From positions 1 to 64,000 of the forward strand of contig NZ_SOAZ01000014.1 in assembly GCF_004364155.1 (NCBI RefSeq): a stretch of DNA of 64,000 bases. The letters run 5' to 3'. The notes below the pieces were generated by a model that made no database searches, was not told the origin of the DNA, and saw nothing but the letters and a program-made list of their open reading frames with translations. Made by a program: the position numbers and the translations under genes. This document shows, one piece after another, positions 1 to 64,000 of this stretch (position 1 is the first letter of the stretch; every line of letters starts with the position of its first letter). This DNA is from Fonticella tunisiensis. Its GTDB lineage: Bacteria; Bacillota; Clostridia; Clostridiales; Caloramatoraceae.

Positions 1-91
1 AGGGTATCCCTCCATTTATGAATTGTGTTTGGTGGTACATATATAATTCGATAAATGTTGGGGGATATCCTGCATATAGATGAATGCAGAG

Positions 92-119
92 CCTTGAAAA
101 TTAAGCCTTTCAAGGTTTT
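92..119 (+). promoter_or_regulatory. leader hairpin upstream of galK
   Basis: Inverted repeat ccttgaaa (92-99) / tttcaagg (108-115) followed by four T. It lies in the untranslated leader 40 bases before galK. It could be a weak terminator or attenuator, but the T-run is short. The rest of 1-157 shows no convincing gene. Confidence 0.3.
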
Positions 120-157
120 GCAAGAGACTAATTAAAAATAATTTTGGGGGGATTAAG

Positions 158-1321
158 ATGAAAACAGTTACAATTAAAAGATTAAAGGAGCTGTATGGAG
201 ATAACGGAAAGGAAATAAGGATTTTCTTTGCACCGGGACGTGTTAACCTTATAGGGGAGCATACGGACTATAATGGAGGATACGTTTTTCCCTGTGCACT
301 CGACTTTGGAACCTTTGCAGCAATACGCTTAAGGGATGACAGTAAAGTATGCTTTGCCTCAACAAACTTTGAACTTAGGGTAGAGGCAGACCTTAACGAT
401 ATAAGATATCAAAGGAAACATGACTGGGCAAATTATCCAAAGGGAGTATTGAAAATGCTCCAGAATGAGGGGTATAATTTTAATGGGTTTGAAGTTGTAT
501 TTGAAGGCAACATACCAAACGGTGCTGGTCTTTCATCATCAGCATCCATTGAACTTGTAACGGCAGTGGCAGTAAATGAAGTTTTTAATTTGAATATTGA
601 TAGAATAGAGCTTGTAAAACTTTGTCAGAGGGCTGAAGACATATTCTGTGGGGTAAACTGCGGAATTATGGATCAGTTTGCGGTTGGCATGGGAAAGGAA
701 AAGTCAGCTATATTTTTAAAGTGCGATACCCTTGAGTATAAATATGTTCCACTTGAAATGAAGGGATATAAGCTTGTTATATCTAATACAAATAAAAGAA
801 GGGGTCTTCAGGATTCAAAGTACAATGAAAGAAGAAGGGAATGTGAAGAGGCACTTTCATATCTGCAGAAAAAGCTTGATGTAGAAAACTTGGGACAGAT
901 TACAATGGAAGACTTTGAAAAGTATGAGAGCTTAATACCTTATGAGGTTTTAAGGAAAAGGGCGAGGCACGTAATTTCAGAGGATAAAAGGGTTTTAGAT
1001 GCAATCGATGCCCTAAAGAACAATGACCTTGCTGCCTTTGGAAAGCTTATGACAGGTTCACATGAATCATTGAAAGATGATTATGAAGTAACAGGAATAG
1101 AGCTTGACACCCTTGTTGAGGAAGCTTTAAAGCTTGATTTTGTGCTTGGTTCAAGGATGACAGGGGCTGGTTTTGGAGGATGCACCGTAAGTATTGTGGA
1201 GGAAGATAAAGTAGATGATTTCATCAATGTTGTAACCGAAAACTATGAAAAGAAAATCGGTTACAAACCAACTATGTATATTGCTGAAGTTGGTGAAGGG
1301 GCAAGGGAAATAAAATATTAA
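158..1321 (+). CDS. galK: galactokinase
   Basis: Phosphorylates alpha-D-galactose to galactose-1-phosphate with ATP, the first committed step of the Leloir pathway, in the cytosol. The 387-residue length is typical of GHMP-family galactokinases. All three family motifs are visible: the galactokinase signature [15 protein letters not shown] at residues 27-41, the ATP-binding motif [11 protein letters not shown] at 120-130, and the C-terminal GHMP motif MTGAGFGGC near 334-342. The ATG follows a run of G's (ggggggatta) that serves as ribosome site. galE follows after 16 bases, then a mutarotase-like gene, so the set is probably one transcript. No galT is seen; it may lie left of the window. Confidence 0.95.
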
Positions 1322-1337
1322 TACGGGAGGATTTAAA

Positions 1338-2324
1338 ATGGCTGTATTAGTTTGCGGAGGAGCAGGATATATAGGAAGCCACATGGTGGCTGAGCTTCTT
1401 GAAAAGGGAGAAGAGGTTGTTGTACTTGACAATTTTCAAAAGGGCCATGAAGCTGCTGTTCTAGGAGGCAAGCTTTATAAAGGAGATTTAAGGGATAAGG
1501 AGCTTCTTGATAAAATATTTACAGAAAATGATATAGAGTCAGTAATAGATTTTGCTGCTGATTCCCTGGTGGGGGAGAGTATGACAAACCCCTTAAAGTA
1601 TTTTGAAAACAACGTAGGCTCAGTAATAAGCCTTCTTCAGGCTATGAGCAAACACGATGTTAAGTATATCGTATTTTCATCTACTGCTGCTACATATGGA
1701 GAGGTGGAAAATATTCCAATACTTGAGGATGACAGGACTCTTCCAACAAACCCATATGGTGAATCTAAACTAATGGTTGAAAAGGTGCTCAAGTGGTGCG
1801 AAGTTGCATATGGAATTAAATATACAGCCCTTAGATATTTCAACGTCGCAGGTGCCCATATAAGCGGAAAAATAGGGGAAGATCATAAACCTGAAACACA
1901 CCTCATTCCAATAATACTTCAGGTAGCCCTTGGACAGAGGGATAAGATAATGATTTTTGGTGACGATTATCCAACAGAGGATGGAACTTGTATAAGGGAT
2001 TACATTCATGTAACAGACCTTGCAAATGCACACCTTCTTGCCCTTGACAGGCTCAGAAATGGCGGAGAAAGCAAAATATATAATTTAGGAAATGGAATGG
2101 GATTTTCGGTAAAGGAAGTTATTGAGGCTGCAAGGAGAGTCACAGGAAGGGAAATTAAGGCTGAAGTTGCTCCAAGAAGGGCAGGGGACCCTGCAGTGCT
2201 TATAGCTTCTTCCGAAAAAGCAATTAAGGAACTTGGCTGGAAACCAAAATACAACGATTTAGAGGTTATAATAGAAACAGCATGGAACTGGCATAAAAAC
2301 CATCCTAATGGATATGATAAGTAA
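1338..2324 (+). CDS. galE: UDP-glucose 4-epimerase
   Basis: Interconverts UDP-galactose and UDP-glucose using tightly bound NAD. It is an extended short-chain dehydrogenase: the Rossmann glycine motif GGAGYIGSH is at residues 7-15, the catalytic SST at 114-116, and the catalytic Tyr140-x3-Lys144 (YGESK). The 328-residue length and the C-terminal substrate region ([16 protein letters not shown]) match GalE rather than a dehydratase. ATG with gggagg ribosome site, 16 bases after galK and 18 bases before the next gene, indicating co-transcription. Confidence 0.95.
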
Positions 2325-2342
2325 TCCTCGGGGGTAATAGCC

Positions 2343-3272
2343 ATGATTTTAGAAAGTATATTTAAAGGGGAGAAGGCTTTAATATTAGAGAGCGAGGTTT
2401 TAAAAGTTGTAGTTCTCCCTGATATTGGAGGGAAAATAGCATCCATCTATCATAAAGGGAAGGATTTTGAGCTGCTTTTTCAAAACAAGGAAAAAATATA
2501 TAGAAGGCCTGAACTTTATGCAGCCTTTGAGAACTACGATGCATCAGGCTTTGATGACGCCTTTCCGACAATAGATGCCTGCAGAGTTATGTATGATGGC
2601 AAAAAAGTTTTATACCCTGACCATGGTGAGGTATGGACATCTTCCTTTAATTATAAAATAGAGGACAACAGGGCTTACCTTTGGTTTAAGAGTGCTATTT
2701 TACCCTATGAGTATAAAAAGGTTTTAGAGCTTGATGGAGACAGGCTTCTTCTCAAATATGAAATAATAAATACAGGGAAAGATGCATTTCCGTGTATCTG
2801 GGCTATGCACTGTCTTATAAACTGCCATGAGGATATGGAACTTATTTTTCCAGAGGGAACTTCAGAAGTTATAAACGTTCATGAAAGCAGCAGACTTGGG
2901 GAGGTTAATAAGGTTCATTCCTATCCCGTTACAAAGGACCTTGATGGAAGGGACTACAGGCTTGACAGAGTTTTAGGCAGGGAAGCAAATCATTCTGAAA
3001 AGTATTATGTAAATGGAAAAGTGAGAGAGGGAAGATGCGGTGCATATTACCCGCATAAGGACATAACCTATTCAGTTAAATTTGATAAGGAAAAACTTCC
3101 ATATATTGGCTTTTGGGTAACGGAAGGAGGATTTAGAGGCGACTACAACTGCGCACTGGAACCGACTAACGGCTTCTATGACAGCATCGATATAACAGCA
3201 AAGAACGGAAAGGTGTATAGTTTAGACCCTGGAAAAGAGTTGAAATTTGATATTGAGATAAATTTAAAGTAA
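2343..3272 (+). CDS. aldose 1-epimerase-like (mutarotase-fold) protein
   Basis: A 309-residue soluble protein whose pattern (LPDIGGKIASI near the start, then long beta-rich stretches with NYDASGFDDAFP and CALEPTNGFYDS) fits the galactose-mutarotase-like beta-sandwich superfamily. Position directly after galK-galE suggests anomer interconversion of galactose or a related sugar. It is not a textbook GalM: I do not clearly see the two catalytic histidines in the usual spacing, although WAMHCLINCHED (about residues 154-165) offers candidates. The aldose-epimerase superfamily call is fairly safe; substrate is inference. Confidence 0.6.
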   Translation: MILESIFKGEKALILESEVLKVVVLPDIGGKIASIYHKGKDFELLFQNKEKIYRRPELYAAFENYDASGFDDAFPTIDACRVMYDGKKVLYPDHGEVWTSSFNYKIEDNRAYLWFKSAILPYEYKKVLELDGDRLLLKYEIINTGKDAFPCIWAMHCLINCHEDMELIFPEGTSEVINVHESSRLGEVNKVHSYPVTKDLDGRDYRLDRVLGREANHSEKYYVNGKVREGRCGAYYPHKDITYSVKFDKEKLPYIGFWVTEGGFRGDYNCALEPTNGFYDSIDITAKNGKVYSLDPGKELKFDIEINLK

Positions 3273-3297
3273 TAAAAAGTACTGTGAGGAAAAATAT

Positions 3298-3684
3298 ATG
3301 AAGCTAAAAAAGATACATCACGTGGCTATAATTTGCTCGGATTATGAAAAATCAAAGGACTTTTATGTTAATGTACTTGGCTTTAAGGTGATAAATGAAA
3401 CATATAGAAAGGAAAGGGATTCATATAAGCTCGACCTTGCCGTAGGAGGAGAATATCAAATTGAACTTTTCTCATTTCCGGATCCCCCTAAAAGAGTAAG
3501 CAGGCCAGAGGCAAGGGGACTCAGGCACCTTGCCTTTGAGGTGGATAATATTGAAGAGGCTGTTAAGGAGCTTAAAAGCAGGGGAATAGAGGTTGAACCA
3601 ATAAGAATCGACGAAGTTACAGGTAAAAGGTTCACTTTTTTTAGTGATCCTGATAAACTGCCCTTGGAGCTGTATGAGAAATAG
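3298..3684 (+). CDS. VOC-family (glyoxalase-fold) protein
   Basis: 128-residue vicinal-oxygen-chelate protein. Metal-ligand-type positions are visible: HHVAIIC at the first strand (H7/H8), a central Glu in YQIELFSFP, a His in GLRHLAFEV and the terminal Glu in PLELYEK. The two betaalphabetabetabeta modules are typical of the small YaeR/GloA2-like group in Firmicutes; the substrate is unknown (lactoylglutathione lyase activity is unlikely in a bacterium without glutathione). Start chosen at the ATG with gaggaaa ribosome site. It ends just before a strong terminator, so it is probably the last gene of the gal transcript. Confidence 0.75.
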   Translation: MKLKKIHHVAIICSDYEKSKDFYVNVLGFKVINETYRKERDSYKLDLAVGGEYQIELFSFPDPPKRVSRPEARGLRHLAFEVDNIEEAVKELKSRGIEVEPIRIDEVTGKRFTFFSDPDKLPLELYEK

Positions 3685-3704
3685 TAAGGTTGGATGGTTT
3701 CCAG

Positions 3705-3740
3705 GGCGGGAAACTCTTTTAAGAGTTTCCCGCCTATTTT
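3705..3740 (+). terminator. intrinsic terminator after the gal genes
   Basis: Perfect 14-bp stem, ggcgggaaactctt (3705-3718) and aagagtttcccgcc (3721-3734), then T-rich tattttactttt. Confidence 0.85.
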
Positions 3741-3772
3741 ACTTTTTGATATAAATCAAAGGAGGTATTTTC

Positions 3773-3892
3773 ATGGGTGGAGCAGATTTTGTAATAATTG
3801 TTCCCCTAATACCAAGCAAACAAAATAGTTTTGTAATAACTAGATATAAAGCGATTTTCGAAGCAATGGTTGATTTAAAAAAAATATTTTAA
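3773..3892 (+). CDS. small ORF, 39 residues, unknown
   Basis: ATG preceded at 8 bases by a near-perfect ribosome site aaaggagg. The 39-residue product begins MGGADFVIIVPLIPSKQNSF and is basic in its C-terminal half (VDLKKIF). It sits between the gal terminator and the CIRCE promoter, with no obvious promoter of its own. I do not recognise it. It may be a real small protein, or the remnant of a longer gene whose good ribosome site survives. Evidence is only the start signal and an open frame. Confidence 0.3.
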   Translation: MGGADFVIIVPLIPSKQNSFVITRYKAIFEAMVDLKKIF

Positions 3893-3933
3893 AATAACAA
3901 CAAAATATCATGGAAAATTATTGTTGGTCTTAA

Positions 3934-3961
3934 TTGACATTAAAGGAATGATTGATAAAAT
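3934..3961 (+). promoter_or_regulatory. vegetative-type promoter in front of CIRCE
   Basis: TTGACA at 3934-3939 and TAAAAT at 3956-3961, spacer 16. The CIRCE operator begins 9 bases downstream, the usual arrangement for HrcA repression of a sigma-A promoter. Confidence 0.65.
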
Positions 3962-3969
3962 TTAAATTG

Positions 3970-3996
3970 TTAGCACTCAATTTACGTGAGTGCTAA
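3970..3996 (+). promoter_or_regulatory. CIRCE element (HrcA operator)
   Basis: Exact CIRCE consensus: TTAGCACTC (3970-3978), nine bases, GAGTGCTAA (3988-3996). HrcA repressor binds this inverted repeat and represses heat-shock operons, classically groESL and hrcA-grpE-dnaK. Here no chaperone gene follows; the downstream genes are a GH130-like fragment and sugar-polymer genes. Confidence 0.93.
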
Positions 3997-4069
3997 CAGA
4001 TGCATAAACGAGCTTCCGCCGATATTTAATGTATAACATTAATCATTGGTGAAAGGAGGCTTTTTATAT

Positions 4070-4270
4070 ATGTATCATTTTGAAACAGGATTAAAAAGCA
4101 ATGATAATACATATAAAGAGCTTTTCAGAAGACATGTTAACGATCCAATTCTAACAGTCAAAGACAGGCCCTACCTAGCAAATTCAGTTTTTAATTCTGT
4201 AGTTAGATCATTTGATAATAAAGTGTAATTGCTTTGAGTGAAAGACAGAAAGGCTAAGGCTAATATATTA
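4070..4270 (+). pseudogene. GH130-like beta-mannoside phosphorylase, N-terminal remnant
   Basis: Directly behind the CIRCE promoter, a good ribosome site (aaaggagg) and ATG at 4070 start a 52-codon frame. Its centre, DPILTVKDRPYLANSVFN, resembles the N-terminus of GH130 mannoside phosphorylases (pattern NPILT..DWPYP.N.VFN). After the stop at 4226-4228 the same frame reads LL-stop-VKDRKA, which still fits the family's next block (LLRVEDR) with the arginine codon turned to TGA. I therefore call it a decayed gene with in-frame stops, truncated after about 65 codons. The match is from memory of the family and needs a profile search. As an expressed product it would be a 52-residue peptide (4070-4228). 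Confidence 0.5.
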
Positions 4271-4377
4271 TGAATTTTATCACCCTTTTCTGTTTAGCAG
4301 GCTGGTATAGCTTGGCTGTTGTAAAATGTTTAGTCTTTTAGCCATAAACAAAAAAGTCTTTAAGGAGGGATGAGACT

Positions 4378-5421
4378 GTGAAGGCATTATTTTTAGCAGG
4401 AGGTATGGGTACAAGGCTAAGACCTTTGACCAATAAGTTACCAAAACCTATGGTTCCAATTATGGGAAAACCTCTCCTGGAGAGAAATATGGTAAACCTT
4501 AAAGATTGTGGTATAAGTGAAATGGTTTTGAGCACCTGTTACAAACCTCAGTATATTGAAAGATACTTTGGCGATGGAGACAGACATGGATTGAAGATAC
4601 ACTATGTGTGTGAAGATATTCCTCTTGGTACAGGAGGAGCTATTAAAAATACCGAAAGTTTTTATGATGACACATTTCTTATCTTCAACTCGGATATTTT
4701 AAGCAACATTAACTTCAAAGAACTTATCCAATATCATAAGTCAAAATCAGCAGACGTTACTATTGCGATTACTCAGGTAAATAATCCATCTATGTACGGA
4801 GTTATTGAATATGATGAAAATGGATATGCGATATCCTTTAAGGAAAAGCCGCAACCCCATGAAATTACCTCCAATTACATAAATGCAGGAGTGTATGTAT
4901 TTGAACCGGAGGTTTTAAAGGAGATACCTTCAGGCCGGGTGGTATCGGTTGAAAGGGAAGTATTCCCGCTTCTGCTGCAGAAGGGATATAAAATTGCAGT
5001 ATATAAAAGCGGTTCCTATTGGATGGACATCGGAACACCTGAAAAGTATTTGCAGGCTCACAGGGATATCTTTTCTGGAAAATGTAAAATTTCAGATATT
5101 GACTTTTCCGACAAGGATGTATATAGGGTGAAGAATGCAACCATACATAGTACAGTAAGAATATTAGGACCGGTATATATAGGTGAAAATGTAGAGATTG
5201 AAGCCTATGCAACAATAGGACCGAACACGGTTATTGGCAATAATGCACGGATAGGTAAGGGCAGCAAAATAATAGGAAGCGTGCTCTGGGATAATGTTGT
5301 AGTAGGAAATGGTGCAAGACTTTTTGGCACCATTATTGCATCAGACTGCAGCATTGAGCGAAATAATGATTATTACAATACGGTATTTACTGAAGATTAT
5401 TGCCTGCAAATGGCCATTTAA
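4378..5421 (+). CDS. sugar-1-phosphate nucleotidyltransferase with hexapeptide-repeat tail
   Basis: Makes an NDP-sugar from NTP and a sugar-1-phosphate. Residues 8-18 hold the nucleotide-binding loop GGMGTRLRPLT, with PKPM at 22-25. The C-terminal third (from about residue 255) is a run of hexapeptide repeats (VYIGENVEIEAYATIG...), the left-handed beta-helix seen in GDP-mannose and dTDP/UDP-glucose pyrophosphorylase-like proteins. 347 residues. GTG start with aaggaggg 9 bases upstream. It is followed by a glycosyltransferase, so it probably supplies the activated sugar; mannose-1-phosphate guanylyltransferase is the best guess given the GH130 remnant before it, but base specificity cannot be read from the sequence. 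Confidence 0.8.
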   Translation: MKALFLAGGMGTRLRPLTNKLPKPMVPIMGKPLLERNMVNLKDCGISEMVLSTCYKPQYIERYFGDGDRHGLKIHYVCEDIPLGTGGAIKNTESFYDDTFLIFNSDILSNINFKELIQYHKSKSADVTIAITQVNNPSMYGVIEYDENGYAISFKEKPQPHEITSNYINAGVYVFEPEVLKEIPSGRVVSVEREVFPLLLQKGYKIAVYKSGSYWMDIGTPEKYLQAHRDIFSGKCKISDIDFSDKDVYRVKNATIHSTVRILGPVYIGENVEIEAYATIGPNTVIGNNARIGKGSKIIGSVLWDNVVVGNGARLFGTIIASDCSIERNNDYYNTVFTEDYCLQMAI

Positions 5422-5461
5422 GTAAAGAAAGATGGTACTACAAAGGAAGGAGTGAGCAAAC

Positions 5462-6637
5462 ATGGTTTCAAATCGAATGAGAAATATTGCTTTTTTAAGC
5501 ACCTATCCACCAAGGGAGTGTGGATTAGCTACGTTTACGCAGGACCTTGTGAATGAGCTGGATAAAATCAAGCTTATTAATAGACCTAAGATTATTGCGG
5601 TTAGCAACGGAGATTATGAGTATGATGACAGGGTAATCATGGAAATTAAACAGCACGACAGGGAAAGCTATATTGAGGCTGCTAAAAAACTCAACGACAC
5701 AGATATTGAGCTGCTGGTCATTGAACATGAATATGGGATCTTCGGAGGGGAGTGCGGAGAATACCTGCTGGATTTTATAAACAATCTGCAAATTCCAATT
5801 GTTACTACACTGCATACTGTGCTTCCAAAGCCTTCTGGGAAGCAAAGGGAAATCCTCAAAGCACTCGGACAGAGAAGCAAGAAAGTTGTTACGATGGCGA
5901 AGAACACTGTTAACATTTTAACGAGTGTTTATGAAATAGCTCCAGATAAGATTGAGGTAATTCACCACGGTGTGCCTTTCAGGGTAATGGAATCAAGGGA
6001 GAAGCTCAAGGAAAAACACGGCATTAAAGGCCGCAAAGTAATCAGTACCTTTGGGCTCATCAATCCGGGAAAGGGCATTGAATATGGGATTGAGGCTATT
6101 TCTGAGGTAGCAAAGAAACATAAAGATGTGCTATATCTCATTCTCGGACAGACACATCCTTGCGTCAAAAAGGAATCGGGTGAAAGCTACAGAGAAAAGC
6201 TTGAGAGGATGGTAAGAAGTCTGGGTATTGAAGAAAATGTTTGGTTTGTTAATAAATATCTATCTAAAGAGGAAATTATCCATTACTTACAGCTTTCTGA
6301 TATTTACATGACACCATACCTGGGAAAGGATCAAGCGGTGAGTGGAACATTAGCTTACGCCGTCGGATACGGCAGGGTGATTGTATCCACTCCTTACAGC
6401 TACGCAATAGAAATGCTCTCAGAGGGCAGGGGGTTGCTTGCAGAGTTTAATGATTCAAAATCCCTTGCAGAATGCATTAATTATGTGCTGGAACATCCAG
6501 AGGAGAAAAAGAAAATGGAACAGAAAACTCTAAGCCTTGGAAGGACAATGATGTGGGGAAATGTGGCCAAACAGTATGCAAAGTTATTCATTACGTCTCT
6601 GGAGGATTATCTAAAAGGGGAGGCCCTGGTAATATAA
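5462..6637 (+). CDS. GT4-type glycosyltransferase
   Basis: 391-residue GT-B fold protein of family GT4. The N-terminal acceptor half has FLSTYPPRECGLATFTQDL (residues about 10-28); the C-terminal nucleotide-sugar half has IHHGVPF, FGLINPGKGIEYGIEA and the Glu-containing loop near LGKDQAVSGTLAYAVGYGR, which replaces the usual EP/EGFG motif. No membrane segment or signal peptide, so it acts in the cytosol. It lies between a nucleotidyltransferase and a glycosidase-like gene it overlaps by one base, which suggests assembly of an intracellular oligo- or polysaccharide, perhaps of mannose. Specificity is inference. Confidence 0.8.
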   Translation: MVSNRMRNIAFLSTYPPRECGLATFTQDLVNELDKIKLINRPKIIAVSNGDYEYDDRVIMEIKQHDRESYIEAAKKLNDTDIELLVIEHEYGIFGGECGEYLLDFINNLQIPIVTTLHTVLPKPSGKQREILKALGQRSKKVVTMAKNTVNILTSVYEIAPDKIEVIHHGVPFRVMESREKLKEKHGIKGRKVISTFGLINPGKGIEYGIEAISEVAKKHKDVLYLILGQTHPCVKKESGESYREKLERMVRSLGIEENVWFVNKYLSKEEIIHYLQLSDIYMTPYLGKDQAVSGTLAYAVGYGRVIVSTPYSYAIEMLSEGRGLLAEFNDSKSLAECINYVLEHPEEKKKMEQKTLSLGRTMMWGNVAKQYAKLFITSLEDYLKGEALVI

Positions 6638-7668
6638 TGATCTGCTGCCTGCATAGATGGAAAGACGACCACATTTTCCGCATGACTGACGACACAGGAA
6701 TGTTCCAGCATGCAAAATACGGGGTTCCTGACCCAACTAAGGGCTATACTACCGACGATAATGCAAGGGCATTGATTATGTCGGTACTACTTTTTGAAAG
6801 ATACCCCGTAAAGAGGTATGAGAGACTAATATATCGATACATTGCTTTTCTTATGAATGCCCAGAATGAGGATGGTTGGTTTAAAAACTTCATGGGATAC
6901 GACAGGAGATTCCTTGAAGAGAGGGGTTCTGAGGATTGTTTTGGGCGCTGTTTATGGGCACTGGGATTTACGGCATCCAGTGAGCATGTGCCACTAAATG
7001 TAAGGCGTACCGCAGGATATCTTTTGAAAAGGGCTATTCCAAACTGTGAGAATCTCAACTTTCCAAGAGCAAAAGCCTACTCCATTATTGGACTTGGACA
7101 TCTTGAAACCGAAGAAGCCAAGTACCAAATAAGTCAATTGTCCAGATTACTTGCCGATCAATATGATCGTTTTAAAGATGAAAACTGGCATTGGTTTGAA
7201 GACGTTATTACCTACTGCAATGCTGTATTGCCCTGGTCGATGCTCATAGGATATAGGGTCACAGGAGAGATAAGGTATAAGGAGATAGGGCTGAAGAGTC
7301 TGAAGTTTTTGGAAGAGAAGACCTTTAGGGATGGATACTTCAAGCCCATAGGCTGTAAAGGATGGCTTGAGAAAGGAAAGGAAGCTGCTGAGTTTGACGA
7401 ACAGCCAGTTGAGGCCTGTGAAATGATACTTACTTATCTTGAGGCTTATGAGGTTACAGGGGATAAAACCTATCTTAGAAAAGCAAGAAAGTGTTATAAA
7501 TGGTATGAAGGATATAACTCTAAAGGGATTTCACTTGTGGATTCTGAAACAGGCGGTTGTTATGACGGTATTACAAGTAATGGAGTCAATTTCAACCAGG
7601 GAGCAGAGAGTATTATATCCTACTGCATATCCAGCTTGATCATGGAGAAGTATTGCAGCATAAAATAA
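6637..7668 (+). CDS. glycosidase-like (alpha/alpha)-barrel protein
   Basis: 343-residue soluble protein, start ATG at 6637 overlapping the previous stop by one base (TAATG), ribosome site aggggagg. It carries the conserved block KYGVPDPTKGYTTDDNARAL (about residues 26-45), a helix-rich body with many Trp/Glu/Asp residues (GWFKNFMGYDRRF, WHWFEDVITYCNA, EFDEQPVEACEM) and a C-terminal TSNGVNFNQGAESIISYC. This pattern is that of an (alpha/alpha)6 toroid as in several glycoside hydrolases; homologs are often found next to or fused to GT4 enzymes. Catalytic activity is not established from sequence. Tight coupling to the glycosyltransferase implies action on the same glycan. Confidence 0.55.
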   Translation: MICCLHRWKDDHIFRMTDDTGMFQHAKYGVPDPTKGYTTDDNARALIMSVLLFERYPVKRYERLIYRYIAFLMNAQNEDGWFKNFMGYDRRFLEERGSEDCFGRCLWALGFTASSEHVPLNVRRTAGYLLKRAIPNCENLNFPRAKAYSIIGLGHLETEEAKYQISQLSRLLADQYDRFKDENWHWFEDVITYCNAVLPWSMLIGYRVTGEIRYKEIGLKSLKFLEEKTFRDGYFKPIGCKGWLEKGKEAAEFDEQPVEACEMILTYLEAYEVTGDKTYLRKARKCYKWYEGYNSKGISLVDSETGGCYDGITSNGVNFNQGAESIISYCISSLIMEKYCSIK

Positions 7669-7745
7669 TATAGCGAGAATATCATAAATATTATATATTC
7701 CTTATTTCATAGATTTTTTAATCAATGGAAGGAGGAATAGATAAT

Positions 7746-8303
7746 ATGAGTGATGCAGTTATAAGAGCCATAGAAAGAACCGAAAAGCCGAATAGGGCAA
7801 GGAAAGATGGATTTGTACCAGGTGTCATTTATGGTAAAGGTATATCTTCTAAAAGTGTAAAGTTTGAGGCTGAAAAGTTGAAAAGACTATTAAGAGGTTG
7901 CAATAAGAATGGGAAAATAGGCGTCAAAATAGAGGAAGAAATCAAGCAATGTGTTATAAAGGAAATTCAAAAAGATCCACTTACTGGAAATATACTTCAT
8001 ATAGAATTGCAAATTGTAAATGAAAATGACATCGTAAAGCTGAAGGTTCCCGTTGCATTTAATGGACAGGATAGGCTGCAAGAGAGAAAGGAATTGCTTC
8101 AAATATTCATACCAGAGGTGGAAGTTACGGGACGGGCTGCTGATATACCAGGGGTTATAAGCGTAAATGTAGAAAATAAGAAATCTGGAGATAAGATTTA
8201 TATAAAGGATATAAGTTTAGGATCAAAAATAAAAATTGAAAACGATCCTGATGAGATTATTGCCGTAGTTACTGAAGCAAAAGAGCTGGATGAAGCAGTT
8301 TAA
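7746..8303 (+). CDS. rplY: 50S ribosomal protein bL25, Ctc type
   Basis: Long (Ctc/TL5) form of L25, 185 residues: N-terminal 5S rRNA-binding beta-barrel (residues 1-90, with KDGFVPGVIYGKG typical of the family) plus the C-terminal CTC domain ending EIIAVV. The start is the ATG 10 bases after ggagg; an in-frame start 7 codons upstream would place the ribosome site inside the gene. In Bacillus, Ctc is a general stress protein. Its position behind a CIRCE-controlled cluster is notable, although 77 bases separate it from the previous stop and it may have its own promoter. Confidence 0.9.
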   Translation: MSDAVIRAIERTEKPNRARKDGFVPGVIYGKGISSKSVKFEAEKLKRLLRGCNKNGKIGVKIEEEIKQCVIKEIQKDPLTGNILHIELQIVNENDIVKLKVPVAFNGQDRLQERKELLQIFIPEVEVTGRAADIPGVISVNVENKKSGDKIYIKDISLGSKIKIENDPDEIIAVVTEAKELDEAV

Positions 8304-8404
8304 AAGTAAATGGCTGTGGAGCGTAAATTCTGGTCTTAAATTTAAAATGATTATGGTCTCTTTCACAACAGAAGAAAGAGCATCGAAACTATGGAGGTGA
8401 TTTT

Positions 8405-9106
8405 ATGGACAGGTGCCTCTTAAGCGTTGACTGGGATTATTTCATTTATACAAAAAAGGAAAACTGGGGTTCGTATATTGAAAACAGCAAAAATGTCAAC
8501 AGTATATGGTATAAACGGTATTTTCAATTCAAACAGCAGGGGCGAGATATACAGGAGTCATTTCAGTTATCCCCGGAAGTAGAAGATTTCTGGGATAAAG
8601 TCAGAAACAAATTTCGTTTGAGCAACAACACAAAGGTTTATGTATCCGATTCCCATGCCCTATCCTATAATATAGCCAAAGACAATGGCTGTACTAATGT
8701 CTATTTATTCGATGCCCATGCTGATTTAGGATATAATGGGCTTCCTTCCTTGAATTTTGAGATAAACTGTGCAAACTGGCTTGGTAAACTTTTAAAAGAT
8801 AGAGTTATTTATAAGGTTAATATTATTTACAGCCCATTTACTGTGGAAAATCCAGAGGATTTCAAGCAAATCAATAATGCCTTTAACGTGAAATATTCTA
8901 CGTGGGATACTCTTCCTGATAATGTAGAGATATCTACAATCCATATCTGCAGATCAGGAGCATGGACACCTCCATGGTATGACGATAAATTTTTCAAATT
9001 TGTAGAAGGTACAGGGTTACCATTTGAAAGCACTGGATGCAGTCCGAGGAAATGGGATACAAGAAATATAAACTTATCCGATCAAATAACCTACATGATG
9101 GCATAA
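8405..9106 (+). CDS. uncharacterised protein with a DAHAD motif
   Basis: 233-residue soluble protein, ATG with ggaggtg 7 bases upstream. It starts CLLSVDWDYFIYTKKENWG and in its middle has VYLFDAHADLGYN (about residues 99-111), which recalls the metal-binding DxHxD of the arginase/ureohydrolase fold; a second acidic/aromatic region HICRSGAWTPPWYDD (about 180-194) is rich in conserved-looking Trp and Asp. I do not recognise the family with certainty. It is alone on its transcript: own ribosome site, intrinsic terminator just after. A metal-dependent hydrolase is a possible reading, not a demonstrated one. Confidence 0.5.
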   Translation: MDRCLLSVDWDYFIYTKKENWGSYIENSKNVNSIWYKRYFQFKQQGRDIQESFQLSPEVEDFWDKVRNKFRLSNNTKVYVSDSHALSYNIAKDNGCTNVYLFDAHADLGYNGLPSLNFEINCANWLGKLLKDRVIYKVNIIYSPFTVENPEDFKQINNAFNVKYSTWDTLPDNVEISTIHICRSGAWTPPWYDDKFFKFVEGTGLPFESTGCSPRKWDTRNINLSDQITYMMA

Positions 9107-9142
9107 ACTGAATAATTAAAGTAAATCGCAAATATGTCATAT

Positions 9143-9183
9143 CTCCAGGATATTATATATGAGTCAATATCCTGGAGTTTTTT
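9143..9183 (+). terminator. intrinsic terminator
   Basis: Stem ctccaggatatt (9143-9154) / aatatcctggag (9166-9177) followed by six T. Serves the DAHAD-motif gene. The minus-strand gene also ends near here. Confidence 0.85.
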
Positions 9184-9203
9184 ACGTTGAGGAAGTAAAA
9201 TGA

Positions 9204-10295
9204 CTATAACCAAGAGCTTACGTACTTAATTATTATCGGGAAAAGTGCTATTACGCAAATATATCTTGCAAGCTGCAATATGGCAACTTTTGGGGCATCA
9301 CCACCAAGATCCCTTGCTATTAGGGCCATGTCAGATACACCTCCCGGTGCACTTGCCAGAAGTGAAGTAATAAGTTCCAGTCCACTGACTTTGCTTATTA
9401 AAAGACCGATACACAGGTTCACGACAATAATACCGATTAAAAGTATGAAAGCTGGAAGAATAACGCTTTTAAGGGATATTAAATCTGCAAATGTCATTCT
9501 CTCTCCTATAAGTATTCCTGCAAATACCTGGGTTATCCTTCTGATATTTACTGACATATATCCTATTTTAAAAAATATGCTCAAAATACCTACCGCTATC
9601 ATAGAAAAGGTCATGGCTCCTGCTGGAATTTTAATCTTGTATCCAAGCAAGCCAGCGGCAAGAGCGACTAACATTGTAAGAGCAAGATTTACATACTTTT
9701 CTTTTGTTGTATATTTAAGGTTAACAGTTTCATCAACTTCGGAAGAGGCACTGAGAAGATCGCTGCAGGCCTCCTTCTTGCTTCCGTTGCCATTTTTCCA
9801 GGCGGTTAGATGTGATGAAATGAACTTCATAAGCGAAGGAAAGAGAATCATAACACTCATTAGTCTGACCATCTGCAGTATTGCCACTTTTGAAGAATCT
9901 GCTCCCAAATCGCTGCTAATCAGGGACATATCAACAATTCCACCTGGCGCGCTGGCAAAGAGAGATGTAATTAAATCGATTGACGTAATTTTATACATTA
10001 TGTATCCCATAAGGAGATCAAGGATTATCATGCTGGATACCATCAAAACTGCCGGCTTTATCATTAATCTAAGATCTAGAATGTCCTTATATGTAATTCC
10101 AGCTCCAATAAACGCACCAGCCGCTATTTGAGTAACTATTCTTACATCCTCGGGAAGGTAAGCATTACCTGTTATTACATTAAATAGTGCCACCGATAAC
10201 ATAGCTCCTACCATTGCGCCTGCTGGCACTTTCAGGCGTAAAGCTGTAAAACCACCAATGAGACCTATTATTACAGTTACAATTAGCTTAAACAT
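9204..10295 (-). CDS. AbrB-family membrane protein (PF05145-like)
   Basis: 363-residue polytopic membrane protein made of two homologous halves. Each half has a glycine/alanine-rich helix block with SAPGG (SAPGGIVDMSLISSDLGADS about residue 115, SAPGGVSDMALIARDLGGDA near 325) followed by a helix starting KVAILQ, the hallmark of the duplicated AbrB/'ammonia monooxygenase-like' membrane family, unrelated to the AbrB DNA-binding regulator. Transport role is presumed, substrate unknown. Monocistronic on the minus strand; start ATG with agaaagg ribosome site. Nothing decisive in the 247 bases between it and the next gene apart from small palindromes such as gtttat-tt-ataaac at 10464-10477. Confidence 0.8.
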   Translation of the reverse strand: MFKLIVTVIIGLIGGFTALRLKVPAGAMVGAMLSVALFNVITGNAYLPEDVRIVTQIAAGAFIGAGITYKDILDLRLMIKPAVLMVSSMIILDLLMGYIMYKITSIDLITSLFASAPGGIVDMSLISSDLGADSSKVAILQMVRLMSVMILFPSLMKFISSHLTAWKNGNGSKKEACSDLLSASSEVDETVNLKYTTKEKYVNLALTMLVALAAGLLGYKIKIPAGAMTFSMIAVGILSIFFKIGYMSVNIRRITQVFAGILIGERMTFADLISLKSVILPAFILLIGIIVVNLCIGLLISKVSGLELITSLLASAPGGVSDMALIARDLGGDAPKVAILQLARYICVIALFPIIIKYVSSWL

Positions 10296-10542
10296 ATTAA
10301 CAACCTTTCTAGTCCATTATATTTTTGCCATGTTTTACGATCAGTAATATTGTATCATTCAGCAGATGCTTTAGCAATAAAAGGCACCACATGAAATATT
10401 GAATGGATAATAGGAAAATGATGCTGATGCTCATAAACAGGAACTGCATTATTGTATATAAGAGTTTATTTATAAACTTAGCATGATTTTTAAGTGCTGC
10501 ATCATAAAATTATACTGTATCGCTATGCCGGGAGTGTACCAA

Positions 10543-11244
10543 TTGAAAAAGATTATATTCATTCTAATAGTAGCTATTTTAACTTTTATACTCGTTTATC
10601 TTTGTTATACAGCATTTGAGGGATATAGTACATCAAGCAGAATTTCAATGATAAATAAAAATAGGTATAGTATCTTTATTGATATAACAGAATCCAAGCT
10701 ATATCTTATAGATATTTCAACGGGGAAATCTGTAAAGTCGTATCCAATCGCAAGTGGGAAATCGTCAACTCCATCACCCCTTGGGACCTGGAAGATTATA
10801 AGTAAGGGGGACTGGGGAAAGGGATTTGGAGGAGAGTGGCTTGGGTTAAATGTACCATGGGGTACGTACGGAATACACGGAACGAACAGGCCAGGATCAA
10901 TAGGATATGCAGTATCACATGGATGCATAAGGATGTTCAACAAAGATGTTGAAGAGTTGTCAAAGTTTGTAGGATACGGGACAACTGTAGTTATATACGG
11001 TGGTCCCTATGGACCATTTGGAAACGGGTTTAGGGTGATTAAGCCCGGATGCAGTGGGGCAGATGTTTATGAGGTTCAAAAAATAATGAAGAATAGGGGA
11101 TATTATCCATATGCTGTAGATGGCATTTATGGAGAGGGAATGAAGAGATATGTAATTAAGTTTAGGGTTGATAATCACCTGAGTTTAACACATGATATAA
11201 ATGGGGAATTTTATAAAGCCCTCGGTATAAGGCTTATGGATTAA
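10543..11244 (+). CDS. membrane-anchored L,D-transpeptidase with peptidoglycan-binding domain
   Basis: Cross-links or anchors peptidoglycan from the outer face of the membrane. I chose the TTG at 10543 (ggag 8 bases upstream), which puts an N-terminal hydrophobic anchor KKIIFILIVAILTFILVYL at the very start; an ATG at 10525 without ribosome site is the alternative. The YkuD catalytic domain follows, with HGT and the active-site SHGCIRM motif containing the nucleophilic cysteine. The last ~65 residues (KPGCSGADVYEVQKIMKNRG, AVDGIYGEGM) form a PG_binding_1 helical domain. 233 residues. Related to the shorter enzyme at 34623. Confidence 0.85.
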   Translation: MKKIIFILIVAILTFILVYLCYTAFEGYSTSSRISMINKNRYSIFIDITESKLYLIDISTGKSVKSYPIASGKSSTPSPLGTWKIISKGDWGKGFGGEWLGLNVPWGTYGIHGTNRPGSIGYAVSHGCIRMFNKDVEELSKFVGYGTTVVIYGGPYGPFGNGFRVIKPGCSGADVYEVQKIMKNRGYYPYAVDGIYGEGMKRYVIKFRVDNHLSLTHDINGEFYKALGIRLMD

Positions 11245-11343
11245 AAGCAGATGAGCATTAAAAAGTATAAATGCCGGATGGATATACCTTCTTCAGGGAA
11301 ATATATTAATATAAAATAATATATCAGCATTCTGGAGGAAGGT

Positions 11344-12585
11344 ATGGTAGAATATTTAAACAACTGGTTAATAAGTATTGGCACCGGTTCAGAACTTTCC
11401 TATTATATTGCAAATGGGATGGTTTTAGCTGGTGCCATATTATGCAGTTTCATTACCGCATTAATATCAAAACGAATAATTATCGTAGTGCTTCCTTTTT
11501 ATATAAAGAAAAGCAGGAATATATGGGATGATATACTTCTTGAAAAAAAGGTTTTTGAGAGGCTTCACCATATTCCTCCTGCCCTTATACTCTATAAGTT
11601 TGCCTCTGCCTTTACAGGACTTAGAATATGGGTTGAACGCATCTCGATTGCCTATATGATAATTATAGGGCTAATGTTTTTTAGTGCACTGCTCGATGCA
11701 ATGGATAATATATACAGGACATATGAAATATCGAAATCACGTCCTATAAAAGGTTATATCCAGATTTTTAAGGTAGTTTTATTTATAGTTGGAATTGTAA
11801 TAGCCACAGGCATTTTGATCGATAAATCTCCCTGGATACTTCTAAGTGGAGTTGGAGCAATGGCAGCTGCACTTCTTATTATTTTTAAAGAAACCTTTAT
11901 GGGACTTGTGGCAAGTCTTCAGATATCAGCAACGGATATGGTCAGGATTGGAGATTGGATTGAGGCTCCACGGTATGAAGCAAATGGTACAGTTGTAGAT
12001 ATAACGTTACATATTATCAAGATACAAAACTGGGATAAATCCATAACAACAATACCTACATATGCGCTTATTTCCGAGTCCTTTAAAAATTGGAGAGGAA
12101 TGCAGGAAGCAGGAGGAAGGCTTATAAAAAGATCAATATACATTGATATTACAAGCGTTAGATTTTGCAGCGATGAAATGCTTGAAAAATTAAAAGGTAT
12201 AAAATACTTAAAGGAGCATATTGAAATAAAGGCTACTGAGATGGAAAAATCTGAAATGAAGGCTTCCCCAGAGGATAACGTTGAGGATTTCAGGTTAATG
12301 ACAAACCTTGGGCTTTTTAGGGTTTATATAACATCTTTTCTTAAAAATCATCCTGGTATAAGACAGGATATGACACTTATGGTAAGACCTCTTATGCCAG
12401 TAGAGAGTGGAATTCCACTTGAAATATATGCCTTTTCAGCGGAAACCTCATGGGAGAGTTATGAAGCTGTCCAATCTGATATTATTGAACACATATTATC
12501 GGTGGTCCCTGAATTTGGTCTCAGAATATTCCAGAAGCCCTCGGGTTACGATGTTAAAAATTCCAAACACTACTATGGGGAATGA
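11344..12585 (+). CDS. MscS-family mechanosensitive channel
   Basis: 413 residues. Several N-terminal membrane helices (about residues 20-45, 95-120, 142-165) precede the pore-helix region GVGAMAAALLIIFKETFMGL (about 182-201), which is followed by the beta-domain hallmark RIGDWIEAP. The last ~170 residues are a cytosolic C-terminal domain. Length and order resemble the YbdG/MscM-like subgroup rather than the 286-residue E. coli MscS. It releases osmolytes on osmotic downshock. Own ribosome site ggagg; separate from the upstream gene by 99 bases. Confidence 0.88.
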   Translation: MVEYLNNWLISIGTGSELSYYIANGMVLAGAILCSFITALISKRIIIVVLPFYIKKSRNIWDDILLEKKVFERLHHIPPALILYKFASAFTGLRIWVERISIAYMIIIGLMFFSALLDAMDNIYRTYEISKSRPIKGYIQIFKVVLFIVGIVIATGILIDKSPWILLSGVGAMAAALLIIFKETFMGLVASLQISATDMVRIGDWIEAPRYEANGTVVDITLHIIKIQNWDKSITTIPTYALISESFKNWRGMQEAGGRLIKRSIYIDITSVRFCSDEMLEKLKGIKYLKEHIEIKATEMEKSEMKASPEDNVEDFRLMTNLGLFRVYITSFLKNHPGIRQDMTLMVRPLMPVESGIPLEIYAFSAETSWESYEAVQSDIIEHILSVVPEFGLRIFQKPSGYDVKNSKHYYGE

Positions 12586-12590
12586 CAAAG

Positions 12591-12622
12591 GCAGTATTTG
12601 AGCCAATAGATTCAAATACTGC
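12591..12622. terminator. hairpin between convergent genes
   Basis: Inverted repeat gcagtatttga (12591-12601) / tcaaatactgc (12612-12622) between the mscS stop and the end of the minus-strand lipoprotein. No clear T-run, so terminator function is likely but not certain. Confidence 0.55.
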
Positions 12623-12628
12623 TAAAAC

Positions 12629-13254
12629 TTACTTTAGTATAAGGATAAATTCGCCAATACCTGCCTTTATGTCAACATTAATTGTAATATTAGATTTGCC
12701 ATAGGCCTCATTTACATAACTGCTTCCCTTTATAATAAAACCATCGGCGTTTAATTTCCCGATGCCCTTTTGAATTCTTACATTTACTCCTATATCCTTT
12801 GGAAGATAGAGGGTAGTTCTGCCAACGCCGCCGGCAATATTAACATTAAAGCTTTCACTGTAATTGCCGGACATATCCATTTTTACATCTCCTGCCCCCA
12901 TCTTTAAGTTTACATCTCTTAAATTTAAATTTGAAAGGTTAAGATTTTCCTCTCCGGCACCAAATTCGATATAAATATTAATTGGCAATTTGTTGTTTAA
13001 TTTAAAATTCCATTCATAACGATTATTTCGAAGATTAGCATTTTTTATAGATGGTTGATGTTCTTCGTACTGCCATCTATTGAAAGCTTACCAGCTCCCA
13101 TCCTAAGGTTAATATCAGCTTTTTCAGCTTCCTGGAGCTCAACTTCCTTTGTCTCGCGATATTCTTTACCGGGACGTATAATTTCACTGCAGCTTGATAG
13201 AGAAAATAAAATCGCTATGCATAGAAACATGGCCGACAGTTTTTTAAAATTCAT
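12629..13254 (-). pseudogene. toast-rack-type lipoprotein, frameshifted
   Basis: Two minus-strand frames together make one beta-strand-repeat lipoprotein. The first (13254-13045) has a lipoprotein signal peptide ending LFSLSSCS and the start of the repeat domain, INLRMGAGKLSIDG. It stops at GSTKNINHL-stop. The second frame continues without a start of its own as NANLRNNRYEWNFKLNN, then IYIEFGAGEENLNL, LKMGAGDVKMDMSG and GGVGRTTLYLPKD to 12629. Adding one base next to the six-A run (near 13041-13046) would join them as NHL-IKNANLR. The GAG-x-L repeats are typical of toast-rack/DUF4097-like adhesin folds. Either a real frameshift or a homopolymer sequencing error. Confidence 0.75.
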
Positions 13255-13356
13255 AGCTATCCACTCTTGATAAATTCCTTGATATGTTAATACACTTTAT
13301 AATATACTTCAGTATGGAATTATTTACAACTACTGTAAAATAATATTTTTTAAAAC

Positions 13357-13392
13357 AAAACCGCTGGAAGGTAAGTTATTTCCAGCGGTTTT
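13357..13392 (-). terminator. intrinsic terminator, probably bidirectional
   Basis: 12-bp stem aaaaccgctgga (13357-13368) / tccagcggtttt (13381-13392). On the minus strand the stem is followed by a T-rich stretch, serving the ferritin-like gene. Confidence 0.8.
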
Positions 13393-13433
13393 GTATAACA
13401 AATATTATTAAATTGGTACCAGATGATTATGTT

Positions 13434-13979
13434 CTAGCATTTAACGCAGCCGCAAAGATAAACAAACCTTGTAGCATGTTCCTGTTCATCCGTTATAATT
13501 TCATATAACATATCCCTCAGCATTCTGCTCGGAAGCATGGCATATATTTTTCTGTACATCTCAACGGCTTCCAGTTCGCCGTCTATACTGGTTTCAATTG
13601 CTTCTTTAATTGAATCGTATCTTTCAACCTTTGGAACAGATACTTCGATAGGCTTTCCGGTGAGATGATGATAAATATGCTGGAACATTTTATAATGCTT
13701 TCCTTCATCCTCGTAGGCAAATTCAATTTGCTTTTTACATTTGTCGCTGCTTGTCATATCCATCATCATCTCATATTTTGCCCTGTCATGCAATTCGTCC
13801 TTCATTGCTTCAAAAAGCAAGTCTAATAGTTGCTGGGGGGATTGTGCCATATACATATTGCTGTGCATTGGATTTTCCATAGGCATATTCATGCCGGAAG
13901 GTATATGATGCGATGGCATAAACATAGGACAGGTCATCTTCTTTTGATCATGTCCCCTCATGTCCATTAGGTAGTACAT
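13434..13979 (-). CDS. ferritin-like/rubrerythrin-type protein
   Basis: 181 residues. A Met/His-rich N-terminal 45 residues (MTCPMFMPSHHIPSGMNMPM) precede a four-helix ferritin-like domain: EAMKDELHDRAKYEMM, EFAYEDEGKHYKMFQHIYHH, TSIDGELEAVEMYRKIY and EIITDEQEHATRFVYL, whose E..H and E..EH pairs are the usual diiron ligands. The C-terminus GCVKC and the His/Met-rich head suggest extra metal binding. Often annotated as a spore-coat or ferritin-like protein in Clostridia; function unproven. ATG preceded by gggagga; terminator downstream. Confidence 0.7.
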   Translation of the reverse strand: MYYLMDMRGHDQKKMTCPMFMPSHHIPSGMNMPMENPMHSNMYMAQSPQQLLDLLFEAMKDELHDRAKYEMMMDMTSSDKCKKQIEFAYEDEGKHYKMFQHIYHHLTGKPIEVSVPKVERYDSIKEAIETSIDGELEAVEMYRKIYAMLPSRMLRDMLYEIITDEQEHATRFVYLCGCVKC

Positions 13980-14094
13980 TATAATCCTCCCTTACTGAAT
14001 GATTGGAAATATTACATCTATATATACTATGAAATGGAAATAGGATTGGTTCAGGATAAGCGCAAAATAATCTCCATCTATTATATAGCCATAA

Positions 14095-14374
14095 TATTCA
14101 GATATACATATAGCTTTTATTATACTAATTCTTTTAGGTTTGATTCAAAATATCCGGAGAAGTTATTCAAGGACCATAGTTCAGAATAATACCCTGCAGG
14201 AATATTTAGGGAGAGTATTCTCGTTTTATAAAATATTAATAATTTCCTTTGCAATATTGGGGCTTTTTATTGCAAGCCCGCTGTATAATCCCAATAGAAA
14301 TAAACAAGTGGGCGGAACTTTTAGGTGTAAATGATGCTTTAGAAATTAAAGCATTAGGCGAGGAGCAAAGTTAA
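14095..14374 (+). pseudogene. MFS transporter, C-terminal remnant
   Basis: A short frame from about 14095 reads AFIILILLGL (membrane helix) and then LQEYLGRVFSF, matching the GRVFS loop of macrolide-efflux-type major facilitator proteins, and a further hydrophobic helix ending ASPLYN. At about 14290 the frame must change to continue as IEINKWAELLGVNDALEIKA, ending with TAA at 14372-14374. No start codon with ribosome site and no 5' part. Clearly a fragment; which MFS subfamily it came from is uncertain. The next ~230 bases to 14604 hold only another short possible remnant (YCVYIGKEKIINEDVKWQ, about 14473-14535) and a hairpin. Confidence 0.5.
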
Positions 14375-14568
14375 ATAAGCCATGTAACAGGCACAGCAGC
14401 TTAAATCACTTTATAGCATAGAGTTTGATATAAAATGATATAACCTCCCTGCCGGAGCAAATTCAAAAATATTTTAGGTATTGCGTCTATATTGGAAAGG
14501 AAAAGATTATCAATGAGGATGTAAAGTGGCAGTGAAAAGTAAGATACTTGGCATATTCCACAAAGTAT

Positions 14569-14595
14569 CCCCCGGCAGTTTAGTCCTGCAGGGGG
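14569..14595. terminator. GC-rich hairpin, possible terminator
   Basis: Imperfect 10-bp stem cccccggcag (14569-14578) / ctgcaggggg (14586-14595), one mismatch. It lies just beyond the stop of the minus-strand potassium operon, so it is the likely end of that transcript, although the T-rich tail is on the other side. Confidence 0.45.
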
Positions 14596-14604
14596 AATTT
14601 TAGA

Positions 14605-15102
14605 TTACTTATTGTGTTTAAAATATATGGAACCAATAAGAAGGGTTACAAGGGTAAGGGAAGCGCCAACTACTATCTTAATGCGGCTTACAGGTTTAAG
14701 TTGAACTTTTCCCGGGTCTACAATTTTAACATTACTGGCATGGATATCCATGTCACCTCCATGTTCCAAACAACTTTTATTAAATATTCCGGTAACCTCA
14801 ACGATATCTCCTTTGTGCTTATAATCTCCAAAGGTTTTAATCTTTTTTGCATCCTCCCATTTCATCCATACTCCCATGGGAAGACTTCCATCGCTTATAT
14901 TAACCCATCCATAATCTCCTCTTTTCATCGCCTCGCCAATGGCTTCACCTCTTATTGTGACTTCTTTGCCATTATAGACTGCAGCCTTTTCGACAAAGTC
15001 GCTAAAGTTTGAAACCTCATCAGCCCTGACTGTGAAGGATGTAAGAAGAGAAAAGAAAACTATAAAAAGAAGAAGGATATTTATTTTTAACGCCTTGAAC
15101 AT
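14605..15102 (-). CDS. exported OB-fold-like membrane protein of the potassium operon
   Basis: 165 residues. N-terminal signal peptide (hydrophobic about residues 8-25, VRADE cleavage-type region), a middle domain with KEVTIRGEAIGEAMKRGDYG and DIVEVTGIF that fits a small OB-fold (nucleic-acid or carbohydrate-binding-like beta-barrel), and a C-terminal membrane helix (about 143-160). The middle domain should therefore face outside. The start overlaps the end of trkH by 16 bases, so it is translated with the channel. I know no assigned function for such a partner; a role tied to potassium uptake is inferred only from the operon. Confidence 0.6.
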   Translation of the reverse strand: MFKALKINILLLFIVFFSLLTSFTVRADEVSNFSDFVEKAAVYNGKEVTIRGEAIGEAMKRGDYGWVNISDGSLPMGVWMKWEDAKKIKTFGDYKHKGDIVEVTGIFNKSCLEHGGDMDIHASNVKIVDPGKVQLKPVSRIKIVVGASLTLVTLLIGSIYFKHNK

Positions 15103-16613
15103 ATTTTTTTAATACCTCCAAACAAGAAGCCTACTAAAGCAAATACGGAAATAAATTCAAGCCTGCCAAGGAACATTGCTATTATATAAAACAACTTCAT
15201 AAGAGAAGGCATTGAAGGCGATGTAACTCCAATTGAAAGTCCAACGTTTCCGGTAACTGAAGCAGCTTCAAAAGCCGAGCTTAATAATGGATAGCCATAG
15301 TATGAACCAATTACCGTTCCAATTGAAAAAAGAACAACATAGCAAATTATAATAAGAGATGTGCTTTTAACAACTCCATCATCAAGTATTAAATCCTTAA
15401 TGTGGTGGAATTTAAACACCCTTACTCTTCTCTCAGAGCTTAAAAGCTTTTTAATGTCTGCAATTATTCCTTTAAATACAATTCCTACTCTGAGTCCTTT
15501 AAATCCTCCAGCTGTTGAGCATGCAGAACCACCAATCAGCATTGCAATTATTAACATTATAACTGCAAAATCCCCCCATTCAAGAGCAAACTGCCTTGCA
15601 TAGAGGCTTGCAAAACCTGTTGTTGTATGAGCTGATAACAAATGATATATACCTTTCCTAAAAATTGATACAGCATCGGTATATACGTTAAGTTTTGAAA
15701 GCCCAAGGGCTATAAAGAACGAGGTTAAGGTTGCTGTAATGAAAAAACTTTGGATTTCGATGTTTTTTACTATTTCCTTTTTATTTCCCTGCCATACAGC
15801 GTAGTGAAGTCCGAAGTTAAAGGAACCTATTATAAAGAATATTATGGTTAGTATTTCATAGGACATACTGTGATAGTAAAGAATGTTCTGCGACATAGGG
15901 GCAAATCCTCCAGTACTCCATGCTGACATAAAGATAAAAAGCCCATGAAAGAATGCAGATACTGGCTTTAACCCTATCATCATTCCGTTTATCCACATCA
16001 GCAGTGTACCAACTGCAAGATAGGACATGCTTATTGCCCATATTATTCTGGCTGTCCCTTTAACGTTTGGAACAAGCTCAATGTCCTTACCTTCTCCTAC
16101 ATACATCTTATAAGCGCCTGCTGTATCTCGCATAAGGAACGACAGTGCAAGAACGACCATTCCCTGACCGCCAACAAAGGTTAATATATGCCTCCAGGTG
16201 TTGAGGCTGAGGGACAGGTGTTCTAAATCCTGGGTAAGAACAAGCCCCGTTGTGGTAAATCCACTCATAACATCAAAGGCTGCATCCAAAAAAGAAAGAG
16301 CATGGCCGCTCAGCCTGTAGGGAATTGCACAAAGAAACATAAGCAAAATCCATGACAGGGAAGCGACTATAAGCCCATGTTTCCATTGAAATCTTACTTT
16401 GCCCAGGGATTTTTTTCCAAACATTATTAGTATAAGCCCAGTGCTTAAAGCTATATTGATGCTTATTATAAAGTCAGCTAATGCGCCCCACTCCTTAAAA
16501 AGTATAGAAACAATTATAGGTATCAGCATAAGAAGTGATGTCCATAATATTATAAAACCAGTGTAATAGCTTATAATTTTAATATCATAGTTTTGTTTAT
16601 TTTCCATATTCAT
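15087..16613 (-). CDS. trkH: Trk/Ktr-type potassium uptake channel subunit
   Basis: 508-residue polytopic membrane protein of the TrkH/KtrB family. Four M1-P-M2 repeats are visible with selectivity-filter-type sequences: SGFTTTGLVL, SAWSTGGFAP, SAHTTTGFAS and SVTGNVGLSIG. It forms the potassium pathway; cytosolic RCK proteins gate it, and these are encoded directly upstream in the same operon. Start ATG with gaggtga ribosome site. The gene immediately upstream is a 34-codon membrane peptide. Confidence 0.93.
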   Translation of the reverse strand: MNMENKQNYDIKIISYYTGFIILWTSLLMLIPIIVSILFKEWGALADFIISINIALSTGLILIMFGKKSLGKVRFQWKHGLIVASLSWILLMFLCAIPYRLSGHALSFLDAAFDVMSGFTTTGLVLTQDLEHLSLSLNTWRHILTFVGGQGMVVLALSFLMRDTAGAYKMYVGEGKDIELVPNVKGTARIIWAISMSYLAVGTLLMWINGMMIGLKPVSAFFHGLFIFMSAWSTGGFAPMSQNILYYHSMSYEILTIIFFIIGSFNFGLHYAVWQGNKKEIVKNIEIQSFFITATLTSFFIALGLSKLNVYTDAVSIFRKGIYHLLSAHTTTGFASLYARQFALEWGDFAVIMLIIAMLIGGSACSTAGGFKGLRVGIVFKGIIADIKKLLSSERRVRVFKFHHIKDLILDDGVVKSTSLIIICYVVLFSIGTVIGSYYGYPLLSSAFEAASVTGNVGLSIGVTSPSMPSLMKLFYIIAMFLGRLEFISVFALVGFLFGGIKKICSRR

Positions 16614-16616
16614 TAA

Positions 16617-16721
16617 TCACCTCGAAAGTACAAGGTTCATGACAAAAAGCATTACCACAAATATCAAAACGAAGGACATTTCCAAGAATACGCCCTTTAT
16701 AATCTTTTTAGCGCTTAACAT
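16617..16721 (-). CDS. 34-residue single-helix membrane peptide between trkA and trkH
   Basis: Too short for most gene finders. ATG (16719-16721 on the complement), TGA at 16617-16619. The product starts MLSAKKIIKGVFLEMS and then has about 18 hydrophobic residues (FVLIFVVMLFVMNLVL) ending SR: a positive-inside N-terminus and one membrane helix. The start lies 4 bases after the trkA stop with gggggaatagg as ribosome site, and its stop overlaps the ribosome site of trkH, so all three are translationally coupled. By analogy KdpF, a 29-residue subunit, stabilises the Kdp potassium pump; a similar role for TrkH is my inference. No family recognised. Confidence 0.6.
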   Translation of the reverse strand: MLSAKKIIKGVFLEMSFVLIFVVMLFVMNLVLSR

Positions 16722-16725
16722 AATC

Positions 16726-17385
16726 CTATTCCCCCATTATGCATCTTTCTACTTCATCTTTCATATTAACGCTCGTTACTATAAGAACCCTGTCTCCTTC
16801 TTTAATTTCCACATTCCCCTTTGGAAAGATAATTTTATCATTTCGCAGGATTGAAACTATAAGGCATTCCTCGGGAAGATCGAGGGAGCTTATTATTTTG
16901 CTGCACCAGGGGCTCTTTCTTAAAATGCTGGCCTCTGCGAGAATCATTTCTCCTCTATCAAGTGTTTGAATTGGCCTGAGCATGCTGCTGTTTAGTTCGC
17001 CTTCAATTAGATTAGCAATAACCTCTGTGCTGCAAACCGTCCTATCAACTCCAAGAGCCTTGAATATGGTTCTGTTTTTAGGATTGTTTATTCTTGCGAT
17101 GGTTTTAGCTACGTTAAAATTTACCTTTGCAATCTGGCAAATAACAAGATTTTCTTCATCCTTGCCTGTAACAGCGGCAACGACTTCGGTTTTTTCAATA
17201 TCAGCATCATAAAGAACTTCTGGATTGGTGCCATCACCGCATATGATATTTGCGTCAATTTCTTCGGCAGTCTTATCGCATATTTTTTTATTCCTTTCTA
17301 TTAATGTTACATCATATCCCTTTTGGTTTAAGGTTTTTAGAAGGTAATAACCAACCTTCCCTCCGCCCACAACTATTGCTTTCAT
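16726..17385 (-). CDS. trkA: TrkA/KtrA RCK regulator of potassium uptake
   Basis: 219-residue cytosolic RCK protein. Rossmann nucleotide-binding motif VVGGGKVG at residues 5-12 with the ribose-binding acid near LIER; RCK_N covers about 1-130 and RCK_C about 135-215 (EEGDRVLIVT-like KEGDRVLIVTS near the end). Binds nucleotides and, through RCK_C, possibly c-di-AMP or cations to gate the TrkH channel. The start overlaps the preceding trkA-like gene by 4 bases (ATGA type). Confidence 0.9.
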   Translation of the reverse strand: MKAIVVGGGKVGYYLLKTLNQKGYDVTLIERNKKICDKTAEEIDANIICGDGTNPEVLYDADIEKTEVVAAVTGKDEENLVICQIAKVNFNVAKTIARINNPKNRTIFKALGVDRTVCSTEVIANLIEGELNSSMLRPIQTLDRGEMILAEASILRKSPWCSKIISSLDLPEECLIVSILRNDKIIFPKGNVEIKEGDRVLIVTSVNMKDEVERCIMGE

Positions 17386-18035
17386 ATTAACAACTCCTTT
17401 GATAGAGAAGCTATAAGCCTTTCTTTGTTCGTACTATCTATTGTACAAATAATCTTATCCCTTGGCTGAAGCAGCTGTCCACTATCGGGTATTTTGTAGG
17501 TATCGCCCCTTAAAACAGCCGACACTATACAATTAAATTCATCTTCAAAATCCTTTACTGTTTTAAGCTTTGCCTTTGGAATGTCTGTTTCTATAATCTC
17601 AAGGCTGCTGCTTAATATAAATAAGGTGCTAACTCTGGCATTTGTAATTCGCGTTTTTATGATATTAACTCCAAGCTCTGTAGGAGTTATAGTTTCAATT
17701 CCAAGCTTTTCATATATGAATTTCTTCTGAGGCTCGCAAACCCTGGCAATAACCCCTGAAACGTTGAAGATGTTCTTTGCAATTTGTGAAGCAGTAAGGT
17801 TAATGTTATCATCGTAGGTTAATGCGAGGAAAAAATCCGCCTTATCAATTCCGGCTTCCAGCAATATATCGGTATCATATTCAATACCCCTTATTCTGTG
17901 ACCATTGAAACCGCTTCCAAGCCTGTCTAAATTTTCATCATCATTATCTATTACTGCAACGTCATGTCCTTCATCTGAAAGTTCCATAGCAAGTGTGCTT
18001 CCAAGTCCTCCACATCCAACAATTATTACATACAT
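17382..18035 (-). CDS. second TrkA-like RCK protein
   Basis: 217 residues, RCK_N plus RCK_C like its neighbour: nucleotide motif IVGCGGLGS at residues 4-12, ribose-contact VIDND, and a C-terminal RCK_C ending QPRDKIICTID. The two full-length RCK genes are adjacent and overlap, so the gating ring may be hetero-oligomeric. Sequence divergence from the first copy is large, so it is an old duplication rather than a recent one. Start ATG with aggaggaagc ribosome site inside the upstream gene. Confidence 0.88.
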   Translation of the reverse strand: MYVIIVGCGGLGSTLAMELSDEGHDVAVIDNDDENLDRLGSGFNGHRIRGIEYDTDILLEAGIDKADFFLALTYDDNINLTASQIAKNIFNVSGVIARVCEPQKKFIYEKLGIETITPTELGVNIIKTRITNARVSTLFILSSSLEIIETDIPKAKLKTVKDFEDEFNCIVSAVLRGDTYKIPDSGQLLQPRDKIICTIDSTNKERLIASLSKELLI

Positions 18036-18391
18036 TTAGCTTCCTCCTTAAAGAAGAAATCTTCTATACTGTCTTTTAAGAGAAGATTTGCGCAAATAGC
18101 GAAGTCGATATCCTGCTTCTCCATAAACTCAAGATTATCAATGTTGTTTACAAGGGCTACAGTCTTACTTACTCCATAAACTTTTTTGGCCATCTTACAT
18201 AAAAAAAGGTTCGTTTCATCGCTGTTTGTAAGTGCCAGAAGGTACTTGGCACGCTCAATTCCGTGATCTTTAAGAATTTTTTCATTTATTTCTTCCTGCT
18301 TATCTATATAGGAAACGCCAATACCTTTATCTATAAGGCTGTCAAGAATGAGCTGACTTCTTAGCCTATCTCCGACTACAAGTGCAAGCAT
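18026..18391 (-). CDS. RCK_N-only protein, degenerate nucleotide site
   Basis: 121 residues matching only the N-terminal half of TrkA: LALVVGDRLRSQLILDSLID aligns with the Rossmann entry but the GxGxxG loop is replaced by GDRLRS, and there is no RCK_C domain. The middle (YLLALTNSDETNLFLCKMAK) still follows the RCK_N pattern. It overlaps the next gene by 10 bases and begins one base before the end of the gene upstream. Probably a non-nucleotide-binding partner of the full-length RCK proteins; the role is inferred. Confidence 0.7.
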   Translation of the reverse strand: MLALVVGDRLRSQLILDSLIDKGIGVSYIDKQEEINEKILKDHGIERAKYLLALTNSDETNLFLCKMAKKVYGVSKTVALVNNIDNLEFMEKQDIDFAICANLLLKDSIEDFFFKEEAKCM

Positions 18392-18772
18392 TTATACTAC
18401 CTCCCTTTCAATAAGCTCCCTTATAATGTGCCCCAGGCAAATCACCTTATATGCCCCGTCTGCTATCTGAAGCATTTTTTCGTCCTTAAACACAACATAA
18501 AGATCTTTGTGATTTTTCAATCCCTCTGCAAGCATCATATTGAGCCTGTCATCATTCGTTACTACAAATATGCTATCCACTAAATGGGTTTCAACCATGC
18601 TTTTAACAAGGGCAACATTTTTAATGTCGATTTCAGTTTTGATAATTTTGCGATGTTTAAAATTTTCAATATCTTCTTTAGAACCTAAAAACATTATGCT
18701 TTTACCTTTGCTTTCAAGTAAATTTATTATCATTTCAGTGTATTCGCTTTTCCCTATAATTGCACTATACAT
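18392..18772 (-). CDS. diverged RCK_N-like protein
   Basis: 126 residues, ATG at 18772 chosen because aggagg lies just upstream; an in-frame start 7 codons earlier would bury it. MYSAIIGKSEYTEMIINLLE and SIFVVTNDDRLNMMLAEGLK retain the spacing of an RCK_N domain, but the glycine loop is again missing (GKSEYT). No C-terminal RCK_C. With its neighbour it makes two degenerate half-length RCK genes followed by two full-length ones in a single operon. Confidence 0.65.
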   Translation of the reverse strand: MYSAIIGKSEYTEMIINLLESKGKSIMFLGSKEDIENFKHRKIIKTEIDIKNVALVKSMVETHLVDSIFVVTNDDRLNMMLAEGLKNHKDLYVVFKDEKMLQIADGAYKVICLGHIIRELIEREVV

Positions 18773-19340
18773 AGCTGCTCCTCCTGCTTCCAAATAACTT
18801 AGTGTGATATCTGCCTTTACTCATAATGCGTATAATGTTGTCGCTAAACTCAGCAGTTTTACTTAATGTGCTTTCAAAAATCCTCTTATCATCTATAAAG
18901 TAGTTTTCAGGCGCAAAATCATAGGGTCTGCTCCTATCCTCAACACCGGATATTCTAAGGAATTCCCTGTCAAAGCTGGCGTCGAGATAAAGCTTCTTAC
19001 TAAAAAATTCTATTTCAACATAGAACCATGGTGCTTCCTTTCTACCTATGCCTGCTAATCTTTCAGTACGGTCAATTATAAATTTATATAAGAGTTTACA
19101 GTTAAAACCGCTGGTTTTAAGCAGAGTATGCAAAAGCACATTTTTATCAAAGTTGTTTCCTCTTCCCATTACAAGGGTTTCAGAGGCTCTTTGAATTGGC
19201 GCTGTGCTGTCATAGTATATTGAATTTTTAACCTCGTTATAAATAGCATTGAGCTTTTCAAGTCCAGATTTATCATCAAAGTTATTGCTCAGATAATTTA
19301 TTATGACGCTGTTTCCAGCATCACAATATTGATTAAGCAT
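18765..19340 (-). CDS. transglutaminase-like protein lacking the catalytic cysteine
   Basis: 191-residue soluble protein, first gene of the potassium operon. AIYNEVKNSIYYD followed by ASETLVMGRGNNFDKNVLLH and LLKTSGFNCKLLYK is the layout of a transglutaminase-like (cysteine-protease-fold) core, in which the usual G-x-C-x-x-K/A position reads GNN here, so the nucleophile is gone. WFYVEIEF and LYLDASFD correspond to the His and Asp blocks, with His absent too as far as I can see. A binding rather than catalytic role is likely. Ends 8 bases inside the next gene. ATG with ggggag ribosome site. Confidence 0.55.
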   Translation of the reverse strand: MLNQYCDAGNSVIINYLSNNFDDKSGLEKLNAIYNEVKNSIYYDSTAPIQRASETLVMGRGNNFDKNVLLHTLLKTSGFNCKLLYKFIIDRTERLAGIGRKEAPWFYVEIEFFSKKLYLDASFDREFLRISGVEDRSRPYDFAPENYFIDDKRIFESTLSKTAEFSDNIIRIMSKGRYHTKLFGSRRSSYV

Positions 19341-19689
19341 TGTTTCATCTCCCCATAAAAGTTATTTTTAATAATTAAATAAATAATCAGTAAAACTCCA
19401 ATGGTAATGGTTTTACTGATTTAAACTCTTTTGTATACGAGCTAAGATAAATGCTCGATGTTTCAAAGTTTCTTTATTAAATTATAGTACCGGTATGACA
19501 TACTTATAAAGCTCACTAAAATTTCTGTTCAAAAAATATCATGTTTATTAAATTCAATGTAAATGGATTATCTTTATTTTTCACAGAAGTACTGTGTCTT
19601 TTGAAGATTTATTATAAGTATAATCAATTGACTTTATAAATTAAGGCTGATATATTAAAATGTTTATGTAGGGGAAAGGGGTGAGTTAA
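19341..19689. other. divergent promoter region of the Trk operon and the sensor kinase
   Basis: No gene seen in these 349 bases. It holds a 12-bp inverted repeat aatcagtaaaac (19385-19396) / gttttactgatt (19410-19421), a smaller one cgagc/gctcg (19438-19457), and the kinase promoter. The hairpins could sit in the leader of the minus-strand operon. I looked for a ydaO-type c-di-AMP riboswitch and do not recognise one. Confidence 0.5.
19628..19656 (+). promoter_or_regulatory. sigma-A-type promoter for the sensor kinase
   Basis: TTGACT (19628-19633), spacer 17, TATATT (19651-19656), 33 bases before the kinase ATG. Confidence 0.6.
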
Positions 19690-21552
19690 ATGCTTAAAAC
19701 GCTAAAAAATAAGATAACTTTTGTATATATGTGCCTTGTGCTTCTTATAGCTGTGGTGGGCATTACTGCTACTTTTAAGCTTTATGATATAACTAAATCC
19801 ATAGACGGTCTTATGGTTAACAACTATAAGAGTATAAATGCAGTAAACAATATGCTTGAAATAGTTCAAAACCAGAATGTTGATATTTTAAATTATATTT
19901 ATGAAGACAAGGAAAAGGCTATAGATTCTTTCCACAAAGACACTAACAGCTTTTACAAATGGTTCAGTATAGAGTATAACAATATAACAGAGGTTGGAGA
20001 AAAGGAACATAATGAAAGGATAAATGAGTACTATGTAGAATATGTAAAACTTTTCTCAAACCTTCAAGAGATAAGAAATAATGAGGGCATAGAAAGCGCT
20101 GTAAAGTTTTATAACGAAAAAATATTGCCCCTCCAAAATAGTATAAAGGATGAGCTTAAAAACCTCTCGCTTTTAAATGAAAGGGCAATGCTTACCAGTA
20201 AAGATGAGGCTGCAAGGGATTCGCAGAGTTCTTTAAAAATTGTCTTAATTATGTCTGCAGGAGCTTTAATAGGTGGATTTTTAGTATCTATATATTTTAT
20301 AAATAAATTCTTCAAACCAATAGTTTTATTGACTGAAACAATGAAATCTGTAAGGGAAGGGAATTTAGACAAGCAGGCCCCTGTGATGTCAAAGGATGAA
20401 ATAGGCGAACTTGCCCAGGAGTTTAACAACATGACACGAAGGCTTCAGGAGTTTGAGCAGAGCACCCTGGGAAAACTTCTTAATGAGAAAAACAAATCAT
20501 TAGCCATAGTTAAAAGTATTTCAGACCCTCTCATTGTACTCGATACAAGCTATAGAATAGTGCTTTTAAATAAAGCCTGCGAGGACGTGTTCAATCTGGT
20601 TGAGGATAAGGTTATAAACAGACATTTACTTGAGGCGATCAGGGATGGAAACCTGTTTGATCATGTTTCAAGCATGCTTGCTTCAAATGAAGATGAGCAT
20701 AAACAAAAGATAATGTATTTTAAATCCAATAATAAGGAATACTACTTCAATGTAATTGTAACGGCGGTTCGAGATGGTAATTCAAATATTAATGGTGTTG
20801 TTGTGCTGTTTCAGGACGTAACCAATCTAAAGCAGCTTGAAAAGATGAAAACTGATCTTATATCAACCATATCCCATGAATTCAAAACTCCATTAACTTC
20901 TATACTAATAGGCACAAGCCTTGTTGAGGATGAAAGCTTGGGAGAACTAAATGAAAAGCAGAAGGAGATCATTAATGCAATTAAGGAGGATGGTGAAAGG
21001 CTGTCATCCCTGGTAAATAACCTTATTGATCTTTCAAAGATTGAATCGGATAAATCTATATTTAAATTTGAAAAATGCTCAATAGAGGATGTCATTCTTA
21101 ACAGTATAAAGGGTTTTTATGCCCAGGCCGAGGATAAGAATATAAACCTTTACTATAAAGTTACGGAAAACCTTCCACAGGTTGTAGCTGACTTTGAAAA
21201 AATCACCTGGGTAATAAACAATTTGATATCCAACGCTCTTAAAGCAACTGGAGAGGGAGGAGAAATTTCAATAAATGCCTATGCAAGACAGAACCGGATA
21301 TACGTTTCTGTCAAGGATACAGGAGCAGGAATACCTGAAGAATATAGAAAAAAGATATTTGATAAATTTACTCAACTTGATGATCCTCACTTTGAAAGAA
21401 GTGGAAGCGGACTCGGACTAGCGATAGCTAAAGAGATAATAGAAGCACATCAAGGGGAAATATGGTGTGAGAGCAAGTTAAACGCAGGAAGCAATTTTAT
21501 TTTTACACTTCCACTCAATAAAACTGAAGAGAGTTTAGGGGGAAATATATGA
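19690..21552 (+). CDS. membrane sensor histidine kinase
   Basis: 620 residues. One membrane helix at about 10-30, an extracytoplasmic helical sensor of ~150 residues, a second helix at about 178-202, HAMP (about 203-255), PAS (about 262-385), HisKA with phosphoacceptor His396 in ISHEFKTPLTSIL, and a HATPase domain with N-box NNLISNALKAT, DTGAGIPEEYRKKIF (G1) and GSGLGLAIAKEI (G2). The order is that of PhoR/KinB-like class I kinases. The response regulator start overlaps its stop by 4 bases, so they are a pair. Divergent from the potassium operon, which it may control; the signal is unknown. Confidence 0.92.
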   Translation: MLKTLKNKITFVYMCLVLLIAVVGITATFKLYDITKSIDGLMVNNYKSINAVNNMLEIVQNQNVDILNYIYEDKEKAIDSFHKDTNSFYKWFSIEYNNITEVGEKEHNERINEYYVEYVKLFSNLQEIRNNEGIESAVKFYNEKILPLQNSIKDELKNLSLLNERAMLTSKDEAARDSQSSLKIVLIMSAGALIGGFLVSIYFINKFFKPIVLLTETMKSVREGNLDKQAPVMSKDEIGELAQEFNNMTRRLQEFEQSTLGKLLNEKNKSLAIVKSISDPLIVLDTSYRIVLLNKACEDVFNLVEDKVINRHLLEAIRDGNLFDHVSSMLASNEDEHKQKIMYFKSNNKEYYFNVIVTAVRDGNSNINGVVVLFQDVTNLKQLEKMKTDLISTISHEFKTPLTSILIGTSLVEDESLGELNEKQKEIINAIKEDGERLSSLVNNLIDLSKIESDKSIFKFEKCSIEDVILNSIKGFYAQAEDKNINLYYKVTENLPQVVADFEKITWVINNLISNALKATGEGGEISINAYARQNRIYVSVKDTGAGIPEEYRKKIFDKFTQLDDPHFERSGSGLGLAIAKEIIEAHQGEIWCESKLNAGSNFIFTLPLNKTEESLGGNI

Positions 21553-22130
21553 AAAAAGCTCTTGTGGTAGATGATACTAAAAATATTAGAATGCTTTTAA
21601 CAACATGTCTTGAAGTTAATGATTTTACTGTCATAACTGCAAGTAACGGACGTGAAGCCCTTGAATTGCTTGAAAAGGAAAAATTTGATATCGCATTTTT
21701 AGATATAAAATTGCCGGAAGTAAGCGGTACGGAGATTTTAAGAAGGATAAGGGCAGAGGGAGTAAATGTACCGGTTGTTATAATGACAGCCTTTGGAACA
21801 ATAAAAAATGCGGTTGAATGTACAAAACTGGGGGCGGTTGCATATCTTCAAAAGCCATTTACTGCTGATAAAATAAAGAACCTTCTTCAGGAGTTTTATT
21901 CTCTTGAGAATAAGAGCAATGATATTGCTGGTCTTGTAAAAAAAGGAAGGGAATTTATTTTAGAAAATAAAGAGGAAGAAGCCCTTTCCTGTCTTAAAAA
22001 GGCCCTTTCAATTGATCCTGCCTGTGGAGAAATATATTACTATATAGGAAGGATTTATGAGATAAAAGGAGATAAAGAAAAAGCGAGTAAATTTTATTTA
22101 ACAGCAAGAAATTTTGGATATATAAATTGA
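21549..22130 (+). CDS. response regulator with TPR-like output domain
   Basis: 193 residues. Receiver domain 1-120 with acidic pocket Asp8/Asp9, phosphoacceptor Asp52 (FLDIKLPE), Thr80 (MTAF) and Lys102 (QKPF). Instead of a DNA-binding domain the C-terminal ~65 residues read GREFILENKEEEALSCLKKA and SIDPACGEIYYYIGRIYEIK, two helix-turn-helix TPR repeats. Output is therefore probably protein-protein interaction, as in phosphorelay or partner-switch regulators. Encoded with the kinase (ATGA overlap) and followed by a strong terminator. Confidence 0.85.
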   Translation: MKKALVVDDTKNIRMLLTTCLEVNDFTVITASNGREALELLEKEKFDIAFLDIKLPEVSGTEILRRIRAEGVNVPVVIMTAFGTIKNAVECTKLGAVAYLQKPFTADKIKNLLQEFYSLENKSNDIAGLVKKGREFILENKEEEALSCLKKALSIDPACGEIYYYIGRIYEIKGDKEKASKFYLTARNFGYIN

Positions 22131-22131
22131 A

Positions 22132-22171
22132 TGTGAGCTGACGTAAAAACGTCAGCTCACAATTTTTTTTT
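22132..22171 (+). terminator. intrinsic terminator of the two-component operon
   Basis: 12-bp stem tgtgagctgacg (22132-22143) / cgtcagctcaca (22150-22161) followed by a run of T. Confidence 0.9.
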
Positions 22172-22330
22172 AATCCATCAACAATTACTTTACATGATAA
22201 ATCTCCTGTCATGTTTACAGAAGCTCTTGTAAAATAAACCTTCGGAACTTATTTTGTAGTTTAAGTCATAAAATTCACATGTTGATTATATATATAAGAA
22301 TAAGAGAATTTCACTAAACAATATATTAGA

Positions 22331-22422
22331 TCTCCGAGCTTGATTTTCTAAAGCCTCTGCAATGAAAATCAAGCCGATGGGTTCATCTGGAAACGGGTGG
22401 GCCTCCCGTGTTTGGAAAGGAG
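22331..22422 (+). ncRNA. Moco/Tuco-type riboswitch aptamer (candidate)
   Basis: The 140 bases before tupA are highly structured. A closing stem tctcc (22331-22335) / ggaga (22419-22423) encloses a hairpin cttgattttc / gaaaatcaag (about 22339-22372), the stretch ccgatgggttcatctgg, and a hairpin acggg / cccgt (about 22393-22409, loop tgggcct). This arrangement and the sequence resemble the molybdenum/tungsten-cofactor riboswitch class, and the operon behind it is tungstate uptake plus pterin-cofactor synthesis. Recognition is from memory; an Infernal search with the MOCO_RNA_motif model would decide. Confidence 0.65.
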
Positions 22423-22468
22423 AATGGTTTAGAGCATTCTCCTTTCATATCTAAAAATATGAAGGGAG
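22419..22468 (+). promoter_or_regulatory. tupA: expression platform sequestering the tupA ribosome site
   Basis: Two mutually exclusive hairpins: A pairs ggagaatg (22419-22426) with cattctcc (22435-22442); B pairs ctcctttcatat (22439-22450) with atatgaagggag (22457-22468), burying the Shine-Dalgarno gggag that sits 7 bases before the tupA ATG. The 5' strand of A is also the 3' strand of the aptamer closing stem, so ligand binding should disrupt A, allow B and block translation. Confidence 0.6.
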
Positions 22469-22475
22469 TTTTTTT

Positions 22476-23294
22476 ATGAGGAAATTGTCACATGCCATCC
22501 TTTTAATTGCTTTAATGTTCGTTTTAGTGAACTGCACAGGGTCGTCAAAAACCATTACACTTGCGACTACAACCAGCACATATGACTCTGGGCTTTTGGA
22601 TTATCTTATTCCGCAATTTGAGAAGGATACTGGAATTCATGTTAAAGTGGTTCCAAGGGGAACGGGAGAAGCAATGGAGATTGGTAAAAGAGGGGATGCT
22701 GACTGCCTTCTGGTCCATGCAAAGGCCAAGGAGGAAGAATTCGTTAAGCAAGGTTATGGAGTTAAGCGCTTTGACGTAATGTATAACGATTTTATAATAG
22801 TAGGTCCAAGGGAAGATGCAGCAGGGGTTAAGGAGAAGGCTTACAACGACCCAACCCTTGCATTAAAGCTTATTTCAGATACCAAATCCACATTTATATC
22901 AAGGGGAGATGAATCGGGAACCCATGTTAAGGAAAAAGAATTATGGGCAGGTTCAAAGATTACTCCAAATGGCACCTGGTACATATCTGCAGGAAAGGGA
23001 ATGGGTGCAGTTCTTCAAATGGCCGACGAAAAAAGAGCATATACACTAACTGACAGGGCAACATATTTATCTATGAAGGACAAGCTTAACCTCGTAATAG
23101 TATGTGAGAAAAACGAGAAGCTGTATAACCAGTATGGCGTAATAAAGGTTAATCCTGAAAAACATAAAATTAACGATGATGGAGCGCAGAAATTTATAGA
23201 TTGGATTCTATCAGATAAGGCTCAGGGGCTTATTAAAAATTTTGGCAAGGATAAATATGGAGAGCCTCTATTTATTCCAAATGCTAAAAAATAG
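22476..23294 (+). CDS. tupA: tungstate ABC transporter, substrate-binding lipoprotein
   Basis: 272 residues. Lipoprotein signal peptide (hydrophobic 6-18, lipobox LVNC). The mature protein begins with LATTTSTYDSGLLDYLIP, the TTTST signature of TupA that binds the oxyanion; RGTGEAMEIGKRGDADCLLVH and the SRGDESGTH block also match. TupA has very high affinity for tungstate over molybdate. Followed by permease and ATPase genes, so a complete tupABC system. Confidence 0.93.
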   Translation: MRKLSHAILLIALMFVLVNCTGSSKTITLATTTSTYDSGLLDYLIPQFEKDTGIHVKVVPRGTGEAMEIGKRGDADCLLVHAKAKEEEFVKQGYGVKRFDVMYNDFIIVGPREDAAGVKEKAYNDPTLALKLISDTKSTFISRGDESGTHVKEKELWAGSKITPNGTWYISAGKGMGAVLQMADEKRAYTLTDRATYLSMKDKLNLVIVCEKNEKLYNQYGVIKVNPEKHKINDDGAQKFIDWILSDKAQGLIKNFGKDKYGEPLFIPNAKK

Positions 23295-23303
23295 GTGATA
23301 CAA

Positions 23304-23975
23304 ATGTTATTTATTGAAAGCATGAAGGAAGTATTTAAGGACATCAATCCTGTAATAGCGATGTCCCTTACTGTATCCTTATCTTCGACCTGCATAGCAT
23401 CTATTGTTGGAATATTCATTGGTATACCTGCATCAATTAAAAACTTTAAAGGTAAAACAGGGATAATGAGGATTACAGATACACTTATGAGCCTTCCACC
23501 GGTTCTTATGGGCCTTATAGTATATGTTATGCTTTCAAGAAGCGGACCATTTGGAATGCTTGAGCTTCTCTTTACTCCTGCAGCAATGATTATAGCCCAG
23601 ACACTTCTTATACTTCCAATAGTATTTGGACTTACAGTATCCCATTTTTCTAAAATCGCATTAGAGATTAGAAAAACCTGCCTTTCACTTGGTGCGGAGG
23701 GAAAAAATATAATTTTAACCATAATACGGGAGGGAAGGGTTCAAATTTTAACTATTATTACTGTAGCCTTTGGAAGGGCCATATCAGAAGTGGGGGCTGT
23801 AATGATGGTTGGAGGGAATATAAAGGGTTATACAAGGGTTATGACGACATATATTGCCCTTGAAACAGGCAAGGGTAATTTCAGGGAGGCTGCTGTAATA
23901 GGGTTTATACTACTTGGAATATCCTTTTTAGTTAATTACATGCTCCACAGGTTTCAGGGAGGCGATGAAACTTGA
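23304..23975 (+). CDS. tupB: tungstate ABC transporter permease
   Basis: 223-residue inner-membrane permease of the ModB/TupB type with about five helices; the EAA-like coupling loop appears as LSLGAEGKNIILTIIREGR. ATG at 23304 chosen because aggtga lies 4-9 bases upstream; a GTG directly abutting the tupA stop has no ribosome site. Overlaps the ATPase start by 4 bases. Confidence 0.9.
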   Translation: MLFIESMKEVFKDINPVIAMSLTVSLSSTCIASIVGIFIGIPASIKNFKGKTGIMRITDTLMSLPPVLMGLIVYVMLSRSGPFGMLELLFTPAAMIIAQTLLILPIVFGLTVSHFSKIALEIRKTCLSLGAEGKNIILTIIREGRVQILTIITVAFGRAISEVGAVMMVGGNIKGYTRVMTTYIALETGKGNFREAAVIGFILLGISFLVNYMLHRFQGGDET

Positions 23976-24667
23976 GGGTAAACATAGAAAACCTTATAAA
24001 AAGATACAACAACAGAGTTGTACTTGATATTGAAAGGCTTGACATAGAGGAAGGAAAAGTTTATGCAGTTCTGGGCCTTAATGGGAGCGGCAAAAGTACC
24101 CTGCTGGAATGTATTGCAGGGTTGATAGATTATGATGAGGGAAAAATTCTTTATAACGGCAGGGAAGGTATTGAAAACAGCAGAAAAGCAATATCCATGA
24201 TGGTTCAAAAACCCTATCTTTTTGACAAATCAGTTATGGATAATATTATATCAGGGCTTAAGTTCAGAAATGAAAATAAAAAAATGATGGACAAAAGATT
24301 TTATGAATACTTGAGTTTCTTTAGCATTGATCACCTTCTTTATAAAAATGCTAAAAAGCTTTCAGGTGGAGAAGGTGCGAAAACAGCACTTTTAAGAACC
24401 GCCGTGATTGAAACGGAGCTGACGCTTTTGGATGAGCCAACTGCAAGCATGGATATGGAAAGTACCCTTCAGGCGGAAAGGCTTATAAAGTCTATGGCAG
24501 GTGGGAAAAGAAGCGTGGTTATAGTCACCCATGATATTTTCCAGGCAAAAAGGCTTGCAGATGATGTGATATTTTTGGATAGGGGTAAGATAATTGAAAT
24601 GGGCAGTGCATACAAGGTATTTAGCTGCCCAAAAAGCAGCGCTCTGAGAAAAATTATGAATTTATAG
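23972..24667 (+). CDS. tupC: tungstate ABC transporter ATP-binding protein
   Basis: 231-residue ABC ATPase: Walker A GLNGSGKST, Q-loop MMVQKP, signature LSGGE, Walker B LTLLDEPTASMD and switch His in VIVTHD. TTG start inferred from the gggagg 9 bases upstream and the 4-base overlap (TTGA) with tupB. Powers import through TupB. A perfect small palindrome ggtgac-a-gtcacc lies just after it at 24675-24687. Confidence 0.9.
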   Translation: MRVNIENLIKRYNNRVVLDIERLDIEEGKVYAVLGLNGSGKSTLLECIAGLIDYDEGKILYNGREGIENSRKAISMMVQKPYLFDKSVMDNIISGLKFRNENKKMMDKRFYEYLSFFSIDHLLYKNAKKLSGGEGAKTALLRTAVIETELTLLDEPTASMDMESTLQAERLIKSMAGGKRSVVIVTHDIFQAKRLADDVIFLDRGKIIEMGSAYKVFSCPKSSALRKIMNL

Positions 24668-24709
24668 ATTTTCTGGTGACAGTCACCGAAGAAATGGAGG
24701 AGAACAGCC

Positions 24710-25204
24710 ATGATAAGAACAGCAATATTAACAATAAGCGACAGTAGCTCAAGGGGAGAGAGGATAGATGGTACAGGCCCTGCCATAATGAAGCTTCTTG
24801 AAGGAAGGGGATATGAGGTTGAGTATTATAAAATTTTACCCGATGAGATGGATGAGATAGAGAAGGAGCTTATTTATCTTTGCGACGGCCTGAGGGTAAA
24901 CCTTGTATTGACAAACGGGGGGACAGGCTTTTCTAAGAGGGATGTAACTCCTGAGGCAACCAGAAGAGTGATTGAAAAGTATGTTCCTGGGATAGGTGAA
25001 GCAATGAGGGCGAAGTCACTTGAAATCACCCCAAAGGCAATGCTTTCAAGGGGTATTGCAGGAATTAGGGAAGAAACCCTTATAATAAACCTTCCTGGAA
25101 GCCCCAGGGGGGCTGTTGAAAACCTCGAGGCTATTATGCCTGCTATTTTCCATGGGGTGGAGATACTTCTTGGAGAAGCAAGTGAATGTGCCAGAAAGGA
25201 TTAA
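24710..25204 (+). CDS. mog: molybdopterin adenylyltransferase (MogA/MoaB type)
   Basis: Activates molybdopterin by adenylylation before metal insertion. 164 residues with the family pattern LTISDSSSRGERIDGTGP at the start, LVLTNGGTGFSKRDVTPEAT (GGTG motif and D-x-T-P-E) in the middle and INLPGSPRGAVENL near the end. Works with MoeA, encoded next. Ribosome site tggagga. Confidence 0.9.
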   Translation: MIRTAILTISDSSSRGERIDGTGPAIMKLLEGRGYEVEYYKILPDEMDEIEKELIYLCDGLRVNLVLTNGGTGFSKRDVTPEATRRVIEKYVPGIGEAMRAKSLEITPKAMLSRGIAGIREETLIINLPGSPRGAVENLEAIMPAIFHGVEILLGEASECARKD

Positions 25205-25248
25205 CTTTCCTTGGAACTTATGTTCTAAAATTTTGAGGAGGGGGTCTT

Positions 25249-26475
25249 ATGGAGCTTTTTAAGGTGGTAGATGTAGACGAGGTAAAAAAAATAATAGACG
25301 ATAACTTCAAAATGGAGCCTGAACCGGAAAAAATACCCCTTTTGGAGGCTTTGGGAAGGGTATTATACAGAGACATCATAGCTGAGGAAAATGTGCCCGG
25401 GTTTAGAAGATCCGCTGTGGATGGTTATGCATTAAAATCAAAGGATGCGGCTGGGGCAAGCGAATCAATTCCTGGAATTTTTGAAATCAAAGGCGAGGTG
25501 AAAATGGGAGAAGAGTGCAGGACTAATCTAGATTCTCCCGGCGATTGCGTATATGTTCCAACTGGAGGAATGATACCCGATGAAGCCGATTGTGTTGTAA
25601 TGATTGAATATACTGAAAAACTCGATGAAAATACAGTACTTGTAAACAAGCCACCCTATCCTGGAGAAAACGTGGTAGAGGAAAAGGATGATACTGCAGA
25701 GGGGGAAGTTGTTATAAAAAAGGGAACAACTATAAGGCCATATGAAGCTGGTGTTCTTGCAAGCCTCGGCATAATAGAAGTTGAGGTTTGTAAAAAAATT
25801 AGGTGTGGAATTATCTCAACCGGAGATGAAATAGTGGAGCCGTCAACTACTCCACTTAAAGGACAGGTAAGAGATGTAAACACCTATCTCTTAAGCACAC
25901 TCATAGAAGAGTCAGGGGGGAAGCCCGCAATATATGGAATCCACAGGGATAGCTTCAATAGCATGAAGAAAGTTATAGCAAGGGCATGGGAGGAATGTGA
26001 CATGGTATTAATTTCAGGTGGAAGCTCCGTTGGAAAGAAGGATCAAACGCTTGAAGTCATTAAGTCCCTTGAAAACTCGAAGATATTAGTTCATGGAATA
26101 GCTATAAAACCAGGTAAACCTACATTGATTGGCAAAGCAGGAGAAAAAATTATATTTGGACTTCCTGGGCATCCTCTGGCATGTGCTGTTGTTTTTAAAA
26201 CAATAGTTAAGCATTGCATAGACAGAGTTTATGGAAAAAGGGAAGAGGTTTATCCCATGCCCTGTACCTTTACGATAAACTATCACAAGGCTAAGGGAAG
26301 GGAGGAATTTCTTCCTGTAAATCTTAAATTCGTGAACGGTAATTTAACTGCTGCCCCGATTCTTTCAAAGTCAGGTATAATTTCAGCCTTTTCTAAGGCA
26401 TGGGGATATATAAGGCTCAGCAAAAACCTTGAAGGAATAAAGGAAGGGGAAAGGGTTATGGTATATAAACTCTAA
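25249..26475 (+). CDS. moeA: molybdopterin molybdotransferase MoeA
   Basis: 408-residue full-length MoeA inserting Mo or W into adenylylated molybdopterin. Domains: N-terminal MoeA_N (VPGFRRSAVDGYA, PTGGMIPDEADCVV), central MoCF_biosynth domain (GIISTGDEI, LISGGSSVGKKD, VHGIAIKPGKPT, FGLPGHPLA) and a C-terminal beta-barrel. First of two moeA-type genes in the operon, which is common where both Mo and W, or preferentially W, are used. Confidence 0.92.
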   Translation: MELFKVVDVDEVKKIIDDNFKMEPEPEKIPLLEALGRVLYRDIIAEENVPGFRRSAVDGYALKSKDAAGASESIPGIFEIKGEVKMGEECRTNLDSPGDCVYVPTGGMIPDEADCVVMIEYTEKLDENTVLVNKPPYPGENVVEEKDDTAEGEVVIKKGTTIRPYEAGVLASLGIIEVEVCKKIRCGIISTGDEIVEPSTTPLKGQVRDVNTYLLSTLIEESGGKPAIYGIHRDSFNSMKKVIARAWEECDMVLISGGSSVGKKDQTLEVIKSLENSKILVHGIAIKPGKPTLIGKAGEKIIFGLPGHPLACAVVFKTIVKHCIDRVYGKREEVYPMPCTFTINYHKAKGREEFLPVNLKFVNGNLTAAPILSKSGIISAFSKAWGYIRLSKNLEGIKEGERVMVYKL

Positions 26476-26487
26476 GGAGGAATAGGA

Positions 26488-28395
26488 ATGGAACAGAGGA
26501 TGTACCTTTCAAATCACGAGTTTGATGATGCAATTGATATATTTTTTAAAGGGATTCAGAATATAAATCCCCGGACTGAAATAGTTAAAACTTGGGAAGC
26601 TTGGGGAAGGGTTACGGCTGAAGCATTGTATGCTAAGATTTCATCACCTCATTACAATTCCTCCTCTATGGATGGAATAGCAACGCTGAGCAGTAAAACC
26701 AGGGGAGCCTCAGAGAAAAATCACATAATACTTGAGGAGGGAAGGGATTATATTATAGTCGATACCGGGGACCCAATACCCTCTGAGTATGACTGCGTAA
26801 TAATGGTTGAGGACCTTATAAGGATTGATGAAACCCATGTAGCCATATATAAAAGCGCTTCTTCCTATCAAAACATAAGGCCAATAGGTGAGGACATAGT
26901 TGAAAACCAGCTCATACTTCCTGCAAATCATAAAATAAGACCCGTTGATATAGGGGCTTTGATGGCGGGTGGAGTAAATGATTTAAAGGTTTATAAAAGG
27001 CCCGAAGTTGGGATAATCCCAACGGGAACGGAGCTTGTTGAGCCGGGAGGCAGCCTAAAGGCCGGAGACATAATAGAGTTTAACTCAAGGGTGTTTTCAG
27101 CCCAGATAGAGGAGTGGGGAGGAAAGGCAAAAAGATATGACATCCAAAAGGATGTTTATGAAGACATAAAAAGCACTGTCCTAAGGGCCTGGGAGGAGTG
27201 CGACATCATACTTATAAATGCAGGTTCATCGGCAGGACGGGAGGATTTTTCCTCAAGGGTTATAGAAGAGCTCGGTGAGGTTTTTGTTCACGGCGTTTCC
27301 ATAAAACCCGGAAAGCCCGTTATACTGGGGCATATTAAAGGAAAACCTGTCATTGGCATACCAGGATACCCTGTGTCAGCCTATGTAATTATGGAGTTTA
27401 TAGTAAAGAGGCTTATATATATGTATCAGAGATTAAAACCAGAGGAGGCTAAAAGGGTAAGGGCAGTGACATCGAGGCGTATTATGTCATCCCTTAAATA
27501 CCTGGAGTTTGTGAGAGTTAAGCTTGGATACGTGGGACGCAAGCTTATAGCAGCGCCCTTGAGCCGGGGGGCAGGGGCTACAATGTCTCTTGTCCAGGCA
27601 GATGGAATACTTGAAATACCCCAGAATACAGAGGGAATAGAAGCTGGAACAGAGGTTGAAGTTAAGCTTTTAAAGGATGAAGGGGACATAAAAAATACAA
27701 TAGTATGCATAGGAAGCCACGATCCCATCATGGATATCGCAGGAAACCTTCTTCATAGCGAAAACAGAGACATGTATTTGTCATCGGCCCACGTTGGAAG
27801 TATGGGAGGGATTATGGCATTAAGAAATGGAGAAACACATATGGCACCAATTCATCTCCTTGATATGGAAAGCGGCTTGTACAACGTATCCTATTTAAAA
27901 AAGTATCTTCCAAATAGAAAAATGGCTCTAATAAAATGTGTTAAAAGAATACAGGGGCTTATGGTGAAGAAGGGTAATCCATTAAATATAAAGGCAATGG
28001 AAGATATTGTGGAGAAAAGGGCTAGATTTGTAAATCGACAGAGGGGCTCGGGTACAAGGTTATTGATGGACTACATTATAAAAAAGAAGGGGATAATGCC
28101 TGAAGCTATAAATGGCTATGACAGGGAGGAGTTTACCCATCTTGGGGTTGCAGCAGCGGTTGAAGCGGGAGACGCGGATGTGGGTATTGGAATATATTCT
28201 GCTGCAGCTATGATGGGGCTTGAGTTTATTCCCATAGGAAGTGAGGAATATGATATAGCCGTCCCATTAGAATATCTGGAAACGGAAATGATTAAAAACT
28301 TTATAAAAGTAATAACAAGCGACGAGTTTAAAAAGGAGCTTGACAGGCTTGGAGGTTATGACTATTCCCATATAGGGAAAATTGTTTTAATATAG
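26488..28395 (+). CDS. MoeA fused to a periplasmic-binding-like domain
   Basis: 635 residues. Residues 1-410 are a second MoeA ([63 protein letters not shown]). Residues from about 415 form a PBP-like domain ([54 protein letters not shown]) of the type also found alone as a LysR-like ligand module in ModE or TupA relatives. The fused module has no signal peptide, so it acts in the cytosol, presumably binding oxyanion or cofactor. MoeA-PBP fusions are known in anaerobes; which metal they handle is inference, tungsten being likely beside tupABC. Confidence 0.88.
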
Positions 28396-28405
28396 GGGGG
28401 ATTCC

Positions 28406-29365
28406 ATGTTAGACAGTTTTGGAAGGAATATAGACTATCTCAGGGTTTCACTAACGGATAGATGCAACTTAAGGTGTATATACTGCATGCCTGAGGAAGG
28501 GGTAAGAAAAGTTCATCATGATGATATATTAAGGTTTGAGGATATCTTAAAAATTGTAAAAGCCTTTTCAACCCTTGGTATAAAAAAAATAAGATATACG
28601 GGAGGAGAACCCCTTATATTAAAAGGAATAGAAGGGCTAATTTATGAAACATCAAAAATACCTGGAATTGAGGATATTACAATTACTACAAACGGAATCC
28701 TCCTTTCTGACACGACAAAAGAACTAAAAAGGGCAGGGCTTAAGAGGGTTAACATAAGCCTTGATACTTTAAGAGAAGACAGATATAGAAAAATTACAAG
28801 GGGAGGAGATATAGGAAGGGTATTTGAAGCAATTGAAAGCTGTATTCGCATCGGGCTAAGCCCCGTAAAGCTAAATACCGTTGTTATAAAAGGAATAAAC
28901 GATGATGAAATAGAGGACTTTATTAATCTTACAAAGGAAATACCTGTGGAGGTGAGGTTTATTGAACTTATGCCTATTGGCGAAGGAAGAAGATATTTTA
29001 AAGAAGGCCATATTCCGTCGGAAGAAATATTAAAATGCTTTCCTGAACTAATACCGCTTCAGGCAGATATTAGAGGAACAGCCTCACTTTATAAGCTTAA
29101 AAATTCAAAGGGAACAGTTGGGTTTATAAGCCCGCTTAGCTGTAAGTTCTGCAACACCTGTAACAGAATAAGGCTAACGGCCTCGGGCACTATAAAGCCC
29201 TGCTTACATTCGATGGATGAAATAAATATTAAAAACCATATTCATAATGAGATCGGCCTTTTGGCCAATATTAAAAAATCCATATTTAATAAACCAGGAG
29301 AACACCATCTCGAGAGGGAAGGAATTAGCAGGAGCCTAAAGGATATGTATCAGATAGGGGGATAA
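28406..29365 (+). CDS. moaA: GTP 3',8-cyclase
   Basis: Radical SAM enzyme for the first step of molybdopterin synthesis. 319 residues. N-terminal Fe4S4 cysteines in [10 protein letters not shown] (C20, C24, C27), SAM-binding TGGEPL, and the C-terminal second cluster [12 protein letters not shown] plus KPCLH. The conserved C-terminal GG (YQIGG) inserted in the active site is present. Start ATG with gggggg ribosome site 10 bases after the previous stop. Confidence 0.95.
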
Positions 29366-29366
29366 T

Positions 29367-29843
29367 ATGGAATTAACTCACATAAATGAAGAGGGAAGGG
29401 CTAGAATGGTAGACGTAAGCACAAAGGAGGAAACGCTAAGGGAAGCTGTTGCATTTTCAAGGGTTTATATGAAAAGAGAAACCCTTGAAAGGATAAGGGA
29501 GGGAACAATAAAAAAGGGGGATGTTTTATCCGTTGCCCAGGTAGCAGGAATTATGGGGGCTAAAAACACATCCCATATAATTCCCATGTGCCATCCCATT
29601 TTTATATCAGGGTGCGATTTAATCTTTAAAATGAATTTTGAGATGTGCTGCATTGATATAACGGCTACAGTTAAAAATACGGGGCAGACGGGCGTTGAAA
29701 TGGAAGCTATGACTGCGGTATCGGTTGCGGCCTTGACTGTCTATGATATGTGCAAGGCCGTTGACAGGGAAATGATTATATCCGATGTAATGCTCCTTAG
29801 AAAAAGGGGAGGCAAATCAGGTGTTTTTGAAAGGAAGGGTTAA
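29367..29843 (+). CDS. moaC: cyclic pyranopterin monophosphate synthase
   Basis: Converts the MoaA product to cyclic pyranopterin. 158 residues with the family blocks KKGDVLSVAQVAGIMGAK, TSHIIPMCHP and GVEMEAMTAVSVAALTVYDM, including catalytic Lys/His residues. Starts one base after the moaA stop. Confidence 0.95.
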   Translation: MELTHINEEGRARMVDVSTKEETLREAVAFSRVYMKRETLERIREGTIKKGDVLSVAQVAGIMGAKNTSHIIPMCHPIFISGCDLIFKMNFEMCCIDITATVKNTGQTGVEMEAMTAVSVAALTVYDMCKAVDREMIISDVMLLRKRGGKSGVFERKG

Positions 29844-29844
29844 T

Positions 29845-30285
29845 ATGGCAAGGGTATTATCTGTTAATATAAGTGAAAAGAAGGGTGTTATAAAGCATCC
29901 AATTGAAAAGGGGTATTTCGAAGTTGAGCATGGGCTTGTTGGTGATGCCCATGCAGGAAAATGGCACAGGCAGGTAAGCCTTCTTGGCAAGGAGAGTATT
30001 GATAAGATGAAGTCCCTTGGAATCGATGGCTTTTGCACAGGAAAGTTTGCAGAGAACATAACAACAGAGGGAATAGATCTTTTTAAACTTCCTGTTGGAA
30101 CAAAGCTTAAAATAGGCGAAACCCTTATGGAGGTTACCCAGATAGGCAAGGAATGCCATGTGGGATGTCAAATCAGGACTCTGGTTGGCGACTGTATAAT
30201 GCCAAGGGAAGGGATATTCACAAGGGTACTTGAGGCAGGGTGGATAAAACCTGGAGATAAAATTGAGGTTGTTAGGGAGAGGTAG
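29845..30285 (+). CDS. MOSC-domain protein
   Basis: 146 residues, ATG at 29845 (an in-frame upstream start would overlap moaC). MOSC domain with HGLVGDAHAGKWHRQVSLL at its start, KFAENITTEGIDLFKLPVG in the middle and the conserved cysteine in IGKECHVGCQIRTLVGDC. MOSC domains carry sulfur or bind pyranopterin; in Clostridia they are regularly found next to moaC and mog. Exact reaction unknown. Confidence 0.85.
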   Translation: MARVLSVNISEKKGVIKHPIEKGYFEVEHGLVGDAHAGKWHRQVSLLGKESIDKMKSLGIDGFCTGKFAENITTEGIDLFKLPVGTKLKIGETLMEVTQIGKECHVGCQIRTLVGDCIMPREGIFTRVLEAGWIKPGDKIEVVRER

Positions 30286-30294
30286 AGATGAATC

Positions 30295-30966
30295 ATGGAA
30301 AGATATCAAAGAAACATAGGAACTTTAACTGTGGAAGAAAATGAAAGGATAAAAAATTGCAGGGTGTGCGTTGTCGGCTGCGGGGGGATTGGTGGATATG
30401 TAATAGAGATGCTTGGAAGGCTTGGGATAGGTTACATAACCGCCGTTGATGGTGACGTTTTTGACAAAACCAATCTTAACAGGCAGATACTTTCCGACGA
30501 TGAATCCATCGGGAAGAGTAAGGCACAAAAGGCTAAAAAAAGGATGATGCTTGTAAATCCCTTTGTTACAGTTAAAGCCATAGAAGAGAAACTTACAAAG
30601 GAAAATGCTGAAAAAATTATAAATGGAAATGATGTGGTGGTGGATGCCCTTGACAACTTGGAAGGGAGGAAATTGCTGGCGGATGCATGTGAAAAACTAT
30701 CAATCCCGCTTGTCCACGGTGCCATCGAAGGATGGTATGCACAGGTTTCAACCATATTTCCCGGGGATAGAACTTTCCAGAGGATATACGGGAAAGCAAC
30801 ATCAAAGGTTAATACCCTGGGAAACCCATCCTTCACTCCTGCTTTGGCTGCATCCATCGAAGTAAGCGAAGTTGTAAAGTTATTAACTGGCAGAGGGACA
30901 ATTCTGAGGAACAAGCTTCTCTATGTTAATTTACTTGATAATGAGTATACTATTATAGATTTATGA
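30295..30966 (+). CDS. MoeB/ThiF-family E1-like adenylyltransferase
   Basis: 223 residues. Nucleotide-binding VVGCGGIGGYV (residues about 24-34), the Arg finger NRQI, Lys in SKAQKA and the acidic VDALDN block identify a HesA/MoeB/ThiF protein that adenylylates the C-terminal glycine of a ubiquitin-like sulfur carrier. In molybdopterin synthesis the partner is MoaD. No moaD or moaE is encoded in this window. Zinc-binding CxxC pairs of classical MoeB are not seen. Last gene of the operon. Confidence 0.85.
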   Translation: MERYQRNIGTLTVEENERIKNCRVCVVGCGGIGGYVIEMLGRLGIGYITAVDGDVFDKTNLNRQILSDDESIGKSKAQKAKKRMMLVNPFVTVKAIEEKLTKENAEKIINGNDVVVDALDNLEGRKLLADACEKLSIPLVHGAIEGWYAQVSTIFPGDRTFQRIYGKATSKVNTLGNPSFTPALAASIEVSEVVKLLTGRGTILRNKLLYVNLLDNEYTIIDL

Positions 30967-31094
30967 AACCAAAATATATGTTAATTTGTTATATGCCTTC
31001 CAAAATGTTATAATATATTAGAAAATGTTAAAGTTTTTTAGCTGATGCTGTTACCAGGCATAGGCTTTAATAAAACCACAAAAGGAGAGAATTG

Positions 31095-31637
31095 ATGAGG
31101 CATAAACTATTTAAGAATAGAAGCTTTTATACAGCAATGCTGTCCATTGCTCTTCCAATTGCCCTGCAGAACCTCATATCCTCATCATTAAATATGGTGG
31201 ATACGATAATGATTGGGCAGCTTGGAAAGACGGAGATTGCAGCGGTTGGCCTTGCAAACCAGTATTTCTTTTTATTTACGCTTTTATTGTTCGGAACAAA
31301 CAGCGGACTTTCCATTTTTATATCCCAGTTCTGGGGGAAGGAAGACATTAAAAATATCAGAAGGGTTCTTGGAATATCGATCATTTCAGGTGGAATTATT
31401 AGTATACTGTTTACAATAGGAGGGTTTTTCCTTCCTGAGTTTATAATGGGGATTTTCTCGGCTGACCCGGAAGTTATAGATACTGGAGTCAAATACCTAA
31501 GGATTGTATCCTTAAGCTATACAATTACAGCAATTAGCTTCTCCTTCAGCTTTGCCTCAAGAAGTGTAAGGCAGGCATTTGTTCCTATGATTGTAAGTGC
31601 AATTTCACTTGGAACCAATACACTGAATTATATCTAA
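31095..31637 (+). pseudogene. MATE multidrug efflux protein, N-terminal fragment
   Basis: 180 residues against about 450 for the family. The start is intact (ATG 31095, aggagag ribosome site) and the first ~5 helices match a MatE protein: LPIALQNLISSSLNMVDTIM, GQLGKTEIAAVGLANQ, LRIVSLSYTITA. It stops at TNTLNYI where the second half should continue, and the 90 bases after it contain no MATE-like frame, so the rest has been deleted. Not expected to transport. Confidence 0.8.
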
Positions 31638-31726
31638 AAAGTGGGTTAAAAACGTGGTTCAGGATATCTAGTTTCTTCAACCATATACTGTGTATAATTC
31701 TAATGATAAAGTTTTAGGAGGTAAAA

Positions 31727-33193
31727 ATGGAAGAAAACAAGGATATGAATAATAGGGTTCCACTATACGAGACCATCACCAGAGGTAGAAGAATACAGAT
31801 ACTTATAGCCGTTGCCATAGGTACTTTCATGGGAGCGCTGGATTCAAGCGTTGTAAACATAGCCCTTCCAAATATAACTAAATATTTTAACGCGCCTTTG
31901 GCTGCCGTTCAATGGGTGGTTATGTCCTATCTATTGATAATAAGCAGCCTTCTGCTTACATACGGCAGAATGGGGGATATGTACGGTCACAAAAGAATAT
32001 ACATATCAGGATTTATAATATTTACCATAGGTTCAGTACTTTGTGGACTATCGCCAACCATTGGATTTTTGATAGTAGCAAGGGCAGTTCAGGCCCTTGG
32101 AGCTGGAATGCTTATGTCTATGGGACCGGCAATAATCACAGACATATCTCATCCCAAGGATAGAGGCAAAGCACTTGGAGTCAATGCGGTTGCAGTATCC
32201 GTTGCCCTTACTGCAGGGCCTGTACTTGGAGGTTTTTTGGTTTCAAACTTCGACTGGTCAAGTATATTTTATATAAACCTTCCAGTCGGTATCATAGGAA
32301 TACTCTGGGGGATTAAAGTTATACCCGGAAGAAAGGATATTATAAGGCAGCCATTTGATATAATGGGAGCATTTGTAATTTTCATTGCGCTGATATGCAT
32401 ATTGTTGCCCCTAAGCCTTGTTGAGAGAATTGGATGGGGGGTATGGTATATACCTACCCTTCTTGCAGCAGGGTTTATTTTCCTTATACTTTTCATCTTT
32501 ATAGAAAAAACAACAGAATATCCTATGATAAACCTTAAGCTCTTTAGAAACCGTCAGTTTTCCATGAGCAACATTTCAGCCATGTTAAACTATATGGCGC
32601 AGTATACCGTAGTGTTTTTAATGCCCTTTTATCTTCAGCAGCTTAGGGGGCTGCCTGCGTCTGAGGCAGGGCTTTTTATGATACCCATGCCTATTACAAC
32701 AATGATTCTTGCGCCAATAAGCGGAATTTTATCAGACAGAACGGATAGCAGGATATTAAGCGCAGTTGGTATGGGCATTGCGGCCTTTGGAATATGGCAG
32801 CTTAGCAAGCTTGGTATAAACTCACCAAGGCTTCAGATATCCCTGGCTCTTATAACTACAGGTATAGGAGTAGGGCTATTCCAGACACCAAATAACAGCG
32901 TAATAATGGGAAGCGTTCCGGGTAACTGGAGAGGAATTGCTTCGGGAATGCTCGCAACCATGAGGAACATGGGAATGGTGCTTGGTGTTGCAGTATCAGG
33001 TGCAGTTTTCACAAACCGTTTAAACGCTTTAAACGTAGAGCTTGGAAGATTGGGAGTAACAGGTGAAGCATTAAGGGTGCAGTCCTTTACAGGAGCGATG
33101 CATTTAACCTATATAATAGGTTCGCTTATAGCATGTTTTGCAGCACTGACTTCACTTATAAGGAGTTCAGGAAAAAATAAAAAAACCCTGTAA
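31727..33193 (+). CDS. DHA2-family (EmrB/QacA-like) MFS drug exporter
   Basis: 488 residues, 14 predicted membrane helices. Motif D1 MGALDSSVVNIALPNI in the first helix, motif A-type loop GRMGDMYGHKR, and motif C-like ALTAGPVLGGFLV in helix 5 place it in the 14-helix DHA2 group (drug:H+ antiport). Ribosome site taggaggt. Follows directly after the truncated MATE gene and ends in a strong terminator, so monocistronic. Drug specificity cannot be read. Confidence 0.88.
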   Translation: MEENKDMNNRVPLYETITRGRRIQILIAVAIGTFMGALDSSVVNIALPNITKYFNAPLAAVQWVVMSYLLIISSLLLTYGRMGDMYGHKRIYISGFIIFTIGSVLCGLSPTIGFLIVARAVQALGAGMLMSMGPAIITDISHPKDRGKALGVNAVAVSVALTAGPVLGGFLVSNFDWSSIFYINLPVGIIGILWGIKVIPGRKDIIRQPFDIMGAFVIFIALICILLPLSLVERIGWGVWYIPTLLAAGFIFLILFIFIEKTTEYPMINLKLFRNRQFSMSNISAMLNYMAQYTVVFLMPFYLQQLRGLPASEAGLFMIPMPITTMILAPISGILSDRTDSRILSAVGMGIAAFGIWQLSKLGINSPRLQISLALITTGIGVGLFQTPNNSVIMGSVPGNWRGIASGMLATMRNMGMVLGVAVSGAVFTNRLNALNVELGRLGVTGEALRVQSFTGAMHLTYIIGSLIACFAALTSLIRSSGKNKKTL

Positions 33194-33218
33194 TCGAATT
33201 TTCGATTACAGGGTTTTT
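33185..33218 (+). terminator. intrinsic terminator of the MFS exporter
   Basis: Stem ccctgtaatcga (33185-33196) / tcgattacaggg (33201-33212) followed by six T; it overlaps the last codons of the gene. Confidence 0.9.
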
Positions 33219-33310
33219 TGAGCAGTTTTATTGATCGTCTTTATACTATATTAGAGGTTTGGTATAATAATAAAAATGCTGGAAGTCAAACTTTGTAAAG
33301 GAGTTTTGAT

Positions 33311-34549
33311 ATGGATAGAAATCAAATTCTTGTAATTGGCGGAGGAGCTGCAGGGCTTGTTGCGGCCATTGCGGCTGCGAGGAACGGTTCGGAGGTTAAG
33401 ATAATCGAGCGTATGAATCGTGTAGGAAAGAAAATACTTGCGACGGGAAATGGAAGATGCAACCTGACAAATGTTTATGCAAACGTAGATAGGTATCATG
33501 GAAAAAATCCTTGGTTTATAAAGGATGCCCTTGAACAGTTTTCAGTCGAACAGACAATAGATTTCTTTGAAGAGCTTGGGGTAGCATGTAAAGAAGAAAG
33601 GGATGGGAAGGTATACCCTTATTCAGATCAGGCATCAAGTGTCCTTGATGTTTTAAGGTATGAGCTTGAGGAACTCGGGGTAGAGGAGATATGTGACGCT
33701 GAGGTTGTTAGAATACAGCCCACTAAAAAGGGATTTAATGTCCATACTAAAAACAATGAAATAATTAAAGGGGATAAGGTAATTTTGACAGCGGGTGGAA
33801 GGGCTGCACCAAACCTCGGATCAAACGGGAGCGGCTATAAGCTTGCACTGGATTTAGGCCACAGAATGGTAGAAACCTTCCCGGCACTTGTACAGCTCAG
33901 GCTTGATTCTCCACATCTTAAGGGAATAAACGGTGTAAAATTTCAAGGAAAAGCTGCCCTGGGAGTCAGAGATAAGGTTTTAAGGGAGGAAATGGGAGAA
34001 ATATTGTTTACTGCATATGGAATTTCAGGACCTCCGATATTTCAACTTAGCAGGAAAGCTTCAGAGCAGCTTTCAGAAGGCAACAGCCCCTGGATTGAGG
34101 TTGATATATTTCCTGATGCCGGTGATAAGGAAGTATTTGACTTGATAAGAAGAAGGCTGGACTACAGGCCAAATAAGCCCCTTGATTTTAGCTTTGTAGG
34201 CCTTTTAAATAAAAGGCTTATTCCGGCTGTTATTAAGGAAGCTGATATTGCAGATATGCACAAACCCTGCAGAGAGGTTATGCCTAAGGAGATAAAAAGC
34301 ATTGTGAACATCTTAAAGCGATGGAGATTCAAGATTACAGGTACCCAGTCATGGACAGAAGCTCAAGTCACAGCGGGTGGAATAGACGTTGAGGATGTAA
34401 ACCCGGTAACAATGGAGTCGAAGCTGGTCCCGGGATTTTACCTTGCAGGGGAGATACTCGATATAGATGGAGACTGCGGAGGATATAACCTGCAGTGGGC
34501 ATGGTCGTCGGGATATGTAGCAGGATATTACGCATCCATTAATTATTAA
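33311..34549 (+). CDS. BaiN/HI0933-type FAD-dependent flavoprotein
   Basis: 412 residues. FAD-binding Rossmann GGGAAGLVAAIAA at residues about 10-22, the family motif KKILATGNGRCNLTN, a second GGRAAPNLGSNG block and a C-terminal LDIDGDCGGYNLQWAWSSG that closes the FAD site. The family (COG2081) includes BaiN, which acts on bile-acid double bonds, but most members have unknown substrates. Start ATG with aggag 9 bases upstream. No partner gene; divergent function. Confidence 0.85.
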   Translation: MDRNQILVIGGGAAGLVAAIAAARNGSEVKIIERMNRVGKKILATGNGRCNLTNVYANVDRYHGKNPWFIKDALEQFSVEQTIDFFEELGVACKEERDGKVYPYSDQASSVLDVLRYELEELGVEEICDAEVVRIQPTKKGFNVHTKNNEIIKGDKVILTAGGRAAPNLGSNGSGYKLALDLGHRMVETFPALVQLRLDSPHLKGINGVKFQGKAALGVRDKVLREEMGEILFTAYGISGPPIFQLSRKASEQLSEGNSPWIEVDIFPDAGDKEVFDLIRRRLDYRPNKPLDFSFVGLLNKRLIPAVIKEADIADMHKPCREVMPKEIKSIVNILKRWRFKITGTQSWTEAQVTAGGIDVEDVNPVTMESKLVPGFYLAGEILDIDGDCGGYNLQWAWSSGYVAGYYASINY

Positions 34550-34622
34550 GCACGTTTTCCTCTGTAACCATTCATAGTATTATAAAATATTATACTATGA
34601 AAATATTTTTAGGGGGATCATA

Positions 34623-34997
34623 ATGTTTATATGTCCTTATGGGAATATGTGCAGGTTTGCAAGGCCGGTGTGGAAAATTTTTGTTAACACAAAGACCAGG
34701 AGGCTTACCCTCTACAAAAACGGCAGGGTTTATAAAACATACCCCATTGCAGTTGGGAAAATGCTGACACCAAGCCCCATGGGTACCTTTAGGATAATAA
34801 ATAAGCAGGTAAATCCGGGGGGACCCTTTGGAGCCAGGTGGATGGGGCTTAGTAAAAGGGGTTTTGGAATACACGGTACCAATGATCCATCATCCATTGG
34901 CAAGTTTGTTTCACATGGATGCATAAGAATGTATAACAGGGATGTAATCGAACTTTTTAATCTAGTGCCTGTGGGTACTCCGGTTACTATTATGTAA
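34623..34997 (+). CDS. minimal L,D-transpeptidase (YkuD domain)
   Basis: 124 residues, almost only the YkuD catalytic domain: [19 protein letters not shown] at the start, [17 protein letters not shown] and the active-site [11 protein letters not shown] with the nucleophilic cysteine. No signal peptide or membrane anchor is visible, unlike the enzyme at 10543; a short Cys-containing leader [13 protein letters not shown] precedes the domain. Such minimal forms are common in spore-formers. How it reaches peptidoglycan is unclear. ATG with aggggg ribosome site; terminator follows. Confidence 0.82.
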
Positions 34998-35015
34998 AAA
35001 AAAATCTACCTTCGA

Positions 35016-35038
35016 AATCCACCTCAGGTGGATTTTTT
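35016..35038 (+). terminator. intrinsic terminator
   Basis: Stem aatccacc / ggtggatt (35016-35034), three-base loop, T-run after. Ends the L,D-transpeptidase transcript. Confidence 0.85.
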
Positions 35039-35063
35039 ATGAAACTTTTCAGAGTAGTATAAC
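35039..35063 (+). repeat. sequence related to the end of the 319-bp palindromic element
   Basis: 25 bases here match the right end of the element at 46153-46176 except for one extra base and two C/T changes (cttttcagagtag is identical). It starts at the end of the terminator T-run. It may be a leftover end of another copy. Confidence 0.4.
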
Positions 35064-35103
35064 GTCTATAATAAAGGATGATTTTATATATGGAGGTACA
35101 ACA

Positions 35104-35187
35104 ATGAAAAAATCCATTATTAAAGCTTCAATTGTTATAGTATATTTTGTTATACTAACAATATTAATGAAAAGTTATATAGGTTAA
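35104..35187 (+). CDS. 27-residue membrane peptide
   Basis: ATG with ggaggt 8 bases upstream, TAA at 35185. MKKSIIKASI followed by VIVYFVILTILM and ending KSYIG: basic N-terminus plus one membrane helix. A TATAAT box lies at about 35068. Position alone between a terminator and a Nudix gene with separate ribosome site. No family recognised; type-I-toxin-like or regulatory membrane peptide are possibilities only. Confidence 0.4.
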   Translation: MKKSIIKASIVIVYFVILTILMKSYIG

Positions 35188-35241
35188 AACGCTGATGCCA
35201 TATATGAAATGAGAGTTTAGTGAAAGGGAAGGAAGAAATAT

Positions 35242-35676
35242 ATGAAATTTGACAGGGCTGTGGCTGTATACATACTAAACAAGGATAATAAAGTTTTGCT
35301 GCTGCTTCATAAAAAGCTTTGCTCATGGCTTCCTCCAGGAGGGCATGTTGAAGACAATGAGCTTATTCATGAAGCTGCAATAAGGGAAGTTGAGGAAGAG
35401 ACAGGGCTTGAGATTGAGTTTATCTATAACACAAAGGATATCAATGACAAAAATGATGAGAAGGCAAGGATTCTTCCCCATCCCATACTTGTGCAACTTG
35501 AAGATCTTGGTGATCATTATCATGAGGATTTTGTTTATCTTGCACGGGCAAAATGTGATGAGATTATAAATTTGGAAAATCATCAAATTGGATGGTTTTC
35601 AATAGAAGAGGCAAAAAAGCTGGATACCTTTGATAATGTAAAGAGGCATCTTGATCATATAGAAACGCTAATATAG
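35242..35676 (+). CDS. Nudix hydrolase
   Basis: 144 residues. The complete Nudix box G-x5-E-x7-REUxEExGU is present as GGHVEDNELIHEAAIREVEE followed by ETGL, at about residues 34-57. Hydrolyses a nucleoside-diphosphate-linked compound; substrate not readable. VYILNKDNKVLLLLHKK and the PPGG entry resemble the MutT/ADP-ribose pyrophosphatase-like groups. ATG with ggaagg ribosome site. Confidence 0.88.
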   Translation: MKFDRAVAVYILNKDNKVLLLLHKKLCSWLPPGGHVEDNELIHEAAIREVEEETGLEIEFIYNTKDINDKNDEKARILPHPILVQLEDLGDHYHEDFVYLARAKCDEIINLENHQIGWFSIEEAKKLDTFDNVKRHLDHIETLI

Positions 35677-35818
35677 TCTGTATCTACAGGCATTTTGACA
35701 AATTTGTGACTGAAATCATTCATTTAATAATGAAATTATGATATTTTAATACGTAAAGGTTTTATCATAGAGCTGAACATTTTTAAAAGTATCCTTGCGA
35801 TTGGGAGGGAGGGACATC

Positions 35819-36541
35819 ATGAGCTGCACAAATGGATGTGAGACATATACCTGTGAAGGATGCACAGGAAAATACTGTGCAAGAAAGGTTTCTATATTCT
35901 CTATGCTTGATGATAAACACATAAAAGAAGTTATAAGCATGATTAAAAGGAGAAAATATAAAAAAGGTCAGATTCTATTTTTTGAAGGAGATGTGTCGGA
36001 TAAGCTTTTTATAATAAATAAGGGAAAGATTAAAATATATAAATACACAAAGGAAGGAAAGGAGCAGATACTGTATATACTCTCTGAAGGAGATTTTATC
36101 GGTGACTTAAGCCTTCTCAAGAGAGGGAAGTATGAGTTCAATGCCGAGGCATTGCAGGATGTAGATGTATGTATACTTACTAAGGATAATTTTGACAGGA
36201 TTATAAGGGTCAATCCTGAAATTCCAATTAAGATGCTTGAACATATTCATGATAGAGTTGTGGGACTTGAAAAACTCGTTCAAACCTTGAGTACCAAGGA
36301 TGTTGAGGCAAGGCTTGCCGGGCTTTTGATTAATTTTGCAAAGGATTTTGGCAGGAAGACCAGTGAAGGCATTGAAATTAACACTCCATTAAGCAGAGAA
36401 GAAATGGCAAATTATATAGGTATCACAAGGGAAACTATAAGTAGAAAGCTGACAAGTATGCAGGATGCTGGAATAATTGAGCTTGTTGGCAATAAAAAAA
36501 TTGTTATAAAAGACGTGGAAAGGCTTGAAGAAATGTTGTAG
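35819..36541 (+). CDS. Crp/Fnr-family regulator with Cys-rich N-terminus
   Basis: 240 residues from the ATG behind gggaggg. Five cysteines (C3, C7, C12, C15, C20) precede a cyclic-nucleotide-binding-type beta-barrel (ILFFEGDVSDKLFIINKGK, LSEGDFIGDLSLL) and a C-terminal Crp helix-turn-helix LSREEMANYIGITRETISRK. A Cys cluster ahead of the barrel is how Fnr-type proteins hold an oxygen/NO-sensitive Fe-S cluster. Its neighbours, a hemerythrin protein and a flavodiiron protein, and an FNR-like palindrome at 38733-38752, suggest it senses O2 or NO and controls them. Confidence 0.88.
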   Translation: MSCTNGCETYTCEGCTGKYCARKVSIFSMLDDKHIKEVISMIKRRKYKKGQILFFEGDVSDKLFIINKGKIKIYKYTKEGKEQILYILSEGDFIGDLSLLKRGKYEFNAEALQDVDVCILTKDNFDRIIRVNPEIPIKMLEHIHDRVVGLEKLVQTLSTKDVEARLAGLLINFAKDFGRKTSEGIEINTPLSREEMANYIGITRETISRKLTSMQDAGIIELVGNKKIVIKDVERLEEML

Positions 36542-36564
36542 GAGGGTCAGATTTAAGCCCTCCT
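36540..36564. terminator. bidirectional terminator between convergent genes
   Basis: Stem aggaggg (36540-36546) / ccctcct (36558-36564), T-rich on the plus side, lying between the crp-like stop and the hemerythrin stop. Confidence 0.7.
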
Positions 36565-36567
36565 TAT

Positions 36568-37317
36568 TTATACCCCTGGCGTGAAGGGACAGTATCCAAT
36601 TTTATCGCATTCTTCCTTCATCTTGTCCCATACATTATTATCCTTTATTATATTTATAGCAGTTGGATAGAGTATGTGGTTTTCCTTAAAAATGTGATCC
36701 CTTAAATTAAATACAACGTATTTGACGGAGGAATCAACTTCCTTTTTAAATTCCGCAAAGTCCATTTCAGAAACTTTGAGGGCAAGATCCCTGATTTTAC
36801 GCTTTTTAGCCCTTAAATCTTCGTGTTCCATTCTCATAATTCGTGTTGGGCCTGTAACGTTTCTCTTTTCCATTTCGGGGAAGAGAACGCGTTCCTCCCT
36901 CTGGTGATGGTTTTCTGCAGCGATAATAAGTTCAGCGGTTTCAAGAAGTGCTTTAAAATCGGAGTTATTTTCGTCAAATTTTTCCAATTTTTGGATTCTG
37001 CTATTTATTTCATCGATCTTTGTTAAAAGTTTTAAAATTTCATCATGTTCTAATATAAATGTATCAAGAACATGTCCTTTTTCAACCTGTGACTTTAAGC
37101 CTGAAAGCTCATCCTTAAGAACCTCCATATGAACGTTACATAGATTTCTTAAGTCCTCAGGGTGAAGTCCATTTTCTATAAGCTTTTGCTCCGCAAGGGA
37201 CAGCTCAAGGGGATTTACACTCTGTACAAGCTCCATGGCTTCCTTCCTTACTGCTTCACTAGGTTCACCGTTGTTTAACCTTTCAAGAACGGATATCAAT
37301 TTCTGTATCTTGTCCAT
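36568..37317 (-). CDS. DUF438/hemerythrin-domain protein
   Basis: 249 residues; the ATG at 37317 follows aggagg, so the open frame further upstream is not used. Residues 1-70 match the DUF438 helical domain (LERLNNGEPSEAVRKEAMEL, EQKLIENGL, NLCNVHMEVLKDEL). A hemerythrin HHE domain follows, with FILEHDEI, AENHHQREERVLFPEM, RMEHEDLRA and NLRDHIFKENHILYP supplying the His/Glu diiron ligands. Binds O2 or NO; related to YtfE-like di-iron repair and scavenging proteins. Probably the second gene after the flavodiiron gene. Confidence 0.88.
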   Translation of the reverse strand: MDKIQKLISVLERLNNGEPSEAVRKEAMELVQSVNPLELSLAEQKLIENGLHPEDLRNLCNVHMEVLKDELSGLKSQVEKGHVLDTFILEHDEILKLLTKIDEINSRIQKLEKFDENNSDFKALLETAELIIAAENHHQREERVLFPEMEKRNVTGPTRIMRMEHEDLRAKKRKIRDLALKVSEMDFAEFKKEVDSSVKYVVFNLRDHIFKENHILYPTAINIIKDNNVWDKMKEECDKIGYCPFTPGV

Positions 37318-37421
37318 ACTATAACCTCCTAAATAACATATATTTGCCAGTCTATTGTGCCGGCTTCTTATAAAAATATGTAAACCATTGGCTCCGTAGG
37401 GAACACAATGGGAGATTAAAA

Positions 37422-38651
37422 TTATTGTTTGATTAATACTTCTCCAATTACTCTTCCAGCCCTTATGCATATATTCTTTGTATTTTCATCAGGGCTGAAT
37501 CTAATTCTTAAAGGAAGTTTAATGCTTTCATCTCCAGTTGTTTTAACGAGGAATGATGTGTCTAAAAGTGTCATGCTGCTGTTTCTTATATAGTCGTTGA
37601 GAATTTCGACTGCTTCGCCGCTCCAGCCAAAGGAACCAAAGGCTGCACCAATTTTGCCTCTAAGGTCAAGCTTTAATATTTCTTTTAACGTATCTTCGAT
37701 GTTGCCGATCATGTCAGCATACTTTGTAGAGCTTCCAACGATTATGGCGTCTGATTTCTCAGCAAGGGATAATATGGATTCAAGGTCTGCATTTTTGGTA
37801 TTAATAACGTTGGTTTCAACTCCCATATCATTTAGTCCCTGTGAAATATACTGTGCAATTTTTGCTGTGTTTCCTGTCATGGAACTGAATAGTATTAGAG
37901 CTTTTTTGTCTGTACTTACCTTCTGGCTCATTTCATCATAGAGGGCAATATACTTCTTGGCATTGGATCTTAAAACATAGCCGTGGGATGGTGCAATCAT
38001 ATTTATTTCAATATCCTTTATCTTTTCTATCATATCCCTTACATAGGGCCTGTGCGGGTGCATAATAAGCTTGTAGTATCCTGCAAAGTCTTCTGTTATA
38101 TCCTCACTGGCAAGGTCGTCAAAAAGCTCATAGGTTGCTACGTGTGTACTGAAAAGGTCACATGGATAAAGTATCTTATCTTCAATGCAGTAGGTTATCA
38201 TTGTCTCTTCAGTATGGAGGTATGGTGTTTCAAAGAACTTGAGTGTCTTTCCGCCAATGTCCAGGGTGTCACCATCTTTTATAACAAGGAATTTTTTGTC
38301 CTGAAGCTTGAACATTCCAATTAAAAGCTCTTTTCCCTTTTCAGTTGTTACGATTGTTGCATTCTTTGCTTTATTGACAAGTGCAGGAAGTCCGCCTGCA
38401 TGATCAGGTTCAACGTGATTAATAACTATATATTGAATTTTATCCAGTTCGATTATTTCCTGAAGGTTTTTAACAAACTCAGCACCATACATGATGTCAA
38501 CTGTATCTATAACAGTTGGCTTTTCGGTGTAGAGAAGGTATGAATTATATGTTGTTCCCTTCTCAAGAATAAGCCTGTGGAATGGAACCTTTCTATCATC
38601 AACTTTTCCCACCCAGTAAGAATTTTCTGCGATCATTATTTTATTAGCCAT
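37422..38651 (-). CDS. flavodiiron protein (O2/NO reductase)
   Basis: 409 residues, class A FDP: metallo-beta-lactamase-like diiron domain (residues 1-250) then flavodoxin domain (250-400). Diiron ligands are seen in NHVEPDHAGG (H-x-E-x-D-H), YLHTEETM, PCDLF and APSHG. The FMN phosphate loop is SSMTGNT, and GSFGWSGEA is the second flavin contact. It reduces oxygen to water and/or NO to N2O, usually with rubredoxin as donor. Monocistronic or with the hemerythrin gene 104 bases downstream. Start ATG with ggggaga ribosome site. Confidence 0.93.
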   Translation of the reverse strand: MANKIMIAENSYWVGKVDDRKVPFHRLILEKGTTYNSYLLYTEKPTVIDTVDIMYGAEFVKNLQEIIELDKIQYIVINHVEPDHAGGLPALVNKAKNATIVTTEKGKELLIGMFKLQDKKFLVIKDGDTLDIGGKTLKFFETPYLHTEETMITYCIEDKILYPCDLFSTHVATYELFDDLASEDITEDFAGYYKLIMHPHRPYVRDMIEKIKDIEINMIAPSHGYVLRSNAKKYIALYDEMSQKVSTDKKALILFSSMTGNTAKIAQYISQGLNDMGVETNVINTKNADLESILSLAEKSDAIIVGSSTKYADMIGNIEDTLKEILKLDLRGKIGAAFGSFGWSGEAVEILNDYIRNSSMTLLDTSFLVKTTGDESIKLPLRIRFSPDENTKNICIRAGRVIGEVLIKQ

Positions 38652-38732
38652 TTTACATCTCCCCTTCGTTTTATTTCATGATTAAATTATAAATTGAACG
38701 ATGTATTAAAACGATGATTGAGGTCAATTTAT

Positions 38733-38752
38733 AATTTGATTGAAATCAAATT
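38733..38752. promoter_or_regulatory. FNR/Crp-like palindromic operator
   Basis: Perfect 8-bp arms: aatttgat-tgaa-atcaaatt, which contains TTGAT-N4-ATCAA, the FNR consensus. A second shorter palindrome attgaggtcaat lies just upstream (about 38717-38728). Both are in the divergent region between the flavodiiron gene (minus) and the cupin gene (plus). Confidence 0.65.
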
Positions 38753-38891
38753 ATATTAGCAGTAATAATGGATATAGGACCACCTGTACAATGAAAAAAT
38801 AAATTGAAACGTTTATACAGAATTATATAATTAAAAGTTGATTTTAGAGTAAAACTAATTGATGGAAAAGTTGAATTTAAGGAGGAAACGT

Positions 38892-39233
38892 ATGAGGATA
38901 GAAAAATTGTCTGATAAAATGGTTTATATGGACAATACGCTGACAAAAAGAATTTTATACAATGAGAAAAGGATACTTAACTTTGTTTTAAATTTCAGGC
39001 CGGGACAGGGAGTCCCTCCTCATAATCATGAGGACAGCGATCTTATTGTGCTTGTCATTACCGGAGAGGGCGAAATGACCGTTGACGGCGCGGTCCACAA
39101 GGTTTCCGAGGGAGATGTTATTTATTGTACTGGAAACGAGGTTTTCAGCATTACAAATACAGGGCAAAGGGACATGTCCTGTTTTGTAGTTCTGTCGCCT
39201 AATCCATCGCCTGTATATTTAAAGGAAATTTGA
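38892..39233 (+). CDS. small cupin protein
   Basis: 113 residues from the ATG behind aaggagga. Single cupin beta-barrel: motif 1 PPHNHEDSDLIVLVITGEGE (His, His, acidic residue, then G-x-G), motif 2 VSEGDVIYCTGNEVFSITN. Metal-binding is likely. Unknown substrate. Divergent from the flavodiiron gene across an FNR-like palindrome, so perhaps co-regulated by the Crp/Fnr protein at 35819. Confidence 0.8.
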   Translation: MRIEKLSDKMVYMDNTLTKRILYNEKRILNFVLNFRPGQGVPPHNHEDSDLIVLVITGEGEMTVDGAVHKVSEGDVIYCTGNEVFSITNTGQRDMSCFVVLSPNPSPVYLKEI

Positions 39234-39393
39234 AACCAAATCTTTGTTAAAGGGAAATCGCTCTGGTATAATTATCAGGAGATACCGGCTGTATTCGATA
39301 TCTCTATTTTACTACATAAAAATAAGTAAGCAGGCTAAAAAGGTATAATAAGGTTAAAATATGGATAGCGAGTATGACTGAGGGGGTGATATT

Positions 39394-40101
39394 ATGAGAA
39401 TAAATAAGTACATAAGCGAAACGGGATTTTGTTCAAGAAGGGAAGCAGATAAACTCATTGAAGATGGAAAGGTCACTATAAACGGAAGAGTTGCTGTGCT
39501 TGGAGATGACGTTAAGGGAGGGGATGAAGTTCTGGTAAACGGCATGCCCTTAAACAGGAAGAAAAAGCATATATATATTGCACTAAATAAACCAGTTGGA
39601 ATTACATGTACCACAGAACGTCATGTTGAAGGTAACATTATAGATTTTGTAGGTCATCCAGAAAGGATATTCCCCATAGGACGTCTTGACAAGGACTCCG
39701 ATGGACTTATACTCCTTACAAACGATGGTGATATAGTGAACAGAATATTAAGATCAGAATACAACCACGAGAAGGAATACATTGTAACCGTCGATAAACC
39801 AATTACTAAAGAGTTCTTAAAGGGAATGGCAAACGGTGTTAAAATTGATGACTATGTAACTAAAAAATGTAAGGTAAGTCCTGTGGGTTCCCATGTATTC
39901 AGGATAATCCTAACCGAGGGCAAAAACCGCCAGATAAGAAAAATGTGTAAATCTTTCGGGTACAAGGTCAGAAGGCTTCAGCGCATACGCATTATGAATA
40001 TAAAACTTGGAGATCTCAAAATGGGCAGATGGAGAAATCTCACAAAGAAGGAACTGGACGAGCTTTTTAGAACATTAAAATACAGGCCGAGGGAATTATA
40101 A
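39394..40101 (+). CDS. rluF: 23S rRNA pseudouridine synthase, RluF-like
   Basis: 235 residues. N-terminal S4 RNA-binding domain (MRINKYISETGFCSRREADK), then the RsuA-type catalytic domain with the active-site Asp99 in GRLDKDSDGLILLTND, and the C-terminal KNRQIRKMCKSFGY motif. RsuA/RluB/RluE/RluF share this layout; the wording of the catalytic block and length (235) fit RluF (U2604) best. ATG with gagggggtga ribosome site. Confidence 0.85.
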   Translation: MRINKYISETGFCSRREADKLIEDGKVTINGRVAVLGDDVKGGDEVLVNGMPLNRKKKHIYIALNKPVGITCTTERHVEGNIIDFVGHPERIFPIGRLDKDSDGLILLTNDGDIVNRILRSEYNHEKEYIVTVDKPITKEFLKGMANGVKIDDYVTKKCKVSPVGSHVFRIILTEGKNRQIRKMCKSFGYKVRRLQRIRIMNIKLGDLKMGRWRNLTKKELDELFRTLKYRPREL

Positions 40102-40125
40102 TTTTCTAGCAATAAGGAATTATAC

Positions 40126-40155
40126 TTGTTATTTGCCTGTTTTTTTTAGTATAAT
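40126..40155 (+). promoter_or_regulatory. promoter of the manganese riboswitch transcript
   Basis: TTGTTA (40126-40131), spacer 18, TATAAT (40150-40155), 17 bases before the aptamer. Confidence 0.55.
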
Positions 40156-40171
40156 AAACTTACTGGTAAGT

Positions 40172-40270
40172 TAAAAGGGAGTAGCTATGGACATTGTCCA
40201 TGTATAGGATCAACACACTGGTTAAAACCTGGTCCTATTCACTTAAGAGTTTTAAGGAGCGAGACTTTTA
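40172..40270 (+). ncRNA. yybP-ykoY (Mn2+) riboswitch
   Basis: Hallmark blocks in order: aaaagggagtagc (about 40173-40185), a variable hairpin, ggatcaacacactgg, cctggtcctat, cttaagagt, and ggagcgagactttta closing the P1 stem against taaaag. The class senses Mn2+ and typically controls MntP or UPF0016/GDT1-type exporters; a UPF0016 gene follows here. In the platform, gctcctt (about 40313-40319) can pair with either the aptamer's aaggagc or the Shine-Dalgarno aaggag at about 40340. Confidence 0.8.
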
Positions 40271-40355
40271 GCTTGACATGGCCTTCTTTGGCTTTGTTAA
40301 GCTGGAAGCTTTGCTCCTTTTAATATTGTTAAATGGTATAAGGAGAGGAAAGGTA

Positions 40356-41483
40356 ATGTTTAAGGAATTATTCAAGGCTTTTTTCTTTATTTTCATGGCC
40401 GAAATGGGGGATAAAACCCAAATACTTGCAATGACATTTGCAACAAGGTACAGGGTTTCAGAGGTGCTGATTGGAGTACTTATCGGTTCAGCTTTAAACC
40501 ATGGTCTGGCCATTGCACTTGGTGTGTATTTATCAAACATTATACCAGTAAATACAATACAACTCATTGCAGCGGTATCTTTTATACTATTTGGACTGTG
40601 GACACTCAAAAGTGATGAAGAGGAGGAAGAAGAATCGAAAAAGAACCTTGGACCAATACTTACTGTAGCAACATCTTTTTTCATAGGAGAACTGGGAGAT
40701 AAAACGCAACTGACTGCTATAACTCTTTCAACCGATGCAGCCTATCCACTTTTCATACTTATGGGTACCGTTTCAGGTATGCTTGCAACCAGCGAAATAG
40801 GAATATTCCTTGGAAGTAAACTTGGGGAGAGGATACCTGAATATGCAATTAAATTTTTATCGGCAGCAGTTTTTATGTTCTTCGGTATTTTAAAGCTGTT
40901 TGAAAACCTTCCATCAAGTTATTTAACGCCTTTAAATATAGCTATTTTCTTTATAATTTTAGCCATTACTTCATATCTTTTTGCAAAGCCAATTGTTCAA
41001 AGCATAAAGGAAAGAAAAACCACACCATTAAAGCAGGTTGCATCATCACTTTATATAAATACACACAGGCTTAAAGCCTGTATAAATGATGTTTGTCCCG
41101 GAAAGGAAGTTTGTGGCGACTGTGACAGAAATAAATGTTTGATAGGATATACAAAAGATTTGCTTGAAAACGCAGAGAAGACCGGCGATTACAGAGTGCC
41201 TCAGGATAAGCTCCTGCTGCCTGAACACAGAATAAAAAATTTTAACAGAGATAAAATAAGAGCTGCAATAATAGCTGCAGTGGAGGGGTGTTTAAACTGC
41301 GGAGAAAAACACAACAAAAGCTGCATTATAAATAAATCCAGGGAAGCACTTGAAAGGATATACTTTGGGGAGACTCTCACCTTCAATGGAGATATTGATG
41401 ATTATATTGAAGAGGTAAGAAAAAGAGAGAGAAGGCTCGCTGAAAGATTGGAAAAAATAAGGGGTGCTAAGCAAAAGGAATAG
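40356..41483 (+). CDS. GDT1/UPF0016 manganese exporter with Cys-rich C-terminal extension
   Basis: 375 residues from the ATG behind aaggagag; the longer in-frame start would run into the riboswitch platform. Two homologous three-helix halves each contain the family motif: MAEMGDKTQILA (about residue 14) and IGELGDKTQLTA (about residue 111), separated by an acidic loop (DEEEEEESKK). The family exports Mn2+ or Ca2+. Usual bacterial members are ~190-230 residues; this one has ~165 more, cytosolic and cysteine-rich (CINDVCPGKEVCGDCDRNKC and EGCLNCGEKHNKSC), ending in a charged coiled coil. The extra region looks metal-binding (zinc-ribbon or Fe-S type); I do not know it in this family. Confidence 0.88.
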   Translation: MFKELFKAFFFIFMAEMGDKTQILAMTFATRYRVSEVLIGVLIGSALNHGLAIALGVYLSNIIPVNTIQLIAAVSFILFGLWTLKSDEEEEEESKKNLGPILTVATSFFIGELGDKTQLTAITLSTDAAYPLFILMGTVSGMLATSEIGIFLGSKLGERIPEYAIKFLSAAVFMFFGILKLFENLPSSYLTPLNIAIFFIILAITSYLFAKPIVQSIKERKTTPLKQVASSLYINTHRLKACINDVCPGKEVCGDCDRNKCLIGYTKDLLENAEKTGDYRVPQDKLLLPEHRIKNFNRDKIRAAIIAAVEGCLNCGEKHNKSCIINKSREALERIYFGETLTFNGDIDDYIEEVRKRERRLAERLEKIRGAKQKE

Positions 41484-41518
41484 CTATTGTTCTTTTTATA
41501 TAGAAAGAAAGATAACAA

Positions 41519-41543
41519 AGCTTCAGACGAATAATCTGAAGCT
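41519..41543. terminator. terminator between convergent genes
   Basis: Stem agcttcaga (41519-41527) / tctgaagct (41535-41543), T-rich downstream, between the exporter and the DUF1540 gene. Confidence 0.7.
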
Positions 41544-41551
41544 CGGGTGTT

Positions 41552-41728
41552 TTATTTTACATAATTTGGGTCTGGTTCAAAGCTTCCACAGTCAGTACAT
41601 TCAACTGTCTTTGCAGGATGATGATGATGAACCACCTTTATATGTGGAAGTGAACAGTATTCATCACTCTTTGCATGGTATTTGCATTCTGTAACGTTAC
41701 AGCCTATGCTTTGATTGATTTCAGTCAT
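41552..41728 (-). CDS. DUF1540 protein
   Basis: 58 residues from the ATG that follows taggaggt. Typical DUF1540 cysteine pattern CNVTECKYHAKSDEYC and ECTDCGSFE, with an inserted histidine run VVHHHH in the middle. Small metal-binding proteins of this family are abundant in spore-formers; function unknown. Confidence 0.85.
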   Translation of the reverse strand: MTEINQSIGCNVTECKYHAKSDEYCSLPHIKVVHHHHPAKTVECTDCGSFEPDPNYVK

Positions 41729-41905
41729 ATACGGCACCTCCTAAATTAATTTACAATTATATTTTTTACTATGGACTTTTAATTATACTCATATATTTTT
41801 GTCAACAAGGCAGATTGATGAAATGTAGTTGTAAAGACTATAATTTTACAAACAAAATGTCACTATTGAAATTATTGGTACAAAAATAAAAAATAGTAAA
41901 AAACA

Positions 41906-41934
41906 TTGACATATGGGAAAAAAAGGAGTAATAT
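41906..41934 (+). promoter_or_regulatory. promoter of the ABC-exporter leader
   Basis: TTGACA (41906-41911), spacer 17, TAATAT (41929-41934). Close to consensus. Transcription would start about 41941, 37 bases before the leader ORF ATG. Confidence 0.75.
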
Positions 41935-41977
41935 TAAATAGTAATGTCAATAAATTTTTTAAAAGGAGGTAGGAAAA

Positions 41978-42130
41978 ATGATTAAGTTAAGAGTTTCAGC
42001 TGTTGACGCAATTTTAATTGGAACCTTTATGCCTAATTTTAGCGATACTTTTATGTTAAAAATTAATACAGCTGTTTCAAGCTTTATTTACGATAGCCCT
42101 ACCTCAAATAATATATTTAGTATGAAATGA
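41978..42130 (+). CDS. 50-residue leader peptide of the ABC exporter operon
   Basis: ATG behind aaaaggaggt, TGA at 42128-42130. The 50-residue product starts MIKLRVSAVDAILIGTFMP and ends NIFSMK; it has no clear membrane helix or signal peptide. The stop lies 12 bases before the first of two terminator hairpins, and the exporter genes follow. B. subtilis bmrCD is preceded by a 54-codon leader (bmrB) that induces the exporter when ribosomes stall on antibiotics; the architecture here is the same. Sequence similarity to BmrB cannot be checked from the sequence alone. Confidence 0.7.
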   Translation: MIKLRVSAVDAILIGTFMPNFSDTFMLKINTAVSSFIYDSPTSNNIFSMK

Positions 42131-42142
42131 TTTTGAAATCAT

Positions 42143-42242
42143 GGTCATGGGCTGTCGTCCCATGGCCTTTTTATATTCCCTATTATGATTCTATATGTAT
42201 AATCATTTTCGTTTGTGCGGCCATGGGAAACCATGGTTTTTT
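42143..42242 (+). promoter_or_regulatory. transcription attenuator with two terminators and one antiterminator
   Basis: Hairpin 1: ggtcatggg (42143-42151) / cccatggcc (42159-42167), one G-U pair, then ttttt. Hairpin 2: ccatgg-gaaa-ccatgg (42221-42236), GNRA loop, then tttttt. The 3' arm of hairpin 1, cccatggcc, is a perfect 9-base complement of ggccatggg (42219-42227), the 5' arm of hairpin 2, so pairing of these two destroys both terminators at once. A ribosome held near the leader stop codon would cover the 5' arm of hairpin 1 and favour that antiterminator. Confidence 0.8.
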
Positions 42243-42267
42243 ATTTTCAATTAAAGGGGGACCTAAT

Positions 42268-44004
42268 ATGAAAAATGTGCTAAGGTATGTTAAAAAGTAC
42301 AGAATTTTTGTTGTTATACCATTTGCTTCAATGATTATTAGCATTGCACTGGATATGTTTAACCCTTACCTTATTGGGATCATGATAGACAGGGTATTAA
42401 AGAAAGAGGAATTTGAGCTTTTGGGAAAAGTGCTTTTAGGAATAGGGATCATTACCTTTTCAAGAACTATTTTAGGATATATCAGAGAGTTTACCTTTGA
42501 TTATTTATCTACAAGGGTAAGTATAGAGCTTAAGAGGGATATATTTAATCACATTCAAAGCTTGCCCTTTAGCTATTTTGACAGAATGAACACGGGAGAG
42601 CTCATGTCAAGGATAGGCGAGGATGTTGATAACGTATGGAGGGCAGTTGGATTTGGAATAGGGCTTGCAATCGAAAACACCATATATTTTATAACAGCAT
42701 TTGCAATACTTTTCTCTATGAACTGGAAACTTGCACTTGTAAGTTTAATTACAATGCCGTTTCTTGCAATTCTAGCCATGAGGCTTGAAAAGAAAATTGG
42801 AAAGGCATATGAGGATATAAGCGATCATGTTGCCGTCTTAAACACCACGGCCCAGGAGAATATTGCCGGAGTAAGGCTTGTCAAAGCCTTTGCAAGGGAA
42901 AAGCATGAGATACTCAAATTTTTAGAGCTTAATAAGACCAATTACAATTTAAACATGAAGCAGGCCAACGTATGGGGAAAGTTTTTTCCAGCAATAGAGT
43001 TTATAAGCAACCTGTGCGTTGTAATGGTCATATCGGCTGGGGGCCTTTTTGTAGCCGGAGGAAGTATGTCGATAGGTGAGCTTGTCTCATTTAACGGATA
43101 TATATGGATGCTAATATGGCCCATGAGAATGATAGGATGGCTTACAAATCTTATTGCACAGGCCAGTGCATCAGCGAAGAAAATTGAAAATATAATGAGC
43201 ATCGTCCCTGAAATTAAAGACAGCGATAACCCTGTAGTACCTGAAAAGATACAGGGGAATGTGGTTTTCGAAAACGTTTCATTCAAATACGGAGAGGAAT
43301 ATGTATTAAAGAATATAAACCTGAGTGCAAAAGCTGGTAATACAATTGCCATTATGGGTACAACAGGTTCAGGTAAAACTTCTTTAATAAATCTCATTGG
43401 AAGGTACTATGACGTATGCGAAGGAAGGGTTTTAGTTGATGGTTGCGACGTTAGGGATATCCATCTTGAAACCCTGAGGAATTCAATATCATTAGTTTCC
43501 CAGGATGTATTTCTTTTTTCTGAGAGCATTGCCGAAAACGTAAGACTTGGAAAGGAAAACGCAACCTTTGAGGAAATAAAGGAGGCATGCAGGGAGGCAT
43601 GTGCCCATGAATTTATAGAAGAGCTTGAAGATGGTTATGATACAGTAATCGGAGAAAGGGGAATCGGGCTTTCAGGAGGACAAAAGCAGAGGATATCAAT
43701 TGCAAGGGCACTTATAAAGGATGCAAGTATACTCATACTTGATGATGCGACCTCCGCCCTGGATATGGAGACAGAATATCAGTTATTAAAAAATTTAAAT
43801 AACAGGCAAAGAAAGGCAACAACTTTCATAATTGCACACAGAATATCGGCAGTTAAAAATGCCGACGAAATCATTTTTCTTGAAAATGGAGAGATCGTTG
43901 AGAGGGGAACCCATCAGGAGCTTTTAAACTTGAGAGGAAGATATTACGAGGTTTACTGTGAACAATTCAAAGATTTTGAGAATATTCAGCAGGAGGTGAT
44001 ATAA
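42268..44004 (+). CDS. heterodimeric ABC multidrug exporter, BmrC-like subunit
   Basis: 578 residues from the ATG behind aaaggggg; a longer frame upstream runs through the attenuator and is not used. Six-helix ABC exporter membrane domain (residues 1-310), then an ATPase domain: Walker A GTTGSGKTS (about 364), canonical signature LSGGQ (about 468), Walker B ILILDDATSALD (about 491) in which the catalytic Glu is Asp. So this subunit supplies the canonical signature but a degenerate catalytic site, as BmrC does. Its stop overlaps the start of the partner gene. Exports drugs or lipids with the partner. Confidence 0.9.
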   Translation: MKNVLRYVKKYRIFVVIPFASMIISIALDMFNPYLIGIMIDRVLKKEEFELLGKVLLGIGIITFSRTILGYIREFTFDYLSTRVSIELKRDIFNHIQSLPFSYFDRMNTGELMSRIGEDVDNVWRAVGFGIGLAIENTIYFITAFAILFSMNWKLALVSLITMPFLAILAMRLEKKIGKAYEDISDHVAVLNTTAQENIAGVRLVKAFAREKHEILKFLELNKTNYNLNMKQANVWGKFFPAIEFISNLCVVMVISAGGLFVAGGSMSIGELVSFNGYIWMLIWPMRMIGWLTNLIAQASASAKKIENIMSIVPEIKDSDNPVVPEKIQGNVVFENVSFKYGEEYVLKNINLSAKAGNTIAIMGTTGSGKTSLINLIGRYYDVCEGRVLVDGCDVRDIHLETLRNSISLVSQDVFLFSESIAENVRLGKENATFEEIKEACREACAHEFIEELEDGYDTVIGERGIGLSGGQKQRISIARALIKDASILILDDATSALDMETEYQLLKNLNNRQRKATTFIIAHRISAVKNADEIIFLENGEIVERGTHQELLNLRGRYYEVYCEQFKDFENIQQEVI

Positions 44005-45791
44005 TGGCTCGAAATACAGTAAAGCAGGACGAGGATTTAAAAAGGAGGTCAAACTTTGAGATAATTAAGAGGCTATTAACCTATCTTAAGGAATATAAAA
44101 TGAAGGTTTTAGTTGTAATACTTCTAATGATATATGTTATGGCCTGCAATATTTTAAATCCTTACCTCTTAAAGATTGCCATTGACGATTATATAGGCGC
44201 CAAAAATATAAACGGGCTTATGAAGATAGGAGTGTTTATGACTCTGCTTAATTTACTCGCAATGTTTGCCTCAAGGAAGAGGATAAGACTTATGTCGTCG
44301 GTTACAAACAATATTCTTTTAAAAATCAGGCAGGAGCTTTACTCTCATATTCAAAAGCTTTCCTTCTCCTTCTTTGACAGCAGGCCTGCAGGAAAGATTC
44401 TGGCCAGGGTTATAGGAGATGTAAATTCCCTGCAGGACCTTTTCACAAACAGCGTAACAAGCTTTATTCCGGAGCTTTTAACGCTAATTTGCGTTGCAGT
44501 TGTTATGTTTTCAATGAATTTTAAGCTTGCAATTGCAGCAATAAGCATACTGCCCCTTCTCGCAGCAAGCATGTTTACAATAGAGGTTGTAAGCAGAAGG
44601 AGATGGCAAGCTTACAGGCAGAAAAGGTCAAACACCAACGCCTATACCCATGAGGACTTTTCAGGAATAAAGGTAATACAGTCCTTTACAGCTGAAAAAA
44701 GGACTTCAAAATCCTTCTTAAAACTTGTGAAGGAAATGATGGATGCCTTTGTAAGTGCGGTAAGGCTAAATGATCTTTTCTGGCCAATTGTTGAAATATC
44801 CTCTGGAATAGGAACGATAATAGTTTTTTGGTATAGCGTTAAGCTGTACGGTGCAGGAAGGGTGACGGTAGGAACTATAGTGGCTTTCATCGGATATATA
44901 GGAATGTTCTGGAGGCCAATATTTAATATAAGCAATTTCTACAATACCCTTATAACAAACTTTGCAGCAGCGGAAAGAATATTTGAAATACTTGACATTC
45001 CACCGGATATTGTAAGTATCCATGACGCTGTTAAAATGCCCAGAATAAAAGGCAGCGTAGAATTCAAGAATGTAACCTTTGGATATGAGGATGGCACAGT
45101 TGTACTTGATAACGTAAATTTTAAGGTGAAGCCAGGTGAAACCATTGCCCTTGTTGGACCTACAGGGGCAGGAAAAACAACCATTGTAAATTTAATAAGC
45201 AGATTCTACGACGCCCAGAAGGGAGAAGTTTTGATAGATGGAAAGAACGTTAAGGACGTTGAAATCGAGTCTTTAAGGTCTCAAATGGGAATAATGCTGC
45301 AGGATACCTTTCTGTTTTCAACAACCATAATGGAAAATATAAGATATGGAAAGCTGGATGCCACAGACGAGGAGGTTATTGCAGCGGCAAAGGCGGTTAA
45401 TGCCCATGAGTTTATAATGAAGCTTGAAAATGGATATAATACGGTAGTCAACGAGAGGGGGTCAAGGCTTTCCGTTGGCCAGAGGCAGCTAATATCCTTT
45501 GCAAGGGCACTCCTTGCAAATCCAAGAATATTAATACTTGATGAGGCAACTTCAAATATAGATACCTTTACGGAAAGGCTTGTACAAAAGGGAATAAAAA
45601 AGCTTTTGTTTGGAAGAACCTCCTTTGTAATCGCCCATAGATTGTCAACTATAAGGGATGCGGATAGAATTATGGTCATAGACGGTGGGAGAATAGTTGA
45701 AGAAGGAACTCATGAGGAGCTTATAAATTTGAGGGGAGCGTATTATAACCTCTATATGTCCCAGTATAAATTCTTAAATGAGGGAGCATAA
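44004..45791 (+). CDS. heterodimeric ABC multidrug exporter, BmrD-like subunit
   Basis: 595 residues, ATG overlapping the upstream stop (TAATG) behind aggaggtga. Same architecture: six membrane helices, then Walker A GPTGAGKTT (about 385), signature LSVGQ (noncanonical), Walker B ILILDEATSNID with the catalytic Glu, switch His in VIAHRLST. Combined with its partner this gives one canonical and one degenerate ATP site, the hallmark of asymmetric exporters such as BmrCD, LmrCD and TM287/288. Confidence 0.92.
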   Translation: MARNTVKQDEDLKRRSNFEIIKRLLTYLKEYKMKVLVVILLMIYVMACNILNPYLLKIAIDDYIGAKNINGLMKIGVFMTLLNLLAMFASRKRIRLMSSVTNNILLKIRQELYSHIQKLSFSFFDSRPAGKILARVIGDVNSLQDLFTNSVTSFIPELLTLICVAVVMFSMNFKLAIAAISILPLLAASMFTIEVVSRRRWQAYRQKRSNTNAYTHEDFSGIKVIQSFTAEKRTSKSFLKLVKEMMDAFVSAVRLNDLFWPIVEISSGIGTIIVFWYSVKLYGAGRVTVGTIVAFIGYIGMFWRPIFNISNFYNTLITNFAAAERIFEILDIPPDIVSIHDAVKMPRIKGSVEFKNVTFGYEDGTVVLDNVNFKVKPGETIALVGPTGAGKTTIVNLISRFYDAQKGEVLIDGKNVKDVEIESLRSQMGIMLQDTFLFSTTIMENIRYGKLDATDEEVIAAAKAVNAHEFIMKLENGYNTVVNERGSRLSVGQRQLISFARALLANPRILILDEATSNIDTFTERLVQKGIKKLLFGRTSFVIAHRLSTIRDADRIMVIDGGRIVEEGTHEELINLRGAYYNLYMSQYKFLNEGA

Positions 45792-45857
45792 AATCCTCAT
45801 GGAATATAATGATATTTGAAATCTTGTATAATTATTAAATGAGAGATAAATTAACGC

Positions 45858-46176
45858 GTTGTGCTACTCTGAAAAGTTCATTGGAATAAAACCAGAAAAT
45901 ATATACAGACCGACGCTGTGATAAAAAAATATATAAAACGAACTATTTTAGCGAGCAACTAGAGGTTCTTAGCGAGTGGGCAGCTGAGAAGCCTTAGTAG
46001 AGTTCGTGGTGTTTGAGCTAAGCGAGTTTTAAAAGCTTACTTGGCTTGTCAGCTGTCCTGAGCTTTAGAATCTCTGTGCGCAAGCGTACTGGTGAATGAA
46101 ATATATTTTTTATCGCAGCGCCGGTCTGTACATGCTTTCTACTTTTATTCCAATGAACTTTTCAGAGTAGCACAAC
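45858..46176. repeat. 319-bp imperfect palindrome with ~77-bp terminal inverted repeats
   Basis: The left end gttgtgctactctgaaaagt (45858-) continues through attggaataaaa, acagaccg.cgctg and ataaaaaatatat to about 45935, and all of this returns in inverted order from 46176 back to about 46099 with few mismatches. Inner arms also pair: agaggttcttagcgag..gggcagctgagaagcc (about 45961-45992) with the reverse complement of ggcttgtcagctgtcc..agaatctct (about 46043-46075). The whole element can fold back on itself with a small centre near 46010. No transposase, no ORF. It is either a MITE-like non-autonomous element or the gene of a large structured RNA. Confidence 0.75.
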
Positions 46177-46294
46177 AAGTTAGCTTAAGTTTAGATTATT
46201 ATTGAAACTTTTTTCATAATCTTGTGGTAAATTTTGTTTCATGCAGAGCTAGTTCAAGAACAGAGGAAGAGGGAGTTCACGAAACTTTAAATTA

Positions 46295-46810
46295 TTATCT
46301 CCAGTATTTTAACCTATATCTTGCCATTATATATTCATCTACATATTCTCCATTTCTTATTGCTGCATACTTCTTTCTCCCTTCAATTTCAAAGCCCATT
46401 GATTTATAAAGGTTTATTGCCCTTTCATTGTCTACGAATACACCAAGTTCAACTCTAACAAGCATTAGCCAATTGTCTGCAAGGTCCAATATTTTTTGAA
46501 ATAGTGCTTTTCCTATGCCCTTTCCCTGATAATCCCTGTGTACTGCAATTCCTAGCGATGCTGAATGCCTCGTTCTTAAATTTTTATTTATGTGAAGCCC
46601 GATTATCCCTACAACCTTCTTTTGACCTTCCTCTTCAATCTCTGCAACTAAAACGTGATCGTTATCTGTAAGCCCGTTTATAAAAGCTTCTGTTCTTGTT
46701 ATTCTCTCGCTTATAATCCCAAGCATGTTTTCCCTTACTCCATCCATTCTTCTAATTTCATTTATAAATGAAGCATCTTGCATCATAATCGGTCTTATGT
46801 TTAAATTCAT
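46295..46810 (-). CDS. GNAT-family acetyltransferase
   Basis: 171 residues. N-terminal beta-alpha (MNLNIRPIMMQDASFINEIR), the acetyl-CoA-binding motif A RDYQGKGIGKALFQKI (Q/R-x-x-G-x-G/A), and the C-terminal NERAINLYKSMGFEIEGRKK typical of the RimI/PhnO/SpeG-like subgroup. Acetylates an amine or peptide N-terminus; substrate unknown. ATG with ggaggg ribosome site. Monocistronic on the minus strand. Confidence 0.85.
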   Translation of the reverse strand: MNLNIRPIMMQDASFINEIRRMDGVRENMLGIISERITRTEAFINGLTDNDHVLVAEIEEEGQKKVVGIIGLHINKNLRTRHSASLGIAVHRDYQGKGIGKALFQKILDLADNWLMLVRVELGVFVDNERAINLYKSMGFEIEGRKKYAAIRNGEYVDEYIMARYRLKYWR

Positions 46811-46913
46811 GCTATCCCTCCATTATATATTTTTTTTATTTTACCATATTTTTTATTGATGGGAAATACTTACATAACAATTGCTTGTGAAATTTTTCAA
46901 TGTAGATTATAAT

Positions 46914-47054
46914 ATCCATAAATCGAAAGGGGCGATTTTATGGATTTTATTGTTCTTTCCTGAGGACATATTCCAAACAGAGCCTGATAGAATAAAGGAT
47001 GTTGAGGTTGAAATGATCTTTGCAGGTGGAAGACTTGAGTATAAAAATAATTGA
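46914..47054 (+). pseudogene. amidohydrolase (YtcJ-like), C-terminal remnant
   Basis: No start. Reading frames together give IHKSKGAILMDFIVLS then, after dropping one T near 46971, EDIFQTEPDRIKDVEVEM and IFAGGRLEYKNN-stop. The pattern ..DFIVLSEDIF..EPDRIKD.EV..T..GGK.VY is the C-terminal beta-sandwich of amidohydrolase_3 (YtcJ) proteins. About 45 codons of a ~540-codon gene remain, with a frameshift. Confidence 0.55.
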
Positions 47055-47069
47055 GAGGAGGAAAAATAT

Positions 47070-47837
47070 ATGTTTGACAGCCATTTGCATACAAGATTTT
47101 CTACGGATTCAATGATGGTAATAACAGAGGCTTTGAAAAAAGCTGAGGAACTTAATATTGGACTTGTAATAACTGAGCATATGGATATAGATTATCCTGT
47201 TCCGGAAAAGTTTATATTTGATAAGTATGCGTATTTTAATGAATACTCAAAGTATAGAAATGATAAACTTCTGCTTGGTGTAGAATTAGGACTTAAAACT
47301 AATTGTGTTGAGGAAAACAGAGCCCTTACAGAAAAGTATCCCTTTGACTTTGTATTAGGTTCAGTCCACCTCGTTGATAATATGGATTTATTTGGGGATG
47401 AATTTTATAAGGGAAAGACTAAGCATGAGGCCTATACCCGTTATCTTGAGTATATGCTTGAATGTCTAAAAGAGCACGATTTCATAGACAGCCTCGGGCA
47501 TATCGATTATATAACCAGATATGCAAGGTATGGGGATACAGAAATGTACTACAAGGAATTTGCGGATTACATCGATGAAGTCCTCAGACTTGCGGCTCAT
47601 AGAGGAATTTCACTTGAGATTAACACAAGAAGGTTCGAAAATGAAAAGGCAGTAAAAAATCTTGAAACAATATATAAAAGATTTTATGAACTTGGAGGAA
47701 GAACAGTAACCACAGGCTCCGATGCCCACATAAAAAGCTATGTTGGAAGAAATATTAAGGATGCATTTGAAATGGCTGAAAGGTGCAATCTAAAACCTGT
47801 GTACTTTAAAGAAAGAAAGCCTGAGTACATGAAATAA
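47070..47837 (+). CDS. PHP-domain phosphatase, histidinol-phosphatase-like
   Basis: 255 residues. PHP metal ligands are visible: DSHLHTRFS (H5, H7), TEHMDID, LGSVHLVD, SLGHIDYI and the C-terminal TGSDAHIKSYVG. The family includes HisJ-type histidinol phosphatases and polymerase-associated PHP domains. No his genes nearby, so histidinol phosphate as substrate is only a possibility. ATG behind gagaggagg, 15 bases after the amidohydrolase remnant. Confidence 0.82.
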   Translation: MFDSHLHTRFSTDSMMVITEALKKAEELNIGLVITEHMDIDYPVPEKFIFDKYAYFNEYSKYRNDKLLLGVELGLKTNCVEENRALTEKYPFDFVLGSVHLVDNMDLFGDEFYKGKTKHEAYTRYLEYMLECLKEHDFIDSLGHIDYITRYARYGDTEMYYKEFADYIDEVLRLAAHRGISLEINTRRFENEKAVKNLETIYKRFYELGGRTVTTGSDAHIKSYVGRNIKDAFEMAERCNLKPVYFKERKPEYMK

Positions 47838-47868
47838 CTTATTATTTATGCACACAAGATTTGTAGGG

Positions 47869-47888
47869 GGCTGGCTTCTGTGCCAGCC
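47869..47888 (+). terminator. hairpin after the PHP gene
   Basis: Stem ggctggc (47869-47875) / gccagcc (47882-47888), then agtttatt. The T-run is weak. Confidence 0.5.
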
Positions 47889-47978
47889 AGTTTATTGCAT
47901 GATGGCAGAGGTTTTACTTATTGGTTACCATTTTCTGAATTGGAATATGCAGCTTTGTGTTTTCAGAATTGTTCTTCG

Positions 47979-48745
47979 TCAGGCTTGTTGCATATTGCTG
48001 TGAGCAATTAAATTGTGATGCATAACTGTTATAATTTGTGCATTATTTTTACGTGCTAAGCTTGTACATTTTTTATCCATTCCAGTGTTCCTGGTTTTAA
48101 TTCTCCATCTGGCTGTGGAAAGCCTAGAATTTCATTATTTTCATATTTGCAGGTATCAAGCATCAATAACCATATGTCCTTTGAGGGGTCCGCCAGATAG
48201 CTTAAACTGTTCATATCCCTCGATAGTGCTTCATTATAACCAAAAGCACCATAAATTTTGGAAAAATCCTTATCGTTAATATAATCTTCCTTATACTGAT
48301 TACTGCCCTTAAAGCTTCTCCCCCAGGGGTTTAGTATATCGTGATTTCCAGGAATTACAAAAACAGAAATTCCAGATTTCTCAATATTTTTTAGCTTTTC
48401 AGCAAGCTCAAGATGATTTTTTCTCTCCCCATTGTTCGTTAAATCACCACTAATTATCAGAATATCAGGTTTTTTTTTAATATCATTTGCGAAGGCACTC
48501 ATTATCTCATCGATATAATCAAGCTGTTTGCCATCGCCGCTGGAAATATATTTTTGAAAGGCCTCTCCATCATCGGTCAAACTTTTGGACAAATAGTGAA
48601 TATCCGTTGCAACAAAAAATGTTATTTCCTTACCAGATGGAATTTTAGAGGCTCGGTTCAGTTTTGCTGAACTCCCGCTGCAGCCTGAAAAAATCAATAT
48701 AAATAGGAAGAGTATAAGTTTAAGAATTTTTTTACTGATGTTCAT
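47979..48745 (-). pseudogene. metallophosphoesterase lipoprotein, frameshifted
   Basis: ATG at 48745 behind aaaggag. Lipoprotein signal peptide (LFLFILIFSGCSG), then calcineurin-like blocks VATDIHYLS, LIISGDLTNNGERKNH and VIPGNHDILNPWG. The frame ends at WIKNVQA-stop (48056). The neighbouring frame carries on without gap as LARKNNAQIITVMHHNLIAH, whose MHHNL..HS is the next metal-binding motif of the same family, to a stop at 47979-47981. So one base is missing between the two; further decay follows because the last motif (GHxH) is not found. It is a broken gene or a sequencing error at that position. Confidence 0.7.
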
Positions 48746-48960
48746 AAAAATCTCCTTTGTAGGTTTGCTAATAGGTACATTTACTATTAGTATAATATAA
48801 AAACTCTGTCTATGCTGTGATATAAATAACAAAATATTCTCCCGCTGTGCAATGTATTCGATAGTTTTATGTAATTTCTGCAAAGAAAATATAAACGATA
48901 TGAATAATTGATAAAATACTTGTCCATAATATTAATAAAGAATAAACGTGGGGGGATAAA

Positions 48961-50277
48961 ATGAAAATAATGAGAAGAAAAAAAGGCTTATCAAAATTAC
49001 CGGAAATAAGGGCTGGAATAATTGCAGCATTTGTTGTTTTTCTAATAGGGATTTCATGCGGCGTACTTATATTTCAAAGGAATTTTATAAGCAAAGCTGC
49101 AGCCCAATCAGCTGAAAGTTCAGCTAAGGGGAATAAAATAGCTTTGAGCCCATATTTAAACAGCTTAACAAACGATGAAATATACAGATATACGGATGAA
49201 AATAATTCTTTAGAAACGTGGGATGAAAAAGAAGATGAAAATACAAAGGATGAAGCCTTCGGGCTGGATAAAAGCCTTTCCTATCCAGGGCTTTATCAGG
49301 TAGAAGGTAATTATGTATATTATGTAAGCCCCTATGATTTTAAAATCTATAAAATCTCAGGGAACGGGAAAAGGATAAAGCTTTCAGAGGATAAAGCTGA
49401 TTATAACGGAATACTGCTTCATGGTGGGTGGATTTATTTTATAAATTCATCAAAGGGTGAGAAACTCTATAGGGTTAGAACCGACGGGAAGGATATGATT
49501 AAAGTAAGTGAAGATAAAATGAGAACGAGCTTTGAAGGCTTTTTTAAATGGAAGGGCAGCCTTTATTATTATGATGAATATATGGGCATTCACAAAATAG
49601 ACGAAACGGGAAAGGAAGTTGAGCTTGGTGCTGGAGAGAGAAATACAGTATTAAACTTTTCATATTCATCTAAGATATATGGTAATATCCTTTATAAATG
49701 GGGACCCGATGGAATAGCCAAGGTTGACCTTGAATATGGAAAAGAAATAAAGCTCATAGATGATCCTGTTTATTCATTTCAGCTCTATAGAGATAGAATC
49801 TATTACATCAATTATAAAAATCACAACCTTTACAGCATTACCTCTGATGGAAAAGACAAAGTAAGGCTTATAGACGATGAGCTCATATGCGAAGGACCAG
49901 ATTACGACACTGGAAATATGGTTATAAGTGATGGATTGCTTTACTATATAAAATACAATGAAAGTGGTACCGGTGAACTTTACAGCCTTCATATTGAAAG
50001 TGGAAAAAGGACCGTTCTTGCAAAGGATGTAAAGGACTTTAAGCTATATGGAGATAAACTGTATTATATTGATGGGATTGAGTTTGGAAAGCTATACAAT
50101 ATGAAAAAAGATGGCACAGACAAAGGAGAACTTACTTCCAATTACTTTACCTATATGCTTGAAGGCCAGAATGGATTTCTATTTTATGGAGTTAAATCCC
50201 AAACTGACGATGAGCCCTACTATGGCAAGATATTTATGATGGACATTAAAAATAACATTGAAAGGGAACTTAAATGA
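48961..50277 (+). CDS. membrane-anchored DUF5050 beta-propeller protein
   Basis: 438 residues. One N-terminal membrane helix (about 22-40, IIAAFVVFLIGISCGVLIF) and a long extracytoplasmic part made of WD-like repeats of the DUF5050 type: VYYVSPYDFKIYKIS, IYFINSSKGEKLYRVRTDGK, IYYINYKNHNLYSITSDGKD and LYYIDGIEFGKLYNMKKDGT. These repeats form beta-propellers; the family is common in Clostridia and has no known activity. ATG behind gggggga. Monocistronic as far as I see. Confidence 0.72.
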   Translation: MKIMRRKKGLSKLPEIRAGIIAAFVVFLIGISCGVLIFQRNFISKAAAQSAESSAKGNKIALSPYLNSLTNDEIYRYTDENNSLETWDEKEDENTKDEAFGLDKSLSYPGLYQVEGNYVYYVSPYDFKIYKISGNGKRIKLSEDKADYNGILLHGGWIYFINSSKGEKLYRVRTDGKDMIKVSEDKMRTSFEGFFKWKGSLYYYDEYMGIHKIDETGKEVELGAGERNTVLNFSYSSKIYGNILYKWGPDGIAKVDLEYGKEIKLIDDPVYSFQLYRDRIYYINYKNHNLYSITSDGKDKVRLIDDELICEGPDYDTGNMVISDGLLYYIKYNESGTGELYSLHIESGKRTVLAKDVKDFKLYGDKLYYIDGIEFGKLYNMKKDGTDKGELTSNYFTYMLEGQNGFLFYGVKSQTDDEPYYGKIFMMDIKNNIERELK

Positions 50278-50380
50278 TAAAAGCCGATAAACCATGCTTT
50301 ATATTATAATCGATATAATTCATAAATATAATATTGAATGTTTAAAATAGATTACGAAGTAACCGGAAAGGAAGATTTGA

Positions 50381-50806
50381 ATGGGACAACATGAAATGCG
50401 AGAAAGGATATTAAATAAAGTGGAAAGTGCTGCAAGAGAAAATTTTGATAAATATAATGAAGAATTTGCAAATATGGAAACAATTGAACTCTTCAAAACA
50501 GGATATCTGCATGGATTTAATTGTGGATATAATATATATGATGCAGCGGAAGAAAGGGTAGAAGGGCTTATAAAGAAAGGTGTAATGCCCCAAAAGGAAT
50601 CGCCAACAACATCATCGAGTATTTTAGACTATGCAGATGAATATTTAAAAAATAATAGCAGAGAAGTTTTGGATTTAGATGACAGCGATGCCTATGTCCT
50701 TGGTTATAGACAGGGATTTAACGAATCCCTCGGTGAAGATATGTTAGAAAATTTGAATGAGAAAATATATAATCTGGTAGATTATTATTTGACTGGAAAT
50801 AAATAG
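50381..50806 (+). CDS. conserved hypothetical protein, 141 residues
   Basis: Soluble, acidic, mostly helical; ATG with ggaag ribosome site. Contains two similar helical stretches, TGYLHGFNCGYNIYDAAEER and VLGYRQGFNESLGEDMLENL, which may be an internal repeat (G-x-x-x-G-F/Y-N). Conserved Gly/Asn/Tyr spacing suggests a real family but I do not recognise it. Confidence 0.45.
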   Translation: MGQHEMRERILNKVESAARENFDKYNEEFANMETIELFKTGYLHGFNCGYNIYDAAEERVEGLIKKGVMPQKESPTTSSSILDYADEYLKNNSREVLDLDDSDAYVLGYRQGFNESLGEDMLENLNEKIYNLVDYYLTGNK

Positions 50807-50935
50807 ATTTTTACAGCTTGGATGGTGTTATCTTATTCGAATAAATAATACGAATGGGCTAAAAACAATACTGAATAATACAAAAGTGCAGGACTATATT
50901 TCAAATAGAAAGTTATCTTTATCTGGAGGAATAAT

Positions 50936-51373
50936 ATGAAAGTCGAAGGATTTTTCAGAAACATAAAGAACGCAAATGAAGCGGTTAAAAAATTAAATAG
51001 TGAGGGATTTAAAAATGCATATGTTGATCTTAATGATGACAATATAAATGAAAGAAACCTTCAAACTAATTTGCCCGGCAGCACTAATTCACCAAGCCTT
51101 TCTAACCTCGTTTTAAGGTCTGGGGGAGTTTCGGAAGAGGATGTTTCGCCCATTGCAGCAGCAAGCCCCATGGTAAGCGGTATGGGGGGCTTTGAAGAAA
51201 TAACGGACATAAACTGTAAGGTTGTAGTTGAAACCGACTCAAATGAAGAGAAAAGGGTCAGGGATATTATAAGCAGCATGGGCGGGCATTTTAAAAATCC
51301 ATCCCTTGATCTTGGCAGTATGGTTGAGGTTAAGGATGAGCTGCATGATGCACTGGATGATGTTATGAGCTAA
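50936..51373 (+). CDS. conserved hypothetical, stress-protein-like (YflT-type N-terminus)
   Basis: 145 residues. The start FFRNIKNANEAVKKLNSEGF resembles the alpha/beta ferredoxin-like fold of general-stress YflT proteins. The middle NLPGSTNSPSLSNLVLRSGG and PIAAASPMVSGMGGFEEITD is a flexible block that I recall as conserved among clostridial proteins; the C-terminus returns to a second alpha/beta unit CKVVVETDSNEEKRVRDIIS. Function unknown. Ribosome site ggagga; terminator after it. Confidence 0.6.
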   Translation: MKVEGFFRNIKNANEAVKKLNSEGFKNAYVDLNDDNINERNLQTNLPGSTNSPSLSNLVLRSGGVSEEDVSPIAAASPMVSGMGGFEEITDINCKVVVETDSNEEKRVRDIISSMGGHFKNPSLDLGSMVEVKDELHDALDDVMS

Positions 51374-51382
51374 GAAAAAAAT

Positions 51383-51411
51383 CCCACGGGTTTTCCATTA
51401 AAGCCCGTGGG
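51383..51411. terminator. bidirectional terminator
   Basis: Stem cccacggg (51383-51390) / cccgtggg (51404-51411). The minus-strand side has a long T-run, so it serves the deoxynucleoside kinase best, and the upstream plus gene as well. Confidence 0.8.
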
Positions 51412-51429
51412 GTTCTTGCCTATTATAAT

Positions 51430-52041
51430 TTAAACAGCATCCTCGAGTTCTCTCAATTTGTTTTCTATGAGGCCTATAACGTACTCCCTGTCATCATGGT
51501 TGTTTTCAAAATCTATGTTATCAACATTGATTTTAAGAATAGGAGATATTGAATACTGATCAAAATATTCTCTGTAGTTTGCGTTTAATCGCTCCCAGTA
51601 TTCTCTTTCAACTACCTTTTCATATTCCCTGCCTCTTTTTTGAATTCTTTTCATAGCCTCATCTACAGATATTTCAAGGTATACCATAAGCTTTGGAGGC
51701 TTGCAGTGTTCTATCATATTTTCAAAAAGCTCAAGATATAAATCAAACTCTTCCCTACTCATTTCTCCTGACTGCTGAAGCATCTTAGCAAATATTACGT
51801 CTCCATATATACTTCTGTCCATTACTGCGTTATGTACTAGAGAAGCTTCTTTTATATGTTTAAACCTTTTATTTAGAAAAAATATTTGAAGAGGGAAGCT
51901 GTATCTTACTCTATCATAATAGAATTTTTCAAGTATTGGATTGTTATATACAGGCTCTTCAAAGGGTATGTAACCGCGCTCCTCCATGATTTTCATCAAT
52001 GTTGTTTTACCAACTCCTACAACTCCGTCTATTACTAGCAT
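51430..52041 (-). CDS. deoxynucleoside kinase
   Basis: Salvage of deoxynucleosides by phosphorylation (deoxyadenosine/deoxyguanosine kinase type). P-loop GVVGVGKTT close to the start, and DRSIYGDVIFAKML, the DRS motif of the family. Two possible starts exist: this ATG (ggagg 10 bases upstream) gives 203 residues beginning MLVIDGVVG, as in homologs; an in-frame ATG at 52092 with its own good ribosome site (aaaggagag) would add 17 residues. I prefer the shorter form. Confidence 0.82.
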   Translation of the reverse strand: MLVIDGVVGVGKTTLMKIMEERGYIPFEEPVYNNPILEKFYYDRVRYSFPLQIFFLNKRFKHIKEASLVHNAVMDRSIYGDVIFAKMLQQSGEMSREEFDLYLELFENMIEHCKPPKLMVYLEISVDEAMKRIQKRGREYEKVVEREYWERLNANYREYFDQYSISPILKINVDNIDFENNHDDREYVIGLIENKLRELEDAV

Positions 52042-52320
52042 ATTCCAAAATCCTCCTTTATTTATTCCCCTTAGTGCCTCCCTGTAGAACATAAAAACTC
52101 TCCTTTGTATTTTGGTGTTACTTTTAAAGTATAGTTAAAAAAAGGGGGGAAATGCAAGAGTTTTTATGAGAAAATATTTTACAATATAATTCTTCTTTGG
52201 TGTTATTTTCCTTATAGAGTCACTGCCAGCTTTGCTTATAATTTAAAAATTTAGGATGTAACACAAAGAAAAATATGATATAATTCCATGGTGTACATAA
52301 AAAATAAAGGAGAAATGGAT

Positions 52321-52818
52321 ATGAGCTTACTTAAAGAATGGGAAGAACTAGCATCTAAGGAAAGAACAAAGGATGAATATGATAGGTTCTGGAAGGATTA
52401 TTTAACTAAAGAGCAGAACATCTATGAGTACATACTTGAAAACAGGGTTAACATTCTAAATGGAACTGTTAAGGAACTTGCAGAAAAGTTTGGCATGGAC
52501 GTGGTTAACTTTACTGGATTTGTTTATGGTATAAACACAAGCCTTGTATCTGCGATTGATCTTGAAAGCCTTGATGAGAATTCGGATTTAAATATGGAGA
52601 TAGATTTTGAAAAATTATATTACAATATGCTTGAAGCTAAGGCAAGCTGGCTTTTTAACCTTCCTCAGTGGGACAATATATTAACTGAAGAGAGAAGGAA
52701 AGAGATAAAGAAGGAATTCAATAGATCAAAAATAGTTGTTAATGAAAATAAAATAGGAAGAAACGACCCGTGTCCCTGTGGAAGCGGGAAAAAGTACAAA
52801 AAATGCTGTGGTAAATAA
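52321..52818 (+). CDS. SEC-C motif protein
   Basis: 165 residues from the ATG 8 bases after aaggag. The body is helical and of unknown function; the last ~22 residues are the SEC-C zinc-binding motif [20 protein letters not shown] also found at the C-terminus of SecA, where it binds SecB and zinc. Stand-alone SEC-C proteins are common in Firmicutes without assigned roles. A TATAAT box lies about 44 bases upstream. Confidence 0.82.
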
Positions 52819-52819
52819 G

Positions 52820-52845
52820 ACTTCGGGAATTTCCCGAAGTTTTTC
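52820..52845 (+). terminator. intrinsic terminator
   Basis: Stem acttcggga / tcccgaagt (52820-52840) and T-run. Confidence 0.9.
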
Positions 52846-52928
52846 ATTTTAAAGCCCTCCAATGCATGATAATGAAGTAATGGCAAATAATAAATAAGAG
52901 TTAGAATATAAGATCAGGAGGGTTTATT

Positions 52929-55900
52929 ATGGCTAAAGCTATGAAAACTATGGACGGTAACCAGGCCGCTGCATATGCATCCTATGCACTTACAGAGGTT
53001 GCGGCAATATATCCTATAACTCCATCAACGCCAATGGCTGAGGGAGTTGATGAGTGGGCTGCCCATGGAAAGACAAACATATTCGGACAGCCTGTAAGGG
53101 TTGTTGAGATGCAGTCTGAGGCAGGAGCTGCCGGTGCGGTGCACGGATCACTTCAGGCAGGTGCACTCACCACAACTTATACTGCTTCGCAGGGACTTTT
53201 GCTAATGATACCCAACATGTACAAAATGGCCGGGGAGCTTTTACCTGCGGTATTTCACGTGAGTGCCAGGTCGATTGCAACCCATGCACTTTCAATTTTC
53301 GGTGATCATCAGGACGTTATGGCGACAAGGCAGACTGGTTTTGCAATTCTAGCGTCTTCAAGCGTTCAGGAGGTTATGGATTTAGCCTTTGTTGCTCACC
53401 TCAGTGCAATAAAAGGAAGGGTTCCATTTCTTCATTTCTTTGATGGTTTCAGGACTTCCCATGAATATCAGAAGATAGAAACCATAGACTATGATGATAT
53501 TGCAAAGATAGTTGATTATAATGCAATTAAGGAGTTTAGAGAAAGAGCCCTAAATCCTGAACATCCTGTTATAAGGGGAACGTCACAAAATCCCGATGTT
53601 TACTTCCAGGGAAGAGAAGCAGCGAACAAATTCTATGATAAAATTCCAGATATAGTTGAAAGTTATATGGCGGAAATTAAAAAGCTAACAGGTCGTGAGT
53701 ATCACCCCTTTGACTACTACGGTGATGAGAATGCAGAATACATAATCATAGCAATGGGCTCTGTGTGTGATACCATAGATGAGGTTATTGATTACTTAGC
53801 TGCAAAGGGAGAAAGGGTTGGAAGAATAAAGGTACACCTTTACAGGCCATTTTGTGAAAAATACTTCTTTAATGTATTTCCAGATTCAGTTAAAAAAATA
53901 GCAGTCCTTGATAGAACCAAGGAACCGGGTTCACTTGGAGAACCTCTCTATCAGGATATCGTAAAACTTTTCTATAACAAAGAGAACAAACCACTTATAG
54001 TTGGTGGAAGGTATGGACTTGGTTCAAAGGATACAACTCCATCACAGATACTTGCCGTATTTAAGAATTTAAAGCAGGATAAACCAAAGGATAGATTTAC
54101 AATAGGAATAGTGGATGATGTAACAAACACATCGCTGCCTGAGGAGGAAATAATTGAAACCACACCTGAGGGTACTATAAGCTGTAAATTCTGGGGGCTG
54201 GGTTCCGACGGTACAGTTGGAGCCAATAAAAGCGCCATTAAAATAATTGGAGATAATACCGATCTTTATGCCCAGGCGTATTTCTCATACGACAGCAAGA
54301 AGTCAGGAGGGTCAACGGTGTCGCACCTCAGGTTCGGCAAAAAGCCAATTAAATCGCCATACCTTGTATTCAGCGCAGATTATATTGCCTGCCATAATCC
54401 ATCATATGTATACCATTTTGACCTTTTGAAAGGCCTTAAGAAAAATGGTACATTTGTTCTTAACTGCCCTTGGAGTGAAGAAGAGCTCGATACCAAGCTG
54501 CCGGCTTCCTTAAAGAGATATATCGCTCAAAATAATATTAATTTTTATATTATCGATGCCATTTCTATTGCCCGGGAAATAGGCCTTGGTGGAAGAATAA
54601 ATATGATAATGCAGGCAGCTTTCTTCAAGCTTGCTAATGTTATTCCTGTTGAAGATGCAGTAAAATACCTTAAAGAATCAATTGAAAAGACATACGGCAG
54701 GAAGGGCGACAAGATAGTTCAAATGAATAAGGAGGCTGTGGACAGAGGAATTGAATCCATCAAAAGGGTAAACGTTCCAACATCCTGGATGAATGCCGAA
54801 GATAACCTTGAAAATATGCCTGTTAAGGATGAACCTGAATTTGTTAAGAAAATTCAAAGACCAATGGCAAGGCATGAAGGAGATGAACTTCCGGTTAGTG
54901 CCTTTAACGGCATGGAAGATGGAACATATCCAGCAGGAACGACTAAATATGAAAAGAGAGGCATAGCCGTTACAGTTCCTGAATGGCAGGTTGATAAGTG
55001 CATTCAGTGCAACCAGTGTGCATATGTATGTCCCCATGCAGTTATAAGGGCAATGTTTTTAAAACCTGAAGAGGTTGAAAATGCACCTTCTAAAACCTTT
55101 GTAGGTAAGAAAGCCATGGGAAAGGGGCTTGAGGATTACTTATTTAGAATTCAAATAAGCCCCCTGGATTGTACGGGATGCGGAAACTGTGCAGATGTCT
55201 GCCCTGCACCTGGCAAGGCGCTTATTATGAAGCCAGCCGATGAACAAATAGGGGAACAGGCAGAAAATTGGGAATATGCAATGACCCTTCCAATAAGGGA
55301 TAACCTTATGGATCCAAAGACACTTAAAGGCAGCCAGTTTAAGCAGCCCCTCCTTGAGTTCCATGGTGCATGTCCGGGATGCGGAGAGACGGCGTATATA
55401 AGGCTTTTAACTCAGCTTTTTGGTGATAGAATGATGATTGCAAATGCAACCGGATGTTCATCCATATGGGGAGCAAGTGCACCGTCGACTGCCTATACAA
55501 CAGATAGATTTGGAAGGGGGCCTGCATGGGCTAATTCCCTCTTTGAAGATAATGCAGAGTTTGGCTTTGGAATGCATCTTGCAGTAAAGCAGATAAGGGC
55601 AAGGCTTTTGGAGCTGATGAAGGAAGCCATACATTTGCCAATTAGCGATGCCCTTAAGGATGCATTTAACGAATGGATAAACAAGATGAATGATGGAGAA
55701 GCTTCAAGGGCTATTTCAGATAAAATAATAGAAATAATGAAAAATGAAAACTACAAGGGAAATAGGGTCCTTGAAGAGATCATGGAAAAGAAGGACTTCC
55801 TTGTTAAGAGGTCCCATTGGATAATAGGAGGAGATGGATGGGCCTACGATATAGGATATGGCGGTGTTGACCATGTTCTTGCAACAGGAGAGGACGTAAA

Positions 55901-56462
55901 CCTGTTTGTAATGGATACAGAGGTCTATTCAAATACCGGAGGCCAATCTTCGAAATCAACGCCAACCGCTGCTGTTGCGAAGTTTGCTGCAGCTGGCAAA
56001 AGGGTGAGAAAGAAGGATCTGGGCCTTATGGCTATGAGTTATGGATATGTTTATGTCGCTCAGATATCATTAGGAGCCAATATGAATCACACCATAAAAA
56101 CTATAGTTGAGGCAGAGAGCTATCCTGGACCATCCCTTATAATAGCATATGCACCATGTATAAGTCATGGAATAAAGACAGGCATGGGAACAAGTGTAGC
56201 ACAAGAAAAGAAGGCTGTAGAATGTGGATACTGGCATCTTTACAGGTATAACCCGCTTCTTAAGGAACAGGGGAAGAATCCCTTTATCCTTGATTCCAAG
56301 CCGCCAACAAAACCATTCAGAGAATTTATTGAAAGCGAAATAAGGTATACTTCACTTGCCAAGGTCTTCCCGGATGCGGCAGAAGAGCTATTTGAGGCTG
56401 CTGAAAAGCATGCTAGAGAAAGATATGATACTTATAGAAGATTAGCTGAAATGAACTATTAA
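52929..56462 (+). CDS. nifJ: pyruvate:ferredoxin (flavodoxin) oxidoreductase
   Basis: Single-chain PFOR of 1177 residues, oxidising pyruvate to acetyl-CoA, CO2 and reduced ferredoxin; the central step of clostridial fermentation. Domain order as in the family: PFOR_N (residues 1-230, PITPSTPMAEGVDEW), domain II/gamma, the EKR-type insert, two 4Fe4S motifs (CIQCNQCAYVCPHAV and CTGCGNCADVCP), and the TPP domain (GDGWAYDIGYGGVDHVL, VYSNTGGQSSKSTP). A third cluster is ligated by the CPGCGET region. ATG with aggagg; monocistronic, strong terminator after. Confidence 0.97.
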   Translation: MAKAMKTMDGNQAAAYASYALTEVAAIYPITPSTPMAEGVDEWAAHGKTNIFGQPVRVVEMQSEAGAAGAVHGSLQAGALTTTYTASQGLLLMIPNMYKMAGELLPAVFHVSARSIATHALSIFGDHQDVMATRQTGFAILASSSVQEVMDLAFVAHLSAIKGRVPFLHFFDGFRTSHEYQKIETIDYDDIAKIVDYNAIKEFRERALNPEHPVIRGTSQNPDVYFQGREAANKFYDKIPDIVESYMAEIKKLTGREYHPFDYYGDENAEYIIIAMGSVCDTIDEVIDYLAAKGERVGRIKVHLYRPFCEKYFFNVFPDSVKKIAVLDRTKEPGSLGEPLYQDIVKLFYNKENKPLIVGGRYGLGSKDTTPSQILAVFKNLKQDKPKDRFTIGIVDDVTNTSLPEEEIIETTPEGTISCKFWGLGSDGTVGANKSAIKIIGDNTDLYAQAYFSYDSKKSGGSTVSHLRFGKKPIKSPYLVFSADYIACHNPSYVYHFDLLKGLKKNGTFVLNCPWSEEELDTKLPASLKRYIAQNNINFYIIDAISIAREIGLGGRINMIMQAAFFKLANVIPVEDAVKYLKESIEKTYGRKGDKIVQMNKEAVDRGIESIKRVNVPTSWMNAEDNLENMPVKDEPEFVKKIQRPMARHEGDELPVSAFNGMEDGTYPAGTTKYEKRGIAVTVPEWQVDKCIQCNQCAYVCPHAVIRAMFLKPEEVENAPSKTFVGKKAMGKGLEDYLFRIQISPLDCTGCGNCADVCPAPGKALIMKPADEQIGEQAENWEYAMTLPIRDNLMDPKTLKGSQFKQPLLEFHGACPGCGETAYIRLLTQLFGDRMMIANATGCSSIWGASAPSTAYTTDRFGRGPAWANSLFEDNAEFGFGMHLAVKQIRARLLELMKEAIHLPISDALKDAFNEWINKMNDGEASRAISDKIIEIMKNENYKGNRVLEEIMEKKDFLVKRSHWIIGGDGWAYDIGYGGVDHVLATGEDVNLFVMDTEVYSNTGGQSSKSTPTAAVAKFAAAGKRVRKKDLGLMAMSYGYVYVAQISLGANMNHTIKTIVEAESYPGPSLIIAYAPCISHGIKTGMGTSVAQEKKAVECGYWHLYRYNPLLKEQGKNPFILDSKPPTKPFREFIESEIRYTSLAKVFPDAAEELFEAAEKHARERYDTYRRLAEMNY

Positions 56463-56463
56463 A

Positions 56464-56498
56464 AATAGGAAATCCCCGGCCGGGGATTTCCTATTTTT
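56464..56498. terminator. intrinsic terminator of nifJ
   Basis: Long stem aataggaaatccccgg / ccggggatttcctatt (56464-56495) and T-run. It overlaps the stop codon of the minus-strand DUF3787 gene and may serve both strands. Confidence 0.88.
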
Positions 56499-56658
56499 GA
56501 TTTGTGTCAACGTACTCCTTGGCATTCATTACGTCTACTTCGTCAGGAATTGTTACCTGCGAAACTGGTTTCATCTTTTTTGTGTTGGCCCATGCTGCAG
56601 TTGTATGCCTTTCTATGGGAAGAGCCATATGTTTTTCCTTTGCCCTATTTTTAGCCAT
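56491..56658 (-). CDS. DUF3787-type small protein
   Basis: 55 residues, below the usual gene-finder limit. ATG at 56658 behind aaggaggg, TAG at 56491. The product starts MAKNRAKEKHMALPIERHTT and contains AAWANTKKMKPVSQVTIPDE and NAKEYVDTNQK. The TAAWAN...KP.S.V.IP...V..AKE.VD.NQK layout is that of DUF3787, found in Clostridia, including a C. difficile spore-associated protein. Hydrophilic, no membrane segment. Convergent with nifJ. Recognition from memory. Confidence 0.8.
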   Translation of the reverse strand: MAKNRAKEKHMALPIERHTTAAWANTKKMKPVSQVTIPDEVDVMNAKEYVDTNQK

Positions 56659-56804
56659 GCTATCCCTCCTTTTTATTAGTATTTGAAAAGCAGGCTTAGT
56701 ATATGATGGAAAGGTGTGTAAAGAAAAATTATTTAAAATATGATTTAGTTCTAAAGGTCATTTTTAAATATTCTAAATATTATATAGTAAAGTAGATTGA
56801 TGTA

Positions 56805-57110
56805 TTGAAGATTAAATTTTTAACGTTATTAGCGGTATTAGTCTTTTTTCTGTTGGGGTGTGGTAAGGATAAGGTGAAGGAGGATCTGTTGAATTATGTA
56901 AACATAGAGCTTTCTATGGTTATATAAATTGAAACAGAGGCTGTTGAAGCCTGTGAGGGGTTTAAACTTATAGTAACAGCCCTTGAAAAGCAGGACATCA
57001 AAATTATATATGAGGCTAATACACATATTGATTCTGGAAGAAAAGGAATAGAAGAATTCGCAAGACAACTGGATAAACTTGCGAAAGAACATAATATTGA
57101 AATAAAATAA
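56805..57110 (+). pseudogene. lipoprotein gene with internal stop and deletion
   Basis: One frame from a TTG at 56805 reads a lipoprotein signal peptide (KFLTLLAVLVFFLLGCG), then DKVKEDLLNYVNIELSMVI and an in-frame TAA (56925-56927). The same frame continues without break as ETEAVEACEGFKLIVTALEK and GIEEFARQLDKLAKEHNIEI to a TAA at 57108. Related clostridial lipoproteins have some 60-80 more residues between these two blocks, so an internal deletion has occurred and left a stop. Family function unknown. Confidence 0.55.
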
Positions 57111-57130
57111 GGCCTGCGAGGCCTTATTTT
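57104..57130. terminator. bidirectional terminator
   Basis: Stem aaaataaggcct (57104-57115) / aggccttatttt (57119-57130), A/T-rich flanks give U-tracts in both directions. Confidence 0.8.
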
Positions 57131-58193
57131 ATAGATTGTTTATATCCTGATAGTAATATTTATCACTATTAAACTGATTCAGGTAATTGTCGAAGGAATT
57201 TTTGATTTCTACGTATCTAATTCTTATTGAGTCAATATCCTCACCAAGGGCATCAAGCTTTTCCTTATCGTTTCCAGTTTCTTCTATTGCTGTAAGGGTA
57301 TTTTTAAATTCCTGACAGTAGTTGAAATAGGATTCGATTATAGTATTAAATTTTTTGTGTTGATTGGCAAATTTTGATGGAACGTTTATGGAATCATAGG
57401 AGTTTTTAATTGAATTTATTTCCGTCATCTTTTTATCAACATCAACGTACACATCACCTATGCTCCTTTTGCCGGAAAGTATAAGGTCAAAGTTTGAACT
57501 CAAATCTACCATTGCAGTTTGGAAGGATTTATGTATATTTTCCATTGAACTTATATATTCTGTATACTGTTCCAAAAGCCTTTTTTTAGCTTCATAATCG
57601 TTATTGGCCTTTGTTGCATAGGTAGTTACGTTACCGGAGATGGCAAGCATTTCGTTTGGAAGGGATATGGAGAAGTTACGGAGCTTTGCCATATTATAAT
57701 ATTTTGTTGTTTCAGAAAGGTAGGTATCTAAATCCTTAAGGGCATTATCTGTGTCCTTGGTGGGATTTCTTAATATTAAAATTGTTTGTTGCAGTATTTT
57801 GGCATTAAACCCGACACCCTTTCTGAAGGCATCAAATTGTTCACTATACTTGGAATTAGGATTATAAGCCATAAGCTCGTTCAGGGTTTTTTGTATATTA
57901 TCATAATTGGTAGAAAGTGAAGTAATAAGTTTGTTTACTTCATCCGCATTCTTATAATCTAGCTCATCTATTTTTGAAGCGAGCTTTGCAACCTCAACAT
58001 TAACCTTGTCCACATTTTCCTTTTGAAAATTTATATATGAAAAGTATTTAGAGTCAGATCTACTTGAAGTAAAATAATAGGTTCCAAATAAAACTCCTAG
58101 AATAACCAAAGCAGTTATTGATGCAATAAGTATTTTTTGTTTTGAGTTTGACCTATTATCTCGCCGCTGCCTTCTCCTTGATCTTTCCTCCAT
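57129..58193 (-). CDS. coiled-coil membrane protein, unknown
   Basis: 354 residues. A short, strongly basic cytosolic tail (MEERSRRRQRRDNRSNSKQK), one membrane helix (about 21-42) and a ~310-residue extracytoplasmic part that is almost all helix, rich in Asp/Asn/Lys with coiled-coil character (VAKLASKIDELDYKNADEVN, LLEQYTEYISSMENIHKSFQ). No recognisable enzyme motif. Homologs in Clostridia are annotated as hypothetical. Start ATG with aggaggtg ribosome site. Confidence 0.5.
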   Translation of the reverse strand: MEERSRRRQRRDNRSNSKQKILIASITALVILGVLFGTYYFTSSRSDSKYFSYINFQKENVDKVNVEVAKLASKIDELDYKNADEVNKLITSLSTNYDNIQKTLNELMAYNPNSKYSEQFDAFRKGVGFNAKILQQTILILRNPTKDTDNALKDLDTYLSETTKYYNMAKLRNFSISLPNEMLAISGNVTTYATKANNDYEAKKRLLEQYTEYISSMENIHKSFQTAMVDLSSNFDLILSGKRSIGDVYVDVDKKMTEINSIKNSYDSINVPSKFANQHKKFNTIIESYFNYCQEFKNTLTAIEETGNDKEKLDALGEDIDSIRIRYVEIKNSFDNYLNQFNSDKYYYQDINNL

Positions 58194-58281
58194 TTTTTCA
58201 CCTCCTAAAAATGTATAAATTAATAAATATAATTATATTACAAATATTAAATAAGGGCAATTCAATGCCCTTATTTAATAT

Positions 58282-58932
58282 TTAATTCCTTGTTTTAATA
58301 AGGTTTTTAACACTTCTAACTCCTTCCACTCTTTCAGCAATTTCAAGGGCTGTTTCCATATCATCAAAGGTGTTTACAAATCCACTTAAAGTTACGTTGC
58401 CGTCATGAATTTCGGTTTTTATATCTCCATCCTGAATAGGAGAGTTTTTATACTCCATTTGAATTCTATTATGTATGGAAACATCATCGACTTCTTTTAA
58501 AGAACTGATTTCTATATGGGACACAACGTCCTTAACGCCAAATGCCTTAGATGCCTGGTGAATGGCAAGGTTTTTATCTCTAAGGGTTTTTACTGTTCCC
58601 TCAAGGACAGCTACTCCTTTTTGGACCTTTACACCTACATCAGCAATATCTGGTATATCCTTTATTTTGCTCATAACCTCAGCTTCGCATTCCTTATCGG
58701 TTAGAGTCCCATCGGTTGAAACTGTAAGGCAGTTTTCTACAGATTTTACTCCCTCAACAAGCTTTGTAAGCTCAGCCGCTGTATTTTTCTCGCCAAGATT
58801 ATCTACAAATCCAAAGAGGGTTACATAACCGTCTCTGCATTGAATTTTTATATCATGGGCAGATTTATACATTCTACTGTCAAGTAAATCCTTTATTTCA
58901 TTTTCAATCTTTTCATCGTTTATCATAACCAT
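58282..58932 (-). CDS. BON-domain protein (three repeats)
   Basis: 216 residues made of three consecutive BON domains: about 1-70 (IKIQCRDGYVTLFGFVDNLG), 72-140 (DVGVKVQKGVAVLEGTVKTL) and 148-214 (DIKTEIHDGNVTLSGFVNTF), each with the conserved central glycine in V-x-L-x-G. The domain is thought to bind phospholipid membranes; no signal peptide or membrane helix here, so it is cytosolic or peripheral. ATG with gagggg 8 bases upstream. The last few residues run close to the neighbouring coiled-coil gene on the same strand. Confidence 0.85.
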   Translation of the reverse strand: MVMINDEKIENEIKDLLDSRMYKSAHDIKIQCRDGYVTLFGFVDNLGEKNTAAELTKLVEGVKSVENCLTVSTDGTLTDKECEAEVMSKIKDIPDIADVGVKVQKGVAVLEGTVKTLRDKNLAIHQASKAFGVKDVVSHIEISSLKEVDDVSIHNRIQMEYKNSPIQDGDIKTEIHDGNVTLSGFVNTFDDMETALEIAERVEGVRSVKNLIKTRN

Positions 58933-59072
58933 AAAATCAACCCCTCGCTTTAAAATGCCTACTATGTCATAATTTTTCCCGTAATTTAATATTTAATTCA
59001 TAGTTTGTATACTATACTTTAAATTTTTGGTATATAATTATATCTGAGATTGATTTCAGGGAGTGGATGTAA

Positions 59073-59918
59073 TTGATGAGCGACCTCCAGGGGCTTGTGA
59101 GCATTATCAAGAACATAACGATTTTCAATGTAATAGATATAATGATAGTTGGCTATATACTATATAAGTTGTTTATGCTAATCAGAGAAACCAGAGCTGA
59201 GCAGTTAATAAAGGGACTTATACTTATTATTGCAGTTATGAAAATTGCAGATCTCTTTGGACTTGTAACCTTGTACTGGATTATAGAAAACACCTTAACA
59301 GTTGGCGTTATAGCACTTATAATTATATTTCAACCTGAGCTCAGAAAGGCCCTTGAACACCTTGGAAGAAGCAGGTTTTTTTCCAGAAGACTTTTCGAAA
59401 CGGATGAGGATATACAGAGGGTGGTCGATGAAATAGCGACTGCTGCCGTAAACCTTTCTTCTTCTAAAACCGGGGCATTAATCGTTATTGAGCAGGATAC
59501 AGGGCTTGGAGAATATATGCAGAGTGGAATTAAAATAGATGCAAGTATTTCAGCAGCGCTTTTGGAGAATATATTCGTTGAAAATACGCCACTTCATGAT
59601 GGGGCTGCTATTATAAGAAGGGATAGAATTGCAGCTGCAGCCTGCGTACTGCCACTTACCGAGCAGACAATTAGAAAAGATCTCGGGACGAGGCACAGGG
59701 CTGGAATAGGTATTACCGAAAACTCTGATGCCATATCCATTATTGTGTCCGAAGAGACGGGAACAATTTCTCTTGCTCTAAATGGAAGGCTTACAAGAAA
59801 TTATAACGAAGAAAGGCTTAAAATGGTTTTAACTAAAATTCTTCAGCATAATATGTCCATGGACACAACACTGGTTAAGAGGGTGAAAACATGGCTAACA
59901 AAGAAAAACAAGAAATAA
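59073..59918 (+). CDS. cdaA: diadenylate cyclase CdaA
   Basis: Makes c-di-AMP from two ATP. 281 residues: three N-terminal membrane helices (about 17-95) and a C-terminal DAC domain with the signature DGAAIIRRDRI and GTRHRAGIGITE. TTG at 59073 is preferred (gggag 9 bases upstream); an ATG one codon later is the alternative. The cdaR start overlaps its end by 28 bases, as in most Firmicutes. Confidence 0.93.
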   Translation: MMSDLQGLVSIIKNITIFNVIDIMIVGYILYKLFMLIRETRAEQLIKGLILIIAVMKIADLFGLVTLYWIIENTLTVGVIALIIIFQPELRKALEHLGRSRFFSRRLFETDEDIQRVVDEIATAAVNLSSSKTGALIVIEQDTGLGEYMQSGIKIDASISAALLENIFVENTPLHDGAAIIRRDRIAAAACVLPLTEQTIRKDLGTRHRAGIGITENSDAISIIVSEETGTISLALNGRLTRNYNEERLKMVLTKILQHNMSMDTTLVKRVKTWLTKKNKK

Positions 59919-61114
59919 TGCTTATAATTGTGTCTATGTTTCTTGCATTTATCCTGTGGATATACGTAATGGGTGAGGAAAACCCGCTGCAAACAAAAGT
60001 CATCAGAGACATTCCTGTAAAGCTTGTAAACCAGGAGGCAATATCCCAGCTCAATCTTGCCTTAGTACCTGAGCAGAATATAACTGTAGATATAACAGTT
60101 AAGGGAAGGGCACTGAGTGTAAATAATGTTACTCCAAATGATTTTGTTGTTGAGGCGGACTTAGCAGGTTATCCACTTAGAAAAGGGCCCAATCAAGTGC
60201 CCTTTAAGATTAAATCCAAGCCTTCGACAGTGGATATTGTTGACAATAACGAGTATAACCTTATAAATGTTGAACTGGATACGTACCTTGAAAAAACTGT
60301 TCCAGTAATTGTAAACGTTTTAGGAGATGTTAAGGAGGGTTACGGATATTTAAAGCCGGAGTGCAGGCCTACCGAGGTGCTGGTTTCTGGGCCTGAAAAA
60401 TATGTAAATTCTGTAGTGTCGGTTGTTGGCCAGGTTAATTTAGATAATGCAACAACAAAGGATTTAAACGCAGTTATACCTGTAAAGCCACAGGGAAGAG
60501 ACGGTAAAACCGTGCCCTATGTAAATGTTGAACCTAAGAATTTAAATGTGAATGTTCCAATTAAACCTTCAAAGACCGTACCTATATCTGTGAAGACCAC
60601 TGGAAGGCTTCCAGAAGCGAAGATTTTAAAGTCAATCAAGCCCAGGATTGATAGTGTAACTATAATTGGAGATAGTAATACACTTGACAAAGTAAAAGAA
60701 ATAACTACAGTTCCATTTGATCTTTCTAAAATCAATTCAACGTCAACAAGGGAACTTTTCCTTAATATTCCTTCCGGAGTATGGGTTGTAAGTGATTCAC
60801 AGGACATAAAGAGTATAAATGTAGACTTTATTGTAGAAAATAGGATACAAAAAAACTTTACAGTGCCGCTCAATATAATGAATCGGCAGGATGCATATAA
60901 TTACGACGTACAGTCCACAAATGTAAATATAACTCTGTCAGGGGCTGAAAGCCTCATAAACAGTATCGAAAGCAAGAACATTTCAGCGTCCATTGATCTT
61001 GCAGTTTTAGCTGAAGGTACACATCAGGTGCCCGTAAAGGTTGTGAACCCTGATGGAACGGATGTAGTAGATTATTCGCCGCAGAAAATCGAAGTTACTA
61101 TAACGAAAAAATGA
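59891..61114 (+). CDS. cdaR: CdaR (YbbR-domain regulator of CdaA)
   Basis: 407 residues. One N-terminal membrane helix (about 9-28) anchors a series of four extracytoplasmic YbbR domains (repeats with PVxV..G and V.V.GP, for example EKTVPVIVNVLGDVKEGYGY and SKTVPISVKTTGRLPEAKIL). CdaR binds and modulates CdaA. Overlaps cdaA by 28 bases. In Bacillus glmM follows; here a COG2509-type flavoprotein follows, the usual clostridial order. Confidence 0.92.
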   Translation: MANKEKQEIMLIIVSMFLAFILWIYVMGEENPLQTKVIRDIPVKLVNQEAISQLNLALVPEQNITVDITVKGRALSVNNVTPNDFVVEADLAGYPLRKGPNQVPFKIKSKPSTVDIVDNNEYNLINVELDTYLEKTVPVIVNVLGDVKEGYGYLKPECRPTEVLVSGPEKYVNSVVSVVGQVNLDNATTKDLNAVIPVKPQGRDGKTVPYVNVEPKNLNVNVPIKPSKTVPISVKTTGRLPEAKILKSIKPRIDSVTIIGDSNTLDKVKEITTVPFDLSKINSTSTRELFLNIPSGVWVVSDSQDIKSINVDFIVENRIQKNFTVPLNIMNRQDAYNYDVQSTNVNITLSGAESLINSIESKNISASIDLAVLAEGTHQVPVKVVNPDGTDVVDYSPQKIEVTITKK

Positions 61115-61126
61115 TGGAGGTAAAAC

Positions 61127-62734
61127 ATGTCGATAAGAGTTAACAACATAAGGGTTTCAATAGATGATTATTTAAATAAAGTTAAAGAAGAGGCAGCAAA
61201 GATTGCAGGTATCAGCATAGAAGACATTAGAAATTTCAAGGTGTTAAGGGAAGCGATAGATGCAAGACAGAAGGATAGGATTGATTTTGTCTACCATGTG
61301 GAATTCAATTGTGACAATGAAGAAAAGGTTGCTCTTCGTGCTGGAAATCCAAATGTTAAGCTGGAAGTTCATGAAAAAGATGGGCAGATCGTATATGGAA
61401 ACATAAAATTAAAAAACAGGCCTATCATTGTAGGAAGCGGACCGGCAGGACTTTTTGCCGGTCTTGTTATGGCTAAAAATGGATATAAGCCCCTGATTTT
61501 AGAAAGAGGAGGATCAGTTGAGGAAAGATCAAACAATATTAAGCTTTTCTGGGAAACGGGAGAACTGAATTTAAACTCAAACATCCAGTTTGGAGAAGGG
61601 GGAGCCGGAACATTTTCAGATGGAAAGCTTACAACCAGAATTAAAGACAAAAGATGTGATTTTGTGCTTGAGGAGTTTGTAAGGGCAGGGGCACCTAATG
61701 AGATTATCTATTCAGGAAAGCCGCACATAGGAACGGATATACTAAGAGATGTTGTAAAAAACATAAGAAATACAATAATAGGCCTGGGTGGGGATGTTAA
61801 ATTTAATTCCAGGGTTACAGACATCATAGTAAAGGATGGTAAAGTAACCAGCGTCAGGGTAAATGATGAGTATGACATACCGGCTGAAGTTGTTGTAGTA
61901 GCGGTTGGGCACAGTGCAAGGGATACATATGAGATGCTTATGAGCAGAGGAATTGTATTTGAGCAGAAGCCCTTCGCAATTGGTGTTAGAATAGAACATC
62001 TTCAAAGTATGATAGATGAAAGGCAATATGGTAAGTATGCAGGCCACCCCAGGCTTAAGGCCGCAGATTATCGTTTGACTTTTACAAGTAAAAGGTATCA
62101 AAGGCCGTGCTACAGCTTCTGTATGTGTCCTGGAGGGGTTGTTGTTGCAGCTGCCTCAGAAGAGAACAGAGTTGTAACTAATGGAATGAGTGAATATAAA
62201 AGGGATAAGGTAAATGCAAACAGTGCAATAGTTGTAGGAGTTTATGAAAAGGATTTCAAAAGTTCACATCCCCTTGCAGGAGTGGAATTTCAAAGATATT
62301 ATGAGTCGCTTGCATATAGGGCTGGCGGTGGTGGATATGCGGCTCCAGTGCAGCTTGTTGGAGATTTTTTGAAGGATAGGAAGTCCTCAAAAATTGGAAA
62401 GGTGATTCCAAGCTATACAAGGGGATATAACTTTGGAAACTTAAAGGAATGTCTTCCATTGGAGGTTATTGCTGTGCTGAAGGAAGGCCTTCTGGAATTC
62501 AATAAAAAGATAAAGGGATTTGTCGAATATGATGCGGTTTTAACGGGGATTGAAACCAGAACTTCATCACCCGTCAGAATGGTGAGAAATGAAGGACTTG
62601 AATCAACTACTGTAGCAGGAGTTTATCCATGCGGTGAAGGGGCTGGGTATGCTGGTGGTATAATGTCAGCTGCTGTGGACGGAATCAAAATCGCTGAAAG
62701 AATAATTGAGAAATATGCCCCATTTGAAGGGTAA
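61127..62734 (+). CDS. COG2509-type FAD-dependent oxidoreductase
   Basis: 535 residues. N-terminal ~100 residues of unknown fold (IRVSIDDYLNKVKEEAAKIA), then a Rossmann FAD motif IVGSGPAGLFAGLVMAKNGY (about 103-122), the ILERGGSVEERS block, GEGGAGTFSDGKLTTR, and a C-terminal PCGEGAGYAGGIMSAAVDGI FAD contact. Family conserved next to cdaA-cdaR-glmM in Clostridia, reaction unknown. ATG with ggaggt ribosome site 12 bases after the cdaR stop, so in the same operon. Confidence 0.85.
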   Translation: MSIRVNNIRVSIDDYLNKVKEEAAKIAGISIEDIRNFKVLREAIDARQKDRIDFVYHVEFNCDNEEKVALRAGNPNVKLEVHEKDGQIVYGNIKLKNRPIIVGSGPAGLFAGLVMAKNGYKPLILERGGSVEERSNNIKLFWETGELNLNSNIQFGEGGAGTFSDGKLTTRIKDKRCDFVLEEFVRAGAPNEIIYSGKPHIGTDILRDVVKNIRNTIIGLGGDVKFNSRVTDIIVKDGKVTSVRVNDEYDIPAEVVVVAVGHSARDTYEMLMSRGIVFEQKPFAIGVRIEHLQSMIDERQYGKYAGHPRLKAADYRLTFTSKRYQRPCYSFCMCPGGVVVAAASEENRVVTNGMSEYKRDKVNANSAIVVGVYEKDFKSSHPLAGVEFQRYYESLAYRAGGGGYAAPVQLVGDFLKDRKSSKIGKVIPSYTRGYNFGNLKECLPLEVIAVLKEGLLEFNKKIKGFVEYDAVLTGIETRTSSPVRMVRNEGLESTTVAGVYPCGEGAGYAGGIMSAAVDGIKIAERIIEKYAPFEG

Positions 62735-62832
62735 TTTTGGTCAATTCGGGGATAATAATTAGCATTATATTTCCCGTATGTTGCAAATGCTCTTTCAAAT
62801 ATATTAAAATATTGGTAGAAATTAGTGATAAA

Positions 62833-62899
62833 AGGGCTTTTCGATAGTTATGTAAAATAAATTAAAATGTCGATAAGCCCTGTGTTTAAGTATTTTTTA
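62833..62899 (+). promoter_or_regulatory. hairpin and T-run upstream of butyrate kinase
   Basis: Stem agggctt-tcga (62833-62844) / tcga-taagccct (62870-62881), then gtgtttaagtattttttat. Probably the terminator of the cda operon, or an attenuator for buk; no conclusive evidence for either. Confidence 0.4.
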
Positions 62900-62925
62900 T
62901 GGATAAAGCTAAGGGTGGAGAATTA

Positions 62926-64000
62926 ATGAGGCGTTTCATACTTGTTATAAATCCAGGTTCAACTTCAACTAAAGTAGCTCTTTTCGAAGGTATAACCAAT
63001 CTTAAACAAAAAAATCTCATCCATTTCGCAAATGATTTACTAAAATATAATAAAATTTCAGAACAATATGAATATAGAGAAAATACAGTATTATCCTGGC
63101 TAAAGGAAGAAGGAATAGAAACAAGTGAGCTTGTTGCGGTGGTTGGAAGGGGTGGGCTTTTAAAACCTGTACCTTCAGGTGTATATGAGGTTACAGACGC
63201 TATGATTGAGGATTTGAAAGTTGGAATTCAGGGAGAGCATGCCTCAAACCTTGGAGGTATAATTGCAAAATCTATTGCCGACAACGAAGGTATAGACGCA
63301 TATATAGTTGATCCGGTTGCAGTTGATGAATTTGAAGAAATTGCAAGGATATCAGGGCATCCTGAGCTTCCAAGAAGATCTCTTGTACACGCCCTGAACA
63401 TAAGGGCTGTGGCTAGAAGAATTGCAAAGTCTATTGGTAAAAACCTTGATGAGATGAATTTTATAGTTGCCCACATTGGAGGAGGGATATCAGTTGCTGC
63501 ACTTAAATTGGGAAGAATAGTTGATGTGAACAATGCAAATGAAGGAGGCCCTTTTTCGCCTGAAAGAGCCGGAGGAGTGCCTGTGGGAGATCTTATAAAC
63601 CTTGCATTCTCAGGAAAGTATACATATGGGGAACTCAAGAAGAAGCTCGTTGGTCAGGGAGGACTTGTGGGATATCTTGGAACAAACGATATCAGGGAAG
63701 TTGCTGCTATGATTGAAAATGGCGATGAAAAGGCTAAACTAATAATGCAATCCATGGCCTATCAAATTGCCAAGGAAATAGGAGCATGCGCTGCGGTTCT
63801 TTCAGGCAGAGTCGATAGAATTATATTGACTGGTGGACTTGCATATTCAAAGATGATTACAGATTTAATAAAAAATAGAGTTTATTTTATTGCTCCAATT
63901 GAAATCATACCGGGTGAGGATGAGATGCAAGCACTGGCTGAAGGGGCCTTTAGGGTTGTTAATGGTGAGGAAAAAGCAAAAATTTACGAAGAAGAGGTGT
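62926..64000 (+). CDS. buk: butyrate kinase (3' end beyond window)
   Basis: Butyryl-phosphate + ADP to butyrate + ATP, substrate-level ATP formation; acetate/butyrate kinase (ASKHA) family. ATG with ggtggag ribosome site. INPGSTSTKVALF is the phosphate-1 loop; GRGGLLKPVPSGVYEV, VAHIGGGISVAALKLGRIVD, PFSPERAGGVPVGDL and ILTGGLAYSK follow the butyrate-kinase pattern. 358 codons are inside the window against about 355-360 for the family, so only a few codons and the stop are missing. No ptb gene in the window. Confidence 0.95.
   Translation, partial: MRRFILVINPGSTSTKVALFEGITNLKQKNLIHFANDLLKYNKISEQYEYRENTVLSWLKEEGIETSELVAVVGRGGLLKPVPSGVYEVTDAMIEDLKVGIQGEHASNLGGIIAKSIADNEGIDAYIVDPVAVDEFEEIARISGHPELPRRSLVHALNIRAVARRIAKSIGKNLDEMNFIVAHIGGGISVAALKLGRIVDVNNANEGGPFSPERAGGVPVGDLINLAFSGKYTYGELKKKLVGQGGLVGYLGTNDIREVAAMIENGDEKAKLIMQSMAYQIAKEIGACAAVLSGRVDRIILTGGLAYSKMITDLIKNRVYFIAPIEIIPGEDEMQALAEGAFRVVNGEEKAKIYEEEV

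Follow-up and report, generated by a model that had tools for sequence, protein, structure and literature searches.

Trk and Ktr channels are textbook K+ uptake systems and have been studied as a channel together with an RCK ring. The trk locus of Fonticella tunisiensis, where a 34-codon open reading frame is wedged between a trkA and the trkH gene, raises the question of whether such a system can include a further membrane component, and whether that component would act on the channel, on the RCK proteins or on neither. The window referred to throughout is the whole stretch of 64,000 nucleotides that was analyzed.

A short open reading frame in the trk operon

The small ORF occupies positions 16617..16721 on the minus strand, running from ATG to TGA and encoding a 34-aa product (MLSAKKIIKGVFLEMSFVLIFVVMLFVMNLVLSR) with one hydrophobic stretch, a basic N-terminus and two residues, G10 and E14, that proved invariant among its relatives. 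The stop codon of the preceding trkA ends at 16726 and the small ORF starts at 16721, leaving a gap of 4 bases. Its own TGA (16619-16617) lies inside the hexamer AGGTGA, a plausible ribosome site for trkH, whose start at 16613 falls 3 bases past the small-ORF stop. These observations bear out most of the original prediction, in which the same coordinates (strand unstated, here assigned to minus), the 4-base spacing from trkA, the overlap between the stop and the trkH ribosome site, and a single membrane helix with a basic N-terminal end had all been proposed. The ribosome site that it also ascribed to the small ORF is clearer in most relatives (TGGAGG, AGGAGG, AGGAGC) but weak in the window, where GGGGG is found about 9 bases upstream.

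The downstream gene (15087..16613, minus) encodes a TrkH-like channel of 508 aa (Pfam TrkH, E-value 1.9e-40). Directly upstream of the small ORF lies a single-RCK trkA of 219 aa (16726..17385, minus; TrkA_N and TrkA_C), which is overlapped by a first single-RCK trkA of 217 aa (17382..18035, minus; TrkA_N). These RCK-type partners are kept in relatives, and the two genes correspond to the halves of the canonical two-RCK TrkA. Two different single-RCK trkA genes precede the small ORF in nearly all loci of the TrkH branch described below. One branch locus, L080, instead has a 409-aa ORF (97..1326, reverse of the stored strand) in which the two RCK domains are joined, the C-terminal part of the first seemingly missing, so that the split trkA genes are naturally fused here.

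Further genes surround this core. Two short TrkA-like genes of 121 and 133 aa (18026..18391 and 18392..18793, minus) lie ahead of the two full trkA genes and seem to encode RCK proteins that are truncated or have diverged, the TrkA_N match of the 133-aa gene being weak. The first gene of the operon (18765..19340, minus) encodes a transglutaminase-like protein (Pfam Transglut_core), and lookalikes were seen near the trk genes of L002 (332..883) and L019 (1236..1781). A divergently oriented histidine kinase gene (19690..21552, plus; 4HB_MCP, HAMP and PAS) is followed by one for a response regulator that has TPR repeats at its C-terminus (21549..22130, plus). Response-regulator-like ORFs are likewise found close to trk in L003, L011 and L019, as are TPR-like sequences within ORFs of L011-L013, and these genes may point to a regulator of the trk operon. 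At the other end, a gene for a 165-aa protein (14605..15102, minus) overlaps the 3' end of trkH. This protein matches no Pfam family; its N-terminus is signal-like and a membrane helix lies at its C-terminus.

The small ORF exhibits coding constraint, in agreement with one of the checks that had been proposed for it. Across nine closely related pairs, the pooled pN/pS was 0.30 (pN 0.096, pS 0.320), the differences being distributed over the three codon positions as 46, 23 and 84, and none of 2000 draws from a random-substitution null with the same number of substitutions was as low. The pair L015/L016 taken alone gave a ratio of 1.0, thus the purifying signal is one pooled across the nine pairs.

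Occurrence of the peptide across TrkH loci

The other proposed check concerned the presence of a short ORF upstream of trkH in relatives, and this was found at the same place, with a single predicted helix, in each of the 39 loci examined whose TrkH belongs to the branch of the window protein. A TrkH protein scan yielded 18 usable loci (L002-L019) in Clostridium, Acetobacterium, Lacrimispora, Faecalimicrobium and several MAGs. In every one of them, the short ORF separates trkH from a single-RCK trkA. When 398 genomes of the phylum were searched separately, 19 had a TrkH of this branch, namely the window's own genome and 18 others (L073-L090), and each of the 18 new loci harbored the small ORF. 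It was also present in two more relatives that came from a family search and in one that a later search of the class added. The count of 39 includes the window and drops the duplicate L002/L052. Branch membership was sharply separated by TrkH similarity, with members at 466 bits or more and the nearest other proteins at 173 bits or less. No TrkH of this branch turned up on plasmids, where the best match in a search reached 31% identity.

None of 38 other TrkH/KtrB loci contained an ORF matching the peptide profile; these controls comprise 29 of 30 canonical loci, drawn largely from one class (L044 was excluded at a contig end), together with L053, L054, L092-L097 and the KtrB-KtrA locus of the window's own genome. 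In the canonical loci, trkH is preceded, with overlap or directly abutting, by a trkA of about 450 aa that has two RCK domains. Upstream regions scored 29-49 bits against the profile in branch loci and below 5 bits elsewhere, a comparison that is partly circular, as the profile was built from those same peptides. This circularity was checked by scoring the distant group with a profile built from the close group only, and vice versa. The cross-group profiles recovered most peptides of the other group (for example, E-values of 3e-8 for L091 and 4e-9 for L052), several peptides being matched weakly and a few as low as noise, and the canonical upstream regions stayed at noise. An earlier profile (A1) had also detected G160, G332 and G286 before these were recognized as branch members.

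In a tree of 68 TrkH proteins, a quick reconstruction with long branches that was used solely for the separation of peptide-bearing rows, the 38 such rows fell on one side of a branch with a support of 97, so that presence of the peptide amounts to a single change. The channel proteins of this branch share many residues absent from other TrkH, among them W77, N138, H142, Q150, K176-D177, H248 and E449, and the branch is therefore distinct in its own right. Together, these observations make it nearly certain that the small gene is real, conserved and tied to one TrkH branch.

We also searched for named relatives of the peptide. Neither Pfam nor NCBIfam holds a family covering the 31 distinct peptides, and the profile found none among PDB sequences. 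Other named families could be rejected, since they gave only stray single-member matches with weak E-values, as could the idea of a peptide homologous to part of canonical TrkH or TrkA through fusion, for which the best profile scores, about 3 bits, were noise. An open-access literature search returned nothing on a small Trk subunit.

Peptide anatomy and possible roles

The branch peptides span 32-49 aa with a single helix, and the 31 distinct sequences share one layout, in which a basic tail of variable length is followed by G, three residues, E and about 19 mostly hydrophobic residues, frequently with a terminal basic residue. The tail is highly variable in both length and sequence, unlike G and E, which are invariant throughout. 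The mean charge is +2.45 ahead of E and +0.81 beyond it, a distribution that follows the positive-inside rule, and the N-terminus is thus probably on the cytoplasmic side. Apart from G and E, no conserved helix face was found, the periodicity being not significant (465 of 5000 shuffles were equally high). A fixed partner best explains an invariant glutamate located close to the cytoplasmic end of the helix, and this conservation points to a specific contact more than to a filler acting purely like a lipid.

As for the identity of this partner, the occurrence of the peptide with one TrkH branch only speaks for a component specific to Trk, and from the sequence comparisons we consider it probable that the product is an accessory subunit of this TrkH subfamily. 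Under this proposal, a single-pass protein would be obligatory for the subfamily; its translation between trkA and trkH would place it beside the channel as the latter is made, its helix would pack on TrkH, where a specific contact near the cytoplasmic end would come from the invariant G and E, and it may stabilize the TrkH dimer or adjust gating by the TrkA (RCK) ring, much as KdpF serves KdpA/KdpB.

We modelled the peptide and TrkH as a single chain through the TGA, purely as a device and with no readthrough claimed. Despite a pTM of 0.74, the fused model was of low confidence (mean pLDDT 66, with about 60 in the peptide helix), too low for docking the peptide onto the channel, and within it the TrkH fold was confirmed by matches to 6v4k, the best, and 3pjz (Foldseek to 6v4k, TM 0.84 on target). 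The small ORF and trkH share a reading frame with one stop codon between them in 7 of the 39 loci (L006, L013, L015, L016, L081, L089 and the window), which looks accidental because both the stop type and the linker vary among the seven.

The linkage to TrkH could instead reflect TrkA binding or a shared ancestral operon. A peptide serving as a membrane anchor or regulator of TrkA, its basic tail touching the RCK ring and its helix holding the ring at the membrane, would account for the position next to trkA, for the charge of the tail and for the confinement to TrkH loci in which split RCK genes predominate. We nevertheless judge it unlikely, since it is the tail that varies so greatly and the helix residues that do not, L080 keeps the peptide with both its RCK domains in one ORF, and TrkA normally binds TrkH directly (PMC6987127). 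The retention in L080 likewise disfavors a role limited to joining the split TrkA halves.

The tight spacing of 3-4 bases on either side and the stop overlapping the trkH ribosome site would also suit a translational coupler or leader, in which translation of the short ORF opens that site and the peptide itself is inert. An inert peptide would hardly be expected to retain a pN/pS of 0.30, invariant residues and a conserved membrane helix, and canonical trkA-trkH pairs couple by direct overlap with no need of such an ORF, which leaves this explanation improbable. Similarly remote is an independent small membrane protein, for instance a factor for assembly or proteolysis, which would belong to the operon without being a subunit. 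Many small bacterial membrane proteins do modulate unrelated targets, but this one is found solely beside one TrkH branch; a profile search of the window's own genome, including its KtrB-KtrA locus, detected no orphan copy besides the single gene described here, and 299 genomes of the phylum gave no convincing unlinked match. A functionless chance ORF, which the short length and the weak ribosome site in the window might suggest, is rejected by the conservation in 39 of 39 loci with invariant residues and by the purifying selection, and its probability is negligible.

Returning to an accessory subunit of TrkH, we slightly favor the more specific possibility that this subfamily is a three-part system composed of TrkH, a hetero-RCK ring of two different TrkA proteins and a dedicated single-helix subunit that would set stability or gating through the invariant G-x-x-x-E. 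If this is true, the peptide would be a type of small subunit new to the Trk/Ktr channels, and work on heterologously produced channels of this wide branch lacking the obligate third subunit would be incomplete. Branches with and without the peptide would also offer a clean comparison of how a single helix tunes a channel. The peptides also constitute a family of small proteins, marked by a motif and a genomic rule, which annotation misses.

Comparison with known systems

In common with small accessory subunits, the locus presents a conserved short coding gene within an operon and a product with one membrane helix. KdpF, invoked in the original prediction, resembles the peptide in its length of about 30 residues, its one membrane helix and an operon shared with KdpA, a channel-like subunit from the same superfamily as TrkH; it has been reported to stabilize its complex (Gassel et al. 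1999, as cited in PMC6255902). The peptide differs in the position of its gene, which in all loci lies between trkA and trkH and not with kdpABC, in having as its putative partner a TrkH channel with TrkA rather than a P-type ATPase complex, and in the invariant G-x-x-x-E motif, which is present only in the peptides described here. Searches of Pfam, NCBIfam and PDB sequences produced no KdpF match among the peptides, a weak test for helices of about 30 residues. The comparison thus holds as an analogy and not as a sequence relation, KdpF appearing to be the nearest functional parallel and not a detectable relative. CydX, the small subunit of cytochrome bd, is likewise a small single-helix protein overlooked by annotation (PMC4325964), but belongs to an unrelated complex and gave no profile match.

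With regard to the channel, KtrAB of Bacillus subtilis (8k1t and others) shares with this locus a single-RCK regulatory protein, KtrA having one RCK domain (PMC6987127), and a channel of the same superfamily, whereas here two different RCK genes accompany a TrkH-type channel. TrkHA of Vibrio parahaemolyticus (3pjz, 4j9u, 6v4j-l) has the same TrkH fold and RCK-type TrkA partners. Its solved complexes are described with TrkH and the two-RCK TrkA only, the latter passing from tetramer to dimer upon channel opening (PMC6987127). In comparison, the TrkH of the present locus has about 24% identity to that of TrkHA, two separate genes take the place of the single trkA, and a membrane protein of 34 aa comes in addition, encoded between these genes and trkH.
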